From the NCBI GenBank assembly GCA_019348195.1, contig JAHWJX010000003.1, positions 1-64,000 on the forward strand: DNA of 64,000 bases, read 5' to 3'. The position numbers and the translations under genes were made by a program. This stretch comes from Pseudomonadota bacterium (lineage in GTDB: Bacteria; Pseudomonadota; Alphaproteobacteria; Caulobacterales; Caulobacteraceae). Positions 1-64,000 of this stretch are shown here, piece by piece; the stretch's first letter is position 1; each line of letters starts with the position of its first letter. The notes beneath the pieces are model-generated. The model was not told the origin of the DNA. It worked only from the letters and a program-made list of their open reading frames with translations, and did no database searches.

Positions 1-216
1 CTGGCCGGGGCCATGGCGACCCGGAAGGCGGCATGGCTGCCCGCGGGGCTGGTCGCGGCCTATGGCGCGGCGTGGACGGCCCACGCCCTGATCGAGAAGA
101 ACAAGCCGGCGACTTTTCAATATTTTCGCTGGTCGCTCCTGAGCGACCTCCGCATGCTGGCGCTTGCGCTGAGCGGCCGGATGGGCCCGGAGCTTGCCCG
201 ATACCGGCTGAGCTAA
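1..216 (+). CDS. Mpo1-like (DUF962) membrane protein, C-terminal part
   Basis: The frame is open to the left edge, so this is the C-terminal 71 or so codons of a gene that starts outside the window; the internal ATG at 13 is probably not the start. A hydrophobic helix (LPAGLVAAYGAAWTAHALIE) is followed by NKPATFQYFRWSLLSDLRM and a GRMG segment. This matches the end of DUF962/Mpo1-like small membrane proteins, where the helix leads into an ExNxPATF...WSL..D.RM motif. Yeast Mpo1 is an iron-dependent 2-hydroxy fatty acid dioxygenase of the ER; the bacterial role is not established. The next gene begins 10 bases downstream, so the two may share a transcript. Confidence 0.7.
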   Translation: MAGAMATRKAAWLPAGLVAAYGAAWTAHALIEKNKPATFQYFRWSLLSDLRMLALALSGRMGPELARYRLS

Positions 217-226
217 GGAGAAGGGC

Positions 227-1000
227 ATGGCAGACGGCACCACCCAGGCGCCTTTCGCGAGTCTGAAGGGTCAGGTTAGCCCGGAGGAATGGCAGGCTCG
301 GGTCGACCTCGCAGCGCTCTATCGCCTGGTGGCGCTGGAAGGGTGGGACGACATGATCTTCACTCATCTGTCCGCGCGGGTGCCCGGCACGGAGCACTTC
401 CTCATCAACCCGTACGGCTTCTTTTTCGAAGAGATGACGGCCTCGGCGCTGGTCAAGGTGGATGCGGAAGGGGCGGTCGCCCAGAAGACCTCCAGCTTTG
501 TGAATCCGGCGGGGTTCACCATCCACTCGGCGGTTCACTTGGCGCGGGCGGATGCGCACTACGTGATTCACCTCCATACCGACGCCGGTGTGGCGGTGTC
601 GGCCCATTCGGAAGGCCTGCTGCCGCTGACGCAGCATGCACTGATCGCGCTCCCCGGGCTGGCCTACCACGACTACGAAGGCATCGCGGTCAACCTGGAG
701 GAGCGTGAGCGGATCGTCCGTGATCTCGGGGACAAGCGGGTGATGCTGCTGCGCAACCACGGAACCCTGGCGTTGGGGGAGACCGCGGCGCAGGCCTGGC
801 TCGGCGCCTTCTTCCTGGAGCGGGCCTGCCGGCAGCAGTGCCTGGCGCTGGCGGCGGGCCGGCAAGGCGTGCTGTTGGCTTCGCAGGAGGCGCAGGTGGA
901 GGTGCGGGAACAGACGCGCGCCATGCCCATGGTGGCGGGTCTGGCCTGGCCGGGGCTGTTGCGCCGCTTGAACCGTCTGTCGCCGGGGTACGACGCCTAG
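227..1000 (+). CDS. class II aldolase/adducin family protein
   Basis: A 257-residue cytoplasmic protein of the class II aldolase/adducin fold (the FucA/AraD group of zinc-dependent aldolases and epimerases). Metal ligands are visible as HLHTDAGVAVSAH near residues 122-134 and a third histidine in RNHGTLALGET near residue 177. The N-terminal part (LYRLVALEGWDDMIFTHLSARVPG) is also typical of the family. The start at 227 has a good ribosome binding site (AAGGAGAAGGGC). Its substrate cannot be told from sequence; many alphaproteobacterial members next to no sugar genes are annotated only to family level. Confidence 0.85.
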   Translation: MADGTTQAPFASLKGQVSPEEWQARVDLAALYRLVALEGWDDMIFTHLSARVPGTEHFLINPYGFFFEEMTASALVKVDAEGAVAQKTSSFVNPAGFTIHSAVHLARADAHYVIHLHTDAGVAVSAHSEGLLPLTQHALIALPGLAYHDYEGIAVNLEERERIVRDLGDKRVMLLRNHGTLALGETAAQAWLGAFFLERACRQQCLALAAGRQGVLLASQEAQVEVREQTRAMPMVAGLAWPGLLRRLNRLSPGYDA

Positions 1001-1146
1001 CCGGGCGGTCTCAAGCGGGGCCGGAGTCCCCCTCAGAAACGGGGCCTGCCGGAGCTTGCGAGGTCAGCATCTGTCACGGGCGCTGCGACGGAACTATCTG
1101 GGCCCCGACGTGTAAGGCCCTCTCCCCCCGTTCGCCCGGAGCCGAT

Positions 1147-2403
1147 TTGCTGCGTCGTCACGCCTTTCTGGTTGGGGCCTTGGCCCTGTTGCTGCTGATG
1201 GCGGCCGCGGGAGTTTGGAAGCTGTTCCTGGCGCCGGACCAGGCGGAGGCGCAGGGCGGGCCCGCCGCCGGCGCCTCCGGTGGATCCGCCCGCCCGGCGG
1301 GCGGCGGTGGAGCGGGTGGCGGCCGGGCCGCGACGGTGCGCGTGGCCTTGCCTGAGCCGCAGACCTTCGAGGATCGGCTGGAGGCGCTGGGCCAAGCCAA
1401 GGCGAGGCGGTCGGTGACCATCACCTCGGACACCACCGAACTGATCACGCGCGTGCTTTTCACCAGCGGTCAGCGGGTGGGCCAAGGGCAGACCCTGGTG
1501 GAGCTCAAGGCGGAGGAGCAGGGGGCGGACGTGGCGCGGGCGCAGGCGGCGCTGGGCCAGGCGCAACGCGACCTGCAGCGCTACGTTCAACTGGATCAAC
1601 GCGGGTTCGCGCCGCGAGCCGAGGTGGAGAACCGGCGTGCGGCCGTGGCGGAGGCGCGGGCGACGCTCCGGGCGGTGCAGGCGCGGGCGCAGGACCGGCT
1701 GATCCGGGCGCCGTTCGGTGGAACCATCGGCTTGTCCGACGCGGCGCCGGGCCAGTTGGTCAATCCCGGCGCGGCGATCGCGACGCTGGACGACCTGTCC
1801 TCGATCCATGTCGATTTCCCCGTGCCGGAGCGCTACCTGGGCGGCCTCCGTGCGGGGCTGCCGGTGGAGGCGGCCTCCGACGCCTTTCCGGACCAAATCC
1901 TGCGCGGGACGATCTCGCGCATCGACACGCGGGTGGATCCGGCGACTCGGGCGGTGACGGCCCGGGCCGAGTTCGCCAACCCCGGCGAGCGGATCAAGCC
2001 GGGCATGCTGTTGCGCGTGGGCGTCGTCCAGGGCGCGCGACAGGCGCTGGCGGTCCCCGAGTCGGCCGTGCTGTTCGAGGGCGATGAGGCCTTCGTCTAC
2101 GCCGTGGCTCCGGGTGGGGGCGCGAGGGGCGGCGGGCAGGGCGGAGCAGGCGGCCAGGCGGGTTCGCGCGGAGCCGGAGGCGGCGCTCGACTGGTGGCTC
2201 AACGGCGGCCCGTGAAGACCGGAGCGCGGCAGAGCGGACGTGTTGAGATCGTCTCGGGCCTGCGAGCCGGTGAGCGGATCGTGGCGGAAGGGCTGAACCG
2301 GGTGAACCCTAACCAGCCGGTGCGAATCGCGGGTGCGGGCGGCGGTGGGGGCGGCGCCTCGGCCGGAGCCGGGAGCGGCGGGTCGAGAGGAGCTGTGCGA
2401 TGA
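1147..2403 (+). CDS. RND efflux periplasmic adaptor subunit (membrane fusion protein)
   Basis: Periplasmic adaptor of a resistance-nodulation-division efflux pump. A signal anchor (LLRRHAFLVGALALLLLMA) is followed by a Gly/Ala-rich linker, the barrel-sandwich/lipoyl half-motifs (RAPFGGTIGLSDAAPGQLV), an alpha-hairpin (AQAALGQAQRDLQRYVQL) and a beta-barrel (RIKPGMLLRVGV). The open frame runs back to an ATG at 838 inside the aldolase gene, but the best start is the TTG at 1147, with GGAG six bases upstream, which puts the signal sequence at the N terminus. Two glycine-rich tracts, near 2115-2185 and 2330-2390, are unusual for the family. The stop overlaps the permease start (ATGA), so the pair is translationally coupled. 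No outer-membrane TolC-type gene is adjacent. Confidence 0.85.
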   Translation: MLRRHAFLVGALALLLLMAAAGVWKLFLAPDQAEAQGGPAAGASGGSARPAGGGGAGGGRAATVRVALPEPQTFEDRLEALGQAKARRSVTITSDTTELITRVLFTSGQRVGQGQTLVELKAEEQGADVARAQAALGQAQRDLQRYVQLDQRGFAPRAEVENRRAAVAEARATLRAVQARAQDRLIRAPFGGTIGLSDAAPGQLVNPGAAIATLDDLSSIHVDFPVPERYLGGLRAGLPVEAASDAFPDQILRGTISRIDTRVDPATRAVTARAEFANPGERIKPGMLLRVGVVQGARQALAVPESAVLFEGDEAFVYAVAPGGGARGGGQGGAGGQAGSRGAGGGARLVAQRRPVKTGARQSGRVEIVSGLRAGERIVAEGLNRVNPNQPVRIAGAGGGGGGASAGAGSGGSRGAVR

Positions 2404-5400
2404 TGCTGTCGGACGTCTCCGTCAAACGGCCGGTGTTGGCCGCGGTGGCGGCCATCGTGCTGTGCGTGGTGGGGCTGGCGGCCTTCTTCGCCCTGCCCGT
2501 GCGCGAGCTGCCCAACATCGACCCGTCGATCGTGTCCATCTCGACCGATTACCGCGGAGCCTCGGCGGAGGTGATCGAGAGCCGGATCACCGAGGTGATC
2601 GAACGCCAGGTGGCCGGCATCCAGGGCCAGGAGCGGATCAGCTCCTCCAGCCGGGACGGGGCCTCGCGCATATCCATCGAGTTCGGGCTCGGCCGGGACA
2701 TCGATGATGCGGCCAACGACGTGCGTGACGCCGTCTCTCGCGTGGCCAACGCCCTGCCGGAGCAGGCCAACGCGCCGCAGGTGGCCAAGGCGGACGCGGA
2801 CGCCGCGCCCATCATGATCCTGTTCCTGTCCGCGCCGAACCTGAGCCGGCTGGAGCTGACGGACTATGCCGAACGCTATCTGGTCGAGCGGTTCTCGACG
2901 GTGCCCGGCGTGGCCAATGTCCGCATCTTCGGCGAGCAGCAGTACGCCATGCGCATCGAGCTGGACGCGGACGCGCTGGCCGCGCGCGGGCTCACGGTCG
3001 CGGACGTGGAGACGGCTCTGGCCGCCAACAACAACGAGCTGCCGGCGGGGACGCTGGAAGGTCAGGACAAGGATTTCACCATTCGCGTCGCGCGGGGCTA
3101 CGCCCATGCCGAAGACTTCATGCAGCTGCCGATCGGCACGGCGGCGCGCAGCACCGGCGGGGGAACCGTCAGCGCCTCCGGCCTGGTGACGGGCCGGGCG
3201 GTGGCCGGCGGGGAGGCGGAGCAGGCCTATGTCACGCGGCTGGGCGACGTCGCGCGGGTGGTGGAGGCCGCCAACGACCGGCGGCGCATGTTCCGCGGCA
3301 ACGGCAAGGACCAGATCGGGCTGGCGATCACCCGCCAGTCCCAGGCCAACGACCTGGAGATCAGCGAGGGCGTGCGCACGGCCATGGAGGACGTCCGCGG
3401 CGGCCTGCCGGAGGGCGCCACCTTCATCGTCGCCTCTGATGCGTCGGAGTTCACGTCCGAAGCCATCCACGAGGTTTATGTCACCATCGGCATCTCCCTG
3501 GTCCTGGTGGGACTGGTGAACTTCCTGTTTCTGGGCACCTGGCGGGCTGCGCTCATTCCCACGCTCGTGGCGCCCATCTGCCTCCTGGCCACCTTCATGG
3601 TGCTGGCGCCGCTCGGGTTCTCGCTGAACCTCCTGACCCTGCTCGCGCTGGTGCTCGCCATCGGATTGGTTGTCGATGACGCGATCGTGGTCACGGAGAA
3701 CATCCAGCGACGGGTGGACATGGGCGAACCGCCCGCGGTGGCGGCCCAGCGCGGCGCACGGCAGGTGTTCTTCGCCGTGGTGGCCACAACGATCGTGCTG
3801 ATCGCGGTGTTCGCGCCCTTGCTGTTCCTGCCGGGCTACATCGGGCGGCTGTTCGTCGAACTGGCGGCGGCGATCGCGGCCGCCGTGGCCTTTTCGGCCT
3901 TCCTGGCCTTGAGCTTGTCGCCGATGCTGGCCTCCAAACTGCTCCGGCCGGCGCACAACCAGGGCTGGGTCGCGCGCACAATCGACCGGAGCATGGACGC
4001 GCTCCGCGACAGCTATCGGGCCTCCCTGGACATGATGGTGGGCCGGCGCGCGGCGGCCGTGGGCGTGGCGGCCCTGATCCTTGTCGTGGGGTTGTGCGCG
4101 GCGGGCCTATGGAAGGCGCTGCCGTCGGAGCTGGTGCCCAACGAGGACCGCGGGCGGGTGGACATCCGTTTCCAGGCTCCGGAAGGGACCGGCTACGACG
4201 CCATCGTCCGGGTTGCGCGAGAGGTGGAGCCGCGGCTGGCCGCGCTCACGGGCGAGGGACCCGACAAGCCGGCCGAGCGCTACCTGATCAGCGCGCCGGG
4301 GTTCGGCGGCGCCAATTTCAACTCCGGCAGCGGCGTGCTGACGCTTAAGCCCTTGGGCGAACGGAACATCTCCGCCGACGACCTAGCCGCCCAGCTGAAC
4401 AGAGAGCTGTCCTCCATCACGGGCGCGCGGGTCACCGCCAGCGTGCGCGGGCCTTTTCAGCGCGGCGGGGGCGGAGGCGGGGGCGGCAACAGCGTGGAGC
4501 TGATCGCCACGGGCGCTTCGGAATACGAGGACTTGGCGCGCTGGATGCAGCCCTTGCTGGCGGCGGCCCGGGACAACCCGGCGTTGGGGCGGCCGCGGCT
4601 GGACTATGAACCCAATGCTCCGCGGCTCCTGGTGAACGTGGACCGGGAAAAGGCGGCGGCGCTGGGCGTCTCGCCTTCCGACATCGGTCGGACGCTCGAG
4701 ACCAACTTCGGGGCGCGGCGGTCCACCACCTACATCCGGGGGGGCCAGGAGTACGACGTGCTTTTGCAGGCCGGGCTGGAGGACCGACGCTCGGTCGAGG
4801 ACCTGAACACGCTCTACGTCCGGGGCGGCTCGGGACAGCTGGTGCCCTTGTCGGCGGTGGTCACGACGGAGGTCCGGGGCGACACGCCTGACCGACGCCG
4901 GGTGGACCGGCTGCGCTCCATCACGCTCTCGGCCGAACTGCAGCCTGGGTACACCATCGCCGACGCGGTGAGCTTCTTCGAGGCCGAGGCCGCCAAACAG
5001 CCGCCGGGACCGGTGGTCCGGTGGGGCGGCGGCGCGCGCGACCTCCAGGAGGCCGGCGGGGCGGTGTTCATCGCCTTTGGACTGGCCTTGCTCTTAGTGT
5101 TTCTGGCGTTGGCCGCCCAATTCGAGAGTTGGATCAGCCCCTCGATCATCATGCTGACGGTGCCGCTGGCCGCGGCCGGCGGGCTGTTCGGGTTGCTGAT
5201 GGCGGGGTCGAGCCTCAACATCTACAGCCAGATCGGCTTGATCATTCTGGTGGGCGTGGCGGCCAAGAACGGCATCCTTATTGTGGAGTTCTCCAACCAG
5301 CTGCGCGACGAAGGGCTGTCGGTGCGCGAGGCGGTGATCGAGGCCTCGGCCTTGCGTCTCAGGCCCATCATCATGACGTCCATCGCGACCGCGTTCGGGG

Positions 5401-5660
5401 CCTTGCCCCTGGTGCTGTGGCAGGGCGCCGGGGCCGAGAGCCGTCAGACCATTGGGGTGGTCATCTTCACGGGCGCGATCTTCTCGACCCTGCTGACGCT
5501 GTTCGTGGTGCCGGTGATGTACGGCCTGCTCGCGCGGTTCACCAAGTCGCCCGAATGGACCAGCCGTCAGATCGAGGCCTATGAGGCCGACCACGGGGCC
5601 AACCTGAACGACCGCCACGGCCCGAGCCCGGTTCAACCCGTCCCACAGGCGGCTGAGTAG
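2400..5660 (+). CDS. RND efflux permease, HAE1 type
   Basis: A 1086-residue inner-membrane proton-driven transporter of the AcrB/MexB/MdtB type. It has the usual plan: helix 1, large periplasmic loop, helices 2-6, helix 7, second periplasmic loop, helices 8-12. The helix-4 motif GLVVDDAIVVTENIQRR carries the paired proton-relay aspartates. The helix 10-11 region (GVAAKNGILIVEFSNQLRDE) holds the conserved lysine. An unusual eight-glycine run (residues 688-695 approximately) lies in the second periplasmic domain. It starts inside the stop codon of the adaptor gene and ends 8 bases before a convergent gene. Substrate is unknown; expected to use a TolC-like channel encoded elsewhere. Confidence 0.93.
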   Translation: MMLSDVSVKRPVLAAVAAIVLCVVGLAAFFALPVRELPNIDPSIVSISTDYRGASAEVIESRITEVIERQVAGIQGQERISSSSRDGASRISIEFGLGRDIDDAANDVRDAVSRVANALPEQANAPQVAKADADAAPIMILFLSAPNLSRLELTDYAERYLVERFSTVPGVANVRIFGEQQYAMRIELDADALAARGLTVADVETALAANNNELPAGTLEGQDKDFTIRVARGYAHAEDFMQLPIGTAARSTGGGTVSASGLVTGRAVAGGEAEQAYVTRLGDVARVVEAANDRRRMFRGNGKDQIGLAITRQSQANDLEISEGVRTAMEDVRGGLPEGATFIVASDASEFTSEAIHEVYVTIGISLVLVGLVNFLFLGTWRAALIPTLVAPICLLATFMVLAPLGFSLNLLTLLALVLAIGLVVDDAIVVTENIQRRVDMGEPPAVAAQRGARQVFFAVVATTIVLIAVFAPLLFLPGYIGRLFVELAAAIAAAVAFSAFLALSLSPMLASKLLRPAHNQGWVARTIDRSMDALRDSYRASLDMMVGRRAAAVGVAALILVVGLCAAGLWKALPSELVPNEDRGRVDIRFQAPEGTGYDAIVRVAREVEPRLAALTGEGPDKPAERYLISAPGFGGANFNSGSGVLTLKPLGERNISADDLAAQLNRELSSITGARVTASVRGPFQRGGGGGGGGNSVELIATGASEYEDLARWMQPLLAAARDNPALGRPRLDYEPNAPRLLVNVDREKAAALGVSPSDIGRTLETNFGARRSTTYIRGGQEYDVLLQAGLEDRRSVEDLNTLYVRGGSGQLVPLSAVVTTEVRGDTPDRRRVDRLRSITLSAELQPGYTIADAVSFFEAEAAKQPPGPVVRWGGGARDLQEAGGAVFIAFGLALLLVFLALAAQFESWISPSIIMLTVPLAAAGGLFGLLMAGSSLNIYSQIGLIILVGVAAKNGILIVEFSNQLRDEGLSVREAVIEASALRLRPIIMTSIATAFGALPLVLWQGAGAESRQTIGVVIFTGAIFSTLLTLFVVPVMYGLLARFTKSPEWTSRQIEAYEADHGANLNDRHGPSPVQPVPQAAE

Positions 5661-5668
5661 GCTGGGGC

Positions 5669-7945
5669 TCAGGCCGTCCAGGGCTGCAGCGCGCCCCAGC
5701 TCGCCAGCAGGGCGGCGGTGGCCGCGAAAAGCAGGGCGGTCACCGTGTGGCGGAGGCGCCGGCCCAATGTCCAGCCGCCCCGGCTCTCCGAACGCCAGGC
5801 GGGAAGCAGCAAGGCCAGCAGGGTCACCGAGAATAGGGCGGCCAGCAGGGCCGCCCAGGAGCCGATCCGGAGCCAAGGGCCCGGCCAATCGTAAAGAACA
5901 TCAGCTTCGTCCACGGCGGCGCTGACGGCGAAACCGATGAACCCGGCGAAGGCCAGGATCCAGAAAAGCGCGGCTGCGGTCTCTACGGCGCCCGAACGCG
6001 CTTGGGCCGAACTGGGGCGTCCATTACGGCGCAGGCGAAGCACGGCGCCGATCAAGGCCAGCATGCTGGCCAGGAGCGTGAGGTTGGCCAGGATGCCGAG
6101 GCTGACCGGGCTGCCCCACCACGACTGGCGGTCGTAAGCCGCTCCGCCCCACGGAGCGTACCAGCGCACGGCGCGGCCGTTTTCCATCTGGAACACCAGG
6201 TTTTCAGCGCCGTCGTCGGACCGGAAGCGCCCCGTGACCGAGCCGTTGGGCGCCTCAGGCGTCCAGGCCCGCGCACCACCGCGCTCGGGCGTGAGCAGCC
6301 GCCCATCCTCGCTGATCCGCACATCGGCCGCACCGGTGATGCGCGAGGCGAAGCCCTCCAGGCCGCCGTAAGCGCGACGGGTGGTGAGATAGGTCCCGGC
6401 AAAGGCGTCAGCCCTGGTCTCCAGGGCGTCGGAGCCGGGCAGGGGCGCGGCCGGCGGCGGGGCGTAGAACCGGTCCACCAGAAGGGCGGGGAGGCGCTCC
6501 ACGAGAGGGCGGCCGGTGTCGGTGTTGGTGGTGACGAAGACGCCCAGCCCAAGTTCGGGCACGGTGACAAGGCTCGTGAAGAAGGAAAGCGTGGCGCCAC
6601 CATGGCCGTAGCCGGTGAAGCCGCCGGGCAGGTCGTATTCCATGAAGCCGTGCGCCCAGCCGTTCACGCCGGGCGCCGAGCGTTGAAGGACGGTGCGAAA
6701 GGCGCGCGCGGTTCCCGGCCCGTAGATGCGGAGGCCGTCAGCGGCCGCGCCATCGTTGAGGAGGGCGATCATGAAGCGGGCCATATCGCCCGAAGTGGCG
6801 CTGGCCGCCCCAGCCGGCGCCACCTGGGTGATCAGTTCGGTGGGGCGGGGCTGGAACCCCGAGCCGGTCCAATGAAACCCTTCGCTGATGTCGGCCGCCA
6901 GCGTCGGCGGCAGCGGCGCGGGAAGGCCGGCGCGGGCGGGATAGGGCTCGCGGAAGCTGGTGCGCGTCATCCCGAGCGGGCCGGTGACGCGGCGCTCGAC
7001 CAGGTCTGCGAAGGGCAGACCGGCCGCCTGAGCGGCCGCGGCGCCGGCCAGGGCCGCACCGTAATTGGAATAGGTCGGCAGATCGCCCGGCGCTCGCACA
7101 CGCTGCGGACGCTCCTCGGCCAGGTAGGTGAGCAGCGGGCGGACTTGATCCGGCCGGCGCTCGAACAGGTGGCCCAGCGCGCGGTCCTCGAAACCCGGAG
7201 TGTGGGTCAGGAGGTCGCGGACCTGGACGGCGCGCCAGCGGCGTCGGTCGGGGACCTGGGCCGGCTCGGGCAGGTAGGCGTTCACCGGGGCGTCCAGGCG
7301 GATGCGGCCCGCCTCCACCTGCTGCATCAGCGCGATCCAGGTGAAGGTCTTGGACACGCTGCCCAGGCGGAACAGGGTCCGGTCGGGGTTCACCGGACGG
7401 GGACGCGGCCGATAGTCCGCGAAGCCGTACCCCTTGTTGAGAAGGATCTGGTTTCCCCCAACCACGGCCACGGCCACGCCCGCGATGTGCTCCGCGCCCA
7501 TGGCGTCGCGAACCAGGCCGTCCACGAAGGCTTCCAGCTCGGTCGGCGGAGGCAGTTGGCCGGGGCCGAGGCGAGCGCCGGGGCGGGCCGGTGCAGGGGG
7601 GACGGCGACCACGGGCGGGAGGGGGACGACGGCCGGGCTCGCGGCGCTGGCCGCCGCGGCCGAAGCGGCGCCGGCCGGAGCCGCGGCTGTCGCGGAGCTT
7701 GGGCGGGGGCGTGAGCGGGCCGCTGGGCGCGGACGGGCGCCGGCGCGCGGCGCTGCGCTGCGCTGCGCCTGCCGGGCGCGTTGCTGGGCTTGCCGCCGGG
7801 CGCGGGCTGCCCGCTCATCGGGCAGGACGCGGTAGCTGGGCGCAGCAAAGGCGTGAGCCCCCGTGATCCCGCTGGGCGGCAAGGGCGTGGAGATGCCCGA
7901 GACCAGCGTCAACCCAAGCGCGAAGGCGCGCAGCGCACGCTTCAT
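5669..7945 (-). CDS. serine hydrolase, class C beta-lactamase/PBP-like with C-terminal membrane helices
   Basis: A 758-residue exported protein. A signal peptide (about residues 1-35) is followed by an Ala/Pro/Arg-rich linker (40-130) and a beta-lactamase-type catalytic domain with S196-V-S-K199 (the SxxK nucleophile motif) and YSN (the second, YxN motif). The GHGGATLSFFTSLV segment supplies the third motif region. After a lipocalin-like region there are several hydrophobic helices near the C terminus (VSLGILANLTLLASMLALIG and others), suggesting membrane anchoring. Relatives act as D-aminopeptidases, esterases or peptidoglycan-related hydrolases; the exact substrate is unknown. It is transcribed away from the genes upstream and converges with the RND permease. 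Confidence 0.85.
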   Translation of the reverse strand: MKRALRAFALGLTLVSGISTPLPPSGITGAHAFAAPSYRVLPDERAARARRQAQQRARQAQRSAAPRAGARPRPAARSRPRPSSATAAAPAGAASAAAASAASPAVVPLPPVVAVPPAPARPGARLGPGQLPPPTELEAFVDGLVRDAMGAEHIAGVAVAVVGGNQILLNKGYGFADYRPRPRPVNPDRTLFRLGSVSKTFTWIALMQQVEAGRIRLDAPVNAYLPEPAQVPDRRRWRAVQVRDLLTHTPGFEDRALGHLFERRPDQVRPLLTYLAEERPQRVRAPGDLPTYSNYGAALAGAAAAQAAGLPFADLVERRVTGPLGMTRTSFREPYPARAGLPAPLPPTLAADISEGFHWTGSGFQPRPTELITQVAPAGAASATSGDMARFMIALLNDGAAADGLRIYGPGTARAFRTVLQRSAPGVNGWAHGFMEYDLPGGFTGYGHGGATLSFFTSLVTVPELGLGVFVTTNTDTGRPLVERLPALLVDRFYAPPPAAPLPGSDALETRADAFAGTYLTTRRAYGGLEGFASRITGAADVRISEDGRLLTPERGGARAWTPEAPNGSVTGRFRSDDGAENLVFQMENGRAVRWYAPWGGAAYDRQSWWGSPVSLGILANLTLLASMLALIGAVLRLRRNGRPSSAQARSGAVETAAALFWILAFAGFIGFAVSAAVDEADVLYDWPGPWLRIGSWAALLAALFSVTLLALLLPAWRSESRGGWTLGRRLRHTVTALLFAATAALLASWGALQPWTA

Positions 7946-7994
7946 CCACCCGACTCCCGTTCCCTTCTCATCCGCGCCGCTCGGGCGCCCGACG

Positions 7995-8768
7995 TCAAGG
8001 GGCAGGCTGTTCGGCGCCGTTCAGGGGAAGCAAGGGCAGCAGCGGCCGGATGCGGGCGCCGGCGCTGATCTGCGGTTCGGAGGCGGGAGACAGCTTCAGC
8101 TCCGTCTCGCGCCGGGCGACGCAGGCCTGGACGCCTCGAGCCAAGGCGAGGAAATCCAGAGCCCGCGGAAAGTTCTCCAGGACGCAGCCGTCGAAGAAGG
8201 GATAGGTGTCGTCCTCGCCGCAGCCGAAAGAGGTGCGGTCACGACGGGCGGCGGTGACGACCAGCCGGTCGGGCGCGGATAGGGCCGGGACATAGACTCC
8301 GGAGAAGCAGGCGGAGATCATAACCACCGTTGGCCGATCGCGGCACGTCGCATTGAGCAATCTCCCGAGCACGGCCGGGGGCAATTGCCCGTTGCGACCG
8401 AAAACGATGCCGTCCGGCGAGCCATGCGAGGTCATGTACACCAGGCAGCCGCCCGGGGCCTTCCGGGCCAGCTCGGTCAAGCCTACGAACACGTTTCGCG
8501 GATTGGTTTCCCCCACCCCGGCGCTGGGCTCCACGGCGTAGCTGCGCAGGTTCTCGCGGCGAAAGCCGGCGCGGATCAGGGCGGTGGAGACGTCGCGCCG
8601 GGCGTTGTCGAAGGCCGCGGTCGGCCGGCCGTTGCTGGCGCGCCAATCCGCCGCGACCACGATCGCCGCCCAGTCGGAAAAGGGGGCGGGGGTTGGCGCG
8701 GCCTGGAAGCCGCAGCTCAGGACAACTGCGACCAGGCCGAGGATGGCGCGGATGGCTGCTCGCGTCAT
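7995..8768 (-). CDS. C13 (legumain/caspase-like) cysteine protease, exported
   Basis: A 257-residue protein with an N-terminal signal sequence (AAIRAILGLVAVVLSCGFQA, possibly a lipobox LSCG at residues 17-20). The clan CD dyad is visible: His115 in YMTSHGSPDG and Cys154 in VVMISACFSGVY. The domain opens with WAAIVVAADWRASNGRP and a DNARRDVSTAL helix, as in bacterial peptidase C13 proteins related to legumain and caspases. Its ATG overlaps the stop codon of sspB (ATGA), so the two genes are translationally coupled. Biological substrate unknown; bacterial C13 members are little studied. Confidence 0.75.
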   Translation of the reverse strand: MTRAAIRAILGLVAVVLSCGFQAAPTPAPFSDWAAIVVAADWRASNGRPTAAFDNARRDVSTALIRAGFRRENLRSYAVEPSAGVGETNPRNVFVGLTELARKAPGGCLVYMTSHGSPDGIVFGRNGQLPPAVLGRLLNATCRDRPTVVMISACFSGVYVPALSAPDRLVVTAARRDRTSFGCGEDDTYPFFDGCVLENFPRALDFLALARGVQACVARRETELKLSPASEPQISAGARIRPLLPLLPLNGAEQPAP

Positions 8769-9283
8769 TTCTTCCGGAACTGGTCCAGGGAGACGATCTT
8801 GGGCCCGGCGGCCTCAGCGTTGTTAGGGGCGGGAGGCGGTTCGGCGTTGGCGTCGCGGAGCGCGGGCGTGGAGGCGGGCTCCAGGGAAACGACCGGAGCG
8901 GAGGCGGGCTCGGTGGCTTCGAACTGCAGCAGGAACTGCACGCTGGGGTCGTAGAAACGGGTCACGGCGGCGTAGGGCACCACCATCCGCTTGGGCTGAC
9001 CGCCGAACTTGAGCGTGATGGCGAACTGCGTCTCATCCACCTGCAAGTCCCAATACTGGTGCTGCAGGACGATGGTCATCTCGTCAGGATAACGGGTGAG
9101 CAGGTCGGCCGGAGCGCTGACGCCGGGTCCGTGAGTCTTGAAGGTGATGTAGAAGTGGTGGGCGCCAGGCAGGCCCTGGGGATCGAGGCCGCGCCGGAGC
9201 GCGCCGCGCACGACGCCGCGCAGGGCCTCTTGGGCGAGCCCCTCATAGTCCATCAGGTCTTCGGGCTTGCCGGTGTCGGTCAT
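8765..9283 (-). CDS. sspB: alphaproteobacterial SspB, ClpXP adaptor for ssrA-tagged proteins
   Basis: A 172-residue adaptor. The N-terminal domain (about 1-115: YITFKTHGPGVSAPADLL, MTIVLQHQYWDLQV, FAITLKFGGQPKRMVVPYAA) is the SspB tag-binding fold. A disordered Pro/Ala-rich linker follows, and the C terminus KIVSLDQFRKK is the ClpX-docking peptide expected of SspB-alpha. The protein tethers tmRNA-tagged proteins to the ClpXP protease. It lies just downstream of the tmRNA gene on the same strand, and its stop overlaps the start of the C13 protease gene. Length and both functional segments fit well. Confidence 0.92.
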   Translation of the reverse strand: MTDTGKPEDLMDYEGLAQEALRGVVRGALRRGLDPQGLPGAHHFYITFKTHGPGVSAPADLLTRYPDEMTIVLQHQYWDLQVDETQFAITLKFGGQPKRMVVPYAAVTRFYDPSVQFLLQFEATEPASAPVVSLEPASTPALRDANAEPPPAPNNAEAAGPKIVSLDQFRKK

Positions 9284-9389
9284 GGGGCGAGAAGGCTCGG
9301 GAGAGGCGGAGAACCTAACGCGGCGACGCGCGTGCGCAAGCGGTCTTGCGTGTCGTAAACGGCGCAGGCGCGGGAAAGTGGAGGGGTTC

Positions 9390-9715
9390 TGTTGGCAGGC
9401 CCCCTCCCGGCCCCGCCGGAGGATCTGAACCCCCCGGGCTTAGGTCGGATGTCTATCGGACCGCTTACGCGGCCAAACGGACTTCCTCAGCGAAGTTATC
9501 GTTCGCAGTTAGAAAATGAGCCGATCGCAGGGGCTCACTCTGAGGGAAAGAAATCGCCTTTGAACCGCCCGTCGAAGCTGATCGGCCCCATGCTGCCCCA
9601 CGCAAGTGGGAGAGTATTGGTGGAGCCGCCGGGAATCGCACCCGGGTCCGGACCGCCTATTACGCGCTCGTTTATCCCCATAGTTCCGCCGAGGCGGGAC
9701 AGGACAGATATAGGC
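9390..9715 (-). ncRNA. ssrA: two-piece (circularly permuted) tmRNA
   Basis: Read on the minus strand, the acceptor piece comes first. It ends at 9618 with a T-arm (CCGGG-TGCGATT-CCCGG) and GGCTCCACCA. After a 28-nt spacer, the coding piece begins at 9589 with GGGGCCGATCAGCTTCGACGG. The two ends form a tRNA-like acceptor stem (GGGGCCG with CGGCTCC) that contains a G3-U pair, the alanine identity signal. The tag reading frame at 9506-9465 encodes ANDNFAEEVRLAA followed by TAA; the first alanine of the full tag comes from the charged RNA. Permuted, split tmRNA is known in alphaproteobacteria (described in Caulobacter). Outer ends of the gene are approximate. Confidence 0.93.
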
Positions 9716-9755
9716 GAGGAGGGTTAAGGAGGGAAGACCCGGGCGCAGTCGCCGG

Positions 9756-10031
9756 TCAGCGGACGCGCTTCTGGTACGTTGTGACCGAACCCCCGTTGTT
9801 CACGATGCGCCATTGCTCCTCGGTCAGGCAGATCAGCTCGCCGCCCGTGCGAGCGCCGGTGGTCTCCTGACGGCGGCAGATCATGCGAGCCTGTGGCGCG
9901 GAACCGGTGGACCCTGACTCGGCGAGCGTGGGGCTGGCGCTTCGATCGCCTCGGACGGCGGTTTCCGCGGCCGCCGGGGACGCGGCGGTGGCGGCGAGGA
10001 GGGTGGAGAGGAGAAGGTCTGCGGTCTTCAT
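9756..10031 (-). CDS. small secreted protein of unknown function
   Basis: A 91-residue protein with a signal peptide (MKTADLLLSTLLAATAASPAAAE) and a short mature domain carrying two cysteines in MICRRQETTGA...ELICLT, which could form a disulfide, and a basic C terminus. The open frame extends upstream to 10241, but the ATG at 10031 places the signal peptide at the N terminus. I do not recognise a family with certainty. It sits between the tmRNA gene and the iron-dependent oxidase-like gene, on the same strand as both. Confidence 0.6.
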   Translation of the reverse strand: MKTADLLLSTLLAATAASPAAAETAVRGDRSASPTLAESGSTGSAPQARMICRRQETTGARTGGELICLTEEQWRIVNNGGSVTTYQKRVR

Positions 10032-10126
10032 GGCTGGCTCCAAGTGAGAGCCGCAGGGTCGCTCCAACCGTGCCCTGACCCTAGTGAACTCGCCGACAGG
10101 TAAGTGAAATCGCGGTAAGGCCGAGC

Positions 10127-11041
10127 TTAGGCCGCGCCCCGGAGGTCGTCCTTCCCCCAGAGGTGGGCGCGGTAGGCTTCGAAGCACCGCGCGCCAGAGG
10201 TGAGGCGCATCAGCGCGCCTTCGGCGATGTAGCGCGCGCACCCGGGATCGGCGGCCACTAGCGGCTGGAGCACCTCAGCGTTCCAGGTTTCGCTGTGCTT
10301 GATGTCGAGCGTGGCGTGCAGGGCGAAATAGATCCGCTCCTTGCCCACACCCAGGCGCTTGAGCCCTTGGGCGATCAGTTCGGCGCGCCAAGGCGCGGTA
10401 AGCTCGACCACGCCCAGGCCGCCCACGGAGTGGTAGGCGTAGCGTCGGTGGGTGGCCATCGCGACCAAGGTGTTGCCCAGGGCCAAGGCCGGACCCACGG
10501 TGGTCTCGATTTCCGGCTGCAGGTCCAGCTTCCGGGCCAGGGCGTCCAGCATGGGGCCATGCATGCCGCCTTCGCTGCCGCGGCCCATCTCGTCCCAGTA
10601 GTTAGCCGCCAGCTCCAGCTTGGCCCGGGCGACGGGGATCTTGACCTGGGTGTAGGCGACAAGGTCGTCAAAGCCCGCCTCGCCGGCCACTTCCTGCTGC
10701 AGGAACCAGCGCATGGCCTCCATGTCCGCCTCTTCGGCCAGCCAGGGAAAGAGCGGATCGTTCTGGCCGGGTCCGGTGTCCTTCAGGTCCTCGAACCAGC
10801 GGAGCATGCCCTCGGGATCGGTGGGCGCCGTAGCGGCCCGCTCGGCCACCTCGGCGCGGAAAGCCTCCATGAACTCGCTTTCGAGCTCGCGCATCGTGTG
10901 CTCTTCGGCCAGTTCGGCGCGCCAGTCCGCGTGCGGGAACCCCGGCGAGAGGCGACGGTGATTCCAGTGGGCGAGACGCTTGTGGAAGCCGTCGTCGAAC
11001 GCGAGGCGGTCGTTGGCTGCGGAAGGAGCGGACGGGGTCAA
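10127..11041 (-). CDS. iron-containing redox enzyme family protein (haem-oxygenase-like fold)
   Basis: A 304-residue, all-helical protein. Acidic and histidine motifs spaced as in the haem-oxygenase-like diiron oxidase superfamily are visible: LQQEVAGEAGFDD, NYWDEMGRGSEGGMHG and HATLDIKHSETW. Relatives include CADD, SznF and UndA-type diiron or non-haem iron oxygenases, but those differ widely in substrate, so no reaction is assigned. The only candidate start in the region is TTG at 11041, with no clear Shine-Dalgarno sequence, so the N terminus is uncertain. It is divergent from the methyltransferase gene across a 221-bp gap. Confidence 0.7.
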   Translation of the reverse strand: MTPSAPSAANDRLAFDDGFHKRLAHWNHRRLSPGFPHADWRAELAEEHTMRELESEFMEAFRAEVAERAATAPTDPEGMLRWFEDLKDTGPGQNDPLFPWLAEEADMEAMRWFLQQEVAGEAGFDDLVAYTQVKIPVARAKLELAANYWDEMGRGSEGGMHGPMLDALARKLDLQPEIETTVGPALALGNTLVAMATHRRYAYHSVGGLGVVELTAPWRAELIAQGLKRLGVGKERIYFALHATLDIKHSETWNAEVLQPLVAADPGCARYIAEGALMRLTSGARCFEAYRAHLWGKDDLRGAA

Positions 11042-11262
11042 GGAGGCGACTCGTTGATCTTCGGGCTGGAAGCTTCGGACCTGGGAGCTTCGGACTGGCG
11101 TTACGCACAGATCGTGCCGCAGTTCCGAATCGCCAGGCTTGGCGGCGACTTGTCACCCCAAGCGTCTCCTCCAGGTCGGCTTGCCGACCTTGCCTTGCGG
11201 CCGCAGGCGAAGTCTTAGCCGCTGCATCGACGTCGGCACGGGCGCTGCGCGGAGGGGCTGGA
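11042..11262. promoter_or_regulatory. 221-bp divergent intergenic region with a 10-bp direct repeat
   Basis: This gap separates the minus-strand oxidase-like gene from the plus-strand methyltransferase and must hold both promoters. It contains the direct repeat AGCTTCGGAC at 11071-11080 and 11086-11095 (15-bp period). I see no clear sigma-70 or EcfG consensus. Confidence 0.35.
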
Positions 11263-12186
11263 TTGACCGAACAGGATGAAGCGCTGCTGGCGTTGCTCGA
11301 GGCCCTGTCCGCGCGAGGCTACGTCTTTGTGACGCCGACGCCGGATACGCACCGGATCGTCTGGCGCCGGCCCGTGCGGTCGAGAGGACTGCGGGATGTG
11401 TTCGGCTGGAGTCAGGCCTTCGACGAGGGCGAGGTGGAGCCGGAGATCGTGCGCTTGATGGCCGCGGGCGGCGTGTTGGGGCGCCGGGGGCGGCGCTTGG
11501 TCAGCCGGGTCCGGGTGTCCACCGTCCACGGTCGGTTGTTCCTGCACTCGGCCTTTCCGCCCAAGGCGGCCGACGCCGTCTTCCTGGGCCCGGACACCTA
11601 CCGCTTCGCCGACTTCATCCGGCGGGAGCTGGCGGGGGTGGAGGGTGTGCGCACCCTGGTCGACGTCGGTACGGGGGCGGGCGTGGGCGCGGTGATGGCC
11701 GCTGACTGCTGCCCGGGCGCCGAGGTGATCGGAACGGACATCAACGACCGGGCGGTGCGCTTGGCGCGGGTCAATGCCGCCCACTCAGGCGTGCCGATGG
11801 ATTGCGTGGAGACCAGCGGGCTGGACGCGGTCAGCGGGCCGCTGGACCTGGTCGTGGCCAATCCGCCTTACATCGGGGGCGACTCAGGGCGAACTTATCG
11901 GGACGGCGGCGGGATGCTGGGGGCGCAGTTGTCCTTCGACTGGGCCGAGGCGGCGGCGCAACGCCTGGCGCCGGGGGGCCGGCTGTTGCTCTACACGGGC
12001 AGCGCGATCGTAGACGGGAAGGACCCGTTCCGGACCGCGCTGGCCGAGATGCTGGAGGCGGAGGGCTGCGAGCTGCGCTACGCCGAGCTCGATCCCGACG
12101 TCTTCGGGAGCCAATTGAAGCAGCCCGACTATCTCACCGTGGAGCGGATCGCCGCAATCGGCGCGGTGGCGACCAAGCGCAGCTAG
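11263..12186 (+). CDS. class I SAM-dependent methyltransferase (HemK/PrmC-like)
   Basis: A 307-residue protein. The C-terminal two thirds hold a Rossmann methyltransferase with the SAM motif LVDVGTGAGVGAVMA, an acidic ribose-binding turn (VIGTDINDRAVRLA), and the catalytic NPPY (VVANPPYIGG) typical of N5-glutamine and N6-adenine methyltransferases. The N-terminal domain differs from PrmC, so it may modify a different target. It starts at a TTG at 11263 preceded by GGAGG eight bases upstream. Its stop codon interlocks with that of the convergent VWA gene. Confidence 0.8.
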   Translation: MTEQDEALLALLEALSARGYVFVTPTPDTHRIVWRRPVRSRGLRDVFGWSQAFDEGEVEPEIVRLMAAGGVLGRRGRRLVSRVRVSTVHGRLFLHSAFPPKAADAVFLGPDTYRFADFIRRELAGVEGVRTLVDVGTGAGVGAVMAADCCPGAEVIGTDINDRAVRLARVNAAHSGVPMDCVETSGLDAVSGPLDLVVANPPYIGGDSGRTYRDGGGMLGAQLSFDWAEAAAQRLAPGGRLLLYTGSAIVDGKDPFRTALAEMLEAEGCELRYAELDPDVFGSQLKQPDYLTVERIAAIGAVATKRS

Positions 12187-13355
12187 CGGGCGAGCTCGCG
12201 GGCGGCGGCGTCCAGACCTGAAAGCGTCAGCGGGAACATGCGCCCGCTCATGAGCTGACGAATGATCTGCACCGACGGCGTGTAGTTCCAATAGCGCTCT
12301 GGCACGGGGTTGAGCCAGGCCGCGTGGGCGTAGACCCCGGTGAGTCGCTCGAGCCAGACAGCGCCGGATTCTTCGTTCCAGTGCTCGACCGACCCCCCGG
12401 GCACGGTCACCTCATAGGGGCTCATGGTGGCGTCGCCGACCAGCACCACCTTGTAGTCCTGGCCGTATTTGTGCAGCAGGTCCCAGGTGGCGATCCGATC
12501 CTGCCGCCGGCGGTTGTCGGTCCAGACGCCCTCGTAGAGGCAGTTGTGGAAGTAGAAGAACTCCAGCGTCTTGAACTCTGATCGGGCTGCGGAAAACAGC
12601 TCCTCACAGACCTTGACGTGAGCGTCCATGGAGCCGCCCACGTCCAGAAACAGCAGCACCCTGACCGCGTTGCGTCGCTCGGGACGGAGCTGGACGTCAA
12701 GGTAGCCCTTCTCCGCCGTGCCGCGAATGGTGCCCTGGAGGTCGAGCTCCTCCGCCGCCCCCGTGCGGGCGAAGCGGCGAAGCCGCCGCAGCGCGACCTT
12801 GATGTTGCGCGTCCCGAGCTCGACCGAGTCGTCGAGATTACGGAACTCGCGCTTGTCCCACACCTTGACGGCTCGGCGGTGACGGCCGGCCTCCTGGCCG
12901 ATGCGGACCCCCTCCGGGTTGTAGCCGTAAGCGCCGAAGGGCGACGTTCCGGCTGTGCCGATCCACTTGCTCCCGCCCTGGTGACGGCCGGTCTGTTCCG
13001 CCAGGCGCTGGCGCAGGGTCTGCATCAGCGCGTCCCAACCGCCGAGCGCCTGGATCTGCGCCTTTTCCTCGTCTGTGAGGAACTTCTCGGCCACCTTGCG
13101 GAGCCAATCCTCCGGGATCTCCACCGTCTCCTCGCCGGGAAGAGCTTCCAGGCCCTTGAAGACCTGGCCGAACACCCGGTCGAACTTGTCCAGATTGGTC
13201 TCGTCCTTGACCAGGGCCGCGCGGGAGAGGTGGTAGAAGTCGTCCACCGTGCGCGCGATCACCTGCCGATCCAGCGCCTCCATGAGGGTGAGGTATTCGC
13301 GCAGCGAAACCGGCACCTTGGCCTGCCGCAGCTCGGTGAAGAAGCGAAGGAACAC
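12183..13355 (-). CDS. VWA domain protein, CoxE-like
   Basis: A 390-residue protein with the CoxE-like layout: an N-terminal helical part (FLRFFTELRQAKVPVSLREY) and a C-terminal von Willebrand A fold starting at RVLLFLDVGGSMDAHV. The metal-site motif is D-V-G-G-S instead of the usual DxSxS, so the first serine of the MIDAS is a glycine. Such proteins usually work with a MoxR-type AAA+ ATPase, but none is adjacent here. It is the last gene of a minus-strand run that begins at 14512 behind an EcfG-type promoter, 25 bases after the acetyltransferase-like gene. Confidence 0.82.
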   Translation of the reverse strand: MFLRFFTELRQAKVPVSLREYLTLMEALDRQVIARTVDDFYHLSRAALVKDETNLDKFDRVFGQVFKGLEALPGEETVEIPEDWLRKVAEKFLTDEEKAQIQALGGWDALMQTLRQRLAEQTGRHQGGSKWIGTAGTSPFGAYGYNPEGVRIGQEAGRHRRAVKVWDKREFRNLDDSVELGTRNIKVALRRLRRFARTGAAEELDLQGTIRGTAEKGYLDVQLRPERRNAVRVLLFLDVGGSMDAHVKVCEELFSAARSEFKTLEFFYFHNCLYEGVWTDNRRRQDRIATWDLLHKYGQDYKVVLVGDATMSPYEVTVPGGSVEHWNEESGAVWLERLTGVYAHAAWLNPVPERYWNYTPSVQIIRQLMSGRMFPLTLSGLDAAARELAR

Positions 13356-13380
13356 GCTCGGGCGATCCTGGCCGCAAGCT

Positions 13381-13662
13381 TCAGGCGCGTAGGTCGGCTG
13401 TTTCCGGGTGACGGCGCATCCAGGCCTCGGCGTAGGGGCAGAGGGGGACGATCTTGAGCCCCCGTTGGCGGGCGGCGTCCACCACGCCCTCCATCAGGCG
13501 TCCGGCGGCTCCGGTGCCGCGCAGCGCATGGGCGGCTTCCACGTGGGGTATGATCAGCCGGCCGGAATCCGTGCGGTAGTCGGCGAAGGCCAGGGAGCCG
13601 TTCTCAGACAGCTCGAAGGTCCGGCCGGTGTCGCTGACGCCGTTCGCAAAGGTGTCGGGCAT
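13381..13662 (-). CDS. small GNAT-like N-acetyltransferase (Acetyltransf_CG type)
   Basis: A 93-residue single-domain protein. The segment IIPHVEAAHALRGTGAAGRLM matches the acetyl-CoA binding turn of the minimal GCN5-related family (YjdJ/NATD1-like), and the protein ends with the typical LCPYAEAWMRRHPE. Starts at 13662 (ATG, GAGG five bases upstream) and 13677 (TTG) are possible; ATG is preferred. It lies 7 bases after the DUF4870-like gene in the same run. Substrate unknown. Confidence 0.85.
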   Translation of the reverse strand: MPDTFANGVSDTGRTFELSENGSLAFADYRTDSGRLIIPHVEAAHALRGTGAAGRLMEGVVDAARQRGLKIVPLCPYAEAWMRRHPETADLRA

Positions 13663-13669
13663 GGAAACC

Positions 13670-14053
13670 TCAGGCAAGCCGGTCCTGCTGCAGCCGCAGC
13701 AGGCCGAAGAAGCTGGTGAGCACGAACCAGGCGGAAAGAACGAAGAATCCGACCGCCGCCAGCCAGCCGATCGGGTACCCGATCAGGACGATGCGAGTGA
13801 TCCAGCCGATGAAGCTGATCACGGCCAGCGGGGCTGCAAAGAGGGCCGCCGTCCAGAACAGCCGGCCCTGACGGTGCATGTGGTCGCGAGCCAAGCCCTC
13901 GGCTCCACCCTTGGCGGTCACGGTGACGATCCAGCCGGCCAGGGCGGTCAAGCCGCCGGTGAAGGGGCCAAGGATGAACAGGATCCAGACCGCGCCGGCC
14001 GCGGTCTTGCCGCGGCCGGCGCCAAGGACGGAGCGGTCGCCCCCGGAGGCCAC
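13670..14053 (-). CDS. DUF4870-like integral membrane protein
   Basis: A 127-residue protein with three predicted helices: AVWILFILGPFTGGLTALAGWI, LFWTAALFAAPLAVISFIGWI and a C-terminal GWLAAVGFFVLSAWFVL. The order and spacing resemble DUF4870 proteins, whose function is unknown. The apparent start is GTG at 14053. It follows the 64-residue hydrophilic protein gene by 5 bases and precedes the acetyltransferase-like gene by 7, so it is in an operon. Confidence 0.6.
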   Translation of the reverse strand: MASGGDRSVLGAGRGKTAAGAVWILFILGPFTGGLTALAGWIVTVTAKGGAEGLARDHMHRQGRLFWTAALFAAPLAVISFIGWITRIVLIGYPIGWLAAVGFFVLSAWFVLTSFFGLLRLQQDRLA

Positions 14054-14058
14054 CTGTG

Positions 14059-14253
14059 TCAGTTCTTGGTCTTGGGGTCGTGGGTGTGATTGAGGTCGCG
14101 CTCACCCCCGCCCGTGGACCTCTGGCTGTGCTTGGTGTTGGTGGGCGTGCCGGGCGGGCGGGGATCGACGTGCGGCGGAGCCGGCTCCTTGGCGTTCTCG
14201 CTGCTAGCGCCGGGCCCGCCGTGGCGGACCGTGTTGGGGTGTTTGTCGGGCAT
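14059..14253 (-). CDS. small hydrophilic protein of unknown function
   Basis: A 64-residue, very polar protein rich in Pro, Lys, His and Asp, with no hydrophobic core and probably disordered (it ends in HTHDPKTKN). It is placed 4 bases after the upstream gene and 5 before the membrane protein gene, which supports it as real. I do not recognise a family. It would be co-transcribed from the EcfG-type promoter at 14540-14565. Confidence 0.5.
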   Translation of the reverse strand: MPDKHPNTVRHGGPGASSENAKEPAPPHVDPRPPGTPTNTKHSQRSTGGGERDLNHTHDPKTKN

Positions 14254-14257
14254 AGGT

Positions 14258-14512
14258 TTAGCGATCCTGCTGGAGGCCCTGGTGGGTGGTGTTCTGACCC
14301 ACCCCGCCGTGGCGGCCCTGCTGGCTGAGGTTCACATCGGCGTCGCCGGGCTGACTGGATTGCAGGTCGGTGACCTCGTCGCGCGGATCGTTCAGGCCCT
14401 GGGTGACGGCGGCGTTGGAGTTGGCTCCGTCCGTGGTGGCGTCCTGGCCGGCGGCTGGATTCGGGCCGGGACTGCGTTGGTCCACGGGGACGGGGGGCGG
14501 GGAGTGGGACAT
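14258..14512 (-). CDS. small disordered hydrophilic protein of unknown function
   Basis: An 84-residue protein rich in Gln, Asn, Asp, Pro and Gly, with no hydrophobic segment. ATG at 14512 has GAGG five bases upstream and is preferred over the frame-opening codon at 14533. It is the first gene behind an EcfG-type promoter at 14540-14565. Small hydrophilic proteins of this kind are frequent in the general stress regulons of alphaproteobacteria, which is the only clue to its role. Confidence 0.6.
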   Translation of the reverse strand: MSHSPPPVPVDQRSPGPNPAAGQDATTDGANSNAAVTQGLNDPRDEVTDLQSSQPGDADVNLSQQGRHGGVGQNTTHQGLQQDR

Positions 14513-14539
14513 GGTGGCCTCGCTACATCTCACGGACTG

Positions 14540-14565
14540 AACGGGTCCGCGCGTGGAGGGGTTCC
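14540..14565 (-). promoter_or_regulatory. EcfG-type (general stress sigma factor) promoter
   Basis: Read on the minus strand: GGAAC, a 17-bp spacer, then CGTT. This matches the EcfG/SigT consensus. It ends 27 bases before the ATG at 14512 and overlaps the intergenic end of nadC, so it would drive the 84-residue, 64-residue, DUF4870-like, acetyltransferase-like and possibly VWA genes. Confidence 0.75.
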
Positions 14566-14567
14566 GT

Positions 14568-15404
14568 TCAAACCGCGTCCAGCCCGATGTCTAGCACGGG
14601 GGCCGAGTGGGTCAGCGCGCCCACCGAGACGACGTCCACACCCGTTTCAGCGATGGTGCGGACGGTCTGCAGCGAGACGCCGCCGGAGGCTTCCAGGGTG
14701 ACCCGGCCGGCGGCGCGGGCCACGGCGGTGCGAAGGTCCTCGGGGCTGAAGTTGTCCAGCATGATCACGTCGGGAGCCTGGGCCAGGGCCTCGTCGAGCT
14801 GATCCAGAGTGTCCACCTCGATCTCGATCCGGACCAGGTGGCCGGCGTAGGCCCGCGCGCGCTGGAGGGCGGGGCCGACACCCCCGCAAGCGGCGACATG
14901 GTTGTCCTTGATGAGGATGGCGTCGTCGAGGCCGAAGCGGTGGTTCACCCCGCCTCCGCAGAGAACGGCGTGCTTCTCCAGGGCCCGGAGGCCAGGCGTG
15001 GTCTTGCGCGTGTCGGCGATGCGGGCGCCCGTGCCTTCCACCGCGGCGACATAGGCGGCCGTCAGGGTGGCGACCCCGGAAAGCCGGCCCAGCAGGTTCA
15101 GCGCTGTGCGTTCGGCCGCCAGGAGGGCGCGCGCGTTCGCCTCCACGCGGGCCAGGACGGCGCCGGCCGGGACGGCTTGGCCATCGGCGGTTTCGGGAGT
15201 GAAGCGAGCTGCCGGGTCCAGCGCGGAGATCGCCAGGCGCGCGCAGTCCAGCCCGGCGATCACGCCAGGCTTACGCGTGGCGAAAACGGCGCACAGACGG
15301 GCGTTTGCCGGAACACAGGCTGCGGCGGTGATGTCCCCGGCTCGGCCCAGGTCTTCGGCCAGGGCCAAGCGGACCACGGGGGCGATGAGGAGGTCGGGAA
15401 GCAT
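14568..15404 (-). CDS. nadC: nicotinate-nucleotide pyrophosphorylase (carboxylating)
   Basis: A 278-residue quinolinate phosphoribosyltransferase, which converts quinolinate and PRPP to nicotinate mononucleotide, CO2 and pyrophosphate. The family signature segments are visible: [59 protein letters not shown] and [12 protein letters not shown]. Length is normal. Its ATG overlaps the nadB stop by one base (ATGA), so it is the last gene of nadA-macrodomain-nadB-nadC. Confidence 0.96.
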
Positions 15405-16912
15405 CAGGCGGCGATCGCGGCGCGGTAAGGGAGGAACAGGCGCGAATGCTGGGCCGGTTCGGCGCGGGCCGGGAAATCCAGGCGGTGGTGCGCCCCGCGG
15501 CTCTCCTCGCGGGCCAGGGCGCTTTCGGCGATCATTCGGGCGGCGACAAGGGGGAGGGCGTCGGGATGCCGTGCGTCCAGCTCGTCGATCGCAGTCAGGA
15601 GCCGGCGCAGGCCGGGCGCGTCACGAACCACGCCCGCGTGGCGGGTCATGGCGGCGCGAAGGCGCTGGACGTCGGCTTCGGGAAGTTCAGGCGACGACGA
15701 AAGGGGGAGGGCCGAGGCGCCTGGGTCGGCTTCCGTGGCGGCCGCCTGGCCGGTAGCGGCTCCAAAGCCGGCCGCCTCCAAGAGGCTGTTGGACGCCAGG
15801 CGGTTGGCTCCGTGAACGCCGGCGGCGGCGCATTCGCCTGCGGCGAACAGGCCCGCCAGGGAGGTGCGGCCGTCCGCATCGATCTCGATCCCGCCCATGT
15901 GGAAATGGGCTGCGGGCGCCACGGGGATGGGCTCCGCGCGCGGGTCGAGGCCGGCTGACATGCAGGCGGCGAAGACGGCGGGGTAGGCTGCAGGGAAGCG
16001 GGAGCCGATCGCCCGTCGCGCGTCCAGGAAAGCGCCGCGGCCGTCTGCAACGGCCCCGTGAAGCGCACGGGCGACGACGTCGCGGGGCGCGAGGTCCCCG
16101 TCCGGGTGGACGCCAGGCATGATCGGGCGGCCCGCTCCATCGATGAGCACCGCGCCTTCACCCCGAAGGGCTTCGGTGGCGAGCGGGGCCGGGTCCAGGC
16201 CCAGGTCGATGGCTGTGGGGTGGAACTGAACGAACTCGGGGTCGAGCACGGCCGCGCCGGCCAGGGCGGCCATGGCGAGCCCGTCGCCGCGAAGCGCACG
16301 AGGATTGGTGGTCACCGCGTAGAGTCCGCCCAGACCTCCGGTGGCCAGAATGGTGGCTGAGGCGGTGATCTCGACCGGGCGTCCGGCCTGGTCCGCCAGA
16401 ATCCCCCGGACCCGGCCTGCGGCGTCCTGCAGCAAGGCACGGGCATGGAAGCCGGTACGGACCTGGATGTGCGGCGCCGCAAGCGCCGCGGCCCCAACGG
16501 CGGCCAGGATGGCGCACCCGGCGCCGTCGCCGCCCACGCGCACCACGCGCGGTCGGCTGTGAGCCGCCTCGAGGCTCAAGTGGTAGCGGGTCTCGTCGCG
16601 GTCGAAGCGAACGCCCAAAGCCGAGAGGCGTTCGACCACCCCCGGGCCGAGCTCGGTCAGGGCGAGAGCCCGGTCGGCGTCGATCAGGCCCGCACCGGCC
16701 GCGACCGTGTCACGGGCGTGGAGGGCGGGGCTGTCCTCCGCGCCCACGGCGGCGGCGATCCCGCCTTGAGCCCAGGCGCTGGAGGCGCCGCCGCCCAGCG
16801 GCTCGGCAGACAACACCAGGGTCGGGCGCGGCGCGCAGGGGAGTGCGGCGGACAGGCCGGCCAGGCCTCCGCCCACAACAAGCACCCCGTCGTGGCGGAC
16901 CCGCTCGATCAA
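15404..16912 (-). CDS. nadB: L-aspartate oxidase
   Basis: A 502-residue FAD enzyme that oxidises L-aspartate to iminoaspartate, the first step of quinolinate synthesis. The dinucleotide-binding motif [16 protein letters not shown] is at the N terminus. The active-site region ([59 protein letters not shown]) is typical of the succinate dehydrogenase/NadB family. The open frame runs back to 17272, but the sensible start is TTG at 16912, which overlaps the macrodomain stop (TTGA). Confidence 0.95.
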
Positions 16913-17406
16913 GCGGCGGCTCCGAAGCGGGCAAGGGCGGCGGCGTACAGCTCGGCCGAGCGTGCGTCGAAGCAGCAAAAGGTGACGTCCAGATCGTGGG
17001 CGTCGGCGCAGGCGCTCACGGCGACCTCGGCCGCGAGCTCCTTGGGATAGCCGTAGACCCCGGTCGAGATCGCCGGAAAGGCGACGGTGGCCGCGTCGTG
17101 TTGGCGGGCCAGCTGGAGCGAGTTGCGGTAGCAGGCGGCCAGCAACTCGGGCTCGCCCTCGCCACCGCCGCGCCAGACTGGGCCCACGGTGTGGATCACC
17201 CAGCGGGCGGGCAGGCGGAAACCGGGTGTGATCTTGGCCTCTCCCGTGCGGCAGCCGCCGAGCTTGCGACAAGCCTCCAGCAGCTCCGGCCCGGCGGCGC
17301 GGTGGATGGCCCCGTCGACGCCGCCTCCGCCCAGCAGGCTGGAGTTAGCGGCGTTGACGATGGCCCCCACGGCCAAGGTCGTGATGTCGGCCGTGACGAC
17401 CCGCAT
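16909..17406 (-). CDS. macrodomain protein (O-acetyl-ADP-ribose deacetylase/YmdB-like)
   Basis: A 165-residue macrodomain. The ADP-ribose binding loops are clear: [20 protein letters not shown] near residues 17-36 and [14 protein letters not shown] near 116-129. Family members hydrolyse O-acetyl-ADP-ribose or remove ADP-ribose from proteins or nucleic acids. It is embedded between nadA and nadB: it begins 2 bases after the nadA stop, and its stop overlaps the nadB start. That implies co-expression with NAD synthesis, perhaps to clear ADP-ribose products of NAD consumption (inference). Confidence 0.93.
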
Positions 17407-17408
17407 CG

Positions 17409-18521
17409 TCAGATCAGTTCAACATCGACGTGGTGACGGGCGCGGACCAGGTCGTAGCGGGCGGGGACCACCGGCGGGGGCATGTCGATCATGCGCTGGA
17501 CCGCGGCGCGGGCCCGTTCGGCGATCGCGGGATCGACGGTGACCTCGAACCGGTCGAACAACAGCGCGTCGCGAATGTTCTGCAGCGTGATCCGCTTCAT
17601 GTGGGGGCACAGGTTGCAGGGGCGGACGAACTCGGTCTCGGGCGCGTCCACCGCGACGTTGTCGGCCATGGAGCATTCGGTGATCAGGATCACGCGCTTG
17701 GGCTTGCGTTGGCTGACGTAGTCGCTCATGGCGGCCGTGGAGCCGGCGAAGTCGGACGCCTCGAGCACCTCGGTCGGGCACTCGGGGTGAGCCAGGATCT
17801 CCGCGTCGGGCCAGGATTGGCGCATCTCGGCGATGTCGGCGGCGCTGAAGCGCTCATGCACCTCGCAACGGCCGGCCCAGGCGATGATCCTGACGTCGGT
17901 CTGGCGGGCGACGTTGCGGGCCAGGAACTCATCCGGGATCAGGATGGCGCGATCGACGCCCCACTCGCGCGCGGCATGCTCCACCACTTGAACCGCGTTG
18001 GCGCTGGTGCAGCAGATGTCCGTTTCCGCCTTCACATCGGCGGTGGTGTTCACATAGGTGACGACCGGAACGCCCGGATAGCGTTGTTTGATCAGCCGCA
18101 CGTCGGCGCCCGTGATCGAGCTGGCCAGCGAGCAGCCCGCCAGCGGGTCGGGGATCAAGACCTTCTTGTCGGGCGACAGGATCTTGGAGGTCTCGGCCAT
18201 GAAGTGCACCCCGGCCTGGACGATGATCTCCGCCTCGGCGCGTTGGGCTTCGCGGGCCAGCCCAAGGCTGTCGCCCACATAGTCCCCGACGCCGTGGAAG
18301 ATCTCAGGCGTCATATAGTTATGGGCGAGGATCACGGCGTTCTTTGCGCGTTTCAGCGCATTGATCTCGGCGATAAGGGGGGCGTGCATACGCCATTCGA
18401 AAGGCGTCACCTTGCCCTGTAGCTTGGCGAACAAGGGCGCAGTCAGCGCCTCCACCTCCGGCGTGAAACCGTGGGCGAAGCCGGTTGCGAAATCCACCGG
18501 AGCGGCGAAGCCGTCGGCCAT
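17409..18521 (-). CDS. nadA: quinolinate synthase
   Basis: A 370-residue 4Fe-4S enzyme that condenses iminoaspartate with dihydroxyacetone phosphate to give quinolinate. The family motifs are present: [23 protein letters not shown] with [15 protein letters not shown], and three cluster cysteines in the [21 protein letters not shown] and CNLCPHMK regions. The ATG at 18521 has AGGAGG seven bases upstream and is preferred over the frame opening at 18581. First gene of the NAD operon, with two palindromic operator candidates just upstream. Confidence 0.96.
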
Positions 18522-18532
18522 GGCGTCCTCCT

Positions 18533-18553
18533 TTATGCTCAAAGTGAGCATAA
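18533..18553. promoter_or_regulatory. palindromic operator candidate 1 upstream of nadA
   Basis: Perfect inverted repeat: TTATGCTCA, a 3-bp spacer, TGAGCATAA. It ends 12 bases upstream of the nadA ATG. Together with the second site it is a likely operator for a NAD-responsive repressor such as NadQ or NrtR, both known to control nad genes in alphaproteobacteria; which one is inferred, not shown. Confidence 0.75.
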
Positions 18554-18600
18554 CACTGGCCCGAAAAACGCCGGTCGCCACGAGGACGCCGGCTTCGGGC

Positions 18601-18621
18601 TTATGCTACGCGTGAGCATAA
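18601..18621. promoter_or_regulatory. palindromic operator candidate 2 upstream of nadA
   Basis: A 21-bp copy of the first site with the same half-sites: TTATGCT on the left and TGAGCATAA on the right, the left arm differing in two positions. Centre-to-centre distance from site 1 is 68 bp, so two bound proteins would lie on roughly opposite DNA faces or loop. A possible minus-strand promoter lies just upstream of this site (TTGCCC at 18654-18659, TATATG at 18632-18637, 16-bp spacer). Confidence 0.65.
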
Positions 18622-18758
18622 CCTCCTGCTGCATATAAGGACCGGTTAAGACGGGGCAATCGGAATCCGTCGCTGCAGCGCACCAATTCGGTCCCGACAC
18701 CGCTGGGAGGGCAAAGACCCGAGTTCGCCTTGATTGACGGGCAGTCTGTCGCGGTTGG

Positions 18759-20102
18759 ATGGCTGGGGAAGGCTCCTACATGGAGCGGTCCCGTCGCAAC
18801 CTGTGGAAACTGTGCATGGATTTGACGCGCCTCAAACAGACGGCTCGCAAGCCGGGGGTTGCACCGGGCCTTGCCGTGGGCGGCCTGGCTGCGGCGACCG
18901 TGCTGGGCTTCGCTTTGTCGGCGCAGTCGGGTCCGCCTGACTCCAGGTCCGACCTGAAGCTGTCGCGAGAGGCGGCGCTGGCTGCGGCGGACGGCTCGGA
19001 AGCGCGGCTCTACAAGTTGAAGGCCAGCTTCGATCCGTCGCTCGCCCAGCTCGTGTCCCGGCACGACCCCGCGCGCCGCCCCGACCTGTGGGGGCGGCCG
19101 GCGGCCTGGGCCAGCTATGACGTGAGCCGGGCCCCCAGTCTCGGGCTGGGCGTGATCACCACGGAGGACGCGCGCAAGATCAACGCCCTTCTGCCGGGCT
19201 CCGGCGCGCCGCCCGCCAAACCCTTTTTCCTGAAGGTGCAGACCGGCGCCGAGCGCGCCCGTGCGCTGCGCTGCCTGACCCAGGCCGTCTATTACGAGGC
19301 GGCGCTGGAGCCCCGGGCGGGTCAGGAGGCGGTGGCCCAGGTCGTGCTGAACCGGGTGCGGCACCCGGAGTATCCCAATTCGGTGTGCGGGGTGGTCTAC
19401 CAGGGTTGGGAGCGCTGGACGGGTTGCCAGTTCAGCTTCACCTGCGACGGATCGCTGTTGCGAGCGCCCATGGCGCAGTTCTGGCGCCAGGCCGAGGAGG
19501 TGGCGGTCGCCGCCCTGAACGGGCGGGTGCAACCCGTCGTGGGTACAGCCACGCACTATCACGCCGATTATGTGATGCCCTACTGGCGGCCCTCCCTGAC
19601 CAAGGTCGGGCAGATCGGAGCGCACATCTTCTACCGCTGGCCCGGCATGGCGGGCCAGCCGCGCGCCTTCACCAGCCGGTATACGCCCAGCGGCGAGCTG
19701 AGGCTGTCGGATCTGGTGCTGGCCGGCCGGGCGGCTCGCCCGACTGCGCGGCCAGGTCCGGGCGACCTGCAAGGGCTGCCGGGGCTGCCGGAAGGCGCGC
19801 CGGTCACGGTGGAGACCATCGTGGTGGCGGACGCCAACGGCGAGCAGACCACCCGCGTGCGCTCCATCATCGGCGGCCGGCGCCTGCCCACGGCCGAGGA
19901 CATCCGCCGGATCAACGAGGTGCTCGATCAGCCCAAGACCGATGCGCCCGCCGTCGCCAGGTCCCCGGCGGCGACGCCCGCCGCCCCCTACGCTGACAAT
20001 CTGCCGATGGCGCCCAACAAGCCCAAGGGCGTCACCGAACTGCCGGTCACGGAATTGAACAAGCCTGTGGCCGCGACCGAGGGCGGCCCCGCGGCGGGGT
20101 GA
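18759..20102 (+). CDS. SleB-type cell wall hydrolase
   Basis: A 447-residue exported peptidoglycan hydrolase. A signal anchor near residues 33-53 (GLAVGGLAAATVLGFALSA) is followed by a spacer region and a hydrolase_2 (SleB) domain starting at CLTQAVYYEAALEPRAGQEAV, with the conserved glutamate in YYEA and the later VLNRVRHPEYPNSVCGVVYQG and ATHYHADYVMPYW. SleB-like enzymes are lytic transglycosylases. The C terminus (about 330-447) is Pro/Ala-rich and probably disordered. The start may be ATG 18780 or 18816 instead of 18759. It ends 4 bases before the convergent trxB. Confidence 0.88.
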   Translation: MAGEGSYMERSRRNLWKLCMDLTRLKQTARKPGVAPGLAVGGLAAATVLGFALSAQSGPPDSRSDLKLSREAALAAADGSEARLYKLKASFDPSLAQLVSRHDPARRPDLWGRPAAWASYDVSRAPSLGLGVITTEDARKINALLPGSGAPPAKPFFLKVQTGAERARALRCLTQAVYYEAALEPRAGQEAVAQVVLNRVRHPEYPNSVCGVVYQGWERWTGCQFSFTCDGSLLRAPMAQFWRQAEEVAVAALNGRVQPVVGTATHYHADYVMPYWRPSLTKVGQIGAHIFYRWPGMAGQPRAFTSRYTPSGELRLSDLVLAGRAARPTARPGPGDLQGLPGLPEGAPVTVETIVVADANGEQTTRVRSIIGGRRLPTAEDIRRINEVLDQPKTDAPAVARSPAATPAAPYADNLPMAPNKPKGVTELPVTELNKPVAATEGGPAAG

Positions 20103-20106
20103 GCCC

Positions 20107-21129
20107 TCACCAAACGCCGATCTTCTGCGCCTGCTCGTGGCTGATGGGGTGGTGCGCGGCCGCATGGTCCTGTTCGGCCAGAAAACGAACCGCCTCAAGC
20201 GCCGCCATGCAGCCTTGGCCGGCGGCCGTGACCGCCTGGCGGTAGACGTCGTCGGTGACGTCGCCGGCGGCGTAGACGCCCTCCACGGCCGTAGAAGTCG
20301 ATCCGGGCGACACGCGGATGTACCCGCCCTCCTTGAAGGGGAGCTGTCCCGCGAACAGTTCGGACGCCGGCGCGTGGCCGATCGCGATGAAAACTCCGTC
20401 GAAGGCCTGTTCGCGGACGGCGCCGGTTTCGCCGTCGCGCAGGCGCAGTCCGGTGACGCCCGCGACACCGCCTCCAGGAGTTTCGGCCCCGAGCACCTCG
20501 TCGATGATGGTGTTCCAGACCACCTCCACCTTGGGATGGGCGAACAACCGCTCCTGCAGGATGGCTTCGGCGCGCAACTCGTCGCGGCGATGGATCAAGG
20601 TGACCTTGCTGGCGAAGTTGGTGAGGAAGAGCGCCTCCTCCACGGCGGTGTTGCCCCCGCCCACGACGGCGACGCCCTTGCCACGGTAGAAGAAGCCGTC
20701 GCAGGTCGCGCAAGCCGAGACGCCGAAGCCCCGGTAACGTTGCTCGGAGGGCAGGCCCAGCCACTTGGCCTGAGCGCCCGTGGCGATGATCACCGTTTCC
20801 GCGAGCAAGACCTGGCCGCTGTCGCAGGTGAGCCGGAACGGGCGCGACGACAGGTCGGCCGAGACCACGGTGTCGTCCATGAACTCGGTCCCGACATGCT
20901 CGGCCTGGGCGCGCATCTGGTCCATGAGCCACGGGCCCTGGATGACGTCGGCGAAGCCCGGATAATTCTCGACGTCCGTCGTGATGGTGAGCTGGCCGCC
21001 AGGCTGGATGCCCGAGATCAGCACCGGTTTCAGCAGCGCGCGAGCGGCGTAGATGGCGGCGGTGTAGCCGGCCGGGCCGGACCCGATGATGGCGCAGCGA
21101 ACGGTTCGGGGGAGGGCGACAACGGACAT
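20107..21129 (-). CDS. trxB: thioredoxin-disulfide reductase
   Basis: A 340-residue flavoenzyme that uses NADPH to reduce thioredoxin. FAD motif CAIIGSGPAGYTAAIYAAR near residue 12; redox-active C140-A-T-C143 followed by DG; NADPH motif VAVVGGGNTAVEEALFL; and the C-terminal FAD-contact GVYAAGDVTDDVYRQAVTAA. Length is slightly above average because of a short C-terminal extension. Convergent with the SleB gene; the ELM1-like gene precedes it by 49 bases on the same strand. Confidence 0.96.
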   Translation of the reverse strand: MSVVALPRTVRCAIIGSGPAGYTAAIYAARALLKPVLISGIQPGGQLTITTDVENYPGFADVIQGPWLMDQMRAQAEHVGTEFMDDTVVSADLSSRPFRLTCDSGQVLLAETVIIATGAQAKWLGLPSEQRYRGFGVSACATCDGFFYRGKGVAVVGGGNTAVEEALFLTNFASKVTLIHRRDELRAEAILQERLFAHPKVEVVWNTIIDEVLGAETPGGGVAGVTGLRLRDGETGAVREQAFDGVFIAIGHAPASELFAGQLPFKEGGYIRVSPGSTSTAVEGVYAAGDVTDDVYRQAVTAAGQGCMAALEAVRFLAEQDHAAAHHPISHEQAQKIGVW

Positions 21130-21178
21130 GGGCGCTATCTAGTAGGGATTCCGCCGAGGCGCGAGGCGTCGACCCGCC

Positions 21179-22183
21179 TCACCGCGCGGGCCCCATGCGC
21201 CTGACGACCTCCCCCGCGGCCCGCTCCGTTTCACGCAGGGGCGGATAGCTCCAGCGCTCCAGCGCGCCGCGGAACGGGCGGGCGGCCAGCCGTTTGCGAA
21301 GGCTGTCGTGCAGCCGGCGGTGTTTGGGGCTGTCGCCGTCCAGGTGCATGACCAGCACGGGCTTGCCGGCCGCGGCGGCTTCGGCGGCCATGTTGGTGCT
21401 GTCCTCGGTGACCAGCACGAGGTCGGCGGCGGCCAGAAAGGCGTGGTAGGGGTTCGGGCCCTCGCCGTCCCAAACCCAGCCGGGCAGGCGCCCCAGCCGG
21501 CCGGCCATGAAGCGCTGGGCGTCCTCGGGCGTGCGGCGGGAGAAGGTGACCAGAACCGAGCCCCGGGCGCCCTCCACGGCCGTGGCGATCTCGGAGGCCA
21601 GATCGCGCGCCCGCTGAGGCGTCAAATCGTGCGCCTTGGACTTGCCCCCCACCAGCACGGCCACCCGCGGGGAGGGCAGGGGGGCGATGCGGTCGTGGAA
21701 CTCCGATTCGGCTTCCGCCAGTCGTTCGGGGGTGATCCGATTGGGGGAGCCCACGATGGGGAAGACATTGGGGCCGGTCAGTTCATCGTGCTCCGGCGGG
21801 ATCACCAGGTCGAAGAGGTGCGTCGGCCAGCGCGGGTCCTGCAGTTGAACGACAAAGGTCTTCCCGGCCGACCAACGTCGCACGCCCATGGACAACGGCA
21901 AGGTCGCGCGTCCGGCTGCGATCCACAGATCGGGCCAGGGCGCTTCTATCGGGTCGGATTCCGGCGAAAGGGCCCATAGCGGAAAGAGGTTGAGCGCCTG
22001 GGGCGCCCGGCCCCAGGGCGCCCGCCAGACCACCTGCTTGGAGGTGACCGTGCAGGGCCGGCGCTGCGCCACCGCCTCCGCCAGGCCCAGCACCTGATTG
22101 GCCATCCCGACCCGTCCATCCGAAACGGCCCAGACGCTCAAGGGTCGACCGGCGCTGGACGGGCTCAGGCCGGCCTCTCCCAT
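21179..22183 (-). CDS. ELM1-like (DUF1022) protein
   Basis: A 334-residue protein of the ELM1/DUF1022 family, a GT-B-like fold. Recognised by WAVSDGRVGMANQVLGLAEAV at the N terminus, then QLQDPRWPTHLFDLVIPPEHD, GGKSKAHDL and the C-terminal VTEDSTNMAAEAAAAGKPVLVMHL. In plants ELM1 recruits dynamin to mitochondria, but the bacterial function is unknown. It is upstream of trxB on the same strand and 180 bases downstream of greA. Confidence 0.85.
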   Translation of the reverse strand: MGEAGLSPSSAGRPLSVWAVSDGRVGMANQVLGLAEAVAQRRPCTVTSKQVVWRAPWGRAPQALNLFPLWALSPESDPIEAPWPDLWIAAGRATLPLSMGVRRWSAGKTFVVQLQDPRWPTHLFDLVIPPEHDELTGPNVFPIVGSPNRITPERLAEAESEFHDRIAPLPSPRVAVLVGGKSKAHDLTPQRARDLASEIATAVEGARGSVLVTFSRRTPEDAQRFMAGRLGRLPGWVWDGEGPNPYHAFLAAADLVLVTEDSTNMAAEAAAAGKPVLVMHLDGDSPKHRRLHDSLRKRLAARPFRGALERWSYPPLRETERAAGEVVRRMGPAR

Positions 22184-22325
22184 TTGGCTGCGGGCTTCAG
22201 CACACCGAACTCCGGAGAGGGCGGACTGTCGCGCTCAGAAAGCGTCCACTTGGCCGGCGCGACGCAGAGCCGGAGTGGATGGGCCATGCCCTTCCGGGAA
22301 CCCTCGCCCAACACGTTCCGGAAAC

Positions 22326-22350
22326 ATCGGCGTTGGCCATCAGCGCCGAT
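22326..22350 (-). terminator. hairpin downstream of greA, possible terminator
   Basis: Inverted repeat ATCGGCG / CGCCGAT (7-bp stem, 11-nt loop) beginning 13 bases after the greA stop on the minus strand, followed by GTTT. The T-run is short, so intrinsic termination is only possible. Confidence 0.35.
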
Positions 22351-22362
22351 CCGCCATCCGGC

Positions 22363-22836
22363 TCAGCGCCACTCCACGGCGGTGATCTCGTAGGCTTTCA
22401 CGCCGCCTGGAGTGTTCACCTCCACCACGTCGCCGGTTTCCTTGCCGATCAGGCTGCGCGCGATGGGAGAGGTGACGGACACGCGCCCCTTCTTCACATC
22501 GGCCTCGTGTTCGCCCACGATCTGATAGCGGTCCTGCTTTTCCGTGTCTTCGTCGACCACGGTGACGGTCGCGCCGAATTTGATCTGCTTGCCCGACAGC
22601 TTGGAGACGTCGATCACCTGGGCGCGGCTGATCTTGTCCTCGATCTCGGCGATGCGGCCCTCGATCCAGCCCTGGCGCTCCTTGGCGGCGTGGTACTCCG
22701 CATTCTCCGACAGATCGCCGTGCGAGCGGGCTTCGCTGATGGCGGCGATCACGCTGGGGCGCTCCACCGACTTGAGCCGCTTCAGTTCTTCGTCGAGAGC
22801 GCTGTAGCCCTCCGACGTCATCGGGACTTTTTCCAT
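22363..22836 (-). CDS. greA: transcription elongation factor GreA
   Basis: A 157-residue factor that rescues arrested RNA polymerase by stimulating transcript cleavage. The N terminus [10 protein letters not shown] is the canonical alphaproteobacterial start, so ATG 22836 is chosen over 22860. A coiled coil ([11 protein letters not shown]...[17 protein letters not shown]) and a C-terminal FKBP-like domain ([14 protein letters not shown]...[18 protein letters not shown]) are present. Its usual neighbour in relatives, carB, is not seen; the IS element lies on its upstream side. Confidence 0.96.
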
Positions 22837-22933
22837 GGACTTCGCAGTTGAGGCCGGCAAGCGGCGTGGGATGCCCGCGGGCAGCGTGGCAAGCTAGGAC
22901 GGAGACGGTGGAGCTTCAAGTGCCTGTCCGGGT

Positions 22934-24000
22934 TCAGCACATATGAGACGGCGGGGTCTCTTCGGCTTGGAGCTTGGCGAGGTGGCGGGCCGGGGTCATT
23001 CCGTCAAGGGCGCCGTGGGGTCGGTGGTGGTTGTAGAGGTGCTGGAAGCTGTCCAGCAGCGGGTTGAGGGCCTCGATGCAGCTCGGCATGTCGTAGACGG
23101 CGTAGAATTCGTATCGCCAAGCGCCGTTGCAGCGCTCCACGGCTCCGTTCAGCTGGGGTCGTTTGGGCGGCAACTCGTAGAGGACCAAGCCCTGGCGGCG
23201 CAGGCCTCCTCGAATTCGGCTTTGAATTCCGATCCCCCGTCCACCTGGATGGCTCTGACGGGGAAGGGCATTTCGGCCAGCACCTTGTCCAGGAACAGGC
23301 TGGCGGCGCGGGCGGTGGCGGCGCGTGAGGCCTTGGCCACCGTCCATTTGGCCACTGGGTCGTAAGCGGTGAAGTGTTTGATCGGCCTTCCTGGCGCGAG
23401 GGTGACGAACACGGTGTCGATCTGCACCACGGCGCCTGGCCGGTCGGGTTTGAGGCCCTTGGGCAGGCGCACGGCGTGACGTCGCCTGCAGCTGCGGCGA
23501 ACGGCGGGGCTCTTGCGCAGGCGGGCGACCGGCTGGATCCGGCCCCGCTGCATCAAGCTCTGGAGGATGCGGCCCACGGTGGAGTCGGAGACCTCGAACC
23601 CCTCGTCCCTGAGCAGCGGCCCCAGCTTGGCCTTGCCCCACATGGGAAAGTCGTCCCGCAGCCGCTCCACCGCCCGGATCAGGGCGCTGCTCCAGGTCTT
23701 GGGCCGCACCCGGAGCGGCCGGCGGCTCTTGGGCTCCAGCCGCTCGGACCAACGGTGCAGGCTGGCCCGGCTCGCCCCCACGGCGCGGGCCGCCTGCTCC
23801 GCGCTCAGTCCATCCCGGCGGGCCCGCTCAAACCGGCCAAGAACGTCACGCCTGGCCGCTCCGATGTCTGAGGTCTGCGCGCCCAGGCGTGACGCCCAGC
23901 CCGCGCCGCGATAGATCGATCCTTGTAGGCCAAAAACCTGCACGGGGGTCTCCTGTCCCTTGAGTCGGCAAACCCAAGCTTCAGGGACCCCCACCCCCAA
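22934..24000 (-). pseudogene. IS481-family transposase, frameshifted
   Basis: The first frame (24000 to 23149) encodes a helix-turn-helix (LSAEQAARAVGASRASLHRW), then the integrase core with the first two acidic residues (VVQIDTVFV and QVDGGSEF) and ends out of frame. The second frame continues from about 23190 with LVLYELPPKRPQLNGAVERC, which supplies the third acidic residue and the C terminus, ending in the left inverted repeat. The join is near 23195, where GGG on the minus strand should be GGGG, so one base is missing. Either a deletion or a -1 ribosomal slip is possible; no classical slippery heptamer is visible, so a pseudogene is more likely. Confidence 0.8.
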
Positions 24001-24028
24001 TCAAGAGGGCCGTCTCACATCTGTCTGA
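22934..24028 (-). mobile_element. IS481-type insertion sequence
   Basis: About 1.1 kb, bounded by imperfect inverted repeats: TCAGCACATATGAGACGGC at 22934-22952 and, inverted, TCAGACAGATGTGAGACGGC ending at 24009. The innermost TGAGACGGC is identical on both sides. The single transposase gene inside has a helix-turn-helix and DDE integrase domain of the IS481 group. I see no clear target-site duplication. The transposase is frameshifted, so the copy is probably immobile on its own. Confidence 0.82.
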
Positions 24029-24030
24029 GC

Positions 24031-24047
24031 GCGGTCAGCCTGACCGC
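24031..24047. other. perfect short inverted repeat beside the IS element
   Basis: GCGGTCAG-C-CTGACCGC, 8-bp arms with a single centre base, 3 bases outside the right inverted repeat of the IS. The one-base loop makes a normal RNA hairpin impossible without opening pairs; it may be a protein site or a remnant of an older insertion. The rest of 24048-24205 shows no gene. Confidence 0.4.
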
Positions 24048-24205
24048 AGCTGCGGGGGTCTGCGGCCAATAGCGGCTGACAGTAGCGGTGGGACGAGCCC
24101 AGGTCGTAGGCCGCCGAACGCCGATTCGCTCGTCCCGAGCGGCCGGCTGTGCTTTGCTCGAGCCGCCCGGCTTCCGCCCTGCGCTCAGGTCAGTCTAGGT
24201 GAAGC

Positions 24206-24616
24206 ATGCAGATCCATCTCACCGAAACGCCGGAAGCCCATGCACGCGAGGTCATCGCCTCCGGTCTCGGCGCCTTCAACACGGAGCGGGCCGGGCCCGG
24301 GGAGTGGCGCCGTCTCGCGGTGCTCATCCAGGAGGGCGAGGCGGTCACCGGAGGCTTGTGGGGCGTCACCTCCTACGGCTGGCTCTTTACCGAGTTGCTG
24401 TTTGTGCCCGGCGCCTTCCGTGGGCGAGGCCTGGGCGCCGACATCGTCCGGAGGGCGGAGGGGGAGGCGCGCGCCCGGGGCTGCACGGGCGCTTGGCTGG
24501 ACACCTTCGAATTCCAGGCCCGCGGCTTTTACGAACGGCTAGGCTACCGCCTCTTCGGCCAGATCGACGACTATCCCCCCGGAAGCGCGCGGTACTTCCT
24601 CAAGAAGGCGCTCTAG
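24206..24616 (+). CDS. GNAT family N-acetyltransferase
   Basis: A 136-residue GCN5-related acetyltransferase. The acetyl-CoA pyrophosphate loop is FRGRGLGADIVRRAE, preceded by LLFVPGAFRG; beta-strand WLDTFEFQARGFYERLGYRLFG is the usual C-terminal half. Substrate is unknown. It lies between the IS element and the 2OG oxygenase gene, with which it converges by interlocked stop codons. A weak ribosome binding site (AGGTGAAGC) precedes ATG 24206. Confidence 0.9.
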   Translation: MQIHLTETPEAHAREVIASGLGAFNTERAGPGEWRRLAVLIQEGEAVTGGLWGVTSYGWLFTELLFVPGAFRGRGLGADIVRRAEGEARARGCTGAWLDTFEFQARGFYERLGYRLFGQIDDYPPGSARYFLKKAL

Positions 24617-25314
24617 CCAGCGCCTTGCTCCAGGGCGGCCCACAAGGCGGGCGTGGACGCTCGATTGTGTGCCGGCACGGGGATGCGGGCGCGAAAGGCG
24701 TGGTCGAACACACCGTCCACGCGAATGCTGAAGGTCAGGCCGTCCCGGCCGTCGCCGCCGTGAAACTGGTTCACCGTATCGAACCAGGCGCAATGGGATC
24801 GAACATAGGCCTGCTCTCCCGTTGCGGGATCCAGCATATAGAAGGGCTTGTCCAGATTGGTCCGGAACCACACGAACTCGTGGCAAAGGTCCGGGCTGGC
24901 GTGGTCGCGATGGGCGGAGACCGGCCGGGCCACATCGTCGTAGATGATCATCATCCGGCCCGTGCGGCGGAACGGCAGGGTGGCGATGAAGTCCATCAGC
25001 AGCGAGAACTCCTCCGCCGCTTCTGTCGGCTCCCATACGTCGGTGTTGTCCAGATCGTAGTAGTCCTCCGCCCGCGTGGAACGCGACAAGTAGATCATCC
25101 GTGTGCCGGGGAGTTCGGCGGCGGACGAATCTAGCAGGAAGGGCCCGGTGTAGAATCGCCGATCCTGCTCCGCGGCCAAGCGTCGCTCGATGCGGCTTCG
25201 GACATATCCGTCCAGAGCTCTCAGTGCGTCGACATCGACGAACTCGTCGAAGGACTTGTAGGAGGGATAGCTGATCCGCGGATCCAACTGTTCGCAATGG
25301 GCGCCGCTAATCAT
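24613..25314 (-). CDS. 2OG-Fe(II) oxygenase-like protein
   Basis: A 233-residue protein with a double-stranded beta-helix iron site: H135-R-D137 (SAHRDHASPD), H185 (VNQFHGGDG) and R198 (TFSIRVDG). The HxD...H spacing of 48 residues and the arginine 13 residues after the distal histidine fit Fe(II)/2-oxoglutarate dioxygenases. No better family match is recognised. It is divergent from the ATP-grasp/decarboxylase gene across a 249-bp gap, so it may belong to the same small biosynthetic locus. Confidence 0.65.
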   Translation of the reverse strand: MISGAHCEQLDPRISYPSYKSFDEFVDVDALRALDGYVRSRIERRLAAEQDRRFYTGPFLLDSSAAELPGTRMIYLSRSTRAEDYYDLDNTDVWEPTEAAEEFSLLMDFIATLPFRRTGRMMIIYDDVARPVSAHRDHASPDLCHEFVWFRTNLDKPFYMLDPATGEQAYVRSHCAWFDTVNQFHGGDGRDGLTFSIRVDGVFDHAFRARIPVPAHNRASTPALWAALEQGAG

Positions 25315-25563
25315 GGGCGCATTCTCGTTGCGCGTTCCAAAGCTCGTCTCCAGCGCGCGGACTCATGAGGGTCCTCCAGCCTGGCGTCCTGCCCTTTGAA
25401 CTCATGCGAGAGTTGGACGTTCCTGCTTCTCGATGGCGATCCGGCCGCGTCTCTGACGGCGGCCCATATCCCGTTGGAAAGCCGACTCAACGCTTAAGTA
25501 CAACCTGAATCGCTGCTGCAGCTTGCGCAAAGCTGCGGCTCTTCGCTGCCGCCCAAGGAAACC
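25315..25563. promoter_or_regulatory. 249-bp divergent promoter region of the ATP-grasp/decarboxylase locus
   Basis: The gap between the 2OG oxygenase and ATP-grasp/decarboxylase genes is visibly less GC-rich than the flanking coding DNA. It ends with AAGGAAACC immediately before the ATG at 25564, a good ribosome binding site. No clear operator repeat or sigma consensus was recognised. Confidence 0.4.
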
Positions 25564-27822
25564 ATGAAGATATACGTTAGCGGCCTGTACAGCGGCGGCA
25601 ATCCGCAGCCGGGCGTGGGCATCACTCGGTCGTTAAGGCAGGGTTACCCCGACGCAACTCTGGTGGGGGTGGAATACTCCAACCGCAGCTCGGGCATCCA
25701 TTGGCCCGAGTTGGACGAGGTCTGGCTGCAGCGTCCGTGGGACGAGCTGAACCTTTCCGCCCACGGCGAGGCTATCCGCGCCCTGCTGGACGGCGGAGCC
25801 CTTTGGATCTCCGGCAGCGACCTGGAAACCATGTGGCTGGCCAGCGTCTTCCCCGAGGGCCATGCCAATCTGCTGACCCCGAACGCGGCCGCCCTGGCGC
25901 GGATCACCAAGCCGCAGGTGGAGGCGCATGAGGGCCTGCCGGTGCAGATCCCGCCCTACATCCCGACCGACCGTTCGGACTGGGACCTGCACGCCTTTTG
26001 CCGCAAGCACGATTGGCGGGTGTGGCTCAAGGGACCCTATTACGACGCCGTGCGCACCCGCTCGTGGGACTCTTTCGAGGCCGTGCGCACCACGCTGGCC
26101 AAGGTGTGGAACACCGAACGGCTGTTCCTGCAGGCGCACGTCACCGGTTACGAAGAGTCCGTCATGCTGTGCGCCTACGAGGGCGAGCTGCTGGGCTGTG
26201 TGCGGATGCGCAAGCGGGAGATCACCGAGGAAGGCAAGACCTGGGCCGGCGACGTTTCCGAAGTAGACGAGGCCTTCCTCACCCCGCTCCGTCGCATCCT
26301 TCGCGAGCTGAACTGGACCGGCGGCGGCGAGCTGGAGATGGTCCGCGACGCGGACCACCGGCTTTGGCTGCTAGAGATGAACCCGCGCTTCCCCGCCTGG
26401 GTTCATGGGGCCACGATCGCCGGCGTCAACCTGCCCGCCTTGCTTGTTGAAGGCGCCACTGGCGTAGCCGCGCAGCGGCCTGAGCCCGGCCGTGGAGAGT
26501 TCACCCGCGTTGTGGTCGAGGTGCCGGTGCGCTCGGAGTTTCCGCTGCCGCCGCTGCCCGAACACCTGGGCGGCGGGACCGGTCACTCGCTCAAACACCC
26601 GTCCGGTCTGCCCGCCCTGGCCGAGCGCCTGCACAAGCTAAACGTACTGGACGGCGGCGACAACGAAACTTCAAGCGGCGGCGACGCCCCCACCGTTCCC
26701 AACACTATGGTCGAGGACCTGCTCGCACAGGACTTCAACCGCATCGAGACCCCCGCCTGGGTGTTCATGGAGAGCACCGCCGCCGATACCTTCAAGCGCG
26801 CCGCCGCCATGGCGCACACGCTGAGCACCAACCAGACGCGCGTCACCAACGCCTACAGCATCAAGACCAATCCTGACGCCCGCCTCATCAAGCTGGCGCT
26901 CGACTCCGGCTTCATGGCCGAGGGCATCAGCCTGTTGGAGCTGCACAAGGCCTTGGAGGTAGGCTTCCGGCCCGACCAGCTCATTCTCAACGGCCCCGGC
27001 AAGTGGTGGCCGGAGGGGATGATCCCCAAGGAGCAGATCCACGCCGTCTTCTGTGACTCCGCGCCGGACCTGAAGAAGACGGTGGCGGCGCTGAACAGCG
27101 GCGAACTCAAGGCCAAGATCGTGGGCGTCCGCATCCGTACCCCGCACATCCCGTCGCGGTTCGGCATCGCTCTGGACACCCCCGAGACCTTCAAGTCGCT
27201 GGTCGAGTCGATCGCCACCCTGCCCGAGGACACCGGCTTCGGCGTCCACTTCCACATGGCCAGCAGCAACATCGGCGTGAAGGCGTGGTGGCGGCTGTTC
27301 GACTCCATGCTGCGTTGGTGCCAGTCGCTGGAGCGGCTGACCGGCCGCACGATCGAGGTGCTGGACATCGGGGGCGGGTGGTTCCCCGACGACTGGCACA
27401 GCGTCGACCACAGCGACTTCGCCAAAGCCGTGAAACGCGCCCAGGCCGCCCTGCCCAACGTCGGCCAGATCATCTCCGAGCCCGGCAAGGCCATGGCCCA
27501 GCCCACCATGGCGCTTGCCATGCGCGTGCTGGAGACCCAGGAGGAGGACGGCGAGATCACCGAAGCCGTGGTCGACGCCTCCATCGCCGAACTGCCGATG
27601 TACTTCCATTATCCGCACCGCGTTCTGACCCAGGACCGGGGCGGCGACTGGAAGACCCTGAAGCGCGGCAAGAGCCAGCTGATGGGCCGCCTGTGCATGG
27701 AGCACGACGTGGTGGCGGCCAATATCGAACTCCCGGAAGGCACGCGCGCCGGCGATGTTCTCGTTTTCTGTGACGCGGGCGGTTACGACAGGAGCATGTC
27801 CTATGTATTTGGCCGAGGTTGA
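25564..27822 (+). CDS. fusion of ATP-grasp ligase and fold-type III PLP decarboxylase
   Basis: A 752-residue protein with two enzyme halves. Residues 1 to about 310 are ATP-grasp-like: VWLKGPYYDAV, then ELEMV (E258) and LLEMNPRFPAW with metal-binding E271 and N273. Residues about 375-752 resemble diaminopimelate/ornithine decarboxylases: PLP lysine K434 in NAYSIKTNPD, H562-F-H564, the glycine loop DIGGGW (601-606), EPGKAM (639-644), and C711-MEH-D715, which fits the conserved cysteine of the active site. ATP-grasp enzymes join a carboxylate to an amine or other nucleophile, so a fused decarboxylase would process or supply an amino acid. The product is unknown. The 3' end overlaps the next gene by 20 bases. 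Confidence 0.8.
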   Translation: MKIYVSGLYSGGNPQPGVGITRSLRQGYPDATLVGVEYSNRSSGIHWPELDEVWLQRPWDELNLSAHGEAIRALLDGGALWISGSDLETMWLASVFPEGHANLLTPNAAALARITKPQVEAHEGLPVQIPPYIPTDRSDWDLHAFCRKHDWRVWLKGPYYDAVRTRSWDSFEAVRTTLAKVWNTERLFLQAHVTGYEESVMLCAYEGELLGCVRMRKREITEEGKTWAGDVSEVDEAFLTPLRRILRELNWTGGGELEMVRDADHRLWLLEMNPRFPAWVHGATIAGVNLPALLVEGATGVAAQRPEPGRGEFTRVVVEVPVRSEFPLPPLPEHLGGGTGHSLKHPSGLPALAERLHKLNVLDGGDNETSSGGDAPTVPNTMVEDLLAQDFNRIETPAWVFMESTAADTFKRAAAMAHTLSTNQTRVTNAYSIKTNPDARLIKLALDSGFMAEGISLLELHKALEVGFRPDQLILNGPGKWWPEGMIPKEQIHAVFCDSAPDLKKTVAALNSGELKAKIVGVRIRTPHIPSRFGIALDTPETFKSLVESIATLPEDTGFGVHFHMASSNIGVKAWWRLFDSMLRWCQSLERLTGRTIEVLDIGGGWFPDDWHSVDHSDFAKAVKRAQAALPNVGQIISEPGKAMAQPTMALAMRVLETQEEDGEITEAVVDASIAELPMYFHYPHRVLTQDRGGDWKTLKRGKSQLMGRLCMEHDVVAANIELPEGTRAGDVLVFCDAGGYDRSMSYVFGRG

Positions 27823-28453
27823 GACCCGCGCCGTCCAGGCGACCGAAGTCCCGGAGGTCACCTCCTGCACCGTCAAGTGGGACAGCTGGCCGGCGTCCAC
27901 CATCTCCCACCATGGCCAGGCCTGCTGCGAGATTGCGCGTGAGTGGATGCTGGCCAACGACTTCTCCCAACTGGGCGACGCCGCGGCCCTGACCGGCCCG
28001 CGCTGGCTGCCAAAAAAATACCCGTGGGGACCGTCGCCTTGGCCCATGCACTGGTGCGAGGCGGTTGGCCGCAAGAAGCTCGACTGCGGCGCCCACCAGG
28101 CGATCTCGCAGGAGCTGTTCACCGCGCGCGGCGTGCAAAGCCGCCCGGCCCAGTTCGTTCAGCAGTTCAGTGAAGAAGCCACGCGACACTGGGGCCACAA
28201 GTGGGGCGAAGATCAGGTCCCCGCCGGCTGGATCGACGGCGATGTGATCTATCACGAAGGCTGCGCGGTCACCGTGGAGGGCGACGAGATCAAGCTGTGG
28301 GACGCCAGCGCCGGCTGGTGGATCGATCCTCAGCAGTCCGGCGGCTACGGCGCCCTGCTCAGCGTGCGCATCCTCGACCCCTCGGCCGAGGCTCCGCAAA
28401 CCTTGAGCTGGGGCGGGCGCCAACTGGCGCTCAACCGCTGGAACACCGTCTAG
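27803..28453 (+). CDS. transglutaminase-fold (papain-like) protein
   Basis: A 216-residue protein with no signal peptide. A Cys-His-Asp order typical of transglutaminase-like enzymes is visible: C95 in KKLDCGAHQAIS, H151 in VIYHEGCAV and D167 in IKLWDASAGWW. Around these, an N-terminal helix rich in Trp and Cys is found. The ATG at 27803 has AGGAG ten bases upstream and sits inside the end of the ATP-grasp gene, so expression is coupled; the ATG at 27755 is less likely. Such folds act as proteases, acyl transferases or amide-forming enzymes. The family is not further recognised. Confidence 0.6.
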   Translation: MYLAEVETRAVQATEVPEVTSCTVKWDSWPASTISHHGQACCEIAREWMLANDFSQLGDAAALTGPRWLPKKYPWGPSPWPMHWCEAVGRKKLDCGAHQAISQELFTARGVQSRPAQFVQQFSEEATRHWGHKWGEDQVPAGWIDGDVIYHEGCAVTVEGDEIKLWDASAGWWIDPQQSGGYGALLSVRILDPSAEAPQTLSWGGRQLALNRWNTV

Positions 28454-28477
28454 CAACCGCCGGGTTCGGGCGGAGAA

Positions 28478-28495
28478 GGGCCAGGCGGCCTGCCC
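28478..28495 (+). terminator. hairpin after the ATP-grasp locus
   Basis: GGGCCAGG / CCTGCCC, a 7-bp stem with one bulged C and a 3-nt loop, 25 bases after the stop of the transglutaminase-fold gene. It lacks a T-run, so termination is only plausible. The rest of 28496-28746 holds no gene I can support. Confidence 0.35.
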
Positions 28496-28746
28496 TCATC
28501 CCGAACCCCAGGCTGGGCAAGACGTGGCGGCTGAGACGGGTCCGTCTCACGGCTCACCAGGGCCGCAAGGTCGGCGGCGCACGCCGGGTGCGCTCGCCTC
28601 CGCTTGCAAGGTGAGTGCGGCCGGGAGCGTGATCGGTCCTAGGAGCGTCTCTTTCCGGACGCCCCCCCGGCTCCGATCCCGACGCCCTCAAGGCGCCTCG
28701 GCATATCCTCGCGTGGGGAGCCTCGGCGGGGCGCTCACCCCTCGGG

Positions 28747-29805
28747 TCAGGCGGCGGCCTTCAAAGACCCCAGGTCGATCACAAAGCGGTACTTCACATC
28801 GCCCTTGAGCATCCGCTCGTAGGCGTCGTTTATAGCCTGGATCGGAATGGTCTCGATATCGGAGACGATCCCGTGCTCCGCGCAGAAATCCAGCATCGCC
28901 TGAGTTTCCGCGATGCCGCCGATCAGCGAGCCCGCGAGACTGCGCCGCTGCAGGATCAGATTGAACACCGTGGGCGAGGGGTGGGGCTCGGCCGGGGCGC
29001 CCACCAGAACCATGGTCCCGTCGCGCTTCAGCAGCGCCAGGAAGGGGTCCAGATTGTGGGGTGCGGCCACGGTGTTCACGATCAGGTCCAGGCTGGCGGC
29101 GTGGGCCGCCATTTGCTCGCTTTCGCGCGAGACCACCACGTCGTGCGCGCCCAGGCGCAACGCGTCCTCGCGCTTGCCGGGCGAGGTGGTGAACAGCACC
29201 ACCTCCGCGCCCATGGCGCGGGCCAGCTTCACGGCCATATGGCCGAGCCCTCCCAAGCCCACCACGCCCACCTTGCTGCCCGGTCCCACCTTCCAGCGGC
29301 GCAGGGGCGAATAGGTGGTGATGCCGGCGCAGAGCAGGGGCGCGGCCGCGGCCGGGTCCATGCCCTGCGGAATCCGCAACACGAACCGCTCGTCCACCAC
29401 AACGCTGTCGGAATAGCCGCCCTGGGTGGTCCGGCCCGTCTCCTTTTCAATCCCGTCATAGGTGCCGGTGAAGCCGTTCAGGCAGTACTGCTCCAGCCCC
29501 TCGTCGCAGCCGGCGCAGTGCTGGCAGGAGTCCACCATGCAGCCCACGCCGACCAGCTCGCCTTCGCGGTAGCGCGTGACCTCGGACCCGACGGCGGTCA
29601 CGCGGCCCACGATCTCGTGGCCGGGCACGACGGGATATTTGGCGCCTCCCCACTCGCTGCGCGCCGTGTGCAGGTCCGAGTGGCAGACCCCGCAGAACAG
29701 GATCTCGATGCTCACGTCCCGTGGCCCGGGCGTGCGTCGCTCGAAGTCGTACGGTCCGAGCGGCGACCGGGGATCGAACGCGGCGTAACCATGGGTGTGC
29801 GTCAT
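28747..29805 (-). CDS. NAD(P)-dependent zinc alcohol dehydrogenase (YahK/cinnamyl alcohol type)
   Basis: A 352-residue medium-chain dehydrogenase. Catalytic zinc ligands are in FCGVCHSDLHTARSEW and GHEIVGRV; the structural zinc lobe is CMVDSCQHCAGCDEGLEQYC; the cofactor motif is VGVVGLGGLGHMAVKLA. This layout fits the YahK/cinnamyl alcohol dehydrogenase branch that reduces aldehydes. The ATG at 29805 has GGAGG five bases upstream and starts MTHTHGYAAFDPRSP; the frame continues upstream but the extension is not family-like. Substrate range unknown; may serve aldehyde detoxification. Confidence 0.9.
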   Translation of the reverse strand: MTHTHGYAAFDPRSPLGPYDFERRTPGPRDVSIEILFCGVCHSDLHTARSEWGGAKYPVVPGHEIVGRVTAVGSEVTRYREGELVGVGCMVDSCQHCAGCDEGLEQYCLNGFTGTYDGIEKETGRTTQGGYSDSVVVDERFVLRIPQGMDPAAAAPLLCAGITTYSPLRRWKVGPGSKVGVVGLGGLGHMAVKLARAMGAEVVLFTTSPGKREDALRLGAHDVVVSRESEQMAAHAASLDLIVNTVAAPHNLDPFLALLKRDGTMVLVGAPAEPHPSPTVFNLILQRRSLAGSLIGGIAETQAMLDFCAEHGIVSDIETIPIQAINDAYERMLKGDVKYRFVIDLGSLKAAA

Positions 29806-29889
29806 GGGGGACCTCCGGAAGCGGACGGGGGTTCTAGGCCGAGCATAGGGGGGCCTGGCAAGCGGAGCCGCCCAGGGGACGGCCTCTGG

Positions 29890-29914
29890 GGAACGACCTC
29901 GGCCTTCGATGGTT
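29890..29914 (+). promoter_or_regulatory. EcfG-type promoter of the CsbD-like gene
   Basis: GGAAC, a 16-bp spacer, GGTT (or 17 bp to GTT). It matches the general stress consensus GGAAC-N16/17-CGTT except for the first base of the -10 half. It ends 22 bases before the ATG at 29937. Confidence 0.7.
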
Positions 29915-29936
29915 GTTTGCGCCGAAAGGATCACTC

Positions 29937-30236
29937 ATGACCGAAGAACGAATCGAAGGCGGCGCCAATCAGCTCGGGGGACGGCTGCAGGAGGGCGTCG
30001 GCGCCGTGACGGGCGATCGCAAGAGCCAAGTCCAGGGCCAGTTCAAACAAGCGAAGGGCGCCCTGCTCGACGCCTTCGGCCGGGCGGTGGACGCCTTGGA
30101 CGGACAGGTTGACCGCGTGCCGGAGCAGGTCCGGCCCCAGGCCCGCAAGGCCTTGGGCGTAGCGCGCGAGAAGCCGGTGGCCACCATGCTGGGCCTGGCC
30201 GCGGTGACCTTCCTGCTGACCCGACGCCGCCGCTGA
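29937..30236 (+). CDS. CsbD-like stress protein with C-terminal membrane helix
   Basis: A 99-residue protein. The N-terminal half (ERIEGGANQLGGRLQEGVGAVTGD, then QVQGQFKQAKG) is the CsbD repeat, a helical motif of bacterial stress proteins of unknown activity. The C-terminal part ends in EKPVATMLGLAAVTFLL followed by RRRR, a DUF883-like membrane anchor with a positive tail. The EcfG promoter upstream supports expression under stress. ATG 29937 fits the family length; it is followed by a bidirectional hairpin. Confidence 0.9.
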   Translation: MTEERIEGGANQLGGRLQEGVGAVTGDRKSQVQGQFKQAKGALLDAFGRAVDALDGQVDRVPEQVRPQARKALGVAREKPVATMLGLAAVTFLLTRRRR

Positions 30237-30259
30237 ACTTTCACTAGTCGAGGGGAAAG

Positions 30260-30283
30260 GCCGGCCTGGACCTCCAGGCCGGC
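30260..30283. terminator. bidirectional terminator between the CsbD-like gene and the OmpA lipoprotein gene
   Basis: GCCGGCCTGG-ACCT-CCAGGCCGGC, a perfect 10-bp stem with a 4-nt loop; further A/T pairs flank it (GGAAAG...GTTTCC). It sits between two convergent genes. Confidence 0.75.
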
Positions 30284-30303
30284 GTTTCCGTGTGCGCTCG
30301 ACG

Positions 30304-30777
30304 CTAGGAGGCCGGCGTAGGCGCGGCGAAGCGGACGCTGACCTCCGCGCGGCGGCGCAGGGGCTCCGTCCGCCCCGCGGCTGTGGCCGCGCCGGCCTCG
30401 CCCTGAGCAGCCACCTCGAAGGTCGGGGTGGGATAGCCTCGGGCGGCCAGGATCTGGGCCACGGTCGTGGCCCGCCGCTGGGACAGCTCGAGGTTCGACA
30501 CCGCCCCGCCCTCCGCATCGGCCAGGCCGGTGACGCGCAGCTCCGCCACGCGGCAGGCGCGCACCCGCGAGGAATAGTTGTCGATCACCTGCAGACCTTC
30601 AGGGGTCAGCTGCTCAGACCCCGTGCGGAAATACAGTGGAAACGCGAAGTCCTGACACACCGGCGCGGTCACGACGGCGCTGCGGCCCGTGACCCGACGG
30701 ACCCCCTCGTCGACCGTGGCGCAGGCGCCCAGCCCTGTGGCTGCAACGAGAAGAATGGCGATGGTGGTTTGACGCAT
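30304..30777 (-). CDS. OmpA-family lipoprotein
   Basis: A 157-residue envelope protein. The lipoprotein signal ends in LGAC at about residue 19 (MRQTTIAILLVAATGLGAC). The OmpA C-terminal-like peptidoglycan-binding domain includes FRTGSEQLTPEGLQVIDNY, LRVTGLADAEG and NLELSQRRATTVAQILAARG. Such proteins tie the outer membrane to peptidoglycan. The ATG at 30777 places the signal peptide correctly, while the longer open frame to 31041 does not. It lies downstream of the glycine-zipper lipoprotein gene and its terminator. Confidence 0.85.
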   Translation of the reverse strand: MRQTTIAILLVAATGLGACATVDEGVRRVTGRSAVVTAPVCQDFAFPLYFRTGSEQLTPEGLQVIDNYSSRVRACRVAELRVTGLADAEGGAVSNLELSQRRATTVAQILAARGYPTPTFEVAAQGEAGAATAAGRTEPLRRRAEVSVRFAAPTPAS

Positions 30778-30795
30778 TGGAGCTGTCCCGCTTGC

Positions 30796-30830
30796 GAAAA
30801 AGGCGGCCGACGTTCTCACGCCGGCCGCCT
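30796..30830 (-). terminator. Rho-independent terminator after the glycine-zipper lipoprotein gene
   Basis: On the minus strand, AGGCGGCCG, a 12-nt loop, then CGGCCGCCTTTTT: a 9-bp GC-rich stem followed by a T-run. It lies just past the stop of the glycine-zipper gene, separating it from the OmpA lipoprotein gene. Confidence 0.8.
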
Positions 30831-30871
30831 CGAAATCAAACGCCTTTCCGAGGCCCTGCCGGGCTTGCGGG

Positions 30872-31213
30872 TTAGCGCGGCTCACCGTTCTCCCAGTAGT
30901 AGCGGCCCGTGCGCTGGTCATAGTAGTAATAGCGGCCCACGCGCTGATCATAGTACTGGCGGCGGCTGGTGGTGTTGGCGCCGCAGCTGCCGTCTTGACG
31001 GCAACCCCGGATGGCTCCGGCCGAGCCGCCGATGGCCGCACCGATCGCAGCGCCCGTAGCCGCGCTCTCGCCGCCCACGTTGTTGCCGATCACGGCCCCG
31101 GCGATGGCGCCCAGGGCGGCGCCGCCCGCGGAGTTGCGTTCAACATTACCCGTGGCGGTGCAGCCGGCGGCGATCAGGCCGGCTCCGGCGAGGGCGATAA
31201 TCGTCGTCTTCAT
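30872..31213 (-). CDS. glycine-zipper lipoprotein
   Basis: A 113-residue lipoprotein with signal MKTTIIALAGAGLIAAGC. A glycine-zipper segment (GGAALGAIAGAVIGNNVGGE, then ATGAAIGAAIGGSAGAI) is followed by a Tyr-rich tail with three YY(Y)(D/W) repeats (QYYDQRVGRYYYYDQRTGRYYW). Two cysteines (GCRQDGSCG) could form a disulfide. ATG 31213 is preferred over the longer frame. An EcfG-type promoter at 31250-31274 precedes it, divergent from the next gene's promoter. Confidence 0.85.
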   Translation of the reverse strand: MKTTIIALAGAGLIAAGCTATGNVERNSAGGAALGAIAGAVIGNNVGGESAATGAAIGAAIGGSAGAIRGCRQDGSCGANTTSRRQYYDQRVGRYYYYDQRTGRYYWENGEPR

Positions 31214-31249
31214 TTCGGCTCTCCTATTGGCCCGCCCCTGAGCCGACAC

Positions 31250-31274
31250 AACGGTCCCGGTTGAGCGAGGTTCC
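31250..31274 (-). promoter_or_regulatory. EcfG-type promoter of the glycine-zipper lipoprotein gene
   Basis: On the minus strand: GGAAC, a 16-bp spacer, CGTT. Full match to the EcfG consensus. The start codon at 31213 lies 36 bases downstream. Divergent from the promoter at 31324-31348, with 49 bp between the two. Confidence 0.8.
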
Positions 31275-31323
31275 GCCCACCCTGCCCCGGCCGAGGTGAC
31301 CCGTGGCTGAACGGCCGCGGGTC

Positions 31324-31348
31324 GGAACCCCGGCCGAGCTTTGCCGTT
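31324..31348 (+). promoter_or_regulatory. EcfG-type promoter of the 145-residue membrane protein gene
   Basis: GGAAC, a 16-bp spacer, CGTT on the plus strand, full match to the general stress consensus. ATG is at 31379, 30 bases downstream. Confidence 0.8.
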
Positions 31349-31378
31349 ACGCTCGGCGAAGACGCTCGGGAGAACGGC

Positions 31379-31816
31379 ATGGCCACCGGCTACGACCCCA
31401 AGGATGCGAGGCGCGACCGCAACCACGATGGGCATGTCGACGCCGCCGATCGCACGTCGCACGAGCGCGTGGCGCACGAGCCGGGGTTGACCAAGGAGGT
31501 GCGCAAGGACGCCTACGAGCGCGGACGCGCCGACGAGCGGGCGCGGCACAAGCGGAGCCCGCTGCTGACGCTGCTGATCGCCCTGGCGGCGGTGTTCGGC
31601 CTGGCTGTGATCGGACTGTACATCTACAACGGCGGATCCTTCACGGAGACGGGGCGCGACCTGGATCAGGTGACCAACCGCGCGCAGCAGGAGGCCGCCG
31701 AGGTCAGCCGCGAGGTCGCCGACGAGGCGGGCGAAGGCCTTCAGGACGCCGGTCGGCAGATGGAGCAGGCGGGCGAAGGCGGCGGCCAGGCCCGCCCGGC
31801 GCAGCAACGGCCCTGA
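31379..31816 (+). CDS. single-pass membrane protein of unknown function
   Basis: A 145-residue protein: a charged N-terminal half (about 1-60, including RNHDGHVDAAD), one membrane helix (LLTLLIALAAVFGLAVIGLYIY, about residues 61-82) and a charged, helical C-terminal half with acidic, Gln-rich repeats (AQQEAAEVSREVADEAGEG). The charged repeat is reminiscent of late-embryogenesis-abundant-like and DUF883-like stress proteins, but I do not recognise a family. EcfG-type promoter upstream. Confidence 0.65.
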   Translation: MATGYDPKDARRDRNHDGHVDAADRTSHERVAHEPGLTKEVRKDAYERGRADERARHKRSPLLTLLIALAAVFGLAVIGLYIYNGGSFTETGRDLDQVTNRAQQEAAEVSREVADEAGEGLQDAGRQMEQAGEGGGQARPAQQRP

Positions 31817-31867
31817 TCGGGTCCGTGGCGGGCGGAACCGCGCCCGTCAGCCTACGTTCCCGGACCG

Positions 31868-32797
31868 ATGGATGACGCCGGCGCGCTTCTGATTGCGAAA
31901 GAGGAACTGCAGGCGGAACCGGTGCGCTTCCGCACGGCGGAGGCCGTGATCAATCAAGCCTCGGGCTCCACCGGCCCCGGCGCCGCCGCCGAGCTGGAGG
32001 CCATCGTCCGCGAGCACGGGCTGGAGGTCAATGTTCGAGACGTGCCGCCCTCCGGCATCGAGGCCGCGGTGCGCGCAGCGGTGGCCGCCAAGCCCGACCT
32101 GGTGATCGTTCTGGCGGGGGATGGGACAGCGCGCCTGGCCGCTTCGCTCTGCGGACCGGAGGGGCCGGTGGTCTCCACCCTGCCCGGCGGCACGATGAAC
32201 ATGCTGCCCAAGGCCTTTTACGGCGACCGCAGCTGGCAGGACTCCCTTCGCTGCGCTCTCGCCGACCCCGTGGTGCGCGTCGTCTCCGGCGGCGAGCTTA
32301 GCGGACGCACCTTCTATGTCGCCGCCATTCTGGGCGCGCCGGCGCTGTGGGCCGAAGCGCGCGAGGCGGTCCGGGAGCGGCAGGTGCTCACGGCCGCCCG
32401 CAGGGGCTTGCGCGCCGCCCGACGCGCGTTTCACGGACGCCTGCGGTTCGCCTTGAACGGCGGACCCGTGGAAAGGGCCGAGGCGCTGTCGCTCCTGTGT
32501 CCCCTGATCTCAAGGGCCATGGACGAGCAGACCGCCCTGGAGGCCGCCGTGGTCGACCCCGCCAATGCGATCGAAGCCTTCCGACTGGGCTTCCGCACCA
32601 TGTGGGGCGAGTGGCGCGACGATCCCGCCGTGAGCGTGCGCCACGTTCAGCACGGTCAAGTCTACGCCCGCCGCACCATCCCGGCCATCCTCGACGGGGA
32701 GCCCATCCGGTTGAGCTCGCCGGCCTCCATCCGTTTCATTCCCCAGGCGTTCCGGGCCCTCGAGCCCCGGCGCGACGTGGGCGAGCCCCGAGTCTGA
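31868..32797 (+). CDS. diacylglycerol kinase family (lipid kinase) protein
   Basis: A 309-residue protein of the diacylglycerol/sphingosine kinase fold. The nucleotide motif appears as LVIVLAGDGTARLAA (normally GGDGT) and the phosphate-binding PLGGTMN-like loop as TLPGGTMNMLPKAFYGD. It lacks a membrane segment. The lipid substrate is unknown; bacterial members phosphorylate diacylglycerol or phosphatidylglycerol-derived lipids. It starts 51 bases after the previous gene and is followed 10 bases later by the metallophosphoesterase. Confidence 0.85.
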   Translation: MDDAGALLIAKEELQAEPVRFRTAEAVINQASGSTGPGAAAELEAIVREHGLEVNVRDVPPSGIEAAVRAAVAAKPDLVIVLAGDGTARLAASLCGPEGPVVSTLPGGTMNMLPKAFYGDRSWQDSLRCALADPVVRVVSGGELSGRTFYVAAILGAPALWAEAREAVRERQVLTAARRGLRAARRAFHGRLRFALNGGPVERAEALSLLCPLISRAMDEQTALEAAVVDPANAIEAFRLGFRTMWGEWRDDPAVSVRHVQHGQVYARRTIPAILDGEPIRLSSPASIRFIPQAFRALEPRRDVGEPRV

Positions 32798-32807
32798 GAC
32801 CCAACCC

Positions 32808-33758
32808 GTGACCGTGCGCATCCTGCATTTCACCGACGTGCACTTCGGCACGGAGGACTCCCGCGCCGTCGAGGCGGCGACCGCCTACGCCCAGGAGAAC
32901 GCCCACGACCTGACGGTGGTCTCCGGCGACCTCACTCAAACGGGCGTTCCCGCGGAGTTCGAGGCTGCGGCCGCATGGCTGAAGCGCTTGCCCGGGCCGG
33001 TGATCACCTGTGCGGGCAATCACGACACCACCTATTACAACGTGGCCATGCGCATTTTGAAACCATGGGGCAGGTTCAAGCACTGGATCGGGCCCGTGGA
33101 GGGGCAGGAGCACCGCAGTCCTGGCTTGGCCGTGCGCACCCTGAACACCGCGCGCGGCATCCAGATGCGGAGGAATTGGTCCAAGGGGCGGGCGGACCTC
33201 AAGGACTTCCGCGCGGCGGCCGAGGCGCTGAACGACTGCTCCGACGACACCCTGCAGGTGATCGTGTGCCACCATCCGCTGATGGAGGTTCTGGGCGAGC
33301 CGATCACCGGCGACGTCACCCGCGGCAAGCAAGCCGCCGCCATCCTGGCCGAGCATCGGATCGACCTGGTGCTCGGCGGGCACTTCCACTACCCCTTCGC
33401 CGCGACCTATCCGGTGGTGGACGAGCGCACCCACGGGGTGGGCGCGGGCACCCTGTCGACGCGGCGCCGCGGAGTTCCGTTGAGCTTCGGCGTGATCGAG
33501 GCCGACCCGACGGAGATCCGAGTCCAGGCCATGGACTGCGACGGCGGACGGATCTGCCCCGGCCGGAGCTGGGCCTTGAAGCGGCGCAAACCGTTCGCTC
33601 CCTTGAAGGAACGCCACAACGAGCCGGAGCTCGCCACACCCGAGGGCCTGCCCGCGCTCGACCCCACCCGGCACGAGACCACCCCGCCCGAGATCGCGGC
33701 GGCCCAGGGGGCGCCGGCGGTCGCGGAGACCGCGCCTAGGGAACCGACCGGGGTCTGA
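32808..33758 (+). CDS. metallophosphoesterase
   Basis: A 316-residue calcineurin-like phosphoesterase. Metal ligand motifs: HFTDVHFG (D-x-H) near residue 7, VVSGDLTQTG (GDLT), CAGNHDTT (GNHD) and LGGHFHYPF near the C-terminal part. The last 60 residues are Ala/Pro-rich and probably disordered. The start is GTG at 32808. It is likely co-transcribed with the lipid kinase gene, 10 bases upstream. Confidence 0.92.
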   Translation: MTVRILHFTDVHFGTEDSRAVEAATAYAQENAHDLTVVSGDLTQTGVPAEFEAAAAWLKRLPGPVITCAGNHDTTYYNVAMRILKPWGRFKHWIGPVEGQEHRSPGLAVRTLNTARGIQMRRNWSKGRADLKDFRAAAEALNDCSDDTLQVIVCHHPLMEVLGEPITGDVTRGKQAAAILAEHRIDLVLGGHFHYPFAATYPVVDERTHGVGAGTLSTRRRGVPLSFGVIEADPTEIRVQAMDCDGGRICPGRSWALKRRKPFAPLKERHNEPELATPEGLPALDPTRHETTPPEIAAAQGAPAVAETAPREPTGV

Positions 33759-33824
33759 GGTCGCCTTGCGCTCGGACCGAGCCGTCCGCAGTTAAGCTTT
33801 CGACCCGCATCCAAGGAGAACGCG

Positions 33825-34424
33825 ATGGCCTTCACGCTGCCCGACCTGCCCTACGCCTATGACGCGCTGCAGCCCTTCATGTCGGCGGAGACGCTCGAAT
33901 TCCACCACGACAAGCACCACAAGGCCTATCTCGACGCCATGCTGCCCATGATTGCGGGCACGCCGCTGGAGAACGCCCCGATCGAGCAGGTCGTCGTGGA
34001 GAGCTTCCGCTCTAATCCCAAGCTCTTCAACCAGGCCGGCCAGTACTACAACCACCTGCACTTCTGGAACTGGATGAAGCCGAGTGGCGGCGGCGCAGCG
34101 CCCGGCGGCTTGCAGCGCCAGATTGAGCAAGACCTGGGCGGCATGGACGCGTTCCGCGCGGCCTTTATCGACGCCGGCAAGACGCAATTCGGCTCAGGCT
34201 GGGCCTGGCTGGAATGGCGTGACGGGAAGCTGGCCGTGACCAAGACCCCCAATGGCGAGAACCCGCTGGCCACGGGCGGCGTGCCGATCCTGGGCGTCGA
34301 CGTCTGGGAGCACAGCTACTACATCGATTACCGCAACGCCCGGCCCAAGTACCTGGAGGCCTGGTTCGATCACCTGATCAATTGGGAATACGCTGAGCAG
34401 CTGTTCGAGCAGGCGCGAGGATGA
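33825..34424 (+). CDS. sodB: superoxide dismutase, Fe/Mn type
   Basis: A 199-residue cytoplasmic enzyme that dismutes superoxide. Metal ligands are in FHHDKHHKAY (first His) and YYNHLHFWNW (second His), with the DVWEHSYYIDYRN motif carrying the Asp and third His. The GSGWAWLEW segment is typical. The ATG at 33825 has AAGGAG seven bases upstream. Metal specificity (Fe or Mn) cannot be decided safely, although the short form and motifs are as in SodB. Confidence 0.95.
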   Translation: MAFTLPDLPYAYDALQPFMSAETLEFHHDKHHKAYLDAMLPMIAGTPLENAPIEQVVVESFRSNPKLFNQAGQYYNHLHFWNWMKPSGGGAAPGGLQRQIEQDLGGMDAFRAAFIDAGKTQFGSGWAWLEWRDGKLAVTKTPNGENPLATGGVPILGVDVWEHSYYIDYRNARPKYLEAWFDHLINWEYAEQLFEQARG

Positions 34425-34431
34425 ACATCCG

Positions 34432-34462
34432 CCCCTCCCCATGCTGAGCCTGTGGGGAGGGG
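34432..34462. terminator. strong hairpin after sodB
   Basis: CCCCTCCCCA / TGGGGAGGGG, a perfect 10-bp stem with an 11-nt loop, lying between sodB and the convergent holin-like gene. No T-run follows, but the GC-rich stem is likely to act in both directions. Confidence 0.55.
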
Positions 34463-34519
34463 GTCGCTCGCCACTGCGGGGCGCACACGCCCCGCCCCGT
34501 TCGATCGGCTGAAAGCTGT

Positions 34520-34969
34520 CTAAAAGGGCAGCAGATCCCGGGCGCGTTCCCAGGGGGTCTTTTTCCGCCGACCCAGGAGATGGGTGGCGGCCATGAGCAT
34601 CAAGGCGGGACGACGCAGCGCGATCAGGGCGGCGACCGCCCCCACGCCCACCGCCGCGGCCGGGTAGCGGCGCGCAATCGCGATTAGCTGTGAAGGCAGG
34701 TGCGAAGCCGCACCCGCCGCGCCAGCCAGGGCGCCGTGGTGCTCCCCGTCGTCACCGGAAGACCGCTTGCTCTTGGGCGGCTTGTGCGTGAGCGCGAAAA
34801 CCCCGAACACCGCCGCAAAGGTCAGGGCGGTGATGGCCGCGGCCCAGGGCCCGTCCACCACCATCTCGAGCAGGCCATAGAGGGCGCAGAAAGCCGCCGC
34901 CAGCGCGAAAACGCCGGCGACGGCCATGGCCGCCCCGAAGACGGCCGTTTTCTTCAAGCGATCGATCAA
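34520..34969 (-). CDS. YqjE-like holin-superfamily membrane protein
   Basis: A 149-residue protein with two N-terminal membrane helices (FGAAMAVAGVFALAAAFCALYGLL and PWAAAITALTFAAVFGVFALTH) and a third hydrophobic segment (YPAAAVGVGAVAALIALRRPALMLM). It resembles YqjE/holin-superfamily proteins, which are commonly paired with DUF883 (YqjD/ElaB) genes, as here. The start is probably TTG at 34969, overlapping the stop of the DUF883 gene. It lies in a run with the EcfG-type promoter at 35335-35360. Confidence 0.7.
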   Translation of the reverse strand: MIDRLKKTAVFGAAMAVAGVFALAAAFCALYGLLEMVVDGPWAAAITALTFAAVFGVFALTHKPPKSKRSSGDDGEHHGALAGAAGAASHLPSQLIAIARRYPAAAVGVGAVAALIALRRPALMLMAATHLLGRRKKTPWERARDLLPF

Positions 34970-35286
34970 TCCCGATCGCCGCGGCCGGAGGTGAGCGCCA
35001 GGCCCAGAACCACGCCGGCTCCCAAGGCGACCAGGGCCGAGGTCAACGGCTTTTCGACGATCCTGTCCGTCAGCTGCTGCTGATACTGGCCGAACTGCTG
35101 GTTGGCGTAGTCCTTGGCCTGCATCGCCTGGAGACGGACCTGATCGCTGCCTTGGCTCAGCGCCTGCTGCGCGCGAGCCTTGAGGTCCGACGCCTTGCCG
35201 GACAGGCCGGCGGTGCCGCCTTGGGTGATCTCCGACGCGTCCAGGGCGCCGTCGTTGAGGCCGCTGGAGCCGGTGGTGTCAGTCAT
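34966..35286 (-). CDS. DUF883 (YqjD/ElaB-like) membrane-anchored protein
   Basis: A 106-residue protein. A disordered start is followed by an amphipathic helical part (DLKARAQQALSQGSDQVRLQ) and a C-terminal anchor EKPLTSALVALGAGVVLGLAL. In Escherichia coli, YqjD and ElaB are inner-membrane, ribosome-associated stress proteins. The ATG at 35286 is chosen over the longer frame to 35508. An EcfG-type promoter lies 48 bases upstream. Confidence 0.85.
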   Translation of the reverse strand: MTDTTGSSGLNDGALDASEITQGGTAGLSGKASDLKARAQQALSQGSDQVRLQAMQAKDYANQQFGQYQQQLTDRIVEKPLTSALVALGAGVVLGLALTSGRGDRD

Positions 35287-35334
35287 GGGGAAGTCTCCCG
35301 TCCCGAAAAGGGCCGATGGGTGGAACCCGCCTCC

Positions 35335-35360
35335 AACGCGGAGCTTGGCGCGAAAGTTCC
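35335..35360 (-). promoter_or_regulatory. EcfG-type promoter of the DUF883/YqjE-like pair
   Basis: On the minus strand: GGAAC, a 17-bp spacer, CGTT. The start codon at 35286 is 48 bases downstream of the -10 half. Confidence 0.78.
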
Positions 35361-35417
35361 CCGCCCATTTCGCAACTGCGAGATGCGCGCCGGCTCCCAG
35401 GCGCCTATAGCCGAGGG

Positions 35418-36209
35418 ATGGACGACGCCGCTCCACTCCCCGTCGACATTCCGCCGCGCTCCCGCCTGCGAAGGGCGCTGCACACGCTGTATCACGGCGG
35501 CACGCCAACGGCCGTTCGGTTCCGAACCGCCTGGGTGGTGATCGACCTGCTGATCATCGGCTTCTTCATCGCCGCGCCCCTGATCCGGGAGACCGCCTTC
35601 TTCCTCGCGGTCGACTATGCGCTGGCCGCCCTGCTGGCCGTCGACCTCGCCGCCCGGGCGCTGGCGCGCGAGCGGCTGAGCGAGTTCTTCCGCCGGCCCG
35701 CCGCTTGGATCGACCTTCTGGTCCTGGTCACGCTGCTTTTTCCCCAACAGTTCTTCAACCTGGGCTTCTTGCGCGTCTTGCGGCTCTACACCCTGGTGAA
35801 CAGCGAGGTGTTCTGGGACACGGTGCTGAAGCGGTTCGACGACACGCGCGTGGAGGAGGTCACTCGCGCGGTCGGCGCCCTGCTCACATTTGTCTTCGTG
35901 ACCACCGGCTTCGTTTACGCGGTCTTCGGACGGAGCGAGGGTGGACCGGACGGCTATGTGGATGCGCTCTATTTCACCATCACCAGCCTGACCACCACGG
36001 GCTATGGCGACGTGACCCTGCCAGGCACCGCCGGCAAGCTGCTGTCGATCATTATCATGGTCAGCGGGGTGACCCTTTTTCTGCGTCTGGCCCAGGCGGT
36101 TTTCCAGCCCGCACAGAGCCGGTTGCATTGCCCGGACTGCCGGCTGGACCGCCACGAGGCGGACGCCAGGCATTGCCGCCGTTGCGGCGCGGCCTTGGCC
36201 GCCATTTGA
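35418..36209 (+). CDS. voltage-gated-type potassium channel with C-terminal zinc ribbon
   Basis: A 263-residue membrane protein: several N-terminal helices ([36 protein letters not shown]), a basic S4-like stretch (LGFLRVLRLYTLV), then a pore with selectivity filter TTTGYGDVTLPG. The C terminus has CPDC...CRRCG, four cysteines of a zinc ribbon, an unusual addition to an ion channel. ATG 35418 is preferred over the frame opening at 35316. Selectivity for K+ is inferred from the GYGD filter. Confidence 0.9.
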   Translation: MDDAAPLPVDIPPRSRLRRALHTLYHGGTPTAVRFRTAWVVIDLLIIGFFIAAPLIRETAFFLAVDYALAALLAVDLAARALARERLSEFFRRPAAWIDLLVLVTLLFPQQFFNLGFLRVLRLYTLVNSEVFWDTVLKRFDDTRVEEVTRAVGALLTFVFVTTGFVYAVFGRSEGGPDGYVDALYFTITSLTTTGYGDVTLPGTAGKLLSIIIMVSGVTLFLRLAQAVFQPAQSRLHCPDCRLDRHEADARHCRRCGAALAAI

Positions 36210-36290
36210 GCGTGACGTCGCAGCGCGGGGACGCCAGCTTGGCCCGGTCCGGGCCGGGGGTTAATGTGAACCGGACGTCTGGGGATACTG

Positions 36291-38447
36291 ATGCGCCTTC
36301 TTCTCGCCGCGACCACGGCTTCCTTCGCCCTCATGACCGCCGCCTCCGCCCAGACTCCCCCGGCCCAGAGTCCTGCGCCTCAGACCCAAGCCGCTAAGAC
36401 GGCCCCCGGCGCCGGCGCCGCGGAAGTTGCGTCCGACGACCCCTTCCTGTGGCTGGAGGATGTCGAAGGCGAGCGCGCGCTGGACTGGGTCCGGGCCCGC
36501 AACAACCGGTCTCTAGGCGTTCTCCAGGCCGACCCGCGGTTCGCCCGGTTCCAGGACGCCGCGCTCCGGATCCTGGAGGCCAAGGACCGCATCCCCGCCC
36601 CAGGCTTCGTCAACGACGAGATTCACAACTTCTGGCAGGACCCGCAGCAGGTTCGCGGCCTCTGGCGCCGCACCACCCTCGACAGCTACCGCAGCGCCGA
36701 TCCCAAGTGGGAGACCATCCTCGACGTCGACGCTCTGTCCGCGGCCGAAGGCGCCAACTGGGTCTACAAGGGCAGCAACTGCCTCCCCCCGGCCCAGACC
36801 CGCTGCCTGATCGCCCTGTCCAACGGCGGCAAGGACGCGGTGGAGCTGCGTGAGTTCGACGTGGCGGCCAAGCGCTTCGTCCCGAACGGCGTCAAACTGC
36901 CCGAGAGCAAGGGAGGCGCGACCTGGACCGACGAGAACACCTTGCTGGTGTCGCGCGACTTCGGGCCCGGCACGCTGACGGCCTCGGGCTATCCCTTCAT
37001 CGTCAAGCGCATGATGCGCGGCCAGACGCTCGAGCAGGCGCAAGAGGTCTTCCGCGGCAAGCCGGAGGACGTGTCGGCCGGCGCCTCGGCCATCCGCGAC
37101 GCCGACGGTAAGCTGCAAGCCGTCCTGCTCTACCGCTCGCCCAAGTTCTTCGAGACCGAATACAGCCTGCTCACCGAGGAGGGTGCGGTGCGCTTGCCCA
37201 TGCCCAACAAGGTGTCCATCGCGGGCTATGTCGACGACCAGCTGATCCTGACGCTGGAGGAGAATTGGGGCGACTACCGCAACGGCGACCTGGTGGGGCT
37301 GGACCTTTCGGAGCTGAAGGCCGCGCCCACTCGGCCCAAGCCCTACCTGATCGTCCGCCCGGGCCCCCGCCAGTCGATCGAAGGCGTGACCACCACCCGA
37401 AACAAGCTCGTGGTGGCCCTCTATGACGAGGTGAAAGGCGGCGCCTATGTCTACGACCGCAAGGGCGGGCGGTGGACCCGGCGCAAGCTGGCCTTGCCGG
37501 AGAACGGTTCCGTCAACATCGGTTCGGCGTCGGAGCTGAATGACCAGGTCTTCTTCACCGTCAGCAACTACACCACGCCCAACACGCTCTGGCTGGCCGA
37601 CGCCGCGTCCGGCAAGGTCGAGAAGCTGAAGTCCCTGCCCGAGCGCTGGAACACCGCCGGTCACCTGGTGGAGCAGCACCAGGCCACCTCCAAGGACGGC
37701 ACCAAGGTCCCCTATTTCGTGGTGCGGCCCAAGGCTGCGAAGATGGACGGCTCCAACCCCACCTTGCTCTACGGCTACGGCGGTTATCAAAACTCGCTGC
37801 TGCCCGGCTATTCGGGCACGGTGGGCAAGCTCTGGCTGGAGGACGGCGGGACCTATGTCGTCGCCAACACCCGCGGCGGCGGCGAGTTCGGACCGAGCTG
37901 GCACCAGGCCGCCCAGGGCCCAAATCGTCAGCGGGCGCACGAGGACTTCGTAGCCGTGGCCCAGGATCTGATCGCACGCAAGATCACCTCCCCGCGCCGC
38001 CTCGGCATCATGGGCGGCTCGCAGGGCGGCCTCTTCATGGGCGTGGCGATGACGCAGCACCCGGAGCTGTTCAACGCCGCGGTGATCCAGGTGCCCCTGT
38101 TCGACATGATGCGCTTCCACAAGCTGCTCGCCGGCAACAGCTGGATCGCCGAATACGGCGACCCGGACATTCCCGAGCAGCGCGCCTGGATCGCCGAGTA
38201 TTCGCCCTATCAGAAGCTCGCGGCCGGCAAGGGCTACCCCGAGCCCTTTATCCTGACCTCCACCAAGGACGACCGCGTCCACCCCGGCCACGCCCGCAAG
38301 GCGGCCGCCAGGCTGGAGCAGCTGGGCTACCCCTACTTCTATTACGAGAATACCGACGGCGGGCACTCCGCGGCGGCCAACCTCAAGGAGTCCGCCAAAC
38401 GCGCCGCGCTGGAGTACACCTATCTCACGCGTAAGCTGAAGGATTGA
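36291..38447 (+). CDS. S9A prolyl oligopeptidase, exported
   Basis: A 718-residue serine peptidase. Signal peptide about residues 1-21 (MRLLLAATTASFALMTAASA). An N-terminal propeller starts DPFLWLEDVEGERALDWV. The alpha/beta hydrolase C-terminal part has nucleophile S577 (MGGSQGGLF), the acid D660/D661 (KDDRVHPGHARK) and H692 (DGGHSAA). It cleaves after proline in short peptides; periplasmic location is expected. The next gene is a paralogue, separated by 361 bp. Confidence 0.94.
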   Translation: MRLLLAATTASFALMTAASAQTPPAQSPAPQTQAAKTAPGAGAAEVASDDPFLWLEDVEGERALDWVRARNNRSLGVLQADPRFARFQDAALRILEAKDRIPAPGFVNDEIHNFWQDPQQVRGLWRRTTLDSYRSADPKWETILDVDALSAAEGANWVYKGSNCLPPAQTRCLIALSNGGKDAVELREFDVAAKRFVPNGVKLPESKGGATWTDENTLLVSRDFGPGTLTASGYPFIVKRMMRGQTLEQAQEVFRGKPEDVSAGASAIRDADGKLQAVLLYRSPKFFETEYSLLTEEGAVRLPMPNKVSIAGYVDDQLILTLEENWGDYRNGDLVGLDLSELKAAPTRPKPYLIVRPGPRQSIEGVTTTRNKLVVALYDEVKGGAYVYDRKGGRWTRRKLALPENGSVNIGSASELNDQVFFTVSNYTTPNTLWLADAASGKVEKLKSLPERWNTAGHLVEQHQATSKDGTKVPYFVVRPKAAKMDGSNPTLLYGYGGYQNSLLPGYSGTVGKLWLEDGGTYVVANTRGGGEFGPSWHQAAQGPNRQRAHEDFVAVAQDLIARKITSPRRLGIMGGSQGGLFMGVAMTQHPELFNAAVIQVPLFDMMRFHKLLAGNSWIAEYGDPDIPEQRAWIAEYSPYQKLAAGKGYPEPFILTSTKDDRVHPGHARKAAARLEQLGYPYFYYENTDGGHSAAANLKESAKRAALEYTYLTRKLKD

Positions 38448-38808
38448 GGAGCAATCCAAACGGGTGCCCGAGCGTTCACCTTCGGACTTGTTCCCAGGGC
38501 CCGTTCCTCCGCACCACGCGTGCAAGCGGCCCAGCCCCGGATAGGTGTCCTCCTGTGGGCCCTGAGGTATGCGGCGATCAGGTCGCGTCCGAACATGCCG
38601 TCGGGCTTGCAGCGCCATGGGCCCTCGGAACGAGTCCGACGGTGACGTTCTGTTTGGGGAAGAGCGAGGCGCGACATCATGCTTGCCCCAGCCACGCTCC
38701 CCGCCACCCCAGCGCCTTGCATCCGCCCACCTTCCCCTCTGTTCTCCCCCTGTCCGCCCACTCCCTCCCACGCCGGTTAGGCTTGTGGGCTGATCACTGG
38801 AGCGCCTC
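38448..38808. other. 361-bp intergenic region between the two oligopeptidase genes
   Basis: No gene is confidently seen here. A minus-strand frame (38420-38761) could encode a basic peptide with RCKPDGMFGRDLIAAYLR, but it has no ribosome binding site and overlaps the first oligopeptidase. The last 100 bases are pyrimidine-rich, with CTGGAGCGCC just upstream of ATG 38809 providing a ribosome binding site. No strong promoter consensus. Confidence 0.3.
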
Positions 38809-41157
38809 ATGATCGATCAATCGCCTAAGCCGACGGCCTCTTCCGCGCGCGTGACTGCAGGTGACCGACCCGCCACCCTTGTCGGGAACGGGCGCGGGCG
38901 CCGCCCTGCCGCTGCGCCGCTCTCGCGAGGCGCGGTCATGGCCCTGGGCTCCGCTCTGCTTTCCGCCTGCGCCACGGCGGCTCCGCCCTTCGAGTCGGAC
39001 CTGCGGGTCCCGCCTCGGCCCTCGATCGCGGTCGAAGAACCCAACCCCGCCGCCCCTCGCGCAGACCTTTCTCCCGAGGCGGTCAAGGCGGCCGACGAAT
39101 TCCTATGGCTGGAGGAGGTGAACAGCCCCCGCGCCCTGGCCTGGGTCCGCGAGCAGAACGCCCGCACGGCGGCGGTGCTCACCACCGATCCGCGCTACCC
39201 ACGCTTTCGCGACCAGGCGCTGTCGATCCTGACCGCCACCGATCGAATCCCCGGCCCCTCGTTCCGCGCCGGCGGGGTGGACAACTTCTGGCAGGACAAG
39301 ACCAACGTCAAAGGCGTCTGGCGCCACACGACGCTGGACAGCTACCGCACCGCCAAGCCGCGTTGGGAGACGATCCTCGACATCGACGCCCTGGCCAAGG
39401 CCGAGGGTCGCAACTGGATCTTCAAGGGCGACCGCTGCCTGGAGCCGGTTGAGCGCCTCTGCCTGGTCAGCCTGTCGGACGGCGGCAAGGACGCGGTGAC
39501 GGTTCGCGAGTTCGACACCCGGACCAAGCGCTTCGTCGCCGACGGCTTCACCCTGCCCGAAGGCAAGCACCGCTTCAGCTGGCTGGACCGCGACACCCTG
39601 CTGGTCGCCACCGACTTCGGCCCGGGCACGCTGACGGAAAGCGGCTATCCCTACATCGTTCGCGAGCTCAAGCGCGGTCAGAGCCTGGCCCAGGCCCGGG
39701 AAGTGTTCCGCGGCTCGGCCAAAGACGGGGGCTACGGGGTAGACCCGCTGGTTCTGCGTGATGCGAAGGGCGTGGTCCAGGGCGTCGTGATCGAGCGCCC
39801 GATCGACACATTCAACGCCGAGCATCACCGGCTGACCCCCTCGGGTTCGGAGCGGATGGACCTGCCCGCCAAGGCCACCCTGCACGGCTGGCACAAGGGT
39901 CGCCTGATCTTCACCAGCGGCGAGCCGTGGAAGTCCTTTCCGGCCGGCGCTCTGCTGGGGACCGCTTTCGCGAACGACGCCCCTGCAGGTTCCGCCTCGA
40001 CGGTGCTCCTGTTCGCCCCCACGCCTCGCCAGGCGGTGGAGCAGGTCGCCATCACCGCCGAACGCATAGCCGCCGTCGTCTACGATGAAGTGCGCGGCCG
40101 TTTGATCAGCTTCGACATGGGCCCGACCGGCGCCGCCCCCACGAACATTCCCCTGCCCGACAACTCAACGGTGACCCTTTCGGCCACCACAACCGCCAGC
40201 AACCGCATGCTGGTCAATGTGCAGGGCTTCATCACGCCGTCCACCCTGTTCCTGGCGGACGCCGCAGGCGGCGCTCCCGTCCAGATCAAGGCCTTGCCCG
40301 CCCGCTTCAACGCGGCGGAGGCCACCGTCGAGCAATTCACCGCCACCTCACGTGACGGGACCCGGATCCCCTATTTCGTCACCCGGCCGAAGAGCATCCC
40401 CGCGTCCGGCGCGCCCACCATCCTGTTCGGCTATGGCGGCTTCGCCGTGGCCAAGCCGCCGGTCTACATCCCGGAGATGGGCAAGCTGTGGCTCGAGAAC
40501 GGCGGCGTGTTCGTCAACGCCAACATTCGGGGCGGCGGCGAGTTCGGTCCCGCCTGGCACCAGTCGGTGCTCAAGGCGAACCGCCAGGGCGCTTTCGACG
40601 ACTTCGCCGCAGTGGCCGAGGACCTGATCCGGCGCGGGATCACCACGCCCGAGCAGCTGGGCGTCTACGGCCGCAGCAACGGCGGCGTGCTGACCAGCGT
40701 GTCCATCACCCAGCGGCCCGAGCTGTTTGACGCCGCCGTGATCGAAAGTCCGCTGGTGGACATGCTCCGCTACCACGAGCTGCCCGCCGGCGCCTCATGG
40801 ATCGGCGAATACGGCGACCCCCGGATCCCAGAGGAGGCCGCCTTCATCGCCCGTTACTCGGCTTACCAGAACCTCAAGCCCGGGAGGCGGTACCCGGAAC
40901 CCTACATCACCACCAACACCCTGGACGACCGCGTTCACCCCGGCCATGCCCGCAAGTTCGCCGCGCGCATGCAGGCCATGGGCTACCCCGCCCTCTACTA
41001 CGAGAACACGGAAGGCGGTCACTCCAACGACAGCGACCCCGTAATGAACGCCGAGCGCTGGGCCCGCCACTACACCTATCTCAGCCGCAGGCTGATGGAC
41101 GGAACCCGGGCCTCGACCGCGGGTTCGGCTTCCGCAACGGTCGGAGGCGCGCGATGA
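38809..41157 (+). CDS. S9A prolyl oligopeptidase, lipoprotein
   Basis: A 782-residue paralogue of the upstream peptidase. The N terminus shows a lipoprotein-type signal with LLSAC near residues 48-52 (MALGSALLSACATAAPP), so it may be an outer-membrane or periplasmic lipoprotein; the ATG at 38938 is an alternative start. Catalytic residues: S623 (GRSNGGV), D706/D707 (LDDRVHPGHARK), H738 (EGGHSN). Its stop overlaps the start of the VKOR-like gene (ATGA), so it leads the 38.8-44.0 kb run. Confidence 0.9.
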   Translation: MIDQSPKPTASSARVTAGDRPATLVGNGRGRRPAAAPLSRGAVMALGSALLSACATAAPPFESDLRVPPRPSIAVEEPNPAAPRADLSPEAVKAADEFLWLEEVNSPRALAWVREQNARTAAVLTTDPRYPRFRDQALSILTATDRIPGPSFRAGGVDNFWQDKTNVKGVWRHTTLDSYRTAKPRWETILDIDALAKAEGRNWIFKGDRCLEPVERLCLVSLSDGGKDAVTVREFDTRTKRFVADGFTLPEGKHRFSWLDRDTLLVATDFGPGTLTESGYPYIVRELKRGQSLAQAREVFRGSAKDGGYGVDPLVLRDAKGVVQGVVIERPIDTFNAEHHRLTPSGSERMDLPAKATLHGWHKGRLIFTSGEPWKSFPAGALLGTAFANDAPAGSASTVLLFAPTPRQAVEQVAITAERIAAVVYDEVRGRLISFDMGPTGAAPTNIPLPDNSTVTLSATTTASNRMLVNVQGFITPSTLFLADAAGGAPVQIKALPARFNAAEATVEQFTATSRDGTRIPYFVTRPKSIPASGAPTILFGYGGFAVAKPPVYIPEMGKLWLENGGVFVNANIRGGGEFGPAWHQSVLKANRQGAFDDFAAVAEDLIRRGITTPEQLGVYGRSNGGVLTSVSITQRPELFDAAVIESPLVDMLRYHELPAGASWIGEYGDPRIPEEAAFIARYSAYQNLKPGRRYPEPYITTNTLDDRVHPGHARKFAARMQAMGYPALYYENTEGGHSNDSDPVMNAERWARHYTYLSRRLMDGTRASTAGSASATVGGAR

Positions 41158-41693
41158 AGAACCCGCTCATGTGGGCCACCAGCGGGGACCTGAGCCCCTC
41201 CGACCTGCGCCGGGCCATCCAGGAGGACGACGGCCGGGACATGGCGCTGCGCCGGGCGATCACGGCCGTGTCCCTGGTCGGGATCACCTCGATGGCGGTC
41301 GTCAGCCTCTTCCAGATGGGCGCGATCAAGCACCTGCCCGATCCGCCCACCAAGCGCCCGAACTGGCGCTCCGACCAGGTCAACTCCTCCGACGAGGCTT
41401 ACGGATGGGGCATGCCGGACGCTCCGCTGACCGTGTTCGCCCACGGGGCCAATATGAGCCTGGCGGCCGCCGGTCCGCCGGATCGCTGGCGCAACCGCCC
41501 CTGGCTGCCCGTGCTGGCGACGCTGGGCGCCGCAGCCCAGGCGGCCGTCGCGGCCAAATACCTGTTCTATCAGATGCCCAAGGTCGAGAAGGCCTGGTGC
41601 CCCTACTGCATCGTGGACGCCCTGACCCACTTCGCCACCCTGGCGCTGACCGTGCCGGAGACGGTCAAGGCGGTGCGCGGCCTATCCCGCTAG
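41154..41693 (+). CDS. VKOR-like membrane protein
   Basis: A 179-residue protein with four probable helices and the motif W148-C-P-Y-C152 in a helix near the C terminus, as in vitamin K epoxide reductase family quinone-linked disulfide oxidoreductases. The first cysteine pair of VKOR, the loop cysteines, is not seen: only two cysteines are present. It starts inside the stop of the oligopeptidase gene. A partner for disulfide formation is not adjacent. Function inferred only. Confidence 0.6.
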   Translation: MKNPLMWATSGDLSPSDLRRAIQEDDGRDMALRRAITAVSLVGITSMAVVSLFQMGAIKHLPDPPTKRPNWRSDQVNSSDEAYGWGMPDAPLTVFAHGANMSLAAAGPPDRWRNRPWLPVLATLGAAAQAAVAAKYLFYQMPKVEKAWCPYCIVDALTHFATLALTVPETVKAVRGLSR

Positions 41694-41696
41694 CCC

Positions 41697-42461
41697 GTGC
41701 GGCTGGCCGTCATCGTCCCCGCCCTGAACGAAGCGGTCCGGATCGGGCCGCTGCTGGACGCGCTCTCCGGCTGGGACGAGGTGGTGGTGGCCGACGGCGG
41801 CAGCACGGACGGGACCCCGGAGATCGCCAGAGCGCGGGGCGTGGAGGTTGTCGCGGCTCCGCGCGGGCGCGGGCCGCAGATGAACGCAGGCGTCCGGGCT
41901 TGCGGCGCGGAGCTGCTGCTTTTCCTGCACGCCGACACCCTGCCGCCGTCGGACGCCCCCCGCCTGATCCGAGAGGCCTTGGCCGATCCGACCGTGGCCG
42001 GGGGAGCCTTCCGTGCGGCCTTCGAGGGCGGCGGCCCGACCCTGCGCCTGGCGGCCTGGTTCACCCGCTTCGAAACGGGCCTGACCACCTTCGGCGACCA
42101 GGGCTTCTTCATGCGGCGGAGCGCCTGGGCCGCCGCCGGCGGCTTTCCCGAGGAGCCCTTCCTGGAGGACGTCGACATGCGCCGCCGGCTGAAGCGGCTG
42201 GGCCGGTTCATGAAGCTGGAGTCGGCGGTGCACACCTCCGCCCGCCGGTTCGAGGCGGAAGGGACCTTGCGCCGCTTCGCCCTTAACGCCTGGATCCTGC
42301 TGCTGCACCGGCTGGGCGTGCGGCCTGGGCGGCTGCTGCGCTTCTACCGGCCGGATCATCGGCCGCACTTCCAGAGGGGCGCCTCGGGGCCTAGTCTGGA
42401 GAGCGGACAGGCGGCGACCGCCCTCCGCGGAACGCCGTCCTTGCGTGGAGCCAGCCGATGA
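41697..42461 (+). CDS. glycosyltransferase family 2, TIGR04283 type
   Basis: A 254-residue GT-A transferase. Starts RLAVIVPALNEAVRIGPLL, followed by VVVADGGSTDGTPEIARA and FLHADTLPP, the DxD-like metal and nucleotide-sugar motif. The C-terminal part has FLEDVDMRRRLKRLGR, a motif typical of TIGR04283 transferases, which are frequently found beside radical SAM proteins. The start is GTG at 41697, three bases after the VKOR-like stop; its stop overlaps the next start (ATGA). Acceptor unknown. Confidence 0.85.
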   Translation: MRLAVIVPALNEAVRIGPLLDALSGWDEVVVADGGSTDGTPEIARARGVEVVAAPRGRGPQMNAGVRACGAELLLFLHADTLPPSDAPRLIREALADPTVAGGAFRAAFEGGGPTLRLAAWFTRFETGLTTFGDQGFFMRRSAWAAAGGFPEEPFLEDVDMRRRLKRLGRFMKLESAVHTSARRFEAEGTLRRFALNAWILLLHRLGVRPGRLLRFYRPDHRPHFQRGASGPSLESGQAATALRGTPSLRGASR

Positions 42462-43018
42462 ACGTCCCCGCTGCGACTGTCGCCGCCCTTCTGTTGATCG
42501 CCGGACCCGTGCGGGCGCAAGTTCCCGAGAACCTGGTGCTGCAGGTCGATCCCGATCCCGCCGGCGGCGCGCGGGTGCAGGGGGGCATCGACATTCCCGC
42601 CCCGCCCTCCGTGGTGTGGAAGGTCATGCACGACTGCGGCGAGGCGCTCCGCTATGTTCCCAAGCTCAAGGCCTGCCGCGTGGTCCAGACCGGCCCCGGC
42701 GGCGGCTGGGACGTGCGCGAGCACGTGTTCGACTACGGCGTGCTGGGCCGCATCCGCCACGTCTTCCGCTCCGACTACACGGGCGAGACCCGCATCCGCA
42801 TCTCCCGCGTGGGCGGCGACCTCAAGGCCAGCCAGGGCGAGTGGCGGCTGGAGCCCCTGGATGGCGGCAAGGCCACCCGGGTGCGCTACCAGTCCCGCTC
42901 TCAGCCGAAGACGCCCGTGCCCGGCCCCATTGCTCGCCAGGCGATCCGTCGCGACGCCCCCGCCTCGCTCCGCGGCCTGCGCAACGCCGCGGTCCGGCGG
43001 GCCGGCCAGGCCGGCTGA
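42458..43018 (+). CDS. SRPBCC/START-fold protein, exported
   Basis: A 186-residue protein with signal peptide MNVPAATVAALLLIAGPVRAQ and a cyclase/dehydrase-like START fold (IDIPAPPSVVWKVMHDCGEALRY, VREHVFDYGVLGRIRHVFR). Such folds bind hydrophobic ligands such as lipids or polyketides. It is translationally coupled to the glycosyltransferase gene and precedes the radical SAM gene by 12 bases. The C terminus is basic (RGLRNAAVRRAGQAG). Confidence 0.78.
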   Translation: MNVPAATVAALLLIAGPVRAQVPENLVLQVDPDPAGGARVQGGIDIPAPPSVVWKVMHDCGEALRYVPKLKACRVVQTGPGGGWDVREHVFDYGVLGRIRHVFRSDYTGETRIRISRVGGDLKASQGEWRLEPLDGGKATRVRYQSRSQPKTPVPGPIARQAIRRDAPASLRGLRNAAVRRAGQAG

Positions 43019-43030
43019 GGGAGACCGCGT

Positions 43031-44005
43031 TTGACCCTGCTCGCCCGTATCTCGCCTTTCCTGGCCCCGGAGGCGCCGCGCCTGAACCCGGCGAAGTTCC
43101 AGGACGCGGTCGTCACGGCCAAGGGCGAGCGTCGCGCCACCGTGCCCTTGCAGCGCCTGGAGACGCTCTGGCTCAACACGGGCACGCTCTGCAACCTGAC
43201 CTGCGCCAACTGCTATATCGAAAGCAGCCCGAAGAACGACGCCCTGGTCTATCTCACCGCGGCCGAGACCGCCGCCTATCTGGACGAGATCGCCCTGCTG
43301 GGCCTGGACACGCGCGAGATCGGCTTCACCGGCGGCGAGCCCTTCATGAACCGCGACCTCCTCCCCATGCTGGAGGACGCCCTAGGTCGGGGGTTCGAAG
43401 CCCTGGTCCTGACCAATGCGATGCGCCCCATGCGCCGGCATGAGGCGGCCCTGCTCGCGCTGCGCGAACGGTTCGGCGCCCGTCTGGCGATCCGCGTCAG
43501 CCTGGACCACCACACCCGGGCCATCCACGAAGCCGAGCGCGGCCTAAACACCTGGGGCAAGACGCTGGACGGCTTGCAATGGCTGGGCCGCCACGGCTTC
43601 AACCTGGCGGTGGCGGGGCGCAGGCTGGCGCACGAGCCGGAGGCGGAAGCCCGCAGCGCCTATCAGGCCATGTTCGACCGCCTCGCCGTGCCCGTGGACG
43701 CGGCCAACCCCGGCCGGCTGGTCCTGTTTCCCGAGATGGACGCCAGCCACGACGTTCCCGAGATCACCGAAGCCTGCTGGGGCATACTGGGCAAGAGTCC
43801 GTCCTCGGTCATGTGCAGCAGCTCGCGCATGGTGGTGCGCCGCAAGGGCTCCGCCCACGCCAGCGTGGTGGCCTGCACCCTGGTGCCTTACGAGATGGGC
43901 TTCGACACCGGTCCCACCCTGTCGGACGCTCTCGGCCCCGTGGCCTTGAACCACCCCCACTGCGCCAAGTTCTGCGTGTTGGGCGGAGCCAGCTGCTCGG
44001 CCTGA
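43031..44005 (+). CDS. radical SAM protein with C-terminal cysteine cluster
   Basis: A 324-residue protein. The cluster motif is C54-NLT-C58-AN-C61 (CX3CX2C), with GGEP at 101-104. The C-terminal part contains eight further cysteines, including CWGILGK, VMCSSS, VVACTLV and CAKFCVLGGASC, suggesting an auxiliary Fe-S cluster as in twitch/SPASM proteins. The start is TTG at 43031. It is the last gene of the 38.8-44.0 kb run. Substrate unknown; no short precursor peptide is visible nearby. Confidence 0.85.
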   Translation: MTLLARISPFLAPEAPRLNPAKFQDAVVTAKGERRATVPLQRLETLWLNTGTLCNLTCANCYIESSPKNDALVYLTAAETAAYLDEIALLGLDTREIGFTGGEPFMNRDLLPMLEDALGRGFEALVLTNAMRPMRRHEAALLALRERFGARLAIRVSLDHHTRAIHEAERGLNTWGKTLDGLQWLGRHGFNLAVAGRRLAHEPEAEARSAYQAMFDRLAVPVDAANPGRLVLFPEMDASHDVPEITEACWGILGKSPSSVMCSSSRMVVRRKGSAHASVVACTLVPYEMGFDTGPTLSDALGPVALNHPHCAKFCVLGGASCSA

Positions 44006-44037
44006 CCCGCCCGGAACTTCCTGCCGGAGAGGCGGGT
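44005..44037 (+). terminator. hairpin after the radical SAM gene
   Basis: ACCCGCC / GGCGGGT, a 7-bp stem with a 19-nt loop that includes CCGG pairs. It overlaps the EcfG-like promoter at 44013-44038, so its role is uncertain. Confidence 0.35.
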
Positions 44038-44038
44038 T
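44013..44038 (+). promoter_or_regulatory. EcfG-like promoter candidate upstream of the DUF1440-like gene
   Basis: GGAAC, a 17-bp spacer, GGTT. It is a one-mismatch match to the general stress consensus, 31 bases before the ATG at 44070. Confidence is lower because it sits inside an inverted repeat. Confidence 0.5.
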
Positions 44039-44069
44039 GCGGAGGCTCCATCTTCGAGGACGCGCCCCC

Positions 44070-44582
44070 ATGACCACTTCCCCCGACGACAACATCCTGG
44101 TCGACCTGATCACCGGGGCCGTGGCGGGGGTGGTCGGGGTCTGGGCGCTCGATCGGGTGGACTGGACCTTGTACGAGCGTGAAAGCCCGACCGCTAAGCA
44201 GAAGACGCTTCAGGCCCGGCCCAACGGCATGGACCCGGCGCACAATCTGGCCGCCACGGTTGCGGGGCTGTTCGGGCGCGAGCTGCCGGGTCAGCCGAAC
44301 CCGGCCGGGATCGGGGTCCACTACGGCCTGGGCGTCAGTGCGGCCATGGGCTACGCCGCGCTGCGCCGGCGCTTCCCAGCCGCGGGTCTGGGCGCGGGGG
44401 CCGTGTTCGGAGCCCTGCTGTGGCTGGTGCAGGACGAGGGGCTGAACGCGCTCACCGGCGCGGGCGGCAAGCCGACCGACTATCCCGCAAGCACGCACCT
44501 GCGCGGCCTGCTCGCCCACATGACCTTCGGCTTGGCGACCGAGCTGGTTCTTCGCCTGCGGCCTGGCAGGGTCGCGCTTTAG
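44070..44582 (+). CDS. DUF1440 (YagU-like) inner-membrane protein
   Basis: A 170-residue membrane protein. Three to four hydrophobic segments: LVDLITGAVAGVVGVWAL, NLAATVAGLFG and a GLGAGAVFGALLWLVQDEG helix; the C-terminal HMTFGLATELVLRL closes it. YagU of Escherichia coli (DUF1440) is linked to acid resistance, but the function here is unknown. ATG 44070 fits the family better than the frame opening at 44037. Its stop interlocks with that of the convergent lipoprotein gene. Confidence 0.72.
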   Translation: MTTSPDDNILVDLITGAVAGVVGVWALDRVDWTLYERESPTAKQKTLQARPNGMDPAHNLAATVAGLFGRELPGQPNPAGIGVHYGLGVSAAMGYAALRRRFPAAGLGAGAVFGALLWLVQDEGLNALTGAGGKPTDYPASTHLRGLLAHMTFGLATELVLRLRPGRVAL

Positions 44583-45247
44583 CCTGGAGCAGGCGCCGGG
44601 ACGGCGGGCGCTTGCACCGGGGGCGGCTCGACGGCGGGCGCGGCGGGCGTGGGCTGCTCGCCCGAGGACGCCGGCTCTTCGGGCGAGGGCTCCGGCTGCG
44701 GAGCGGCCGGCGCTGGCTCCGGGGTCTGCGATGCGGGCTTGCCCGTCAGGGAGGCGGGCCGCCGGGGGGCAAAGGCTTGCCGGCAGAGCTCTTGCCCGAA
44801 GCCGTCGCTCATCTGCTCCTCGGCCTGGGCCATGCGGATCACCGCGATGCGGCCGCCCACCACCGTCTGCCCGATGCGATACTCGCCCACCGCTTCGCCC
44901 GTCCCGAGGTCGACCAGCCGCGCTGTTCCCCGGAGCACGTTCGCCCCCGCCACAGCCGCCGTCAGGAGCGGATTGGCCTTGCTGAGCCGCTCGATCCGAG
45001 CCTCAAGCCGCAGCGGGCGTGGCCCTCGTGCGCAGCCGTCGAGCTTGCTCTGCACGCGCTGCCGGAAGATGGCGTCGAACTCGGGCGTGACGCGGATCTC
45101 GCCCTTGTCCAGCAGGATCTCGGTGATCCGCCCCTCCTGAGCCACGCTGGCGTCCAGGGGCGAGACGGCCTCGCTCCGAGACAGGCTCACGCAGCCGCTC
45201 GCCAGGACGGCGGCGCCGAACAGGGCCGAAGCCCGCAGAATGGACAT
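44579..45247 (-). CDS. lipoprotein of unknown function with Pro/Ala-rich tail
   Basis: A 222-residue lipoprotein with signal MSILRASALFGAAVLASGC. A mature domain (about 25-150: RITEILLDKGEIRVTPEFDAIF...GSVGEYRIGQTVVGG-like strands) is followed by a long Pro/Ala/Gln-rich, probably unstructured tail. ATG 45247 puts the lipobox at the right distance. An imperfect EcfG-like element (GGAAC-N16-CGTC at 45293-45269) lies upstream. I do not recognise a family. Confidence 0.7.
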   Translation of the reverse strand: MSILRASALFGAAVLASGCVSLSRSEAVSPLDASVAQEGRITEILLDKGEIRVTPEFDAIFRQRVQSKLDGCARGPRPLRLEARIERLSKANPLLTAAVAGANVLRGTARLVDLGTGEAVGEYRIGQTVVGGRIAVIRMAQAEEQMSDGFGQELCRQAFAPRRPASLTGKPASQTPEPAPAAPQPEPSPEEPASSGEQPTPAAPAVEPPPVQAPAVPAPAPG

Positions 45248-45302
45248 GTGGAGGCTCCTCGGGACCAGGACGCGCCCGGGCGGCCGAGGTTCCGAGCTGC
45301 GC

Positions 45303-46196
45303 TCAGCGGTCGCGGAACGCGTCGGCCAGCAGGCGGGCGTCCGAGCCCCGGCTGGAACCCGCCCGCCAGGCCACGGCGATCTCGCGCCGGGTCGAGCCGG
45401 AGCCGGCCAAGGGAAGAACGGTGACCGCCGCCTCTTGCGCCAGTCCGGCTTCGACCGCCATGGCGGGCAGAAGCGACACGCCCAGGCCGGAACCCACCAT
45501 CTGCACCAGGGTGCCCAGGGACGTCGCCGCAAAGGCGCCTTCCGCACGCGGGCCGGACAGTTCGCAAGCGCCCAGCACATGGTCGCGAAGACAGTGGCCG
45601 TCCTCCAAGAGGATCAGATCCTGCCCGTCGAGCGCGGCGGGGTCGAGTCGTGACCGGTCGGACAGGGGATGGCCCGCCGGCAGCACCGCCTCCAGCTCAT
45701 CGGATCCGACAGGGGCCAGCTCGAGCCCGGCGGTGTCGTAAGGCAAGGCGATCAGGGCGGCGTCCAACCCGCCGGCCCGGAGCGCCGCGAGCAGCTTCGC
45801 CGTGGGCTCCTCGCGCAGGAACAGCTTCAGCTCCGGATGGCGCTCACGCAGGCGCGGCAGCACCTTTGGGAGGAGGAAGGGGCCGATCGTCGGGATGACG
45901 CCCAGGCGGAACCGCCCGGACAGGGGCCGGCCGGCGGCCCGCGCAGCCTCAACCAGGTCCTCGGCGCGCGCGAGGATGTCGCTCGCCCGTTGCACGGCGC
46001 CCTCGCCGATAGGCGTGAGGATCACGCCGGAGCGCCCGCGTTCGACCACGGGACCGCCCAGCACGCGCTCGAGCTCCTGGATCCCGGCGGACAGGGTGGG
46101 TTGGGTGACGTGCCCCGCTGCAGCGGCGCGGCTGAACGATCCGTGCTGCGTGAGAAGCTGGAGATAACGAAGCTGGCGAAGGGTGGGCAGGATCAT
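45303..46196 (-). CDS. oxyR: OxyR peroxide-sensing LysR-type regulator
   Basis: A 297-residue LysR-family protein. The N-terminal helix-turn-helix is LQLLTQHGSFSRAAAAGHVTQPTLSAGIQELE. The sensing cysteines C202 (DGHCLRDH) and C211 (GACELSG) match OxyR C199/C208 in spacing and surroundings. It oxidises to a disulfide with H2O2 and then activates peroxide defence genes. ATG 46196 is chosen. It is divergent from katG, its classic target. Confidence 0.94.
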   Translation of the reverse strand: MILPTLRQLRYLQLLTQHGSFSRAAAAGHVTQPTLSAGIQELERVLGGPVVERGRSGVILTPIGEGAVQRASDILARAEDLVEAARAAGRPLSGRFRLGVIPTIGPFLLPKVLPRLRERHPELKLFLREEPTAKLLAALRAGGLDAALIALPYDTAGLELAPVGSDELEAVLPAGHPLSDRSRLDPAALDGQDLILLEDGHCLRDHVLGACELSGPRAEGAFAATSLGTLVQMVGSGLGVSLLPAMAVEAGLAQEAAVTVLPLAGSGSTRREIAVAWRAGSSRGSDARLLADAFRDR

Positions 46197-48632
<2,436 letters not shown>

Positions 48633-48691
48633 GCAGGCGGCGCATGGCCGCGCGGTTCGCAGCCGCGTGGCCTGCTTCCTATCTGACGTCC

Positions 48692-48895
48692 ATGGCCGAT
48701 CACGACACTACGCTGGGCGCTGCACCGGGCAAGGCGCTCACGCCCGAAGCGCAGCGCGCGCTGGAGGAGGCGGCCGCCCGTCGTGCAGCCGCCACTCAGC
48801 CCGACCTGCCGCCCGAAGAGGGTGGGCGGGACGGGCCGGACCCCACGCGCTTCGGCGATTGGGAGAAGAAGGGTCTGGCGGTGGACTTCTCCTAA
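48692..48895 (+). CDS. SDHAF4-like (DUF1674) succinate dehydrogenase assembly factor
   Basis: A 67-residue protein whose C terminus has the DUF1674 signature GGRDGPDPTRFGDWEKKG followed by LAVDFS. The mitochondrial homologue SDHAF4 helps deliver flavinated SdhA. ATG 48692 is chosen by family length; the frame opens at 48644. Adjacent to katG with no succinate dehydrogenase genes in the window. Confidence 0.9.
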   Translation: MADHDTTLGAAPGKALTPEAQRALEEAAARRAAATQPDLPPEEGGRDGPDPTRFGDWEKKGLAVDFS

Positions 48896-48917
48896 GCGTT
48901 CGCCCGATGGGTGCAAT

Positions 48918-48948
48918 GGTTAACGGATCAGCTCGCCGCGCGTTAACC
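48918..48948. promoter_or_regulatory. inverted repeat upstream of the Gly/Tyr-rich protein gene
   Basis: GGTTAACG and CGTTAACC, 8-bp arms separated by 15 bp, just before the ATG at 48980. The two TTAA half-sites are 19 bp apart, so they do not fit the CtrA pattern TTAA-N7-TTAA. It may be an operator or part of the promoter. Confidence 0.45.
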
Positions 48949-48979
48949 CTGTCGGGACCACCCCCGAGAGGTTCAAACC

Positions 48980-49786
48980 ATGAAGCATCTTCTGCTCGCC
49001 GCGGGCGCTGCGGCGCTCGCCCTGGCGCTTCCCGCCACGGCCGCCCTGGCCGACGGCTACAACGCCCGCCCCGCCTATATGCAGGCCAAGCCGGCCACGA
49101 AGGCCAGCAAGCCGGTGGCCAAGCCGGCCGCCAAGCCGGTCAAGCAGGCGCGGCACAAGCCCCGGGTGCACCGGCCCAAGACGCACGGCTATGCGGCCGC
49201 CCATGTGCAATACGAGGAGCTGGAGACGGTGGAGACCAGCTTCACCCAGGAGGTGAACGGTTACGTATCGGGGCCCTACACCAGCTATAGCGAGCGCTAC
49301 ATCGCCCCGCACCACGGCTGCCACCCGCAGGCCCCCTGCGGCTACAGCCGCGGAACGCCCTATGTCGACGGCGCGGCGTACGGCTATGGCGTACAGCATG
49401 GATCGGCGTACGGCTACGGCTACGGCCACGGCGGGACGGCGATGATCCAGCCGGGCTTCCACCATGGCGCCCTGACGGGCGGTGTGGGTTATGGCGTGGA
49501 CGGCGGGCCCGTGTTCAGCGGCGGCAATGTCTTCATCGTCCCGGGGGGCCGTTTCTCGCCCGGCGCGCGGGTGACCCGCTTCGGCGGCTCTTCAGCCTCG
49601 GCCCATTCCTCGGCCCAGGCCTATGGAAGCGCCAGCTACGGCTACGGCGTGCATGGCGGAACCTACGGCCACGGCTTCGGCTACGGACCCACGCCCGGCT
49701 ACAACGCAGGCGGCTATCTTGGCTTCAAGCCGAGCGTTCACGGCCAGGGCATCGGGACTACGGGCTACGGCGGCTTCCGCCGCTAG
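48980..49786 (+). CDS. Gly/Tyr/His-rich secreted protein
   Basis: A 268-residue exported protein with signal MKHLLLAAGAAALALALPATAALA. A Lys/Ala/Pro-rich repeat (AKPATKASKPVAKPAAKPVK) is followed by a long Gly-Tyr-His-rich region (GYGVQHGSAYGYGYGHGG) with repeated YGYG units. Two cysteines (HHGCHPQAPCG) may pair. The composition suggests a surface or envelope structural protein; I do not recognise a family. Its stop interlocks with the stop of the convergent pyrF. Confidence 0.75.
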   Translation: MKHLLLAAGAAALALALPATAALADGYNARPAYMQAKPATKASKPVAKPAAKPVKQARHKPRVHRPKTHGYAAAHVQYEELETVETSFTQEVNGYVSGPYTSYSERYIAPHHGCHPQAPCGYSRGTPYVDGAAYGYGVQHGSAYGYGYGHGGTAMIQPGFHHGALTGGVGYGVDGGPVFSGGNVFIVPGGRFSPGARVTRFGGSSASAHSSAQAYGSASYGYGVHGGTYGHGFGYGPTPGYNAGGYLGFKPSVHGQGIGTTGYGGFRR

Positions 49787-50463
49787 GCCATCTCGGCCAG
49801 GATCCGACGGGCGGCGGCGCGGGGGTCCGCCGCCCGGATGACCGGACGGGCCACGACCAGATGGCTGGCGCCCGCGCCGAGCGCGGCTGCAGGGGTGGCC
49901 ACGCGCACCTGGTCGTCGAGGGAAGCGCCGGCGGGGCGCACGCCGGGCGTCACCACCAGGAAGTCCGGGCCCCCGATCCGGCGGGCGAGCGCGGCCTCGC
50001 GGGGACTGGCCACCACGCCGTCGCAGCCGGACTCGACCGCCTGGCGCACGCGGCGCTCCACCAGGTCTTGAACGGACAGGGCGTAGCCGATCTCCTGCAA
50101 GGCCTCCGGGCCCAGGCTGGTCAGCACGGTGACGGCCAGGATCTTCAGCGGGGCGTCCCCGCGCCCGCGAACCGCGGCCTCCATGACCTGCGGTTCGGCG
50201 TGAACGGTGATGAAGTCGCAACCGTTGGCCGCGATCGCGCGGGCCGCCCCTTCCACCTGGGCGCCGATGTCGTGGAGCTTCCAGTCCTGAAACACCTGCT
50301 TGCCCGCCCTCTTCAACTCACGGGAGAGCTGGAGGCCGTCGCCGGCCAACTGGGTCAGGCCGATCTTGTAGACGCAGACAAGCTCGTCCAGCGTCTCGGC
50401 CGTGCGGCGCGCCTCCTCGACCTCGGCGAAGTCGAGGCCGACGATCAGGCGGGGGTCGCTCAT
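49783..50463 (-). CDS. pyrF: orotidine 5'-phosphate decarboxylase
   Basis: A 226-residue TIM-barrel enzyme, last step of UMP synthesis. LIVGLDFAEVEEA at the N terminus, then FQDWKLHDIGAQVEGA (the DxKxxDI catalytic motif), VVTPGVRPAGAS and VARPVIRAADPRAAARR. Length is normal. ATG 50463 is chosen over the frame opening at 50493. Divergent from the MarC gene. Confidence 0.95.
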   Translation of the reverse strand: MSDPRLIVGLDFAEVEEARRTAETLDELVCVYKIGLTQLAGDGLQLSRELKRAGKQVFQDWKLHDIGAQVEGAARAIAANGCDFITVHAEPQVMEAAVRGRGDAPLKILAVTVLTSLGPEALQEIGYALSVQDLVERRVRQAVESGCDGVVASPREAALARRIGGPDFLVVTPGVRPAGASLDDQVRVATPAAALGAGASHLVVARPVIRAADPRAAARRILAEMA

Positions 50464-50528
50464 TGAGGGTCCTCCGTTGCCCCGTTCGCTCAAGCTTGAT
50501 CTATCCAGCCAGGGCGGGGGGTGGAGCG

Positions 50529-51218
50529 ATGGGGCTGGGCGAGTTCGCGGTCAACTTCTTCATCGCCCTGATCGCCCTGCTGGATCCGATCGGCAATGTT
50601 CCGGTGTTCGCGGCCGCCACCTCAGGCGCCACGGGCAAGGGCCGGCGGACGCTGGCGACCTATCTTGCGCTGTTTCTGTTCGCCTTTCTGGCCTTTTTCT
50701 ACTTCAGCGGCCTGGGGCTGCTGGAGTTCTTCGGCATCGGTCTGCCGGCCTTTCGGATCGCGGGCGGGATCCTGCTGCTCCTGCTCGGGCTGGAGATGGT
50801 GCGGGAGAACTTCACCGCCGCATTTGCGGACGCGGCCAGCGAGGAGGACCCCTCCGACTACCGGGGCTATGCGCGACGCGGCTTCGAGCGGCTGGTGGTG
50901 CCGTTCGGGATGCCGCTGCTGATCGGGCCGGGCGCGATCTCGGCCGTGATCATCTTCGCGGGCGAAGCCGAGCAGTACGGGCCGGCCGGAACCGCCATGG
51001 GGATCGGCGTGCTGGCCGTGGCGGCCTTGACCATCCTGCTGTGCCTCTTCCTCACCGGGCCGATCAGCAGGCTCCTGGGCAAGATCGGAGTGGCCCTCGT
51101 GGTCCGCGTGTTGGGGCTGATCCTGTGCGCTCTGGCGATCCAGTTCATCATCATCGGCCTGGGCGAGGCCACTACGGGCTTCATCGACGCTGAAGCGGCG
51201 AACCCATACGCGCACTGA
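50529..51218 (+). CDS. MarC family membrane protein
   Basis: A 229-residue protein with about six helices, starting FAVNFFIALIALLDPIGNVPVFAA, then FLFAFLAFFYFSGLGLLEFFGIG and ILLLLLGLEMVRENF; the conserved GAISAVIIFA and later LLCLFLTGPI are visible. MarC/YchE proteins are membrane proteins of unclear transport role, not proven to cause drug resistance. ATG 50529 has GGAG six bases upstream. The 116-bp gap to the next gene has nothing notable. Confidence 0.9.
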   Translation: MGLGEFAVNFFIALIALLDPIGNVPVFAAATSGATGKGRRTLATYLALFLFAFLAFFYFSGLGLLEFFGIGLPAFRIAGGILLLLLGLEMVRENFTAAFADAASEEDPSDYRGYARRGFERLVVPFGMPLLIGPGAISAVIIFAGEAEQYGPAGTAMGIGVLAVAALTILLCLFLTGPISRLLGKIGVALVVRVLGLILCALAIQFIIIGLGEATTGFIDAEAANPYAH

Positions 51219-51334
51219 CCGCCGACGGACTTCTGAATACGCGAGCAGAACCGGGCCCGGTGGATCGATGTTCTGGCAGTTGCTGATCCTCCGACCCACG
51301 GCGGCCTCACGGTCGCACCAGCTTTCCGACCTGA

Positions 51335-52147
51335 TCAGGGCTCGCGGATGCGGGCGCCGGCCCGCGCCATGACGCTCAATGCGAGGTCGTCGGGAAGCGC
51401 CTTGGCCAGGGCGGCGATCGACCGGTTCACGCGACCGGTCACGACCACGGCGCGGCCTCGCTCGGCGGCGGACCAGCCTTCGCGGACCACGGCTTCGGCC
51501 TCCTGCCAGGCCCAAGACGGCGTGCCGGCGGTGACGCGCTCCCGCGTGCCGTTGGCGTCGTGAAACTCCGTCAAGGTGAAGCCGGGGCAGAGCGCGGTGA
51601 CCTCCACCCCCGTGCCGCGCGTCTCCAGGTGCAGGCTTTGCGAGAATTTGATCAGGAAGGACTTGGTCGCCGCGTAAAGGGTGTGCCCCGAAGCCCCGGG
51701 AAGCAGGCCCGCGAGCGACGCCACGTTGACGATGCGGCCATAGCGGCGCTCGAGCATGCCGGGCAGGACCTTGTGGGTGAGCTCGCAGACCGAGACCAGC
51801 ATGAGCTGAAGCGAGCCGGCCTGTTCAGCCCAGTCGCTGCGGCCGTAGGCGCCCGGCAGTCCCAGCCCCGCGTTGTTGATCAGGACGTCGATCGTGCGGC
51901 CCTGGGCGGACACCGCCGCCAGCAGGCGGTCGGCGGCGCCGGCCCTGGAGAGGTCTTCCGGCAGAACCAGGACTTGGGCGCCGAGTTCTCGCAGCTCGTC
52001 CGCGAGCGTCTGGAGGCGGTCAACCCGACGCGCGGTGAGGGCCAGATCGAACCCCTGCCCGGCCAGCAAGCGGGCGAAGGCTGCGCCGATGCCGGAGGAG
52101 GCCCCGGTCACCAGGGCGAGGCGGCGAGGCGGAAGGGTCCAGCGCAT
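51335..52147 (-). CDS. short-chain dehydrogenase/reductase
   Basis: A 270-residue SDR. The cofactor motif is ALVTGASSGIGAAFARLLA (TGxxxGIG). NNAG appears as LINNAGLGL, the catalytic Tyr and Lys are in YAATKSFLIK, and the serine is in VNVASLAG. Substrate unknown; the family includes many reductases that act on sugar, steroid and aromatic compounds. The start may be 52162 or 52147. Preceded by the Rrf2 gene on the same strand 150 bases away. Confidence 0.9.
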   Translation of the reverse strand: MRWTLPPRRLALVTGASSGIGAAFARLLAGQGFDLALTARRVDRLQTLADELRELGAQVLVLPEDLSRAGAADRLLAAVSAQGRTIDVLINNAGLGLPGAYGRSDWAEQAGSLQLMLVSVCELTHKVLPGMLERRYGRIVNVASLAGLLPGASGHTLYAATKSFLIKFSQSLHLETRGTGVEVTALCPGFTLTEFHDANGTRERVTAGTPSWAWQEAEAVVREGWSAAERGRAVVVTGRVNRSIAALAKALPDDLALSVMARAGARIREP

Positions 52148-52296
52148 AGGTGGAAGCATCACGGGGCGGGGCCCTGGGCAAGGGGGCTCACGACTGGAGG
52201 GAGCAGTTCTCTCCGGGGGCGGCCGATCGCGGCGGGATGCGGCGGGGCTTTCGTCGGGAGAGCGGAAGGGAGGGGCGGGGCCGAGCCGGGGCTCGC

Positions 52297-52734
52297 TTAG
52301 GCGACCGCGGCCAGCTCCGGCTCGCTAAGCAGGTCGGCCACAGTGATGCCGGCGAGGCGCTCGGCAGCCGCTTGGTCGGCGGCCTTGATGGCCGCGGACA
52401 CTGCGCGGGGGATGCGCTCCCCGACCGGACAGCCCTTCGCGCCGGGTGGAGGGCAGCCCAGGTGCGCGCAACCGTTCACGGCGCGAAGCACCTTGTCCAG
52501 ACCGATGTCGTCCGGGGAATGCAGCAGCCAGCAACCGCCGGAGGCGCCCGGACGGGTCGCGATCAGGCCGGCGCGGGCCAGCATGGCGGTGACCCGGCGC
52601 ACGACCACAGGGTTGGTCGGCATGGAGGCGGCCAGCAAGGACGAACTCACCGCCGTGTCGGGCGTGGTCGCGCCCTTGTGGGCCATATAGGCCAGGGCGT
52701 GGGCCGCTACGGGAAATCGCTGACTGTCGCTCAC
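52297..52734 (-). CDS. Rrf2 family transcriptional regulator
   Basis: A 145-residue winged-helix protein. The N terminus RFPVAAHALAYMAHKGA is typical of Rrf2 proteins. The cysteine loop CAHLGCPPPGAKGCPVG has three cysteines, as in Fe-S or redox-sensing Rrf2 members (IscR, NsrR, RsrR). A wing motif GASGGCWLL follows the recognition helix. It may control itself and perhaps the neighbouring SDR or kup gene, which is divergent from it; the true targets are unknown. Confidence 0.88.
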   Translation of the reverse strand: MSDSQRFPVAAHALAYMAHKGATTPDTAVSSSLLAASMPTNPVVVRRVTAMLARAGLIATRPGASGGCWLLHSPDDIGLDKVLRAVNGCAHLGCPPPGAKGCPVGERIPRAVSAAIKAADQAAAERLAGITVADLLSEPELAAVA

Positions 52735-52867
52735 ACGACTGACTTAAGGCCACGCTGCCCGCGTGCAAGGCCGCGCAACCCTGGGGGCGGCGCGCCGGAT
52801 TGTAGCGGCGCCGCAACCGGCGTATCAGCCCCGCCGTTCGCCGACGCGCCCCGGAGTTTGCTGCATC

Positions 52868-54868
52868 ATGGCTGAGGACGTCGCGCCCGGCCCGGGCGCC
52901 CCGGCTGCGCCCAAGAGCGGAGACAGCGCCTCGCAAAGCGCCGCAGCTGCGGGCGCCACCGGCTATACGGACGGCTCCGGCCTGGGACCCGGGGTGGCCA
53001 CGCACGGATCCGGCTTCTTCGGCCTGGCACTGGGCTCGGTCGGAGTGGTGTTCGGCGACATCGGCACCAGTCCGCTCTACGCCATGCGCGAGGCCCTGCA
53101 TCATTCGCGCAGCGGCGGCTCGGAAGAGCTGGCCGTGTTGGGCGTGGTCAGCCTGGTCTTCTGGGCCCTGCTGCTGATCGTGACGCTGAAATACGTCGTC
53201 TTTCTGATGCGAGCGGACAACAAGGGCGAGGGTGGCACGCTCGCCTTGATGGCCCTGGCCCAGCGGGCGCTGGGCGGCAAACGCACGGTGCCCGTCTTCT
53301 TCCTGGGGGTGGTCGGGGCGGCGCTGTTCTACGGCGACGGCATCATCACCCCGGCGGTGTCGGTGGTGGGCGCGCTCGAGGGCCTGGGCGAGGCGCCCGG
53401 CGTGGGGCGCTATTTCGCCCCCTTCATCCTGCCTACGGCGGCCGCGGTCCTGATCGGGCTGTTCCTGGTTCAGTCCCGCGGCACGGCCAGCGTGGCCCGC
53501 TTCTTCGGTCCAATCACCGCGCTGTGGTTCCTGACCCTGGCGGGACTGGGCGTCATCCACATCGGCGACGACCCGTCCATCGTCCGCGGGCTGCTGCCGC
53601 ATTACGGCCTGCTCTTCCTGATCAACAACGGCTTGGTGGGCTTTGTCATCCTGGGCAGCGTCTTCCTGGTGGTGACCGGGGCCGAGGCGCTGTACGCCGA
53701 CATGGGGCACTTCGGGAAAGCGCCCATACGCGCGGCCTGGCTGTTCTTCGTCCTGCCCTGTCTGATGTTGAATTACCTGGGCCAGGGCGCCCTGGTGCTG
53801 GCCGAGCCGGAAGCGGCGGAGAACCCCTTCTTCCGCATGATCCCGGAGATGGTCTATTGGCCGGTGCTGCTGCTGGCCACGGCCGCCGCCTGCATCGCCG
53901 CCCAGGCGGTGATCACCGGCGCTTTCTCCCTGACACAGCAGGCCGTGCAGCTAGGAATCCTGCCGCGGATCGACATCCGCCGCACTTCAGAAACCCAGGC
54001 CGGCCAGATCTACGTGCCCGCGATCAACGCCCTGTTGCTGGTGGGCGTGCTGACCCTGCTGGTCATGTTCCGCACCTCCTCCAACCTGACCGCCGCCTAT
54101 GGCATCGCCGTCACCGGCTCGATGTTCGTCGACACCCTGCTGTTCTTCATCATCCTGCGCTGGAAGTGGAACCGCCCAATGTGGCAGGCGGTGCTGGCCG
54201 TGGTGAGCTTCGGCCTGATCGATCTGGTCTTCATCAGCTCCAATCTGCTGAAGATTCCGCAGGGGGCCTGGCTGCCGCTGGTCCTGGGCGCGGCTCTGGT
54301 CATGCTGATGTGGACCTGGCGCCGCGGCACAGGAATCGTGGTGGCCAAGGTCAAGCGGGACGCCGTGCCCATGGCCGATCTGCTGGAGATGCTCCGCGCG
54401 CGACCTCCGCACCGGGCGCCGGGGACGGCCATCTTCCTGACCAGCGACCCGTCCACCGCCCCCGTGGCCTTGATGCACAATCTCAAGCACAACCGCGTGT
54501 TGCACGAAAAGAATGTGATCCTGACGGTGGAGACGGCGGAAACGCCGCGGGTGCCGGAGAAGGACCGCATCAGCCTGGAGACGATCAACCCCGATTTCAG
54601 GAAGCTGACGGTCCGCTACGGCTTCATGGAGCAGCCGAACGTGCCCAAGGCGCTGGGGTTGTGCCGCAAACAGGGCCTGAAGTTCGACATCATGTCGACC
54701 AGCTTCTTCCTGGGTCGGCGCTCCGTGGTGGCCAGCGCCACCAGCGGCATGCCGCTCTGGCAGGACAAGCTGTTCATTTTCCTGTTGAAAAACGCCGCCA
54801 ACCCGACCGACTTCTACCACATCCCACCGGGCCGGGTGGTGGAGCTGGGCGCCCAGGTGACGGTCTGA
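52868..54868 (+). CDS. kup: Kup potassium uptake transporter
   Basis: A 666-residue K+:H+ symporter. The N terminus is unusually long and Ala/Pro/Gly-rich (about 55 residues), then FFGLALGSVGVVFGDIGTSPLYAM, the family signature, followed by about 12 helices and a C-terminal cytoplasmic domain. ATG 52868 is chosen over the frame opening at 52763. It is divergent from the Rrf2 gene. Typically provides K+ uptake at low pH or high osmolarity. Confidence 0.95.
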   Translation: MAEDVAPGPGAPAAPKSGDSASQSAAAAGATGYTDGSGLGPGVATHGSGFFGLALGSVGVVFGDIGTSPLYAMREALHHSRSGGSEELAVLGVVSLVFWALLLIVTLKYVVFLMRADNKGEGGTLALMALAQRALGGKRTVPVFFLGVVGAALFYGDGIITPAVSVVGALEGLGEAPGVGRYFAPFILPTAAAVLIGLFLVQSRGTASVARFFGPITALWFLTLAGLGVIHIGDDPSIVRGLLPHYGLLFLINNGLVGFVILGSVFLVVTGAEALYADMGHFGKAPIRAAWLFFVLPCLMLNYLGQGALVLAEPEAAENPFFRMIPEMVYWPVLLLATAAACIAAQAVITGAFSLTQQAVQLGILPRIDIRRTSETQAGQIYVPAINALLLVGVLTLLVMFRTSSNLTAAYGIAVTGSMFVDTLLFFIILRWKWNRPMWQAVLAVVSFGLIDLVFISSNLLKIPQGAWLPLVLGAALVMLMWTWRRGTGIVVAKVKRDAVPMADLLEMLRARPPHRAPGTAIFLTSDPSTAPVALMHNLKHNRVLHEKNVILTVETAETPRVPEKDRISLETINPDFRKLTVRYGFMEQPNVPKALGLCRKQGLKFDIMSTSFFLGRRSVVASATSGMPLWQDKLFIFLLKNAANPTDFYHIPPGRVVELGAQVTV

Positions 54869-54925
54869 ATATCGGGGCCAGCGGCGTGGCTGGCTGATCC
54901 GCCCGTTGCTCTTAGGTCCGAGCCT

Positions 54926-54985
54926 GCACGCACAACCCACACCTGACCACTCACTCACCCCCACACCCCACACACAGGCCCCAAG
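54926..54985 (+). promoter_or_regulatory. CA-rich leader of the CinA-type gene
   Basis: About 60 bases of almost only C and A on the plus strand (runs of CACC, CACAC, ACTC). The gene start at 54995 has no Shine-Dalgarno sequence, so this leader may be an unstructured translation start region (inference). Confidence 0.35.
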
Positions 54986-54994
54986 CTCACCCCG

Positions 54995-55519
54995 ATGACA
55001 GAGACCCTGACCGACGCCCTTCCCGACCACCTCGACCGCGCCGTGGACCAGGTGCTCAAGGCGGCGTGCGCCAGGGAGTTGATGCTGGTGACGGCGGAAA
55101 GCTGCACGGGCGGGCTGCTGGCTTCGGCCCTGACGGATGTTTCGGGTCAGGCGCATGCGTTCGAGCGGGGGTTCGTGACCTACACCAACGATGCGAAAGC
55201 CGAGGTGCTGGGTGTGGACCGCGCAATCCTGGACGACCCCGGCCCGGTCTCGGAGCCTGTGGCGCGCGCCATGGCCGAGGGTGCGCTGAAGAACAGCCGG
55301 GGCCACTTCGCCCTGTCCGTGACGGGGTTCGCGGGGCCGGCGGGGCCGAACGACGAGCCGGGCCTGGTGCACTTCGGCCTTGCGCAGCGGGACGGGCCCA
55401 CCCTGCACCGCTGCGAGCACTTCGGATCGGAGGATCGCGGCCTTGTCCGCCTTCGTTGCCTCGAGACGGCGCTGGAGATGCTGCAAACGGCGCTGGACGG
55501 GGCGGGCCCGCCCCTGTGA
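54995..55519 (+). CDS. CinA family nicotinamide-nucleotide amidohydrolase-like protein
   Basis: A 174-residue protein equal to the CinA C-terminal (PncC) domain. Signature segments VTAESCTGGLLASALTDVSG and GFVTYTNDAKAEVLGV, then FALSVTGFAGPAGPNDEPG. PncC deamidates nicotinamide mononucleotide to nicotinate mononucleotide. The ATG at 54995 lacks a recognisable ribosome binding site. Its stop TGA overlaps the GTG start of the YlxR protein, so the genes are coupled. Confidence 0.88.
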   Translation: MTETLTDALPDHLDRAVDQVLKAACARELMLVTAESCTGGLLASALTDVSGQAHAFERGFVTYTNDAKAEVLGVDRAILDDPGPVSEPVARAMAEGALKNSRGHFALSVTGFAGPAGPNDEPGLVHFGLAQRDGPTLHRCEHFGSEDRGLVRLRCLETALEMLQTALDGAGPPL

Positions 55520-56157
55520 CCGAAGACAGGGCCTCGGGACCGCAAACGCACGCGCAAAGCACGCGAGAACGGCGGGACGCGGTCTCGGGCGAGGTCATGC
55601 CCGAAGCCCGGCTGATCCGCTTCGTGGCGGGTCCGGACGGGGCGGTGGTCCCGGACCTGGGGCGCAAGCTGCCCGGGCGCGGGGTCTGGGTGGAGGCCAC
55701 GCGGGAGGCGGTGGCCGCGGCCGTCAAGAAGAACAGCTTCGCGCGCTCGGCCAAGGCGCCGCTGAAGCCCGCGCCGGATCTGGCCGACCAAGTCGAACAG
55801 CTGCTCGTACGCCGGTGCCTGGAGCAGCTCGGCCTTGCCCGGAGGGAGGGCGCGCTTATATCCGGTTTCGAGAAGACGTCCGCCGCCATACGGTCCGCAA
55901 AGGCGGCATGGTGGATCGAGGCGTCCGACGGGGCGATGGACGGGCGGCGCAAGCTGTTCGCGGTTCGCGCCAAATCTCCTCAACCGGACCTGCCCGTCTG
56001 CGGCGCTTTCTCGGCGCACGAATTGGGTGTGTCCACAGGGGGGGAGACTGTGATACACGTAGCCTTGCTTGCGGGGCGACGGGCCGGACGTTGGACCGAA
56101 GAGGTCCGCAGGCTGGCGGGGTTTCGCCGGATCGTCCCCCAAGACTGGCCCGTTTAG
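55516..56157 (+). CDS. YlxR (DUF448) and L7Ae-like RNA-binding protein
   Basis: A 213-residue protein. The N-terminal part (ARLIRFVAGPDGAVVPDLGRKLPGRGVWVEATREAV) is the DUF448/YlxR RNA-binding domain. The C-terminal part (about 80-190, VEQLLVRRCLEQLGLARREGALISGFEKT) is L7Ae/Gadd45-like. The start is GTG at 55516, overlapping the cinA-type stop. In most alphaproteobacteria this gene follows nusA in front of infB; here the CinA-type gene precedes it instead. Confidence 0.9.
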   Translation: MTEDRASGPQTHAQSTRERRDAVSGEVMPEARLIRFVAGPDGAVVPDLGRKLPGRGVWVEATREAVAAAVKKNSFARSAKAPLKPAPDLADQVEQLLVRRCLEQLGLARREGALISGFEKTSAAIRSAKAAWWIEASDGAMDGRRKLFAVRAKSPQPDLPVCGAFSAHELGVSTGGETVIHVALLAGRRAGRWTEEVRRLAGFRRIVPQDWPV

Positions 56158-56298
56158 GGCCTCATCCTCGGGTCGGCGCGGCAGCAGGGCGGAGCGATGG
56201 TCGCGCCGTCCTGTTTGGTATTGGGTTGCTCGATCGTGGATCGGGCGGCTGTTTTGAAACGACGCCTCGGCCCTGGCCGAGGCCTATTCGGCGGTTGA

Positions 56299-59200
56299 AT
56301 GAGCGACGGGAACGACAACGAGAACCGCGGTGGACGTGAGCGGGCTCCGCTCACGCTGAAGCCGCGCGGCGGCGCGGTGAACTCCGGCACGGTGAAGCAG
56401 AGCTTCAGCCACGGTCGCACCAAGACGGTGGTGGTCGAGACCAAGCGTCGGCGGATGGACGCCCCGGGCGGCGCGGCCGAACGCCCGGCCGGCGGCTTCG
56501 ACGTGGCGCGGCCCCGTCCGGCGGCGGTCCCCGCCTCCGCCCCGCCTCGCGAGGCTCGGCCCGCCGCAGGCGCCGAGCGCGGCCTGTCCTCCGACGAGAT
56601 GGCCGCGCGGCAACGCGCGCTGGACGCCGTTCGCGAACAACAGGAACGCCGCGACGCGGAGGAAGCGCGCCGCCGCGCCGAGGCCGAGGCCCGCCGTGAG
56701 CAGGAGGCGCGCCAGGCCGCCGAGCGCGCCGCCGCCCAGGCTGCTGCTCAGCCGCCCGCCCCGCCAGCCGCCGCACCTCAGCCGGCCCCGCCTGCCCCGG
56801 TCGCGGCGCAGGCGCCCGTCGTTCAGCCTGCCGTCGTCGCCACGCCCGCACCTACAGCCGCCGCAGCGCCGGCGCCTCCCGCGCCCGCACGTCCGGCCGC
56901 CCCGCCGCCCGCAGCTTCGGCTCCGGCCCGGCCCGAGCCCCGCACCAGCTTCAACCAGCGCACCGATGCGCCGGAGCGGACTCCGCGCCCCTTGCCCCGT
57001 CCAGAGCCCCGCCCGGCCGCTCCCGCGGCCGGTCCGGCCTCCCGGACCACAACAACGCGTGAAGGTTTCGGCGCACGGCCGGGCGCGGCCGCCTCAGCGG
57101 CCCGACCCGGCTTCGGCGCACGGCCCCGTCCGGAAGGCGGCGCCGGTTTCGGAGCTCGCCCCCGTCCGGAGGGCGGCGCCGGCTTCGGCGCCCGTCCCCG
57201 TCCGGAAGGCGGGGGGGCCGGCGGCTTCGGCACACGCCCTCGTCCCGAGGGCGGTGCAGGCGGCGCCTATGGCGAACGCCCGGCCGGCGAGCCCATTCGC
57301 TATTCCGCGCTGAATCCGCGTCCGGCCGGTCCCGGGCGTGACGGCCCGCGGCCCGCGGGCCCCGGCGCTCGCGGCCCCGCCGCCGCACCCAGCGGTCCGG
57401 AGGTCTCGCGCCCTTCGCGGTCCGGCCCCCGCACCGGCTTCTCGCGCGGCGGCGCGGGCGACGACGACCGGGGCCGCAAGGCGGGTCCTGCCGGCGATCG
57501 AGCCGTCAGCCGCACCAAGGGCGAACCCATCCGCCGCCAGGGCCGACTGACCATCCAGGCCGTGGCCGGTGACGAGGACGCCGCCGAGCGCATGCGCTCG
57601 CTGGCCTCCGTGCGGCGCGCGCGCGAACGCGAGAAGGAAAAGCGCAAAGGCGGCGGGTCCGAGCAGGCCGTGGGCGCCCGCGAGGTCGTGATTCCGGACG
57701 TTATCACCGTGGGCGAGCTGGCCAACCGCATGGCGATCCGCGGGGTGGAGATCATCAAGTTCCTGATGCGTCAGGGCGCGATGCTCAAGATCAACGACGT
57801 GCTCGACACCGACACAGCCGAACTGGTGGCGACCGAGTTCGGCCATACGGTGCGCCGCGTGTCGGAGGCCGACGTCGAAGAAGGCTTCCTGGACGCCGCC
57901 GACGTGGAGGCCGACACCCAGCCGCGTCCGCCGGTGGTGGCCGTCATGGGCCACGTCGACCACGGCAAGACCAGCCTGCTGGACGCCTTGCGCGCAACCA
58001 GCGTGACCGCGGCCGAGGCCGGCGGCATCACCCAGCACATCGGCGCCTATCAGGTGAAGCTGCCGGACGGCGAGCGCGTGACCTTCCTGGACACCCCCGG
58101 CCACGCCGCCTTTAGCGCCATGCGCGCCCGGGGCGCCGAGGTGACGGATATCGTGGTGCTGGTTGTCGCCGCCGACGACGGCGTCATGCCGCAGACGGTT
58201 GAGGCCATCAATCACGCCAAGGCTTCGGGCGTGCCGCTGATCGTGGCCGTGAACAAGATCGACAAGCCGGACGCCGACCCTACGCGGGTGGTCAACGAGC
58301 TGCTGCAGCACGAAATCGTGGCCGAGTCCCTCGGCGGCGAAACCCAGATCGTGGAGGTCTCCGCGACCCAGAAGCTCGGCCTGGACGACCTGATCGAGGC
58401 CATCCTGCTGCAGGCGGAGGTGCTCGACCTGCGCGCCAACCCCGACCGCACGGCCGAAGGCACGGTGATCGAGGCCAAGCTGGACAAGGGCCGAGGCCCC
58501 GTGGCCACCGTCTTGGTGAACCGGGGTACGCTGAAGCGCGGCGACATCGTGGTGGCCGGCTCCACCTGGGGCCGGGTGCGCGCCATGCTGGACGAGAACG
58601 GGCAGCAGGTGCAGGCCGCCGGCCCCTCGGAGCCGGTGGAGATCCTGGGCCTGGACTCGACGCCGTCTCCGGGCGACGCCCTGGCCGTGGTGGACGACGA
58701 GGCCCGCGCTCGCGAGCTGACCGAGTACCGCGAGCGCAAGCGTCGCGAGAGCCAGGCCACCGGCGGCGTCGGCGGGGCTTCGCTGGCCGACATGATGGCC
58801 AAGCTGACCTCCAAGAAGATCAGCGAGCTGCCTGTGGTGCTCAAGGCGGACGTGGGCGGCTCGGCGGAAGCCATCGCCAGCTCGCTGCAGGCGATGGGCA
58901 ATGAGGAGGTGCGCGCGCGCATCATCCACCAGGGCGTGGGCGGGATCACGGAATCGGACGTGCTGCTGGCCAAGGGCTCGGGTGCGCCGATCATCGGCTT
59001 CAACGTCCGGGCCTCCAAGCAGGCGCGCGACCTGGCCGAGCGGGAAGGGGTGGAGATCCGCTACTACGCGATCATCTACGACCTGCTGGACGACATTCGC
59101 GGCGTGCTGTCGGGCATGCTGGCGCCGGCGCAACGCGAGGACTTCCTGGGCAACGCCGTGGTGCTGGAGGTGTTCGACATCACCAAGGCGGGCAAGATCG

Positions 59201-59445
59201 CCGGCGTTCGGGTCACCGAAGGCGTGGTGCGTCGCGGCGCCCGCGTCCGGATTATCCGCCAAGACGTGGTGGTGCTCGAACTGGGCGTGCTCCAGACGCT
59301 GAAGCGCTTCAAGGACGACGTGGCCGAAGTGGGCAACGGCGTGGAGTGCGGCATGCGCTTCGAAGGCTTCCAGGACATCAAGGTCGGGGACACGATCGAA
59401 TGCTTCAACATCGAGCAGGTCGCCCGCACCCTGGCGCCGGCCTGA
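56299..59445 (+). CDS. infB: translation initiation factor IF-2
   Basis: A 1048-residue GTPase that brings initiator tRNA to the ribosome. Residues 1 to about 460 are low-complexity: an IF2-associated region, a Glu/Ala/Arg helix ([20 protein letters not shown]), a Pro/Ala region and a Gly/Arg repeat. The IF2-N motif includes [20 protein letters not shown]. The G domain starts at G551 ([12 protein letters not shown]), with [13 protein letters not shown] and [10 protein letters not shown] motifs. C-terminal domains II-IV follow. It is followed by a three-gene insertion before rbfA. Confidence 0.97.
57064..57290 (+). repeat. Gly-Phe-Gly-Ala-Arg-Pro repeat inside infB
   Basis: Tandem near-identical units encode [12 protein letters not shown] (three times, the third slightly extended), plus the variants [11 protein letters not shown] and [12 protein letters not shown]. 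The repeat of about 36-45 bp is in the disordered N-terminal linker of IF-2 and can vary in copy number between strains. Confidence 0.85.
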
Positions 59446-59927
59446 TCCGGCCGGGGGTCGCGCTGGCCGCGCTGCTGGCCGTGGCCGCCTGTCAGCAGGC
59501 GGCCACCCAGTACGATGCCGCGGAGGACGTGCGCGCCTTCATCGTGGCCGTCCGCGAAGGCGACCAGGCGACCTTCGAGCGCCATATCGACCGGCCGGTG
59601 CTACGTGAGCAGCTGCTCGGGCAGGTTCGCGCGGCCATCGGCGACCAGGCCGGCCCGCTGGGCGGGGCCTTGGCGGAGCAGGCGGTGGATCAGCTGATCC
59701 GGCCGGAAAGCTTCCAGCTTGCGCTGGAACGATCCGGCGCCCCCAGTCGAACGCCCACGGCGGCGGAGATCGCCACGCAGCTGCGCGTGGTGGAGGGCGG
59801 GCAAGTGTGCTTGCCCCGGTCGCAGGACGGACCCTGCGCCATCACCTTCGCCGAGCGCGGTCAGGATTGGAAGTTGGTCGCCATCGACGCGGGTGACGTG
59901 AACATCGACTCGGGTCGGGGCGGATGA
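59442..59927 (+). CDS. DUF2939-like lipoprotein, inserted after infB
   Basis: About 161 residues. The signal [13 protein letters not shown] is a lipobox, and the mature part ([35 protein letters not shown]) matches the DUF2939 family of exported helical proteins. The start is uncertain: CTG at 59442, overlapping the infB stop, places the lipobox well; ATG 59400 is an alternative inside infB. Its stop overlaps the next gene's ATG. Confidence 0.65.
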
Positions 59928-60652
59928 GACGGCCCGCAGGACGGGGCTTTCGGGCTCGCCTGCTTGCGCCCGTCGCTTTCGCCGGCCTGCTGGTGACTGG
60001 CAATGTCGCTGGGTGCGCCTACACGCGGCCTGGCGATCCGGCGCTGTATCCCGTGAAGCCTGGGCAGCCGGCGGTGACGCTGTACCTGGTCAACAACGGC
60101 TACCACACCAATCTGGCGATTCCGCGCGAGCTGATCATGCAGCACGGCGGGCCGGCGGCGCAGGCGCTGGAGACGCTTCCGCCCCAACCCTGGGTGCTGG
60201 CCGGGTTCGGGGACGCGGCGTTCTACAAGGGACGCGGAGCCGGCCTCCAGCGTTTCGGCAGCGCGCTCCGGGCTATGTTCGCGCCCGGCAACCCCTCCTT
60301 GATCAATCTGGAGGTGCTGGAGGCGGCCCCGCCGCGGCTGTTCGAGGCGCGCTACATCGCACCCGTCCGGCTCTCGCAACCGGGTTTCGAAAAGCTGGCG
60401 GATGAACTGGACGAGAGCTTCAAGCTGGAGAACGGGCGAGTGATCGATGCAGGCCCCGGCATCGAGGAGCCCGGCACGAGCCGGTTCTTCGAGGGGAGCC
60501 TGAGCTTCAGCATCAAGCGCATCTGCAACCATTGGATCGGCAATCTGCTGGGCGAGGCGGGCGTGCCGATCCGGCCGGTGGCGGCGACCCACCCGCGAGG
60601 TCTGATGCGGGACGTGACGCGGGGGCAGCCGCCCGCCGACCCTCCGCGGTGA
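59924..60652 (+). CDS. DUF2459 lipoprotein, first of a tandem pair
   Basis: A 242-residue protein with a signal ending VAGC (lipobox) and a DUF2459 domain: VTLYLVNNGYHTNLAIP, WVLAGFGDAAFYKG and SIKRICNHWIGNLLGEAGVPI. The family has an extracytoplasmic fold with a conserved cysteine (ICNHW) and histidine (GYHTN). Function is unknown. It overlaps the upstream stop (ATGA) and its own stop overlaps the GTG start of the next paralogue. Confidence 0.8.
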   Translation: MRRPAGRGFRARLLAPVAFAGLLVTGNVAGCAYTRPGDPALYPVKPGQPAVTLYLVNNGYHTNLAIPRELIMQHGGPAAQALETLPPQPWVLAGFGDAAFYKGRGAGLQRFGSALRAMFAPGNPSLINLEVLEAAPPRLFEARYIAPVRLSQPGFEKLADELDESFKLENGRVIDAGPGIEEPGTSRFFEGSLSFSIKRICNHWIGNLLGEAGVPIRPVAATHPRGLMRDVTRGQPPADPPR

Positions 60653-61758
60653 GGCGGGGCCTGGCCCTGGCTGGGACCCTGCTGCTGCCGCTCGCCGCGC
60701 TGGCGGCGGCGGCGGTGGCGACCGCGCGGAAGGGCGACCCTGCCCTGTATCCGCCGGCCGAGGAGGAGCCCGCCCTCGAGGTGTTCGTGGTGCGCAACTG
60801 GCTGCACGCCAACCTAGCCGTGCCCGTGTCGGCCCTGCGCGCGGACGGGCCCGCAGCGGAGGCGGTGGCGGCCTTGCCGAGGCAGGGCGAGTACGTCCTG
60901 CTAGGCTGGGGCGACGCCCGGCACTATCGCGAACGCGGCAAGACGCTGCTGCGCATGCTGGACCTGTGGCGGTCGTTCCTCGCCCCGAACAATCCTTCCG
61001 TCATTCACATCCAAGCCCTGTCGGACCGCCCCACGCCGGGGACCACCGGCAAACCCGTGCTGCGGCTGGCGCTGTCACGCGCCGGCTTCGAGCGATTGAA
61101 CGAGCGGCTGGATCGCTCCTTCGCGCTGCAGGCGGGCCGACCGGTCGTGGCCGGGCGGGGTCGCGACCCCGCCGCGCTGTTCTTCCGCAGCGTGGAGACC
61201 GGAAACCTCCTGCGCGTCTGCAATCATTGGGTGGCCAACCTGTTGGACGCCGCCGGCGTGCCCACCACGCCCGTGGCGGACACGATGACCGCGGGGCTGG
61301 CGTGGAGCCTGGAGCGGCGCGCCTACGCCGAGCCGGTCGAGGGCGAGATGGGCGAACCGCCCGATTTCGGGCGGGAGACGCCGCCGGCCTACTCCGGCCG
61401 GTTCGTTCCGACCAACGCCGCGGCCGCTCGAACGGGCGATGTTCACTTCGACGGGTACCGGATCCGGTTCGAGACCGGGCCGCGCTGGACCACGGCGCCG
61501 GTCGCCCTGGTCGCGGCGGAGACGGCCCAGGCGCCGGGCCGCAGCTGGGCCTCATTGCTGGGCGTGGAGGCGGAAGGCCTGGTGGAGACGCGGCGAGTGA
61601 CCGCTGGCGGCGAAGGGCCGTGCGCCGCGCCCGTGCGCTCGCTGGGTGTAGGCTTCCGCCCCAACGGGGGACGGCGGTACGAGATCGTGCTCGCGGCCTT
61701 CGCCACCGAAGCGCCCGCCGACGAGCCTTGCGCAGTGATGCGCTACCGGCAGCCCTGA
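60649..61758 (+). CDS. DUF2459-like protein, second of the pair, with extra C-terminal domain
   Basis: A 369-residue protein. The N-terminal signal (GLALAGTLLLPLAALAAAAVA) precedes a DUF2459-like part (EVFVVRNWLHANLAVPVSAL, YVLLGWGDARHYRERG, LLRVCNHWVANLLDAAGVPT), clearly a paralogue of the upstream protein. An additional C-terminal domain (about 245-369) is beta-rich and unrecognised. Starts at GTG 60649, overlapping the upstream stop. Ends 39 bases before rbfA. Confidence 0.78.
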   Translation: MRRGLALAGTLLLPLAALAAAAVATARKGDPALYPPAEEEPALEVFVVRNWLHANLAVPVSALRADGPAAEAVAALPRQGEYVLLGWGDARHYRERGKTLLRMLDLWRSFLAPNNPSVIHIQALSDRPTPGTTGKPVLRLALSRAGFERLNERLDRSFALQAGRPVVAGRGRDPAALFFRSVETGNLLRVCNHWVANLLDAAGVPTTPVADTMTAGLAWSLERRAYAEPVEGEMGEPPDFGRETPPAYSGRFVPTNAAAARTGDVHFDGYRIRFETGPRWTTAPVALVAAETAQAPGRSWASLLGVEAEGLVETRRVTAGGEGPCAAPVRSLGVGFRPNGGRRYEIVLAAFATEAPADEPCAVMRYRQP

Positions 61759-61797
61759 CGGGTGGACAACGCGGCCCGCCTCCCCGACATGGCGGGC

Positions 61798-62280
61798 ATG
61801 AGACACGGATCGAGCAAGGCCACCGGGCCCTCACAACGTCAGTTGCGCGCCGGCGAGGTGGTGCGGCACGCGCTGGTCGAGGTGCTGCGCGTGGAGGACA
61901 TCGACGACCCAGCGCTGAGCGGCGTGTCGGTCACCGTGGCCGAGGTCCGGATGAGCCCGGACCTGCGCCATGCGACGGCTTTCGTTCAGCCTCTGGGCGG
62001 CGGCAATGCGCCCGAGGTGGTTGCCGGCCTGAACCGGCACGCCAAGTTCCTGCGAGGGCGGCTGGGCTCGCACATCGAGCTGAAGTTCACGCCCGAGCTG
62101 CGCTTCATGGTGGACGAAAGCTACGAGGCGGCGCGGAAGATGGACGCCTTGTTCGCCAGCGAGGCGGTGCGACGCGACCTGGAGCCGGCGGCCGCAGCCA
62201 CCGCCTCGGTCGTGGACGCTTTTTTGGCCGAGTCATCCCAGCCCACCTCCCGTCGCGCCCCGCCTGCTAAGAAGCGGTGA
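61798..62280 (+). CDS. rbfA: 30S ribosome-binding factor A
   Basis: A 160-residue KH-type protein that binds the 30S subunit during maturation. SQRQLRAGEVVRHALVEVL, VSVTVAEVRMSPDLRHATAFV and LRGRLGSHIELKFTPELRF are the family segments. ATG 61798 is the likely start, although GTG 61762 and ATG 61789 are in frame. Its stop overlaps the truB start (GTGA). Confidence 0.94.
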   Translation: MRHGSSKATGPSQRQLRAGEVVRHALVEVLRVEDIDDPALSGVSVTVAEVRMSPDLRHATAFVQPLGGGNAPEVVAGLNRHAKFLRGRLGSHIELKFTPELRFMVDESYEAARKMDALFASEAVRRDLEPAAAATASVVDAFLAESSQPTSRRAPPAKKR

Positions 62281-63215
62281 GCCGGCGTCGCAAGGGCCGC
62301 GCGGTTCACGGATGGGTCGCGCTCGACAAGCCCCTGGGGCTGGGCTCCACGCCGGCGGTGTCGCGGGTGCGGCGGTTGTTCGAGGCGCAAAAGGCCGGAC
62401 ATGCGGGGACGCTGGACCCGCTGGCCACGGGGCTGCTGCCCATCGCGCTCGGCGAGGCCACCAAGACGGTTCCGTTCCTGATGGACGCCGACAAGGCTTA
62501 CCTGTTCACGGTCGCCTGGGGCGTGTCCACGGACAGCCTCGACGCGGAAGGCGCCCAGACGGCGCGTTCGGACGTGCGGCCCGCGCCGGAGCAGGTGGCC
62601 CGCGCCCTGGCCGCCTTTGTGGGCCCCATCCAACAGATCCCGCCGGCCTTTTCGGCCATTCGCGTGAACGGAGAGCGGTCCTACGACCTGGCGCGGGCGG
62701 GTGAGGCGGTCGAGCACCAGGCCCGCCCCGTGGTGATCCATGCCGCGCGCGTGAGCGGGGCTCCGGATCCGAACCATGTCGAGATCGAAATTGAATGCGG
62801 CAAGGGAACCTACGTCCGCTCGCTGGCTCGCGACCTGGCCGCCGCGCTGGGCGCCGAGGGCCATGTTTCTGCGCTGCGGCGGACGCGGGTGGGCGGCTTC
62901 GACGAGGCCCGGGCCGTCTCTCTGGCGCAATTGGAGGAGCTCGTGTATGAGGGGCGCGGCTCGGAGGCCTTGCTTCCGGTGTCGACGGCGCTGGACGGCA
63001 TCCCGGCGTTCGCCGTCACCGATGAGGACGCCTTCCGGCTCAGGCAGGGACGCGCCATCGTCCTGCTCCCCCGCCAGGTGGACGCGCTGACTCCCCGCCT
63101 CGGCGAGGATCGCACCGTTTCCGCCATGACAGGAGATCAGGTGGTCGCGCTCTGCGAGATGCGGGCCGGACGGTTGAACCCCGTACGCGTCCTTCACCCC
63201 GATGCCGGAGACTGA
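62277..63215 (+). CDS. truB: tRNA pseudouridine(55) synthase
   Basis: A 312-residue enzyme that makes pseudouridine 55 in t[25 protein letters not shown], then [23 protein letters not shown] with catalytic D47, and [13 protein letters not shown] and [14 protein letters not shown] follow. The start is GTG at 62277, coupled to rbfA. Length is normal. Confidence 0.95.
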
Positions 63216-63219
63216 ACAC

Positions 63220-63489
63220 GTGTCCATCACCAGCGAACGCAAAGCCGAAGTCATTCACCAACACGCGCGCAGCGAGGCCGACACCGGCAGCGCCGAGGTG
63301 CAGGTCGCCATCATGAGCGAGCGCATCTCTAACCTCACCGAGCACTTCAAGACGCACAAGAAGGACAACCACAGCCGCCGCGGCCTGCTCAAGCTGGTCA
63401 GCGCGCGCCGCAGCCTGCTGGACCACCTGAAGAAGAGCGACGAGGCGCGTTACAGCGCCCTGATCGAGACCCTGGGCCTGCGCCGCTAA
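63220..63489 (+). CDS. rpsO: 30S ribosomal protein S15
   Basis: An 89-residue ribosomal protein. [60 protein letters not shown] and the end of the protein are all as expected. The start is GTG at 63220; the ATG at 63202 would add six residues unlike the family. Followed by pnp after a structured leader, the usual order. Confidence 0.97.
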
Positions 63490-63511
63490 GCACCTATCTA
63501 ACGACTTCGCT

Positions 63512-63540
63512 CCCGCGCGCCTGTCGGGCTCGGCGCGGGG
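63512..63540 (+). terminator. GC-rich hairpin after rpsO
   Basis: CCCGCGC / GCGCGGG, about 7-bp stem with a 14-nt loop, 22 bases after the rpsO stop, and without a T-run. It could be a weak terminator or a processing signal between rpsO and pnp. Confidence 0.4.
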
Positions 63541-63585
63541 GCGGATGGGGCTCGCTCTCGAGCTCCAAACCGCGAGGGCTCCGTT

Positions 63586-63649
63586 GAAGTCCTCATGAGC
63601 CCGAGCCCCGAGCCGCGTCATGGGACGCGGCTCTCTGGACGAGGACTTC
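63586..63649 (+). promoter_or_regulatory. nested inverted repeats in the pnp leader
   Basis: Outer arms GAAGTCCTC (63586-63594) and GAGGACTTC (63641-63649), a perfect 9-bp match. Inside are GAGCCGCGTC and GACGCGGCTC (63610-63619 and 63624-63633), a perfect 10-bp stem with a 4-nt loop. It lies 76 bases upstream of the pnp start. By analogy with the RNase III-cut leader of Escherichia coli pnp it may mediate autoregulation (inference). Confidence 0.65.
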
Positions 63650-63724
63650 GGGCCGCAGAACTGGCCATCCCGCACATCCGTCCGCCCCCCTCGGCAATCC
63701 GGCCAGGGGAACCGAAAGACCGAA

Positions 63725-64000
63725 ATGTTCGACATCAAACGCAAGACCATAGAGTGGGGCGGCCGCACGCTGACCCTGGAAACCGGGCGCATGGCGCGCC
63801 AGGCCGACGGCGCGGTTCTCGCGACCTACGGCGACACCTCCGTGCTGGCCGCGGTGACCTATGCGCGCCAGCCCAAGCCCGGGCAGGACTTCTTCCCGCT
63901 GACGGTCAACTATCAGGAGCGGACCTACGCCGCTGGCAAGATCCCCGGCGGTTATTTCAAGCGTGAGGGTCGTCCGAGCGAGAAGGAGACGCTGGTCTCC
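63725..64000 (+). CDS. pnp: polyribonucleotide nucleotidyltransferase, 5' part
   Basis: The first 92 codons of polynucleotide phosphorylase, cut by the window edge. [61 protein letters not shown] and [13 protein letters not shown] are the start of the first RNase PH-like domain. PNPase degrades RNA from the 3' end. ATG 63725 is 75 bases after the inverted repeats in the leader. Confidence 0.96.

Follow-up and report, generated by a model that had tools for sequence, protein, structure and literature searches.

Gene content of the locus

The window, by which we mean the entire 64,000-nucleotide stretch of alphaproteobacterial DNA that was analysed, contains a compact group of four genes centred on an unusual fusion. 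The fusion gene (25564–27822, forward strand) encodes a single polypeptide of 752 amino acids and is adjoined at its 3′ end by a gene for a transglutaminase-like (TG-like) protein. An oxygenase-like gene is divergently oriented on the other side, and a more loosely associated GNAT acetyltransferase gene (PF00583; 24206–24616, forward strand) lies beyond it. An open reading frame check confirmed all four genes at the positions first given. Comparison with a sister genome places all four under purifying selection (dN/dS 0.06–0.20), strongly so for the fusion (0.06), TG-like (0.08) and oxygenase-like (0.20) genes, and therefore none of them is a chance open reading frame. The 249 bp between the oxygenase-like and fusion genes (25315–25563) presumably hold promoters for both directions. 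No Rfam element was detected in this region, and a riboswitch search near the core genes of the window and of 12 relatives was negative.

An ATP-grasp domain fused to a PLP decarboxylase

The N-terminal half of the fusion protein (residues 1–324; 25564–26535, forward strand) matches the Pfam family ATPgrasp_Ter (PF15632) with 38.7 bits against a cut-off of 29.1. Six residues (K156, K217, K225, E256, E258 and N273) are invariant among 42 fusion relatives, and position 271 is occupied by E or D. The profile match and the ATP and metal residues E/D271 and N273 identify this half as a putative ATP-grasp ligase. A structural model of it has pLDDT values mostly above 80. Profile comparison with the PDB returned weak matches only (best 2pn1, E 0.39), and in a fold search with the full fusion model (pLDDT 89) all listed matches were decarboxylases. 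The original prediction placed an ATP-grasp domain (E271, N273) and a PLP decarboxylase (K434, H564, C711/D715) on one polypeptide, and these residues are indeed kept in the 42 relatives, with the E/D alternation at 271. It also named a missing ATP site as grounds for doubt; judged from sequence conservation, the site appears to be retained, and PF15632 is matched by the ATP-grasp half in all 42 relatives (E ≤ 0.1).

The C-terminal half (residues 371–752; 26674–27822, forward strand; PF02784/PF00278) scores 62 bits with Orn_Arg_deC_N and 34 bits with Orn_DAP_Arg_deC. K434, H564, the glycine loop GGG603–605, E639, C711 and D715 are invariant in the same 42 relatives. By profile, the closest sequence in the PDB is the N-citrylornithine decarboxylase FslC (7kh2, E 1.2e-43), followed by BtrK and LysA, and the fusion model matches SbnH, FslC, BtrK and LysA with structural Z-scores of about 28. 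The Schiff-base lysine, GGG loop, EPG motif, catalytic cysteine and aspartate, and the alanine-racemase-like fold of the model together mark it as a predicted fold-type III PLP decarboxylase.

Assignment of this half to the diaminopimelate decarboxylase LysA was considered and rejected. LysA and the aspartokinase–LysA fusions share its fold and PLP site, but the LysA substrate motifs RPxxY and CE(T/S)xD are absent in an alignment with LysA-like proteins of relatives, their places being taken by LPxxxxxPHR and CMEHD. The score against the LysA NCBIfam model is also far under the cut-off (97.5 versus 297.9 bits). A separate LysA-like gene is present in the same genome on another contig (C33). 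Within the fusion family the C, M, E and D of the CME(H)D motif are invariant; the FslC counterpart is CMQHD, such that a CMxHD motif is common to FslC and the window fusion.

FslC and SbnH, which act in rhizoferrin and staphyloferrin B biosynthesis, are also PLP decarboxylases of fold type III, and their amino-acid substrate has been coupled to a second acid beforehand. As they are the nearest decarboxylases in both sequence and fold, the locus might specify an N-acyl diamine metal chelator made in the manner of an NRPS-independent (NIS) siderophore. We regard this as quite improbable. In the FslC and SbnH pathways the ligase is a separate IucA/C-type NIS synthetase, whereas in the window an ATP-grasp domain sits on the same chain and a transglutaminase-fold enzyme follows. 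An IucA/IucC synthetase is missing from eight of nine locus-bearing genomes, including the window's own (G000) and G001, and no siderophore receptor or transporter stands out as a conserved neighbour.

A transglutaminase-fold partner

The TG-like gene (27803–28453, forward strand) can be read as an open frame from 27755, a start that an in-frame stop excludes in many relatives. With the conserved start at 27803 its overlap with the fusion gene is exactly 20 bp, and the identical overlap occurs in 27 of 27 examined loci of the alphaproteobacterial and acidobacterial main clade. Across 45–46 relatives Cys95 and His151 never vary, and Asp167 shows at least 90% conservation. The 20-bp overlap and Cys95-His151-Asp167 order proposed originally are thus correct when this start is used.

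Sequence profiles are nearly silent on the identity of this protein, with PF01841 matched by one of 46 relatives (E 0.09). In the AlphaFold model (pLDDT 91.1), Cys95 is at the N-terminus of a helix, His151 in a strand and Asp167 at the end of a strand. Fold matches include TG2 (Z 8.5), TglA (8.4), factor XIII (8.2), geldanamycin amide synthase (7.6), LapG (7.4) and arylamine N-acetyltransferases (6.7–6.9), with PeiW and PNGase also listed; a Foldseek search gave no match below 1e-3. The model places the protein in the transglutaminase superfamily, a kinship at the level of fold only. Since these matches include both hydrolases and acyltransferases, either activity would be compatible with the protein.

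If it were a hydrolase, the locus could cap an amino acid with an acyl group for a time, decarboxylate the protected form, and release a plain amine. Matches to the hydrolases LapG, PeiW and PNGase would fit such a scheme, as would the channelling suggested by having ligase and decarboxylase on one chain. The model also resembles geldanamycin amide synthase and NAT-type acyltransferases, and we consider this alternative unlikely.

Distribution and co-inheritance of the core genes

Among 84,980 species genomes scanned, 51 GTDB loci were found to have full-length fusion relatives (a few cut by contig ends), a number that is a lower bound because the scan was seeded by two short motifs of the fusion protein only. 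These loci span at least nine phyla: Pseudomonadota, Acidobacteriota, Gemmatimonadota, Chloroflexota, Actinomycetota, Bdellovibrionota, Planctomycetota, Verrucomicrobiota and Kiritimatiellota. A tblastn search added a locus on a plasmid of Streptomyces zaomyceticus. Among named strains, the locus is carried by Sphingomonas xinjiangensis DSM 26736, Sphingomonas sp. JC676, Streptomyces natalensis ATCC 27448 and Nocardioides potassii KLBMP 9356. Within the window's own family, a TG-like profile found it in two of 199 genomes, both belonging to the window's genus, and among the window's genome and those of 60 relatives a full-length fusion was confined to G000 and G001. In two metagenome assemblies (L064:4161-6395 and L045:9983-12256) an in-frame stop interrupts the fusion gene, reflecting either decay or sequence error.

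In 50 of 53 loci the fusion gene is followed directly by the TG-like gene; in the remaining three the contig ends at or inside the fusion gene, so that the TG-like gene is present in every assessable locus. Main clades are common to the fusion and TG-like protein trees. The two genes form a core that is always inherited together, in about 50 species. In the fusion tree the window groups with Sphingomonadales, next to Acidobacteriota, whereas another alphaproteobacterium (L079) is placed far off on a long branch. This placement, together with the patchy distribution, points to horizontal transfer.

The oxygenase-like gene and other third genes

The divergent gene (24616–25314, reverse strand) encodes a protein whose residues H135-x-D137, H185 and R198 are kept in 27 of 27 relatives. 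It matches no Pfam family and has no PDB profile match, and comparison with PF05118 relatives (Asp/Arg hydroxylases) was uninformative because the profiles are shallow. Consequently the label "2OG oxygenase" rests on its motif, and we refer to the product as 2OG-Fe(II)-oxygenase-like. The gene and its divergent orientation had been predicted correctly; the family assignment is motif-based and stays provisional.

Oxygenase-like relatives adjoin the core in 22 of 25 loci of the alphaproteobacterial and acidobacterial main clade with enough sequence (the exceptions being L039, L055 and L061), but in no locus outside that clade. Of 385 alphaproteobacterial genomes, that of the window is the only one with the family, which is therefore specific to the cassette. 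In Alphaproteobacteria the gene is divergent from the fusion gene across a gap of 171–271 bp. The acidobacterial gene runs codirectionally with the fusion gene, often as a tandem pair, and in three loci (L053, L054, L065) it overlaps or abuts the fusion gene. Several Acidobacteria leave no room for a graspetide RiPP precursor, with the oxygenase-like, fusion and TG-like genes contiguous; the survey of neighbouring reading frames covered those of at least 70 amino acids. Four other alphaproteobacterial loci (L043, L045, L046, L056) have GNAT relatives, 50–65% identical, about 3 kb downstream of the core, such that the acetyltransferase may be a component of the cassette as it occurs in Alphaproteobacteria.

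Outside the main clade other genes occupy the third position. A urea transporter (PF03253) is beside the core in Chloroflexi (L060, L064), Oligoflexia (L072) and Streptomyces (L076, L077, L081, L087). It is the sole copy in the genome in L060, L064 and L072, and no urea transporter was found in any tested genome outside this transporter group and Streptomyces. Other Streptomyces (L035, L080, L084) have a desaturase-family protein (oxygenase), two loci (L066, L073) a B12-radical SAM protein, and Burkholderiales (L068, L070, L078) and Opitutus (L075) an ABC exporter, which carries a cyclic-nucleotide domain where scanned. Third genes are thus interchangeable, and the oxygenase-like gene, as one of several, lies outside the core. 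The set of three or four genes originally envisaged thus stands for its TG-like member, while the oxygenase is replaced by other genes beyond its own clade. Orthologues mostly separated from these neighbours, named at the outset as an outcome that would tell against a shared locus, were not what we found.

Individual loci show further features. In an actinobacterium the TG-like protein (L066:12174-14015) has a C-terminal RaSEA-like domain that falls just under the cut-off of TIGR01210 (E 5e-61), the model of the archaeosine radical-SAM enzyme RaSEA. At L079 (6671-9995), an NRPS-like adenylation protein and a 575-amino-acid protein without a Pfam family are encoded 5′ of the core, and a peptide-type ABC importer follows it. 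A planctomycete has a TIR-domain gene (L074:3359-4123) immediately 5′ of its fusion gene. In L072 (13978-15796), genes for outer-membrane-like and BPL_N-type proteins come after the urea transporter, and a BPL_N-type relative is found by the core in L083.

The variety of third genes bears on two readings. Both the ATP-grasp and the transglutaminase folds include protein-modifying enzymes, and the two core proteins might accordingly place a decarboxylated amino acid on proteins. Third genes that are small-molecule enzymes and transporters fit better with a metabolite, and we consider protein modification very improbable. A second, more specific idea is that the product of the core belongs to an undescribed class of amides, small, neutral and urea-like, that would be transported across the membrane by the urea channel. 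The oxidative enzymes (the HxD/H/R oxygenase, the desaturase-family oxygenase and the radical-SAM proteins, including the RaSEA-like domain) would then be interchangeable and would tailor or cleave the product next to the amide nitrogen. We offer this as speculation with rather low odds.

Origin of the locus

An IS481-like element, its transposase split over two frames, lies beside the GNAT gene (22934–24000), and fragments of it are also present on contig C124. Colinearity with the sister genome breaks off near 24190, and the sister continues with dnaN (named from its translation); the dnaN region of the window's assembly is on contig C84. The sister locus thus has dnaN and no IS on that side, and we rejected the element as a vehicle of acquisition. 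It marks a strain-specific rearrangement or insertion and not the arrival of the cassette, to which it is incidental. The original suggestion that the locus borders an IS and may be acquired was right about the presence of the element, but not about its value as evidence; acquisition is better backed by the patchy distribution within the family (2/199). GC3 of the core genes (0.81–0.88) resembles that of their neighbours (0.87–0.90). A phage origin was discarded, with no relatives in viral contigs and two phage matches that cover the decarboxylase only, as was an anti-phage defence system, the four window proteins having no PADLOC match.

A proposed pathway

We infer the reactions of the cassette, their order, substrates and product from the gene set and from relatives of its enzymes. 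The reading we favour, with a probability a little better than even (roughly 0.55), is a carrier-free cassette for small-molecule biosynthesis. The ATP-grasp half would use ATP to activate a carboxylate and ligate it to an amino acid. From this conjugate the PLP half of the fusion would then remove the amino acid's alpha-carboxylate, as FslC does with N-citrylornithine, to give an amide-linked amine; decarboxylation at the stage of the conjugate is proposed because of the kinship with FslC, SbnH and BtrK and because of the fusion itself. The transglutaminase-fold enzyme may take an acyl group onto Cys95 and pass it to another amine, or may free the product by hydrolysis. Finally, the lineage-specific third gene would oxidise the product, as expected of the HxD/H/R oxygenase-like protein here, or transport it, as expected of the urea transporter or ABC exporter elsewhere. 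The small amino-acid-derived product proposed earlier largely holds as an interpretation, the structure of that product being conjectural.

Butirosin side-chain biosynthesis follows a related logic, in which the ATP-grasp ligase BtrJ, the decarboxylase BtrK and the acyltransferase BtrH work with the carrier BtrI. Like butirosin, the cassette combines an ATP-grasp ligase, a fold-type III decarboxylase and a Cys-type acyltransferase logic. The butirosin enzymes are separate proteins that require BtrI, whereas the cassette is fused and has no dedicated carrier in the locus. BtrH itself has been assigned to a C39-related group (PMC10318531). In the NRPS-independent closthioamide pathway, the ATP-grasp enzyme CtaD and the decarboxylase CtaF act together with the transglutaminase CtaJ (PMC6772006). 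Unlike the cassette, it uses the carriers CtaE and CtaH and the thioamide synthetase CtaC, and its enzymes are not fused.

These precedents, and the place of BtrK among the nearest PDB sequences and folds, raise the alternative of a thiotemplated pathway of the butirosin side-chain or closthioamide type. The ATP-grasp half would load a carrier, the PLP half would decarboxylate the bound amino acid, and the TG-like enzyme would transfer the acyl group. However, the window's contig encodes no PP-binding protein (the single match in the genome is on contig C65), and no conserved small reading frame of at least 70 amino acids was found among the neighbours of the core. The general cellular AcpP may act as a carrier, but on balance a thiotemplated route seems unlikely.

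Under the favoured carrier-free reading, the cassette represents ligase/decarboxylase amine biosynthesis in a fused, transglutaminase-coupled form, and a literature search of openly licensed papers found no description of such a gene architecture. A ligase–decarboxylase fusion with an obligate TG-like partner would make amines or amides independently of both NRPS and carrier. Named strains carry this small, well-delimited cassette, so that its product can be sought directly. Urea transporters beside the core in unrelated phyla raise the question of what cargo they carry there.
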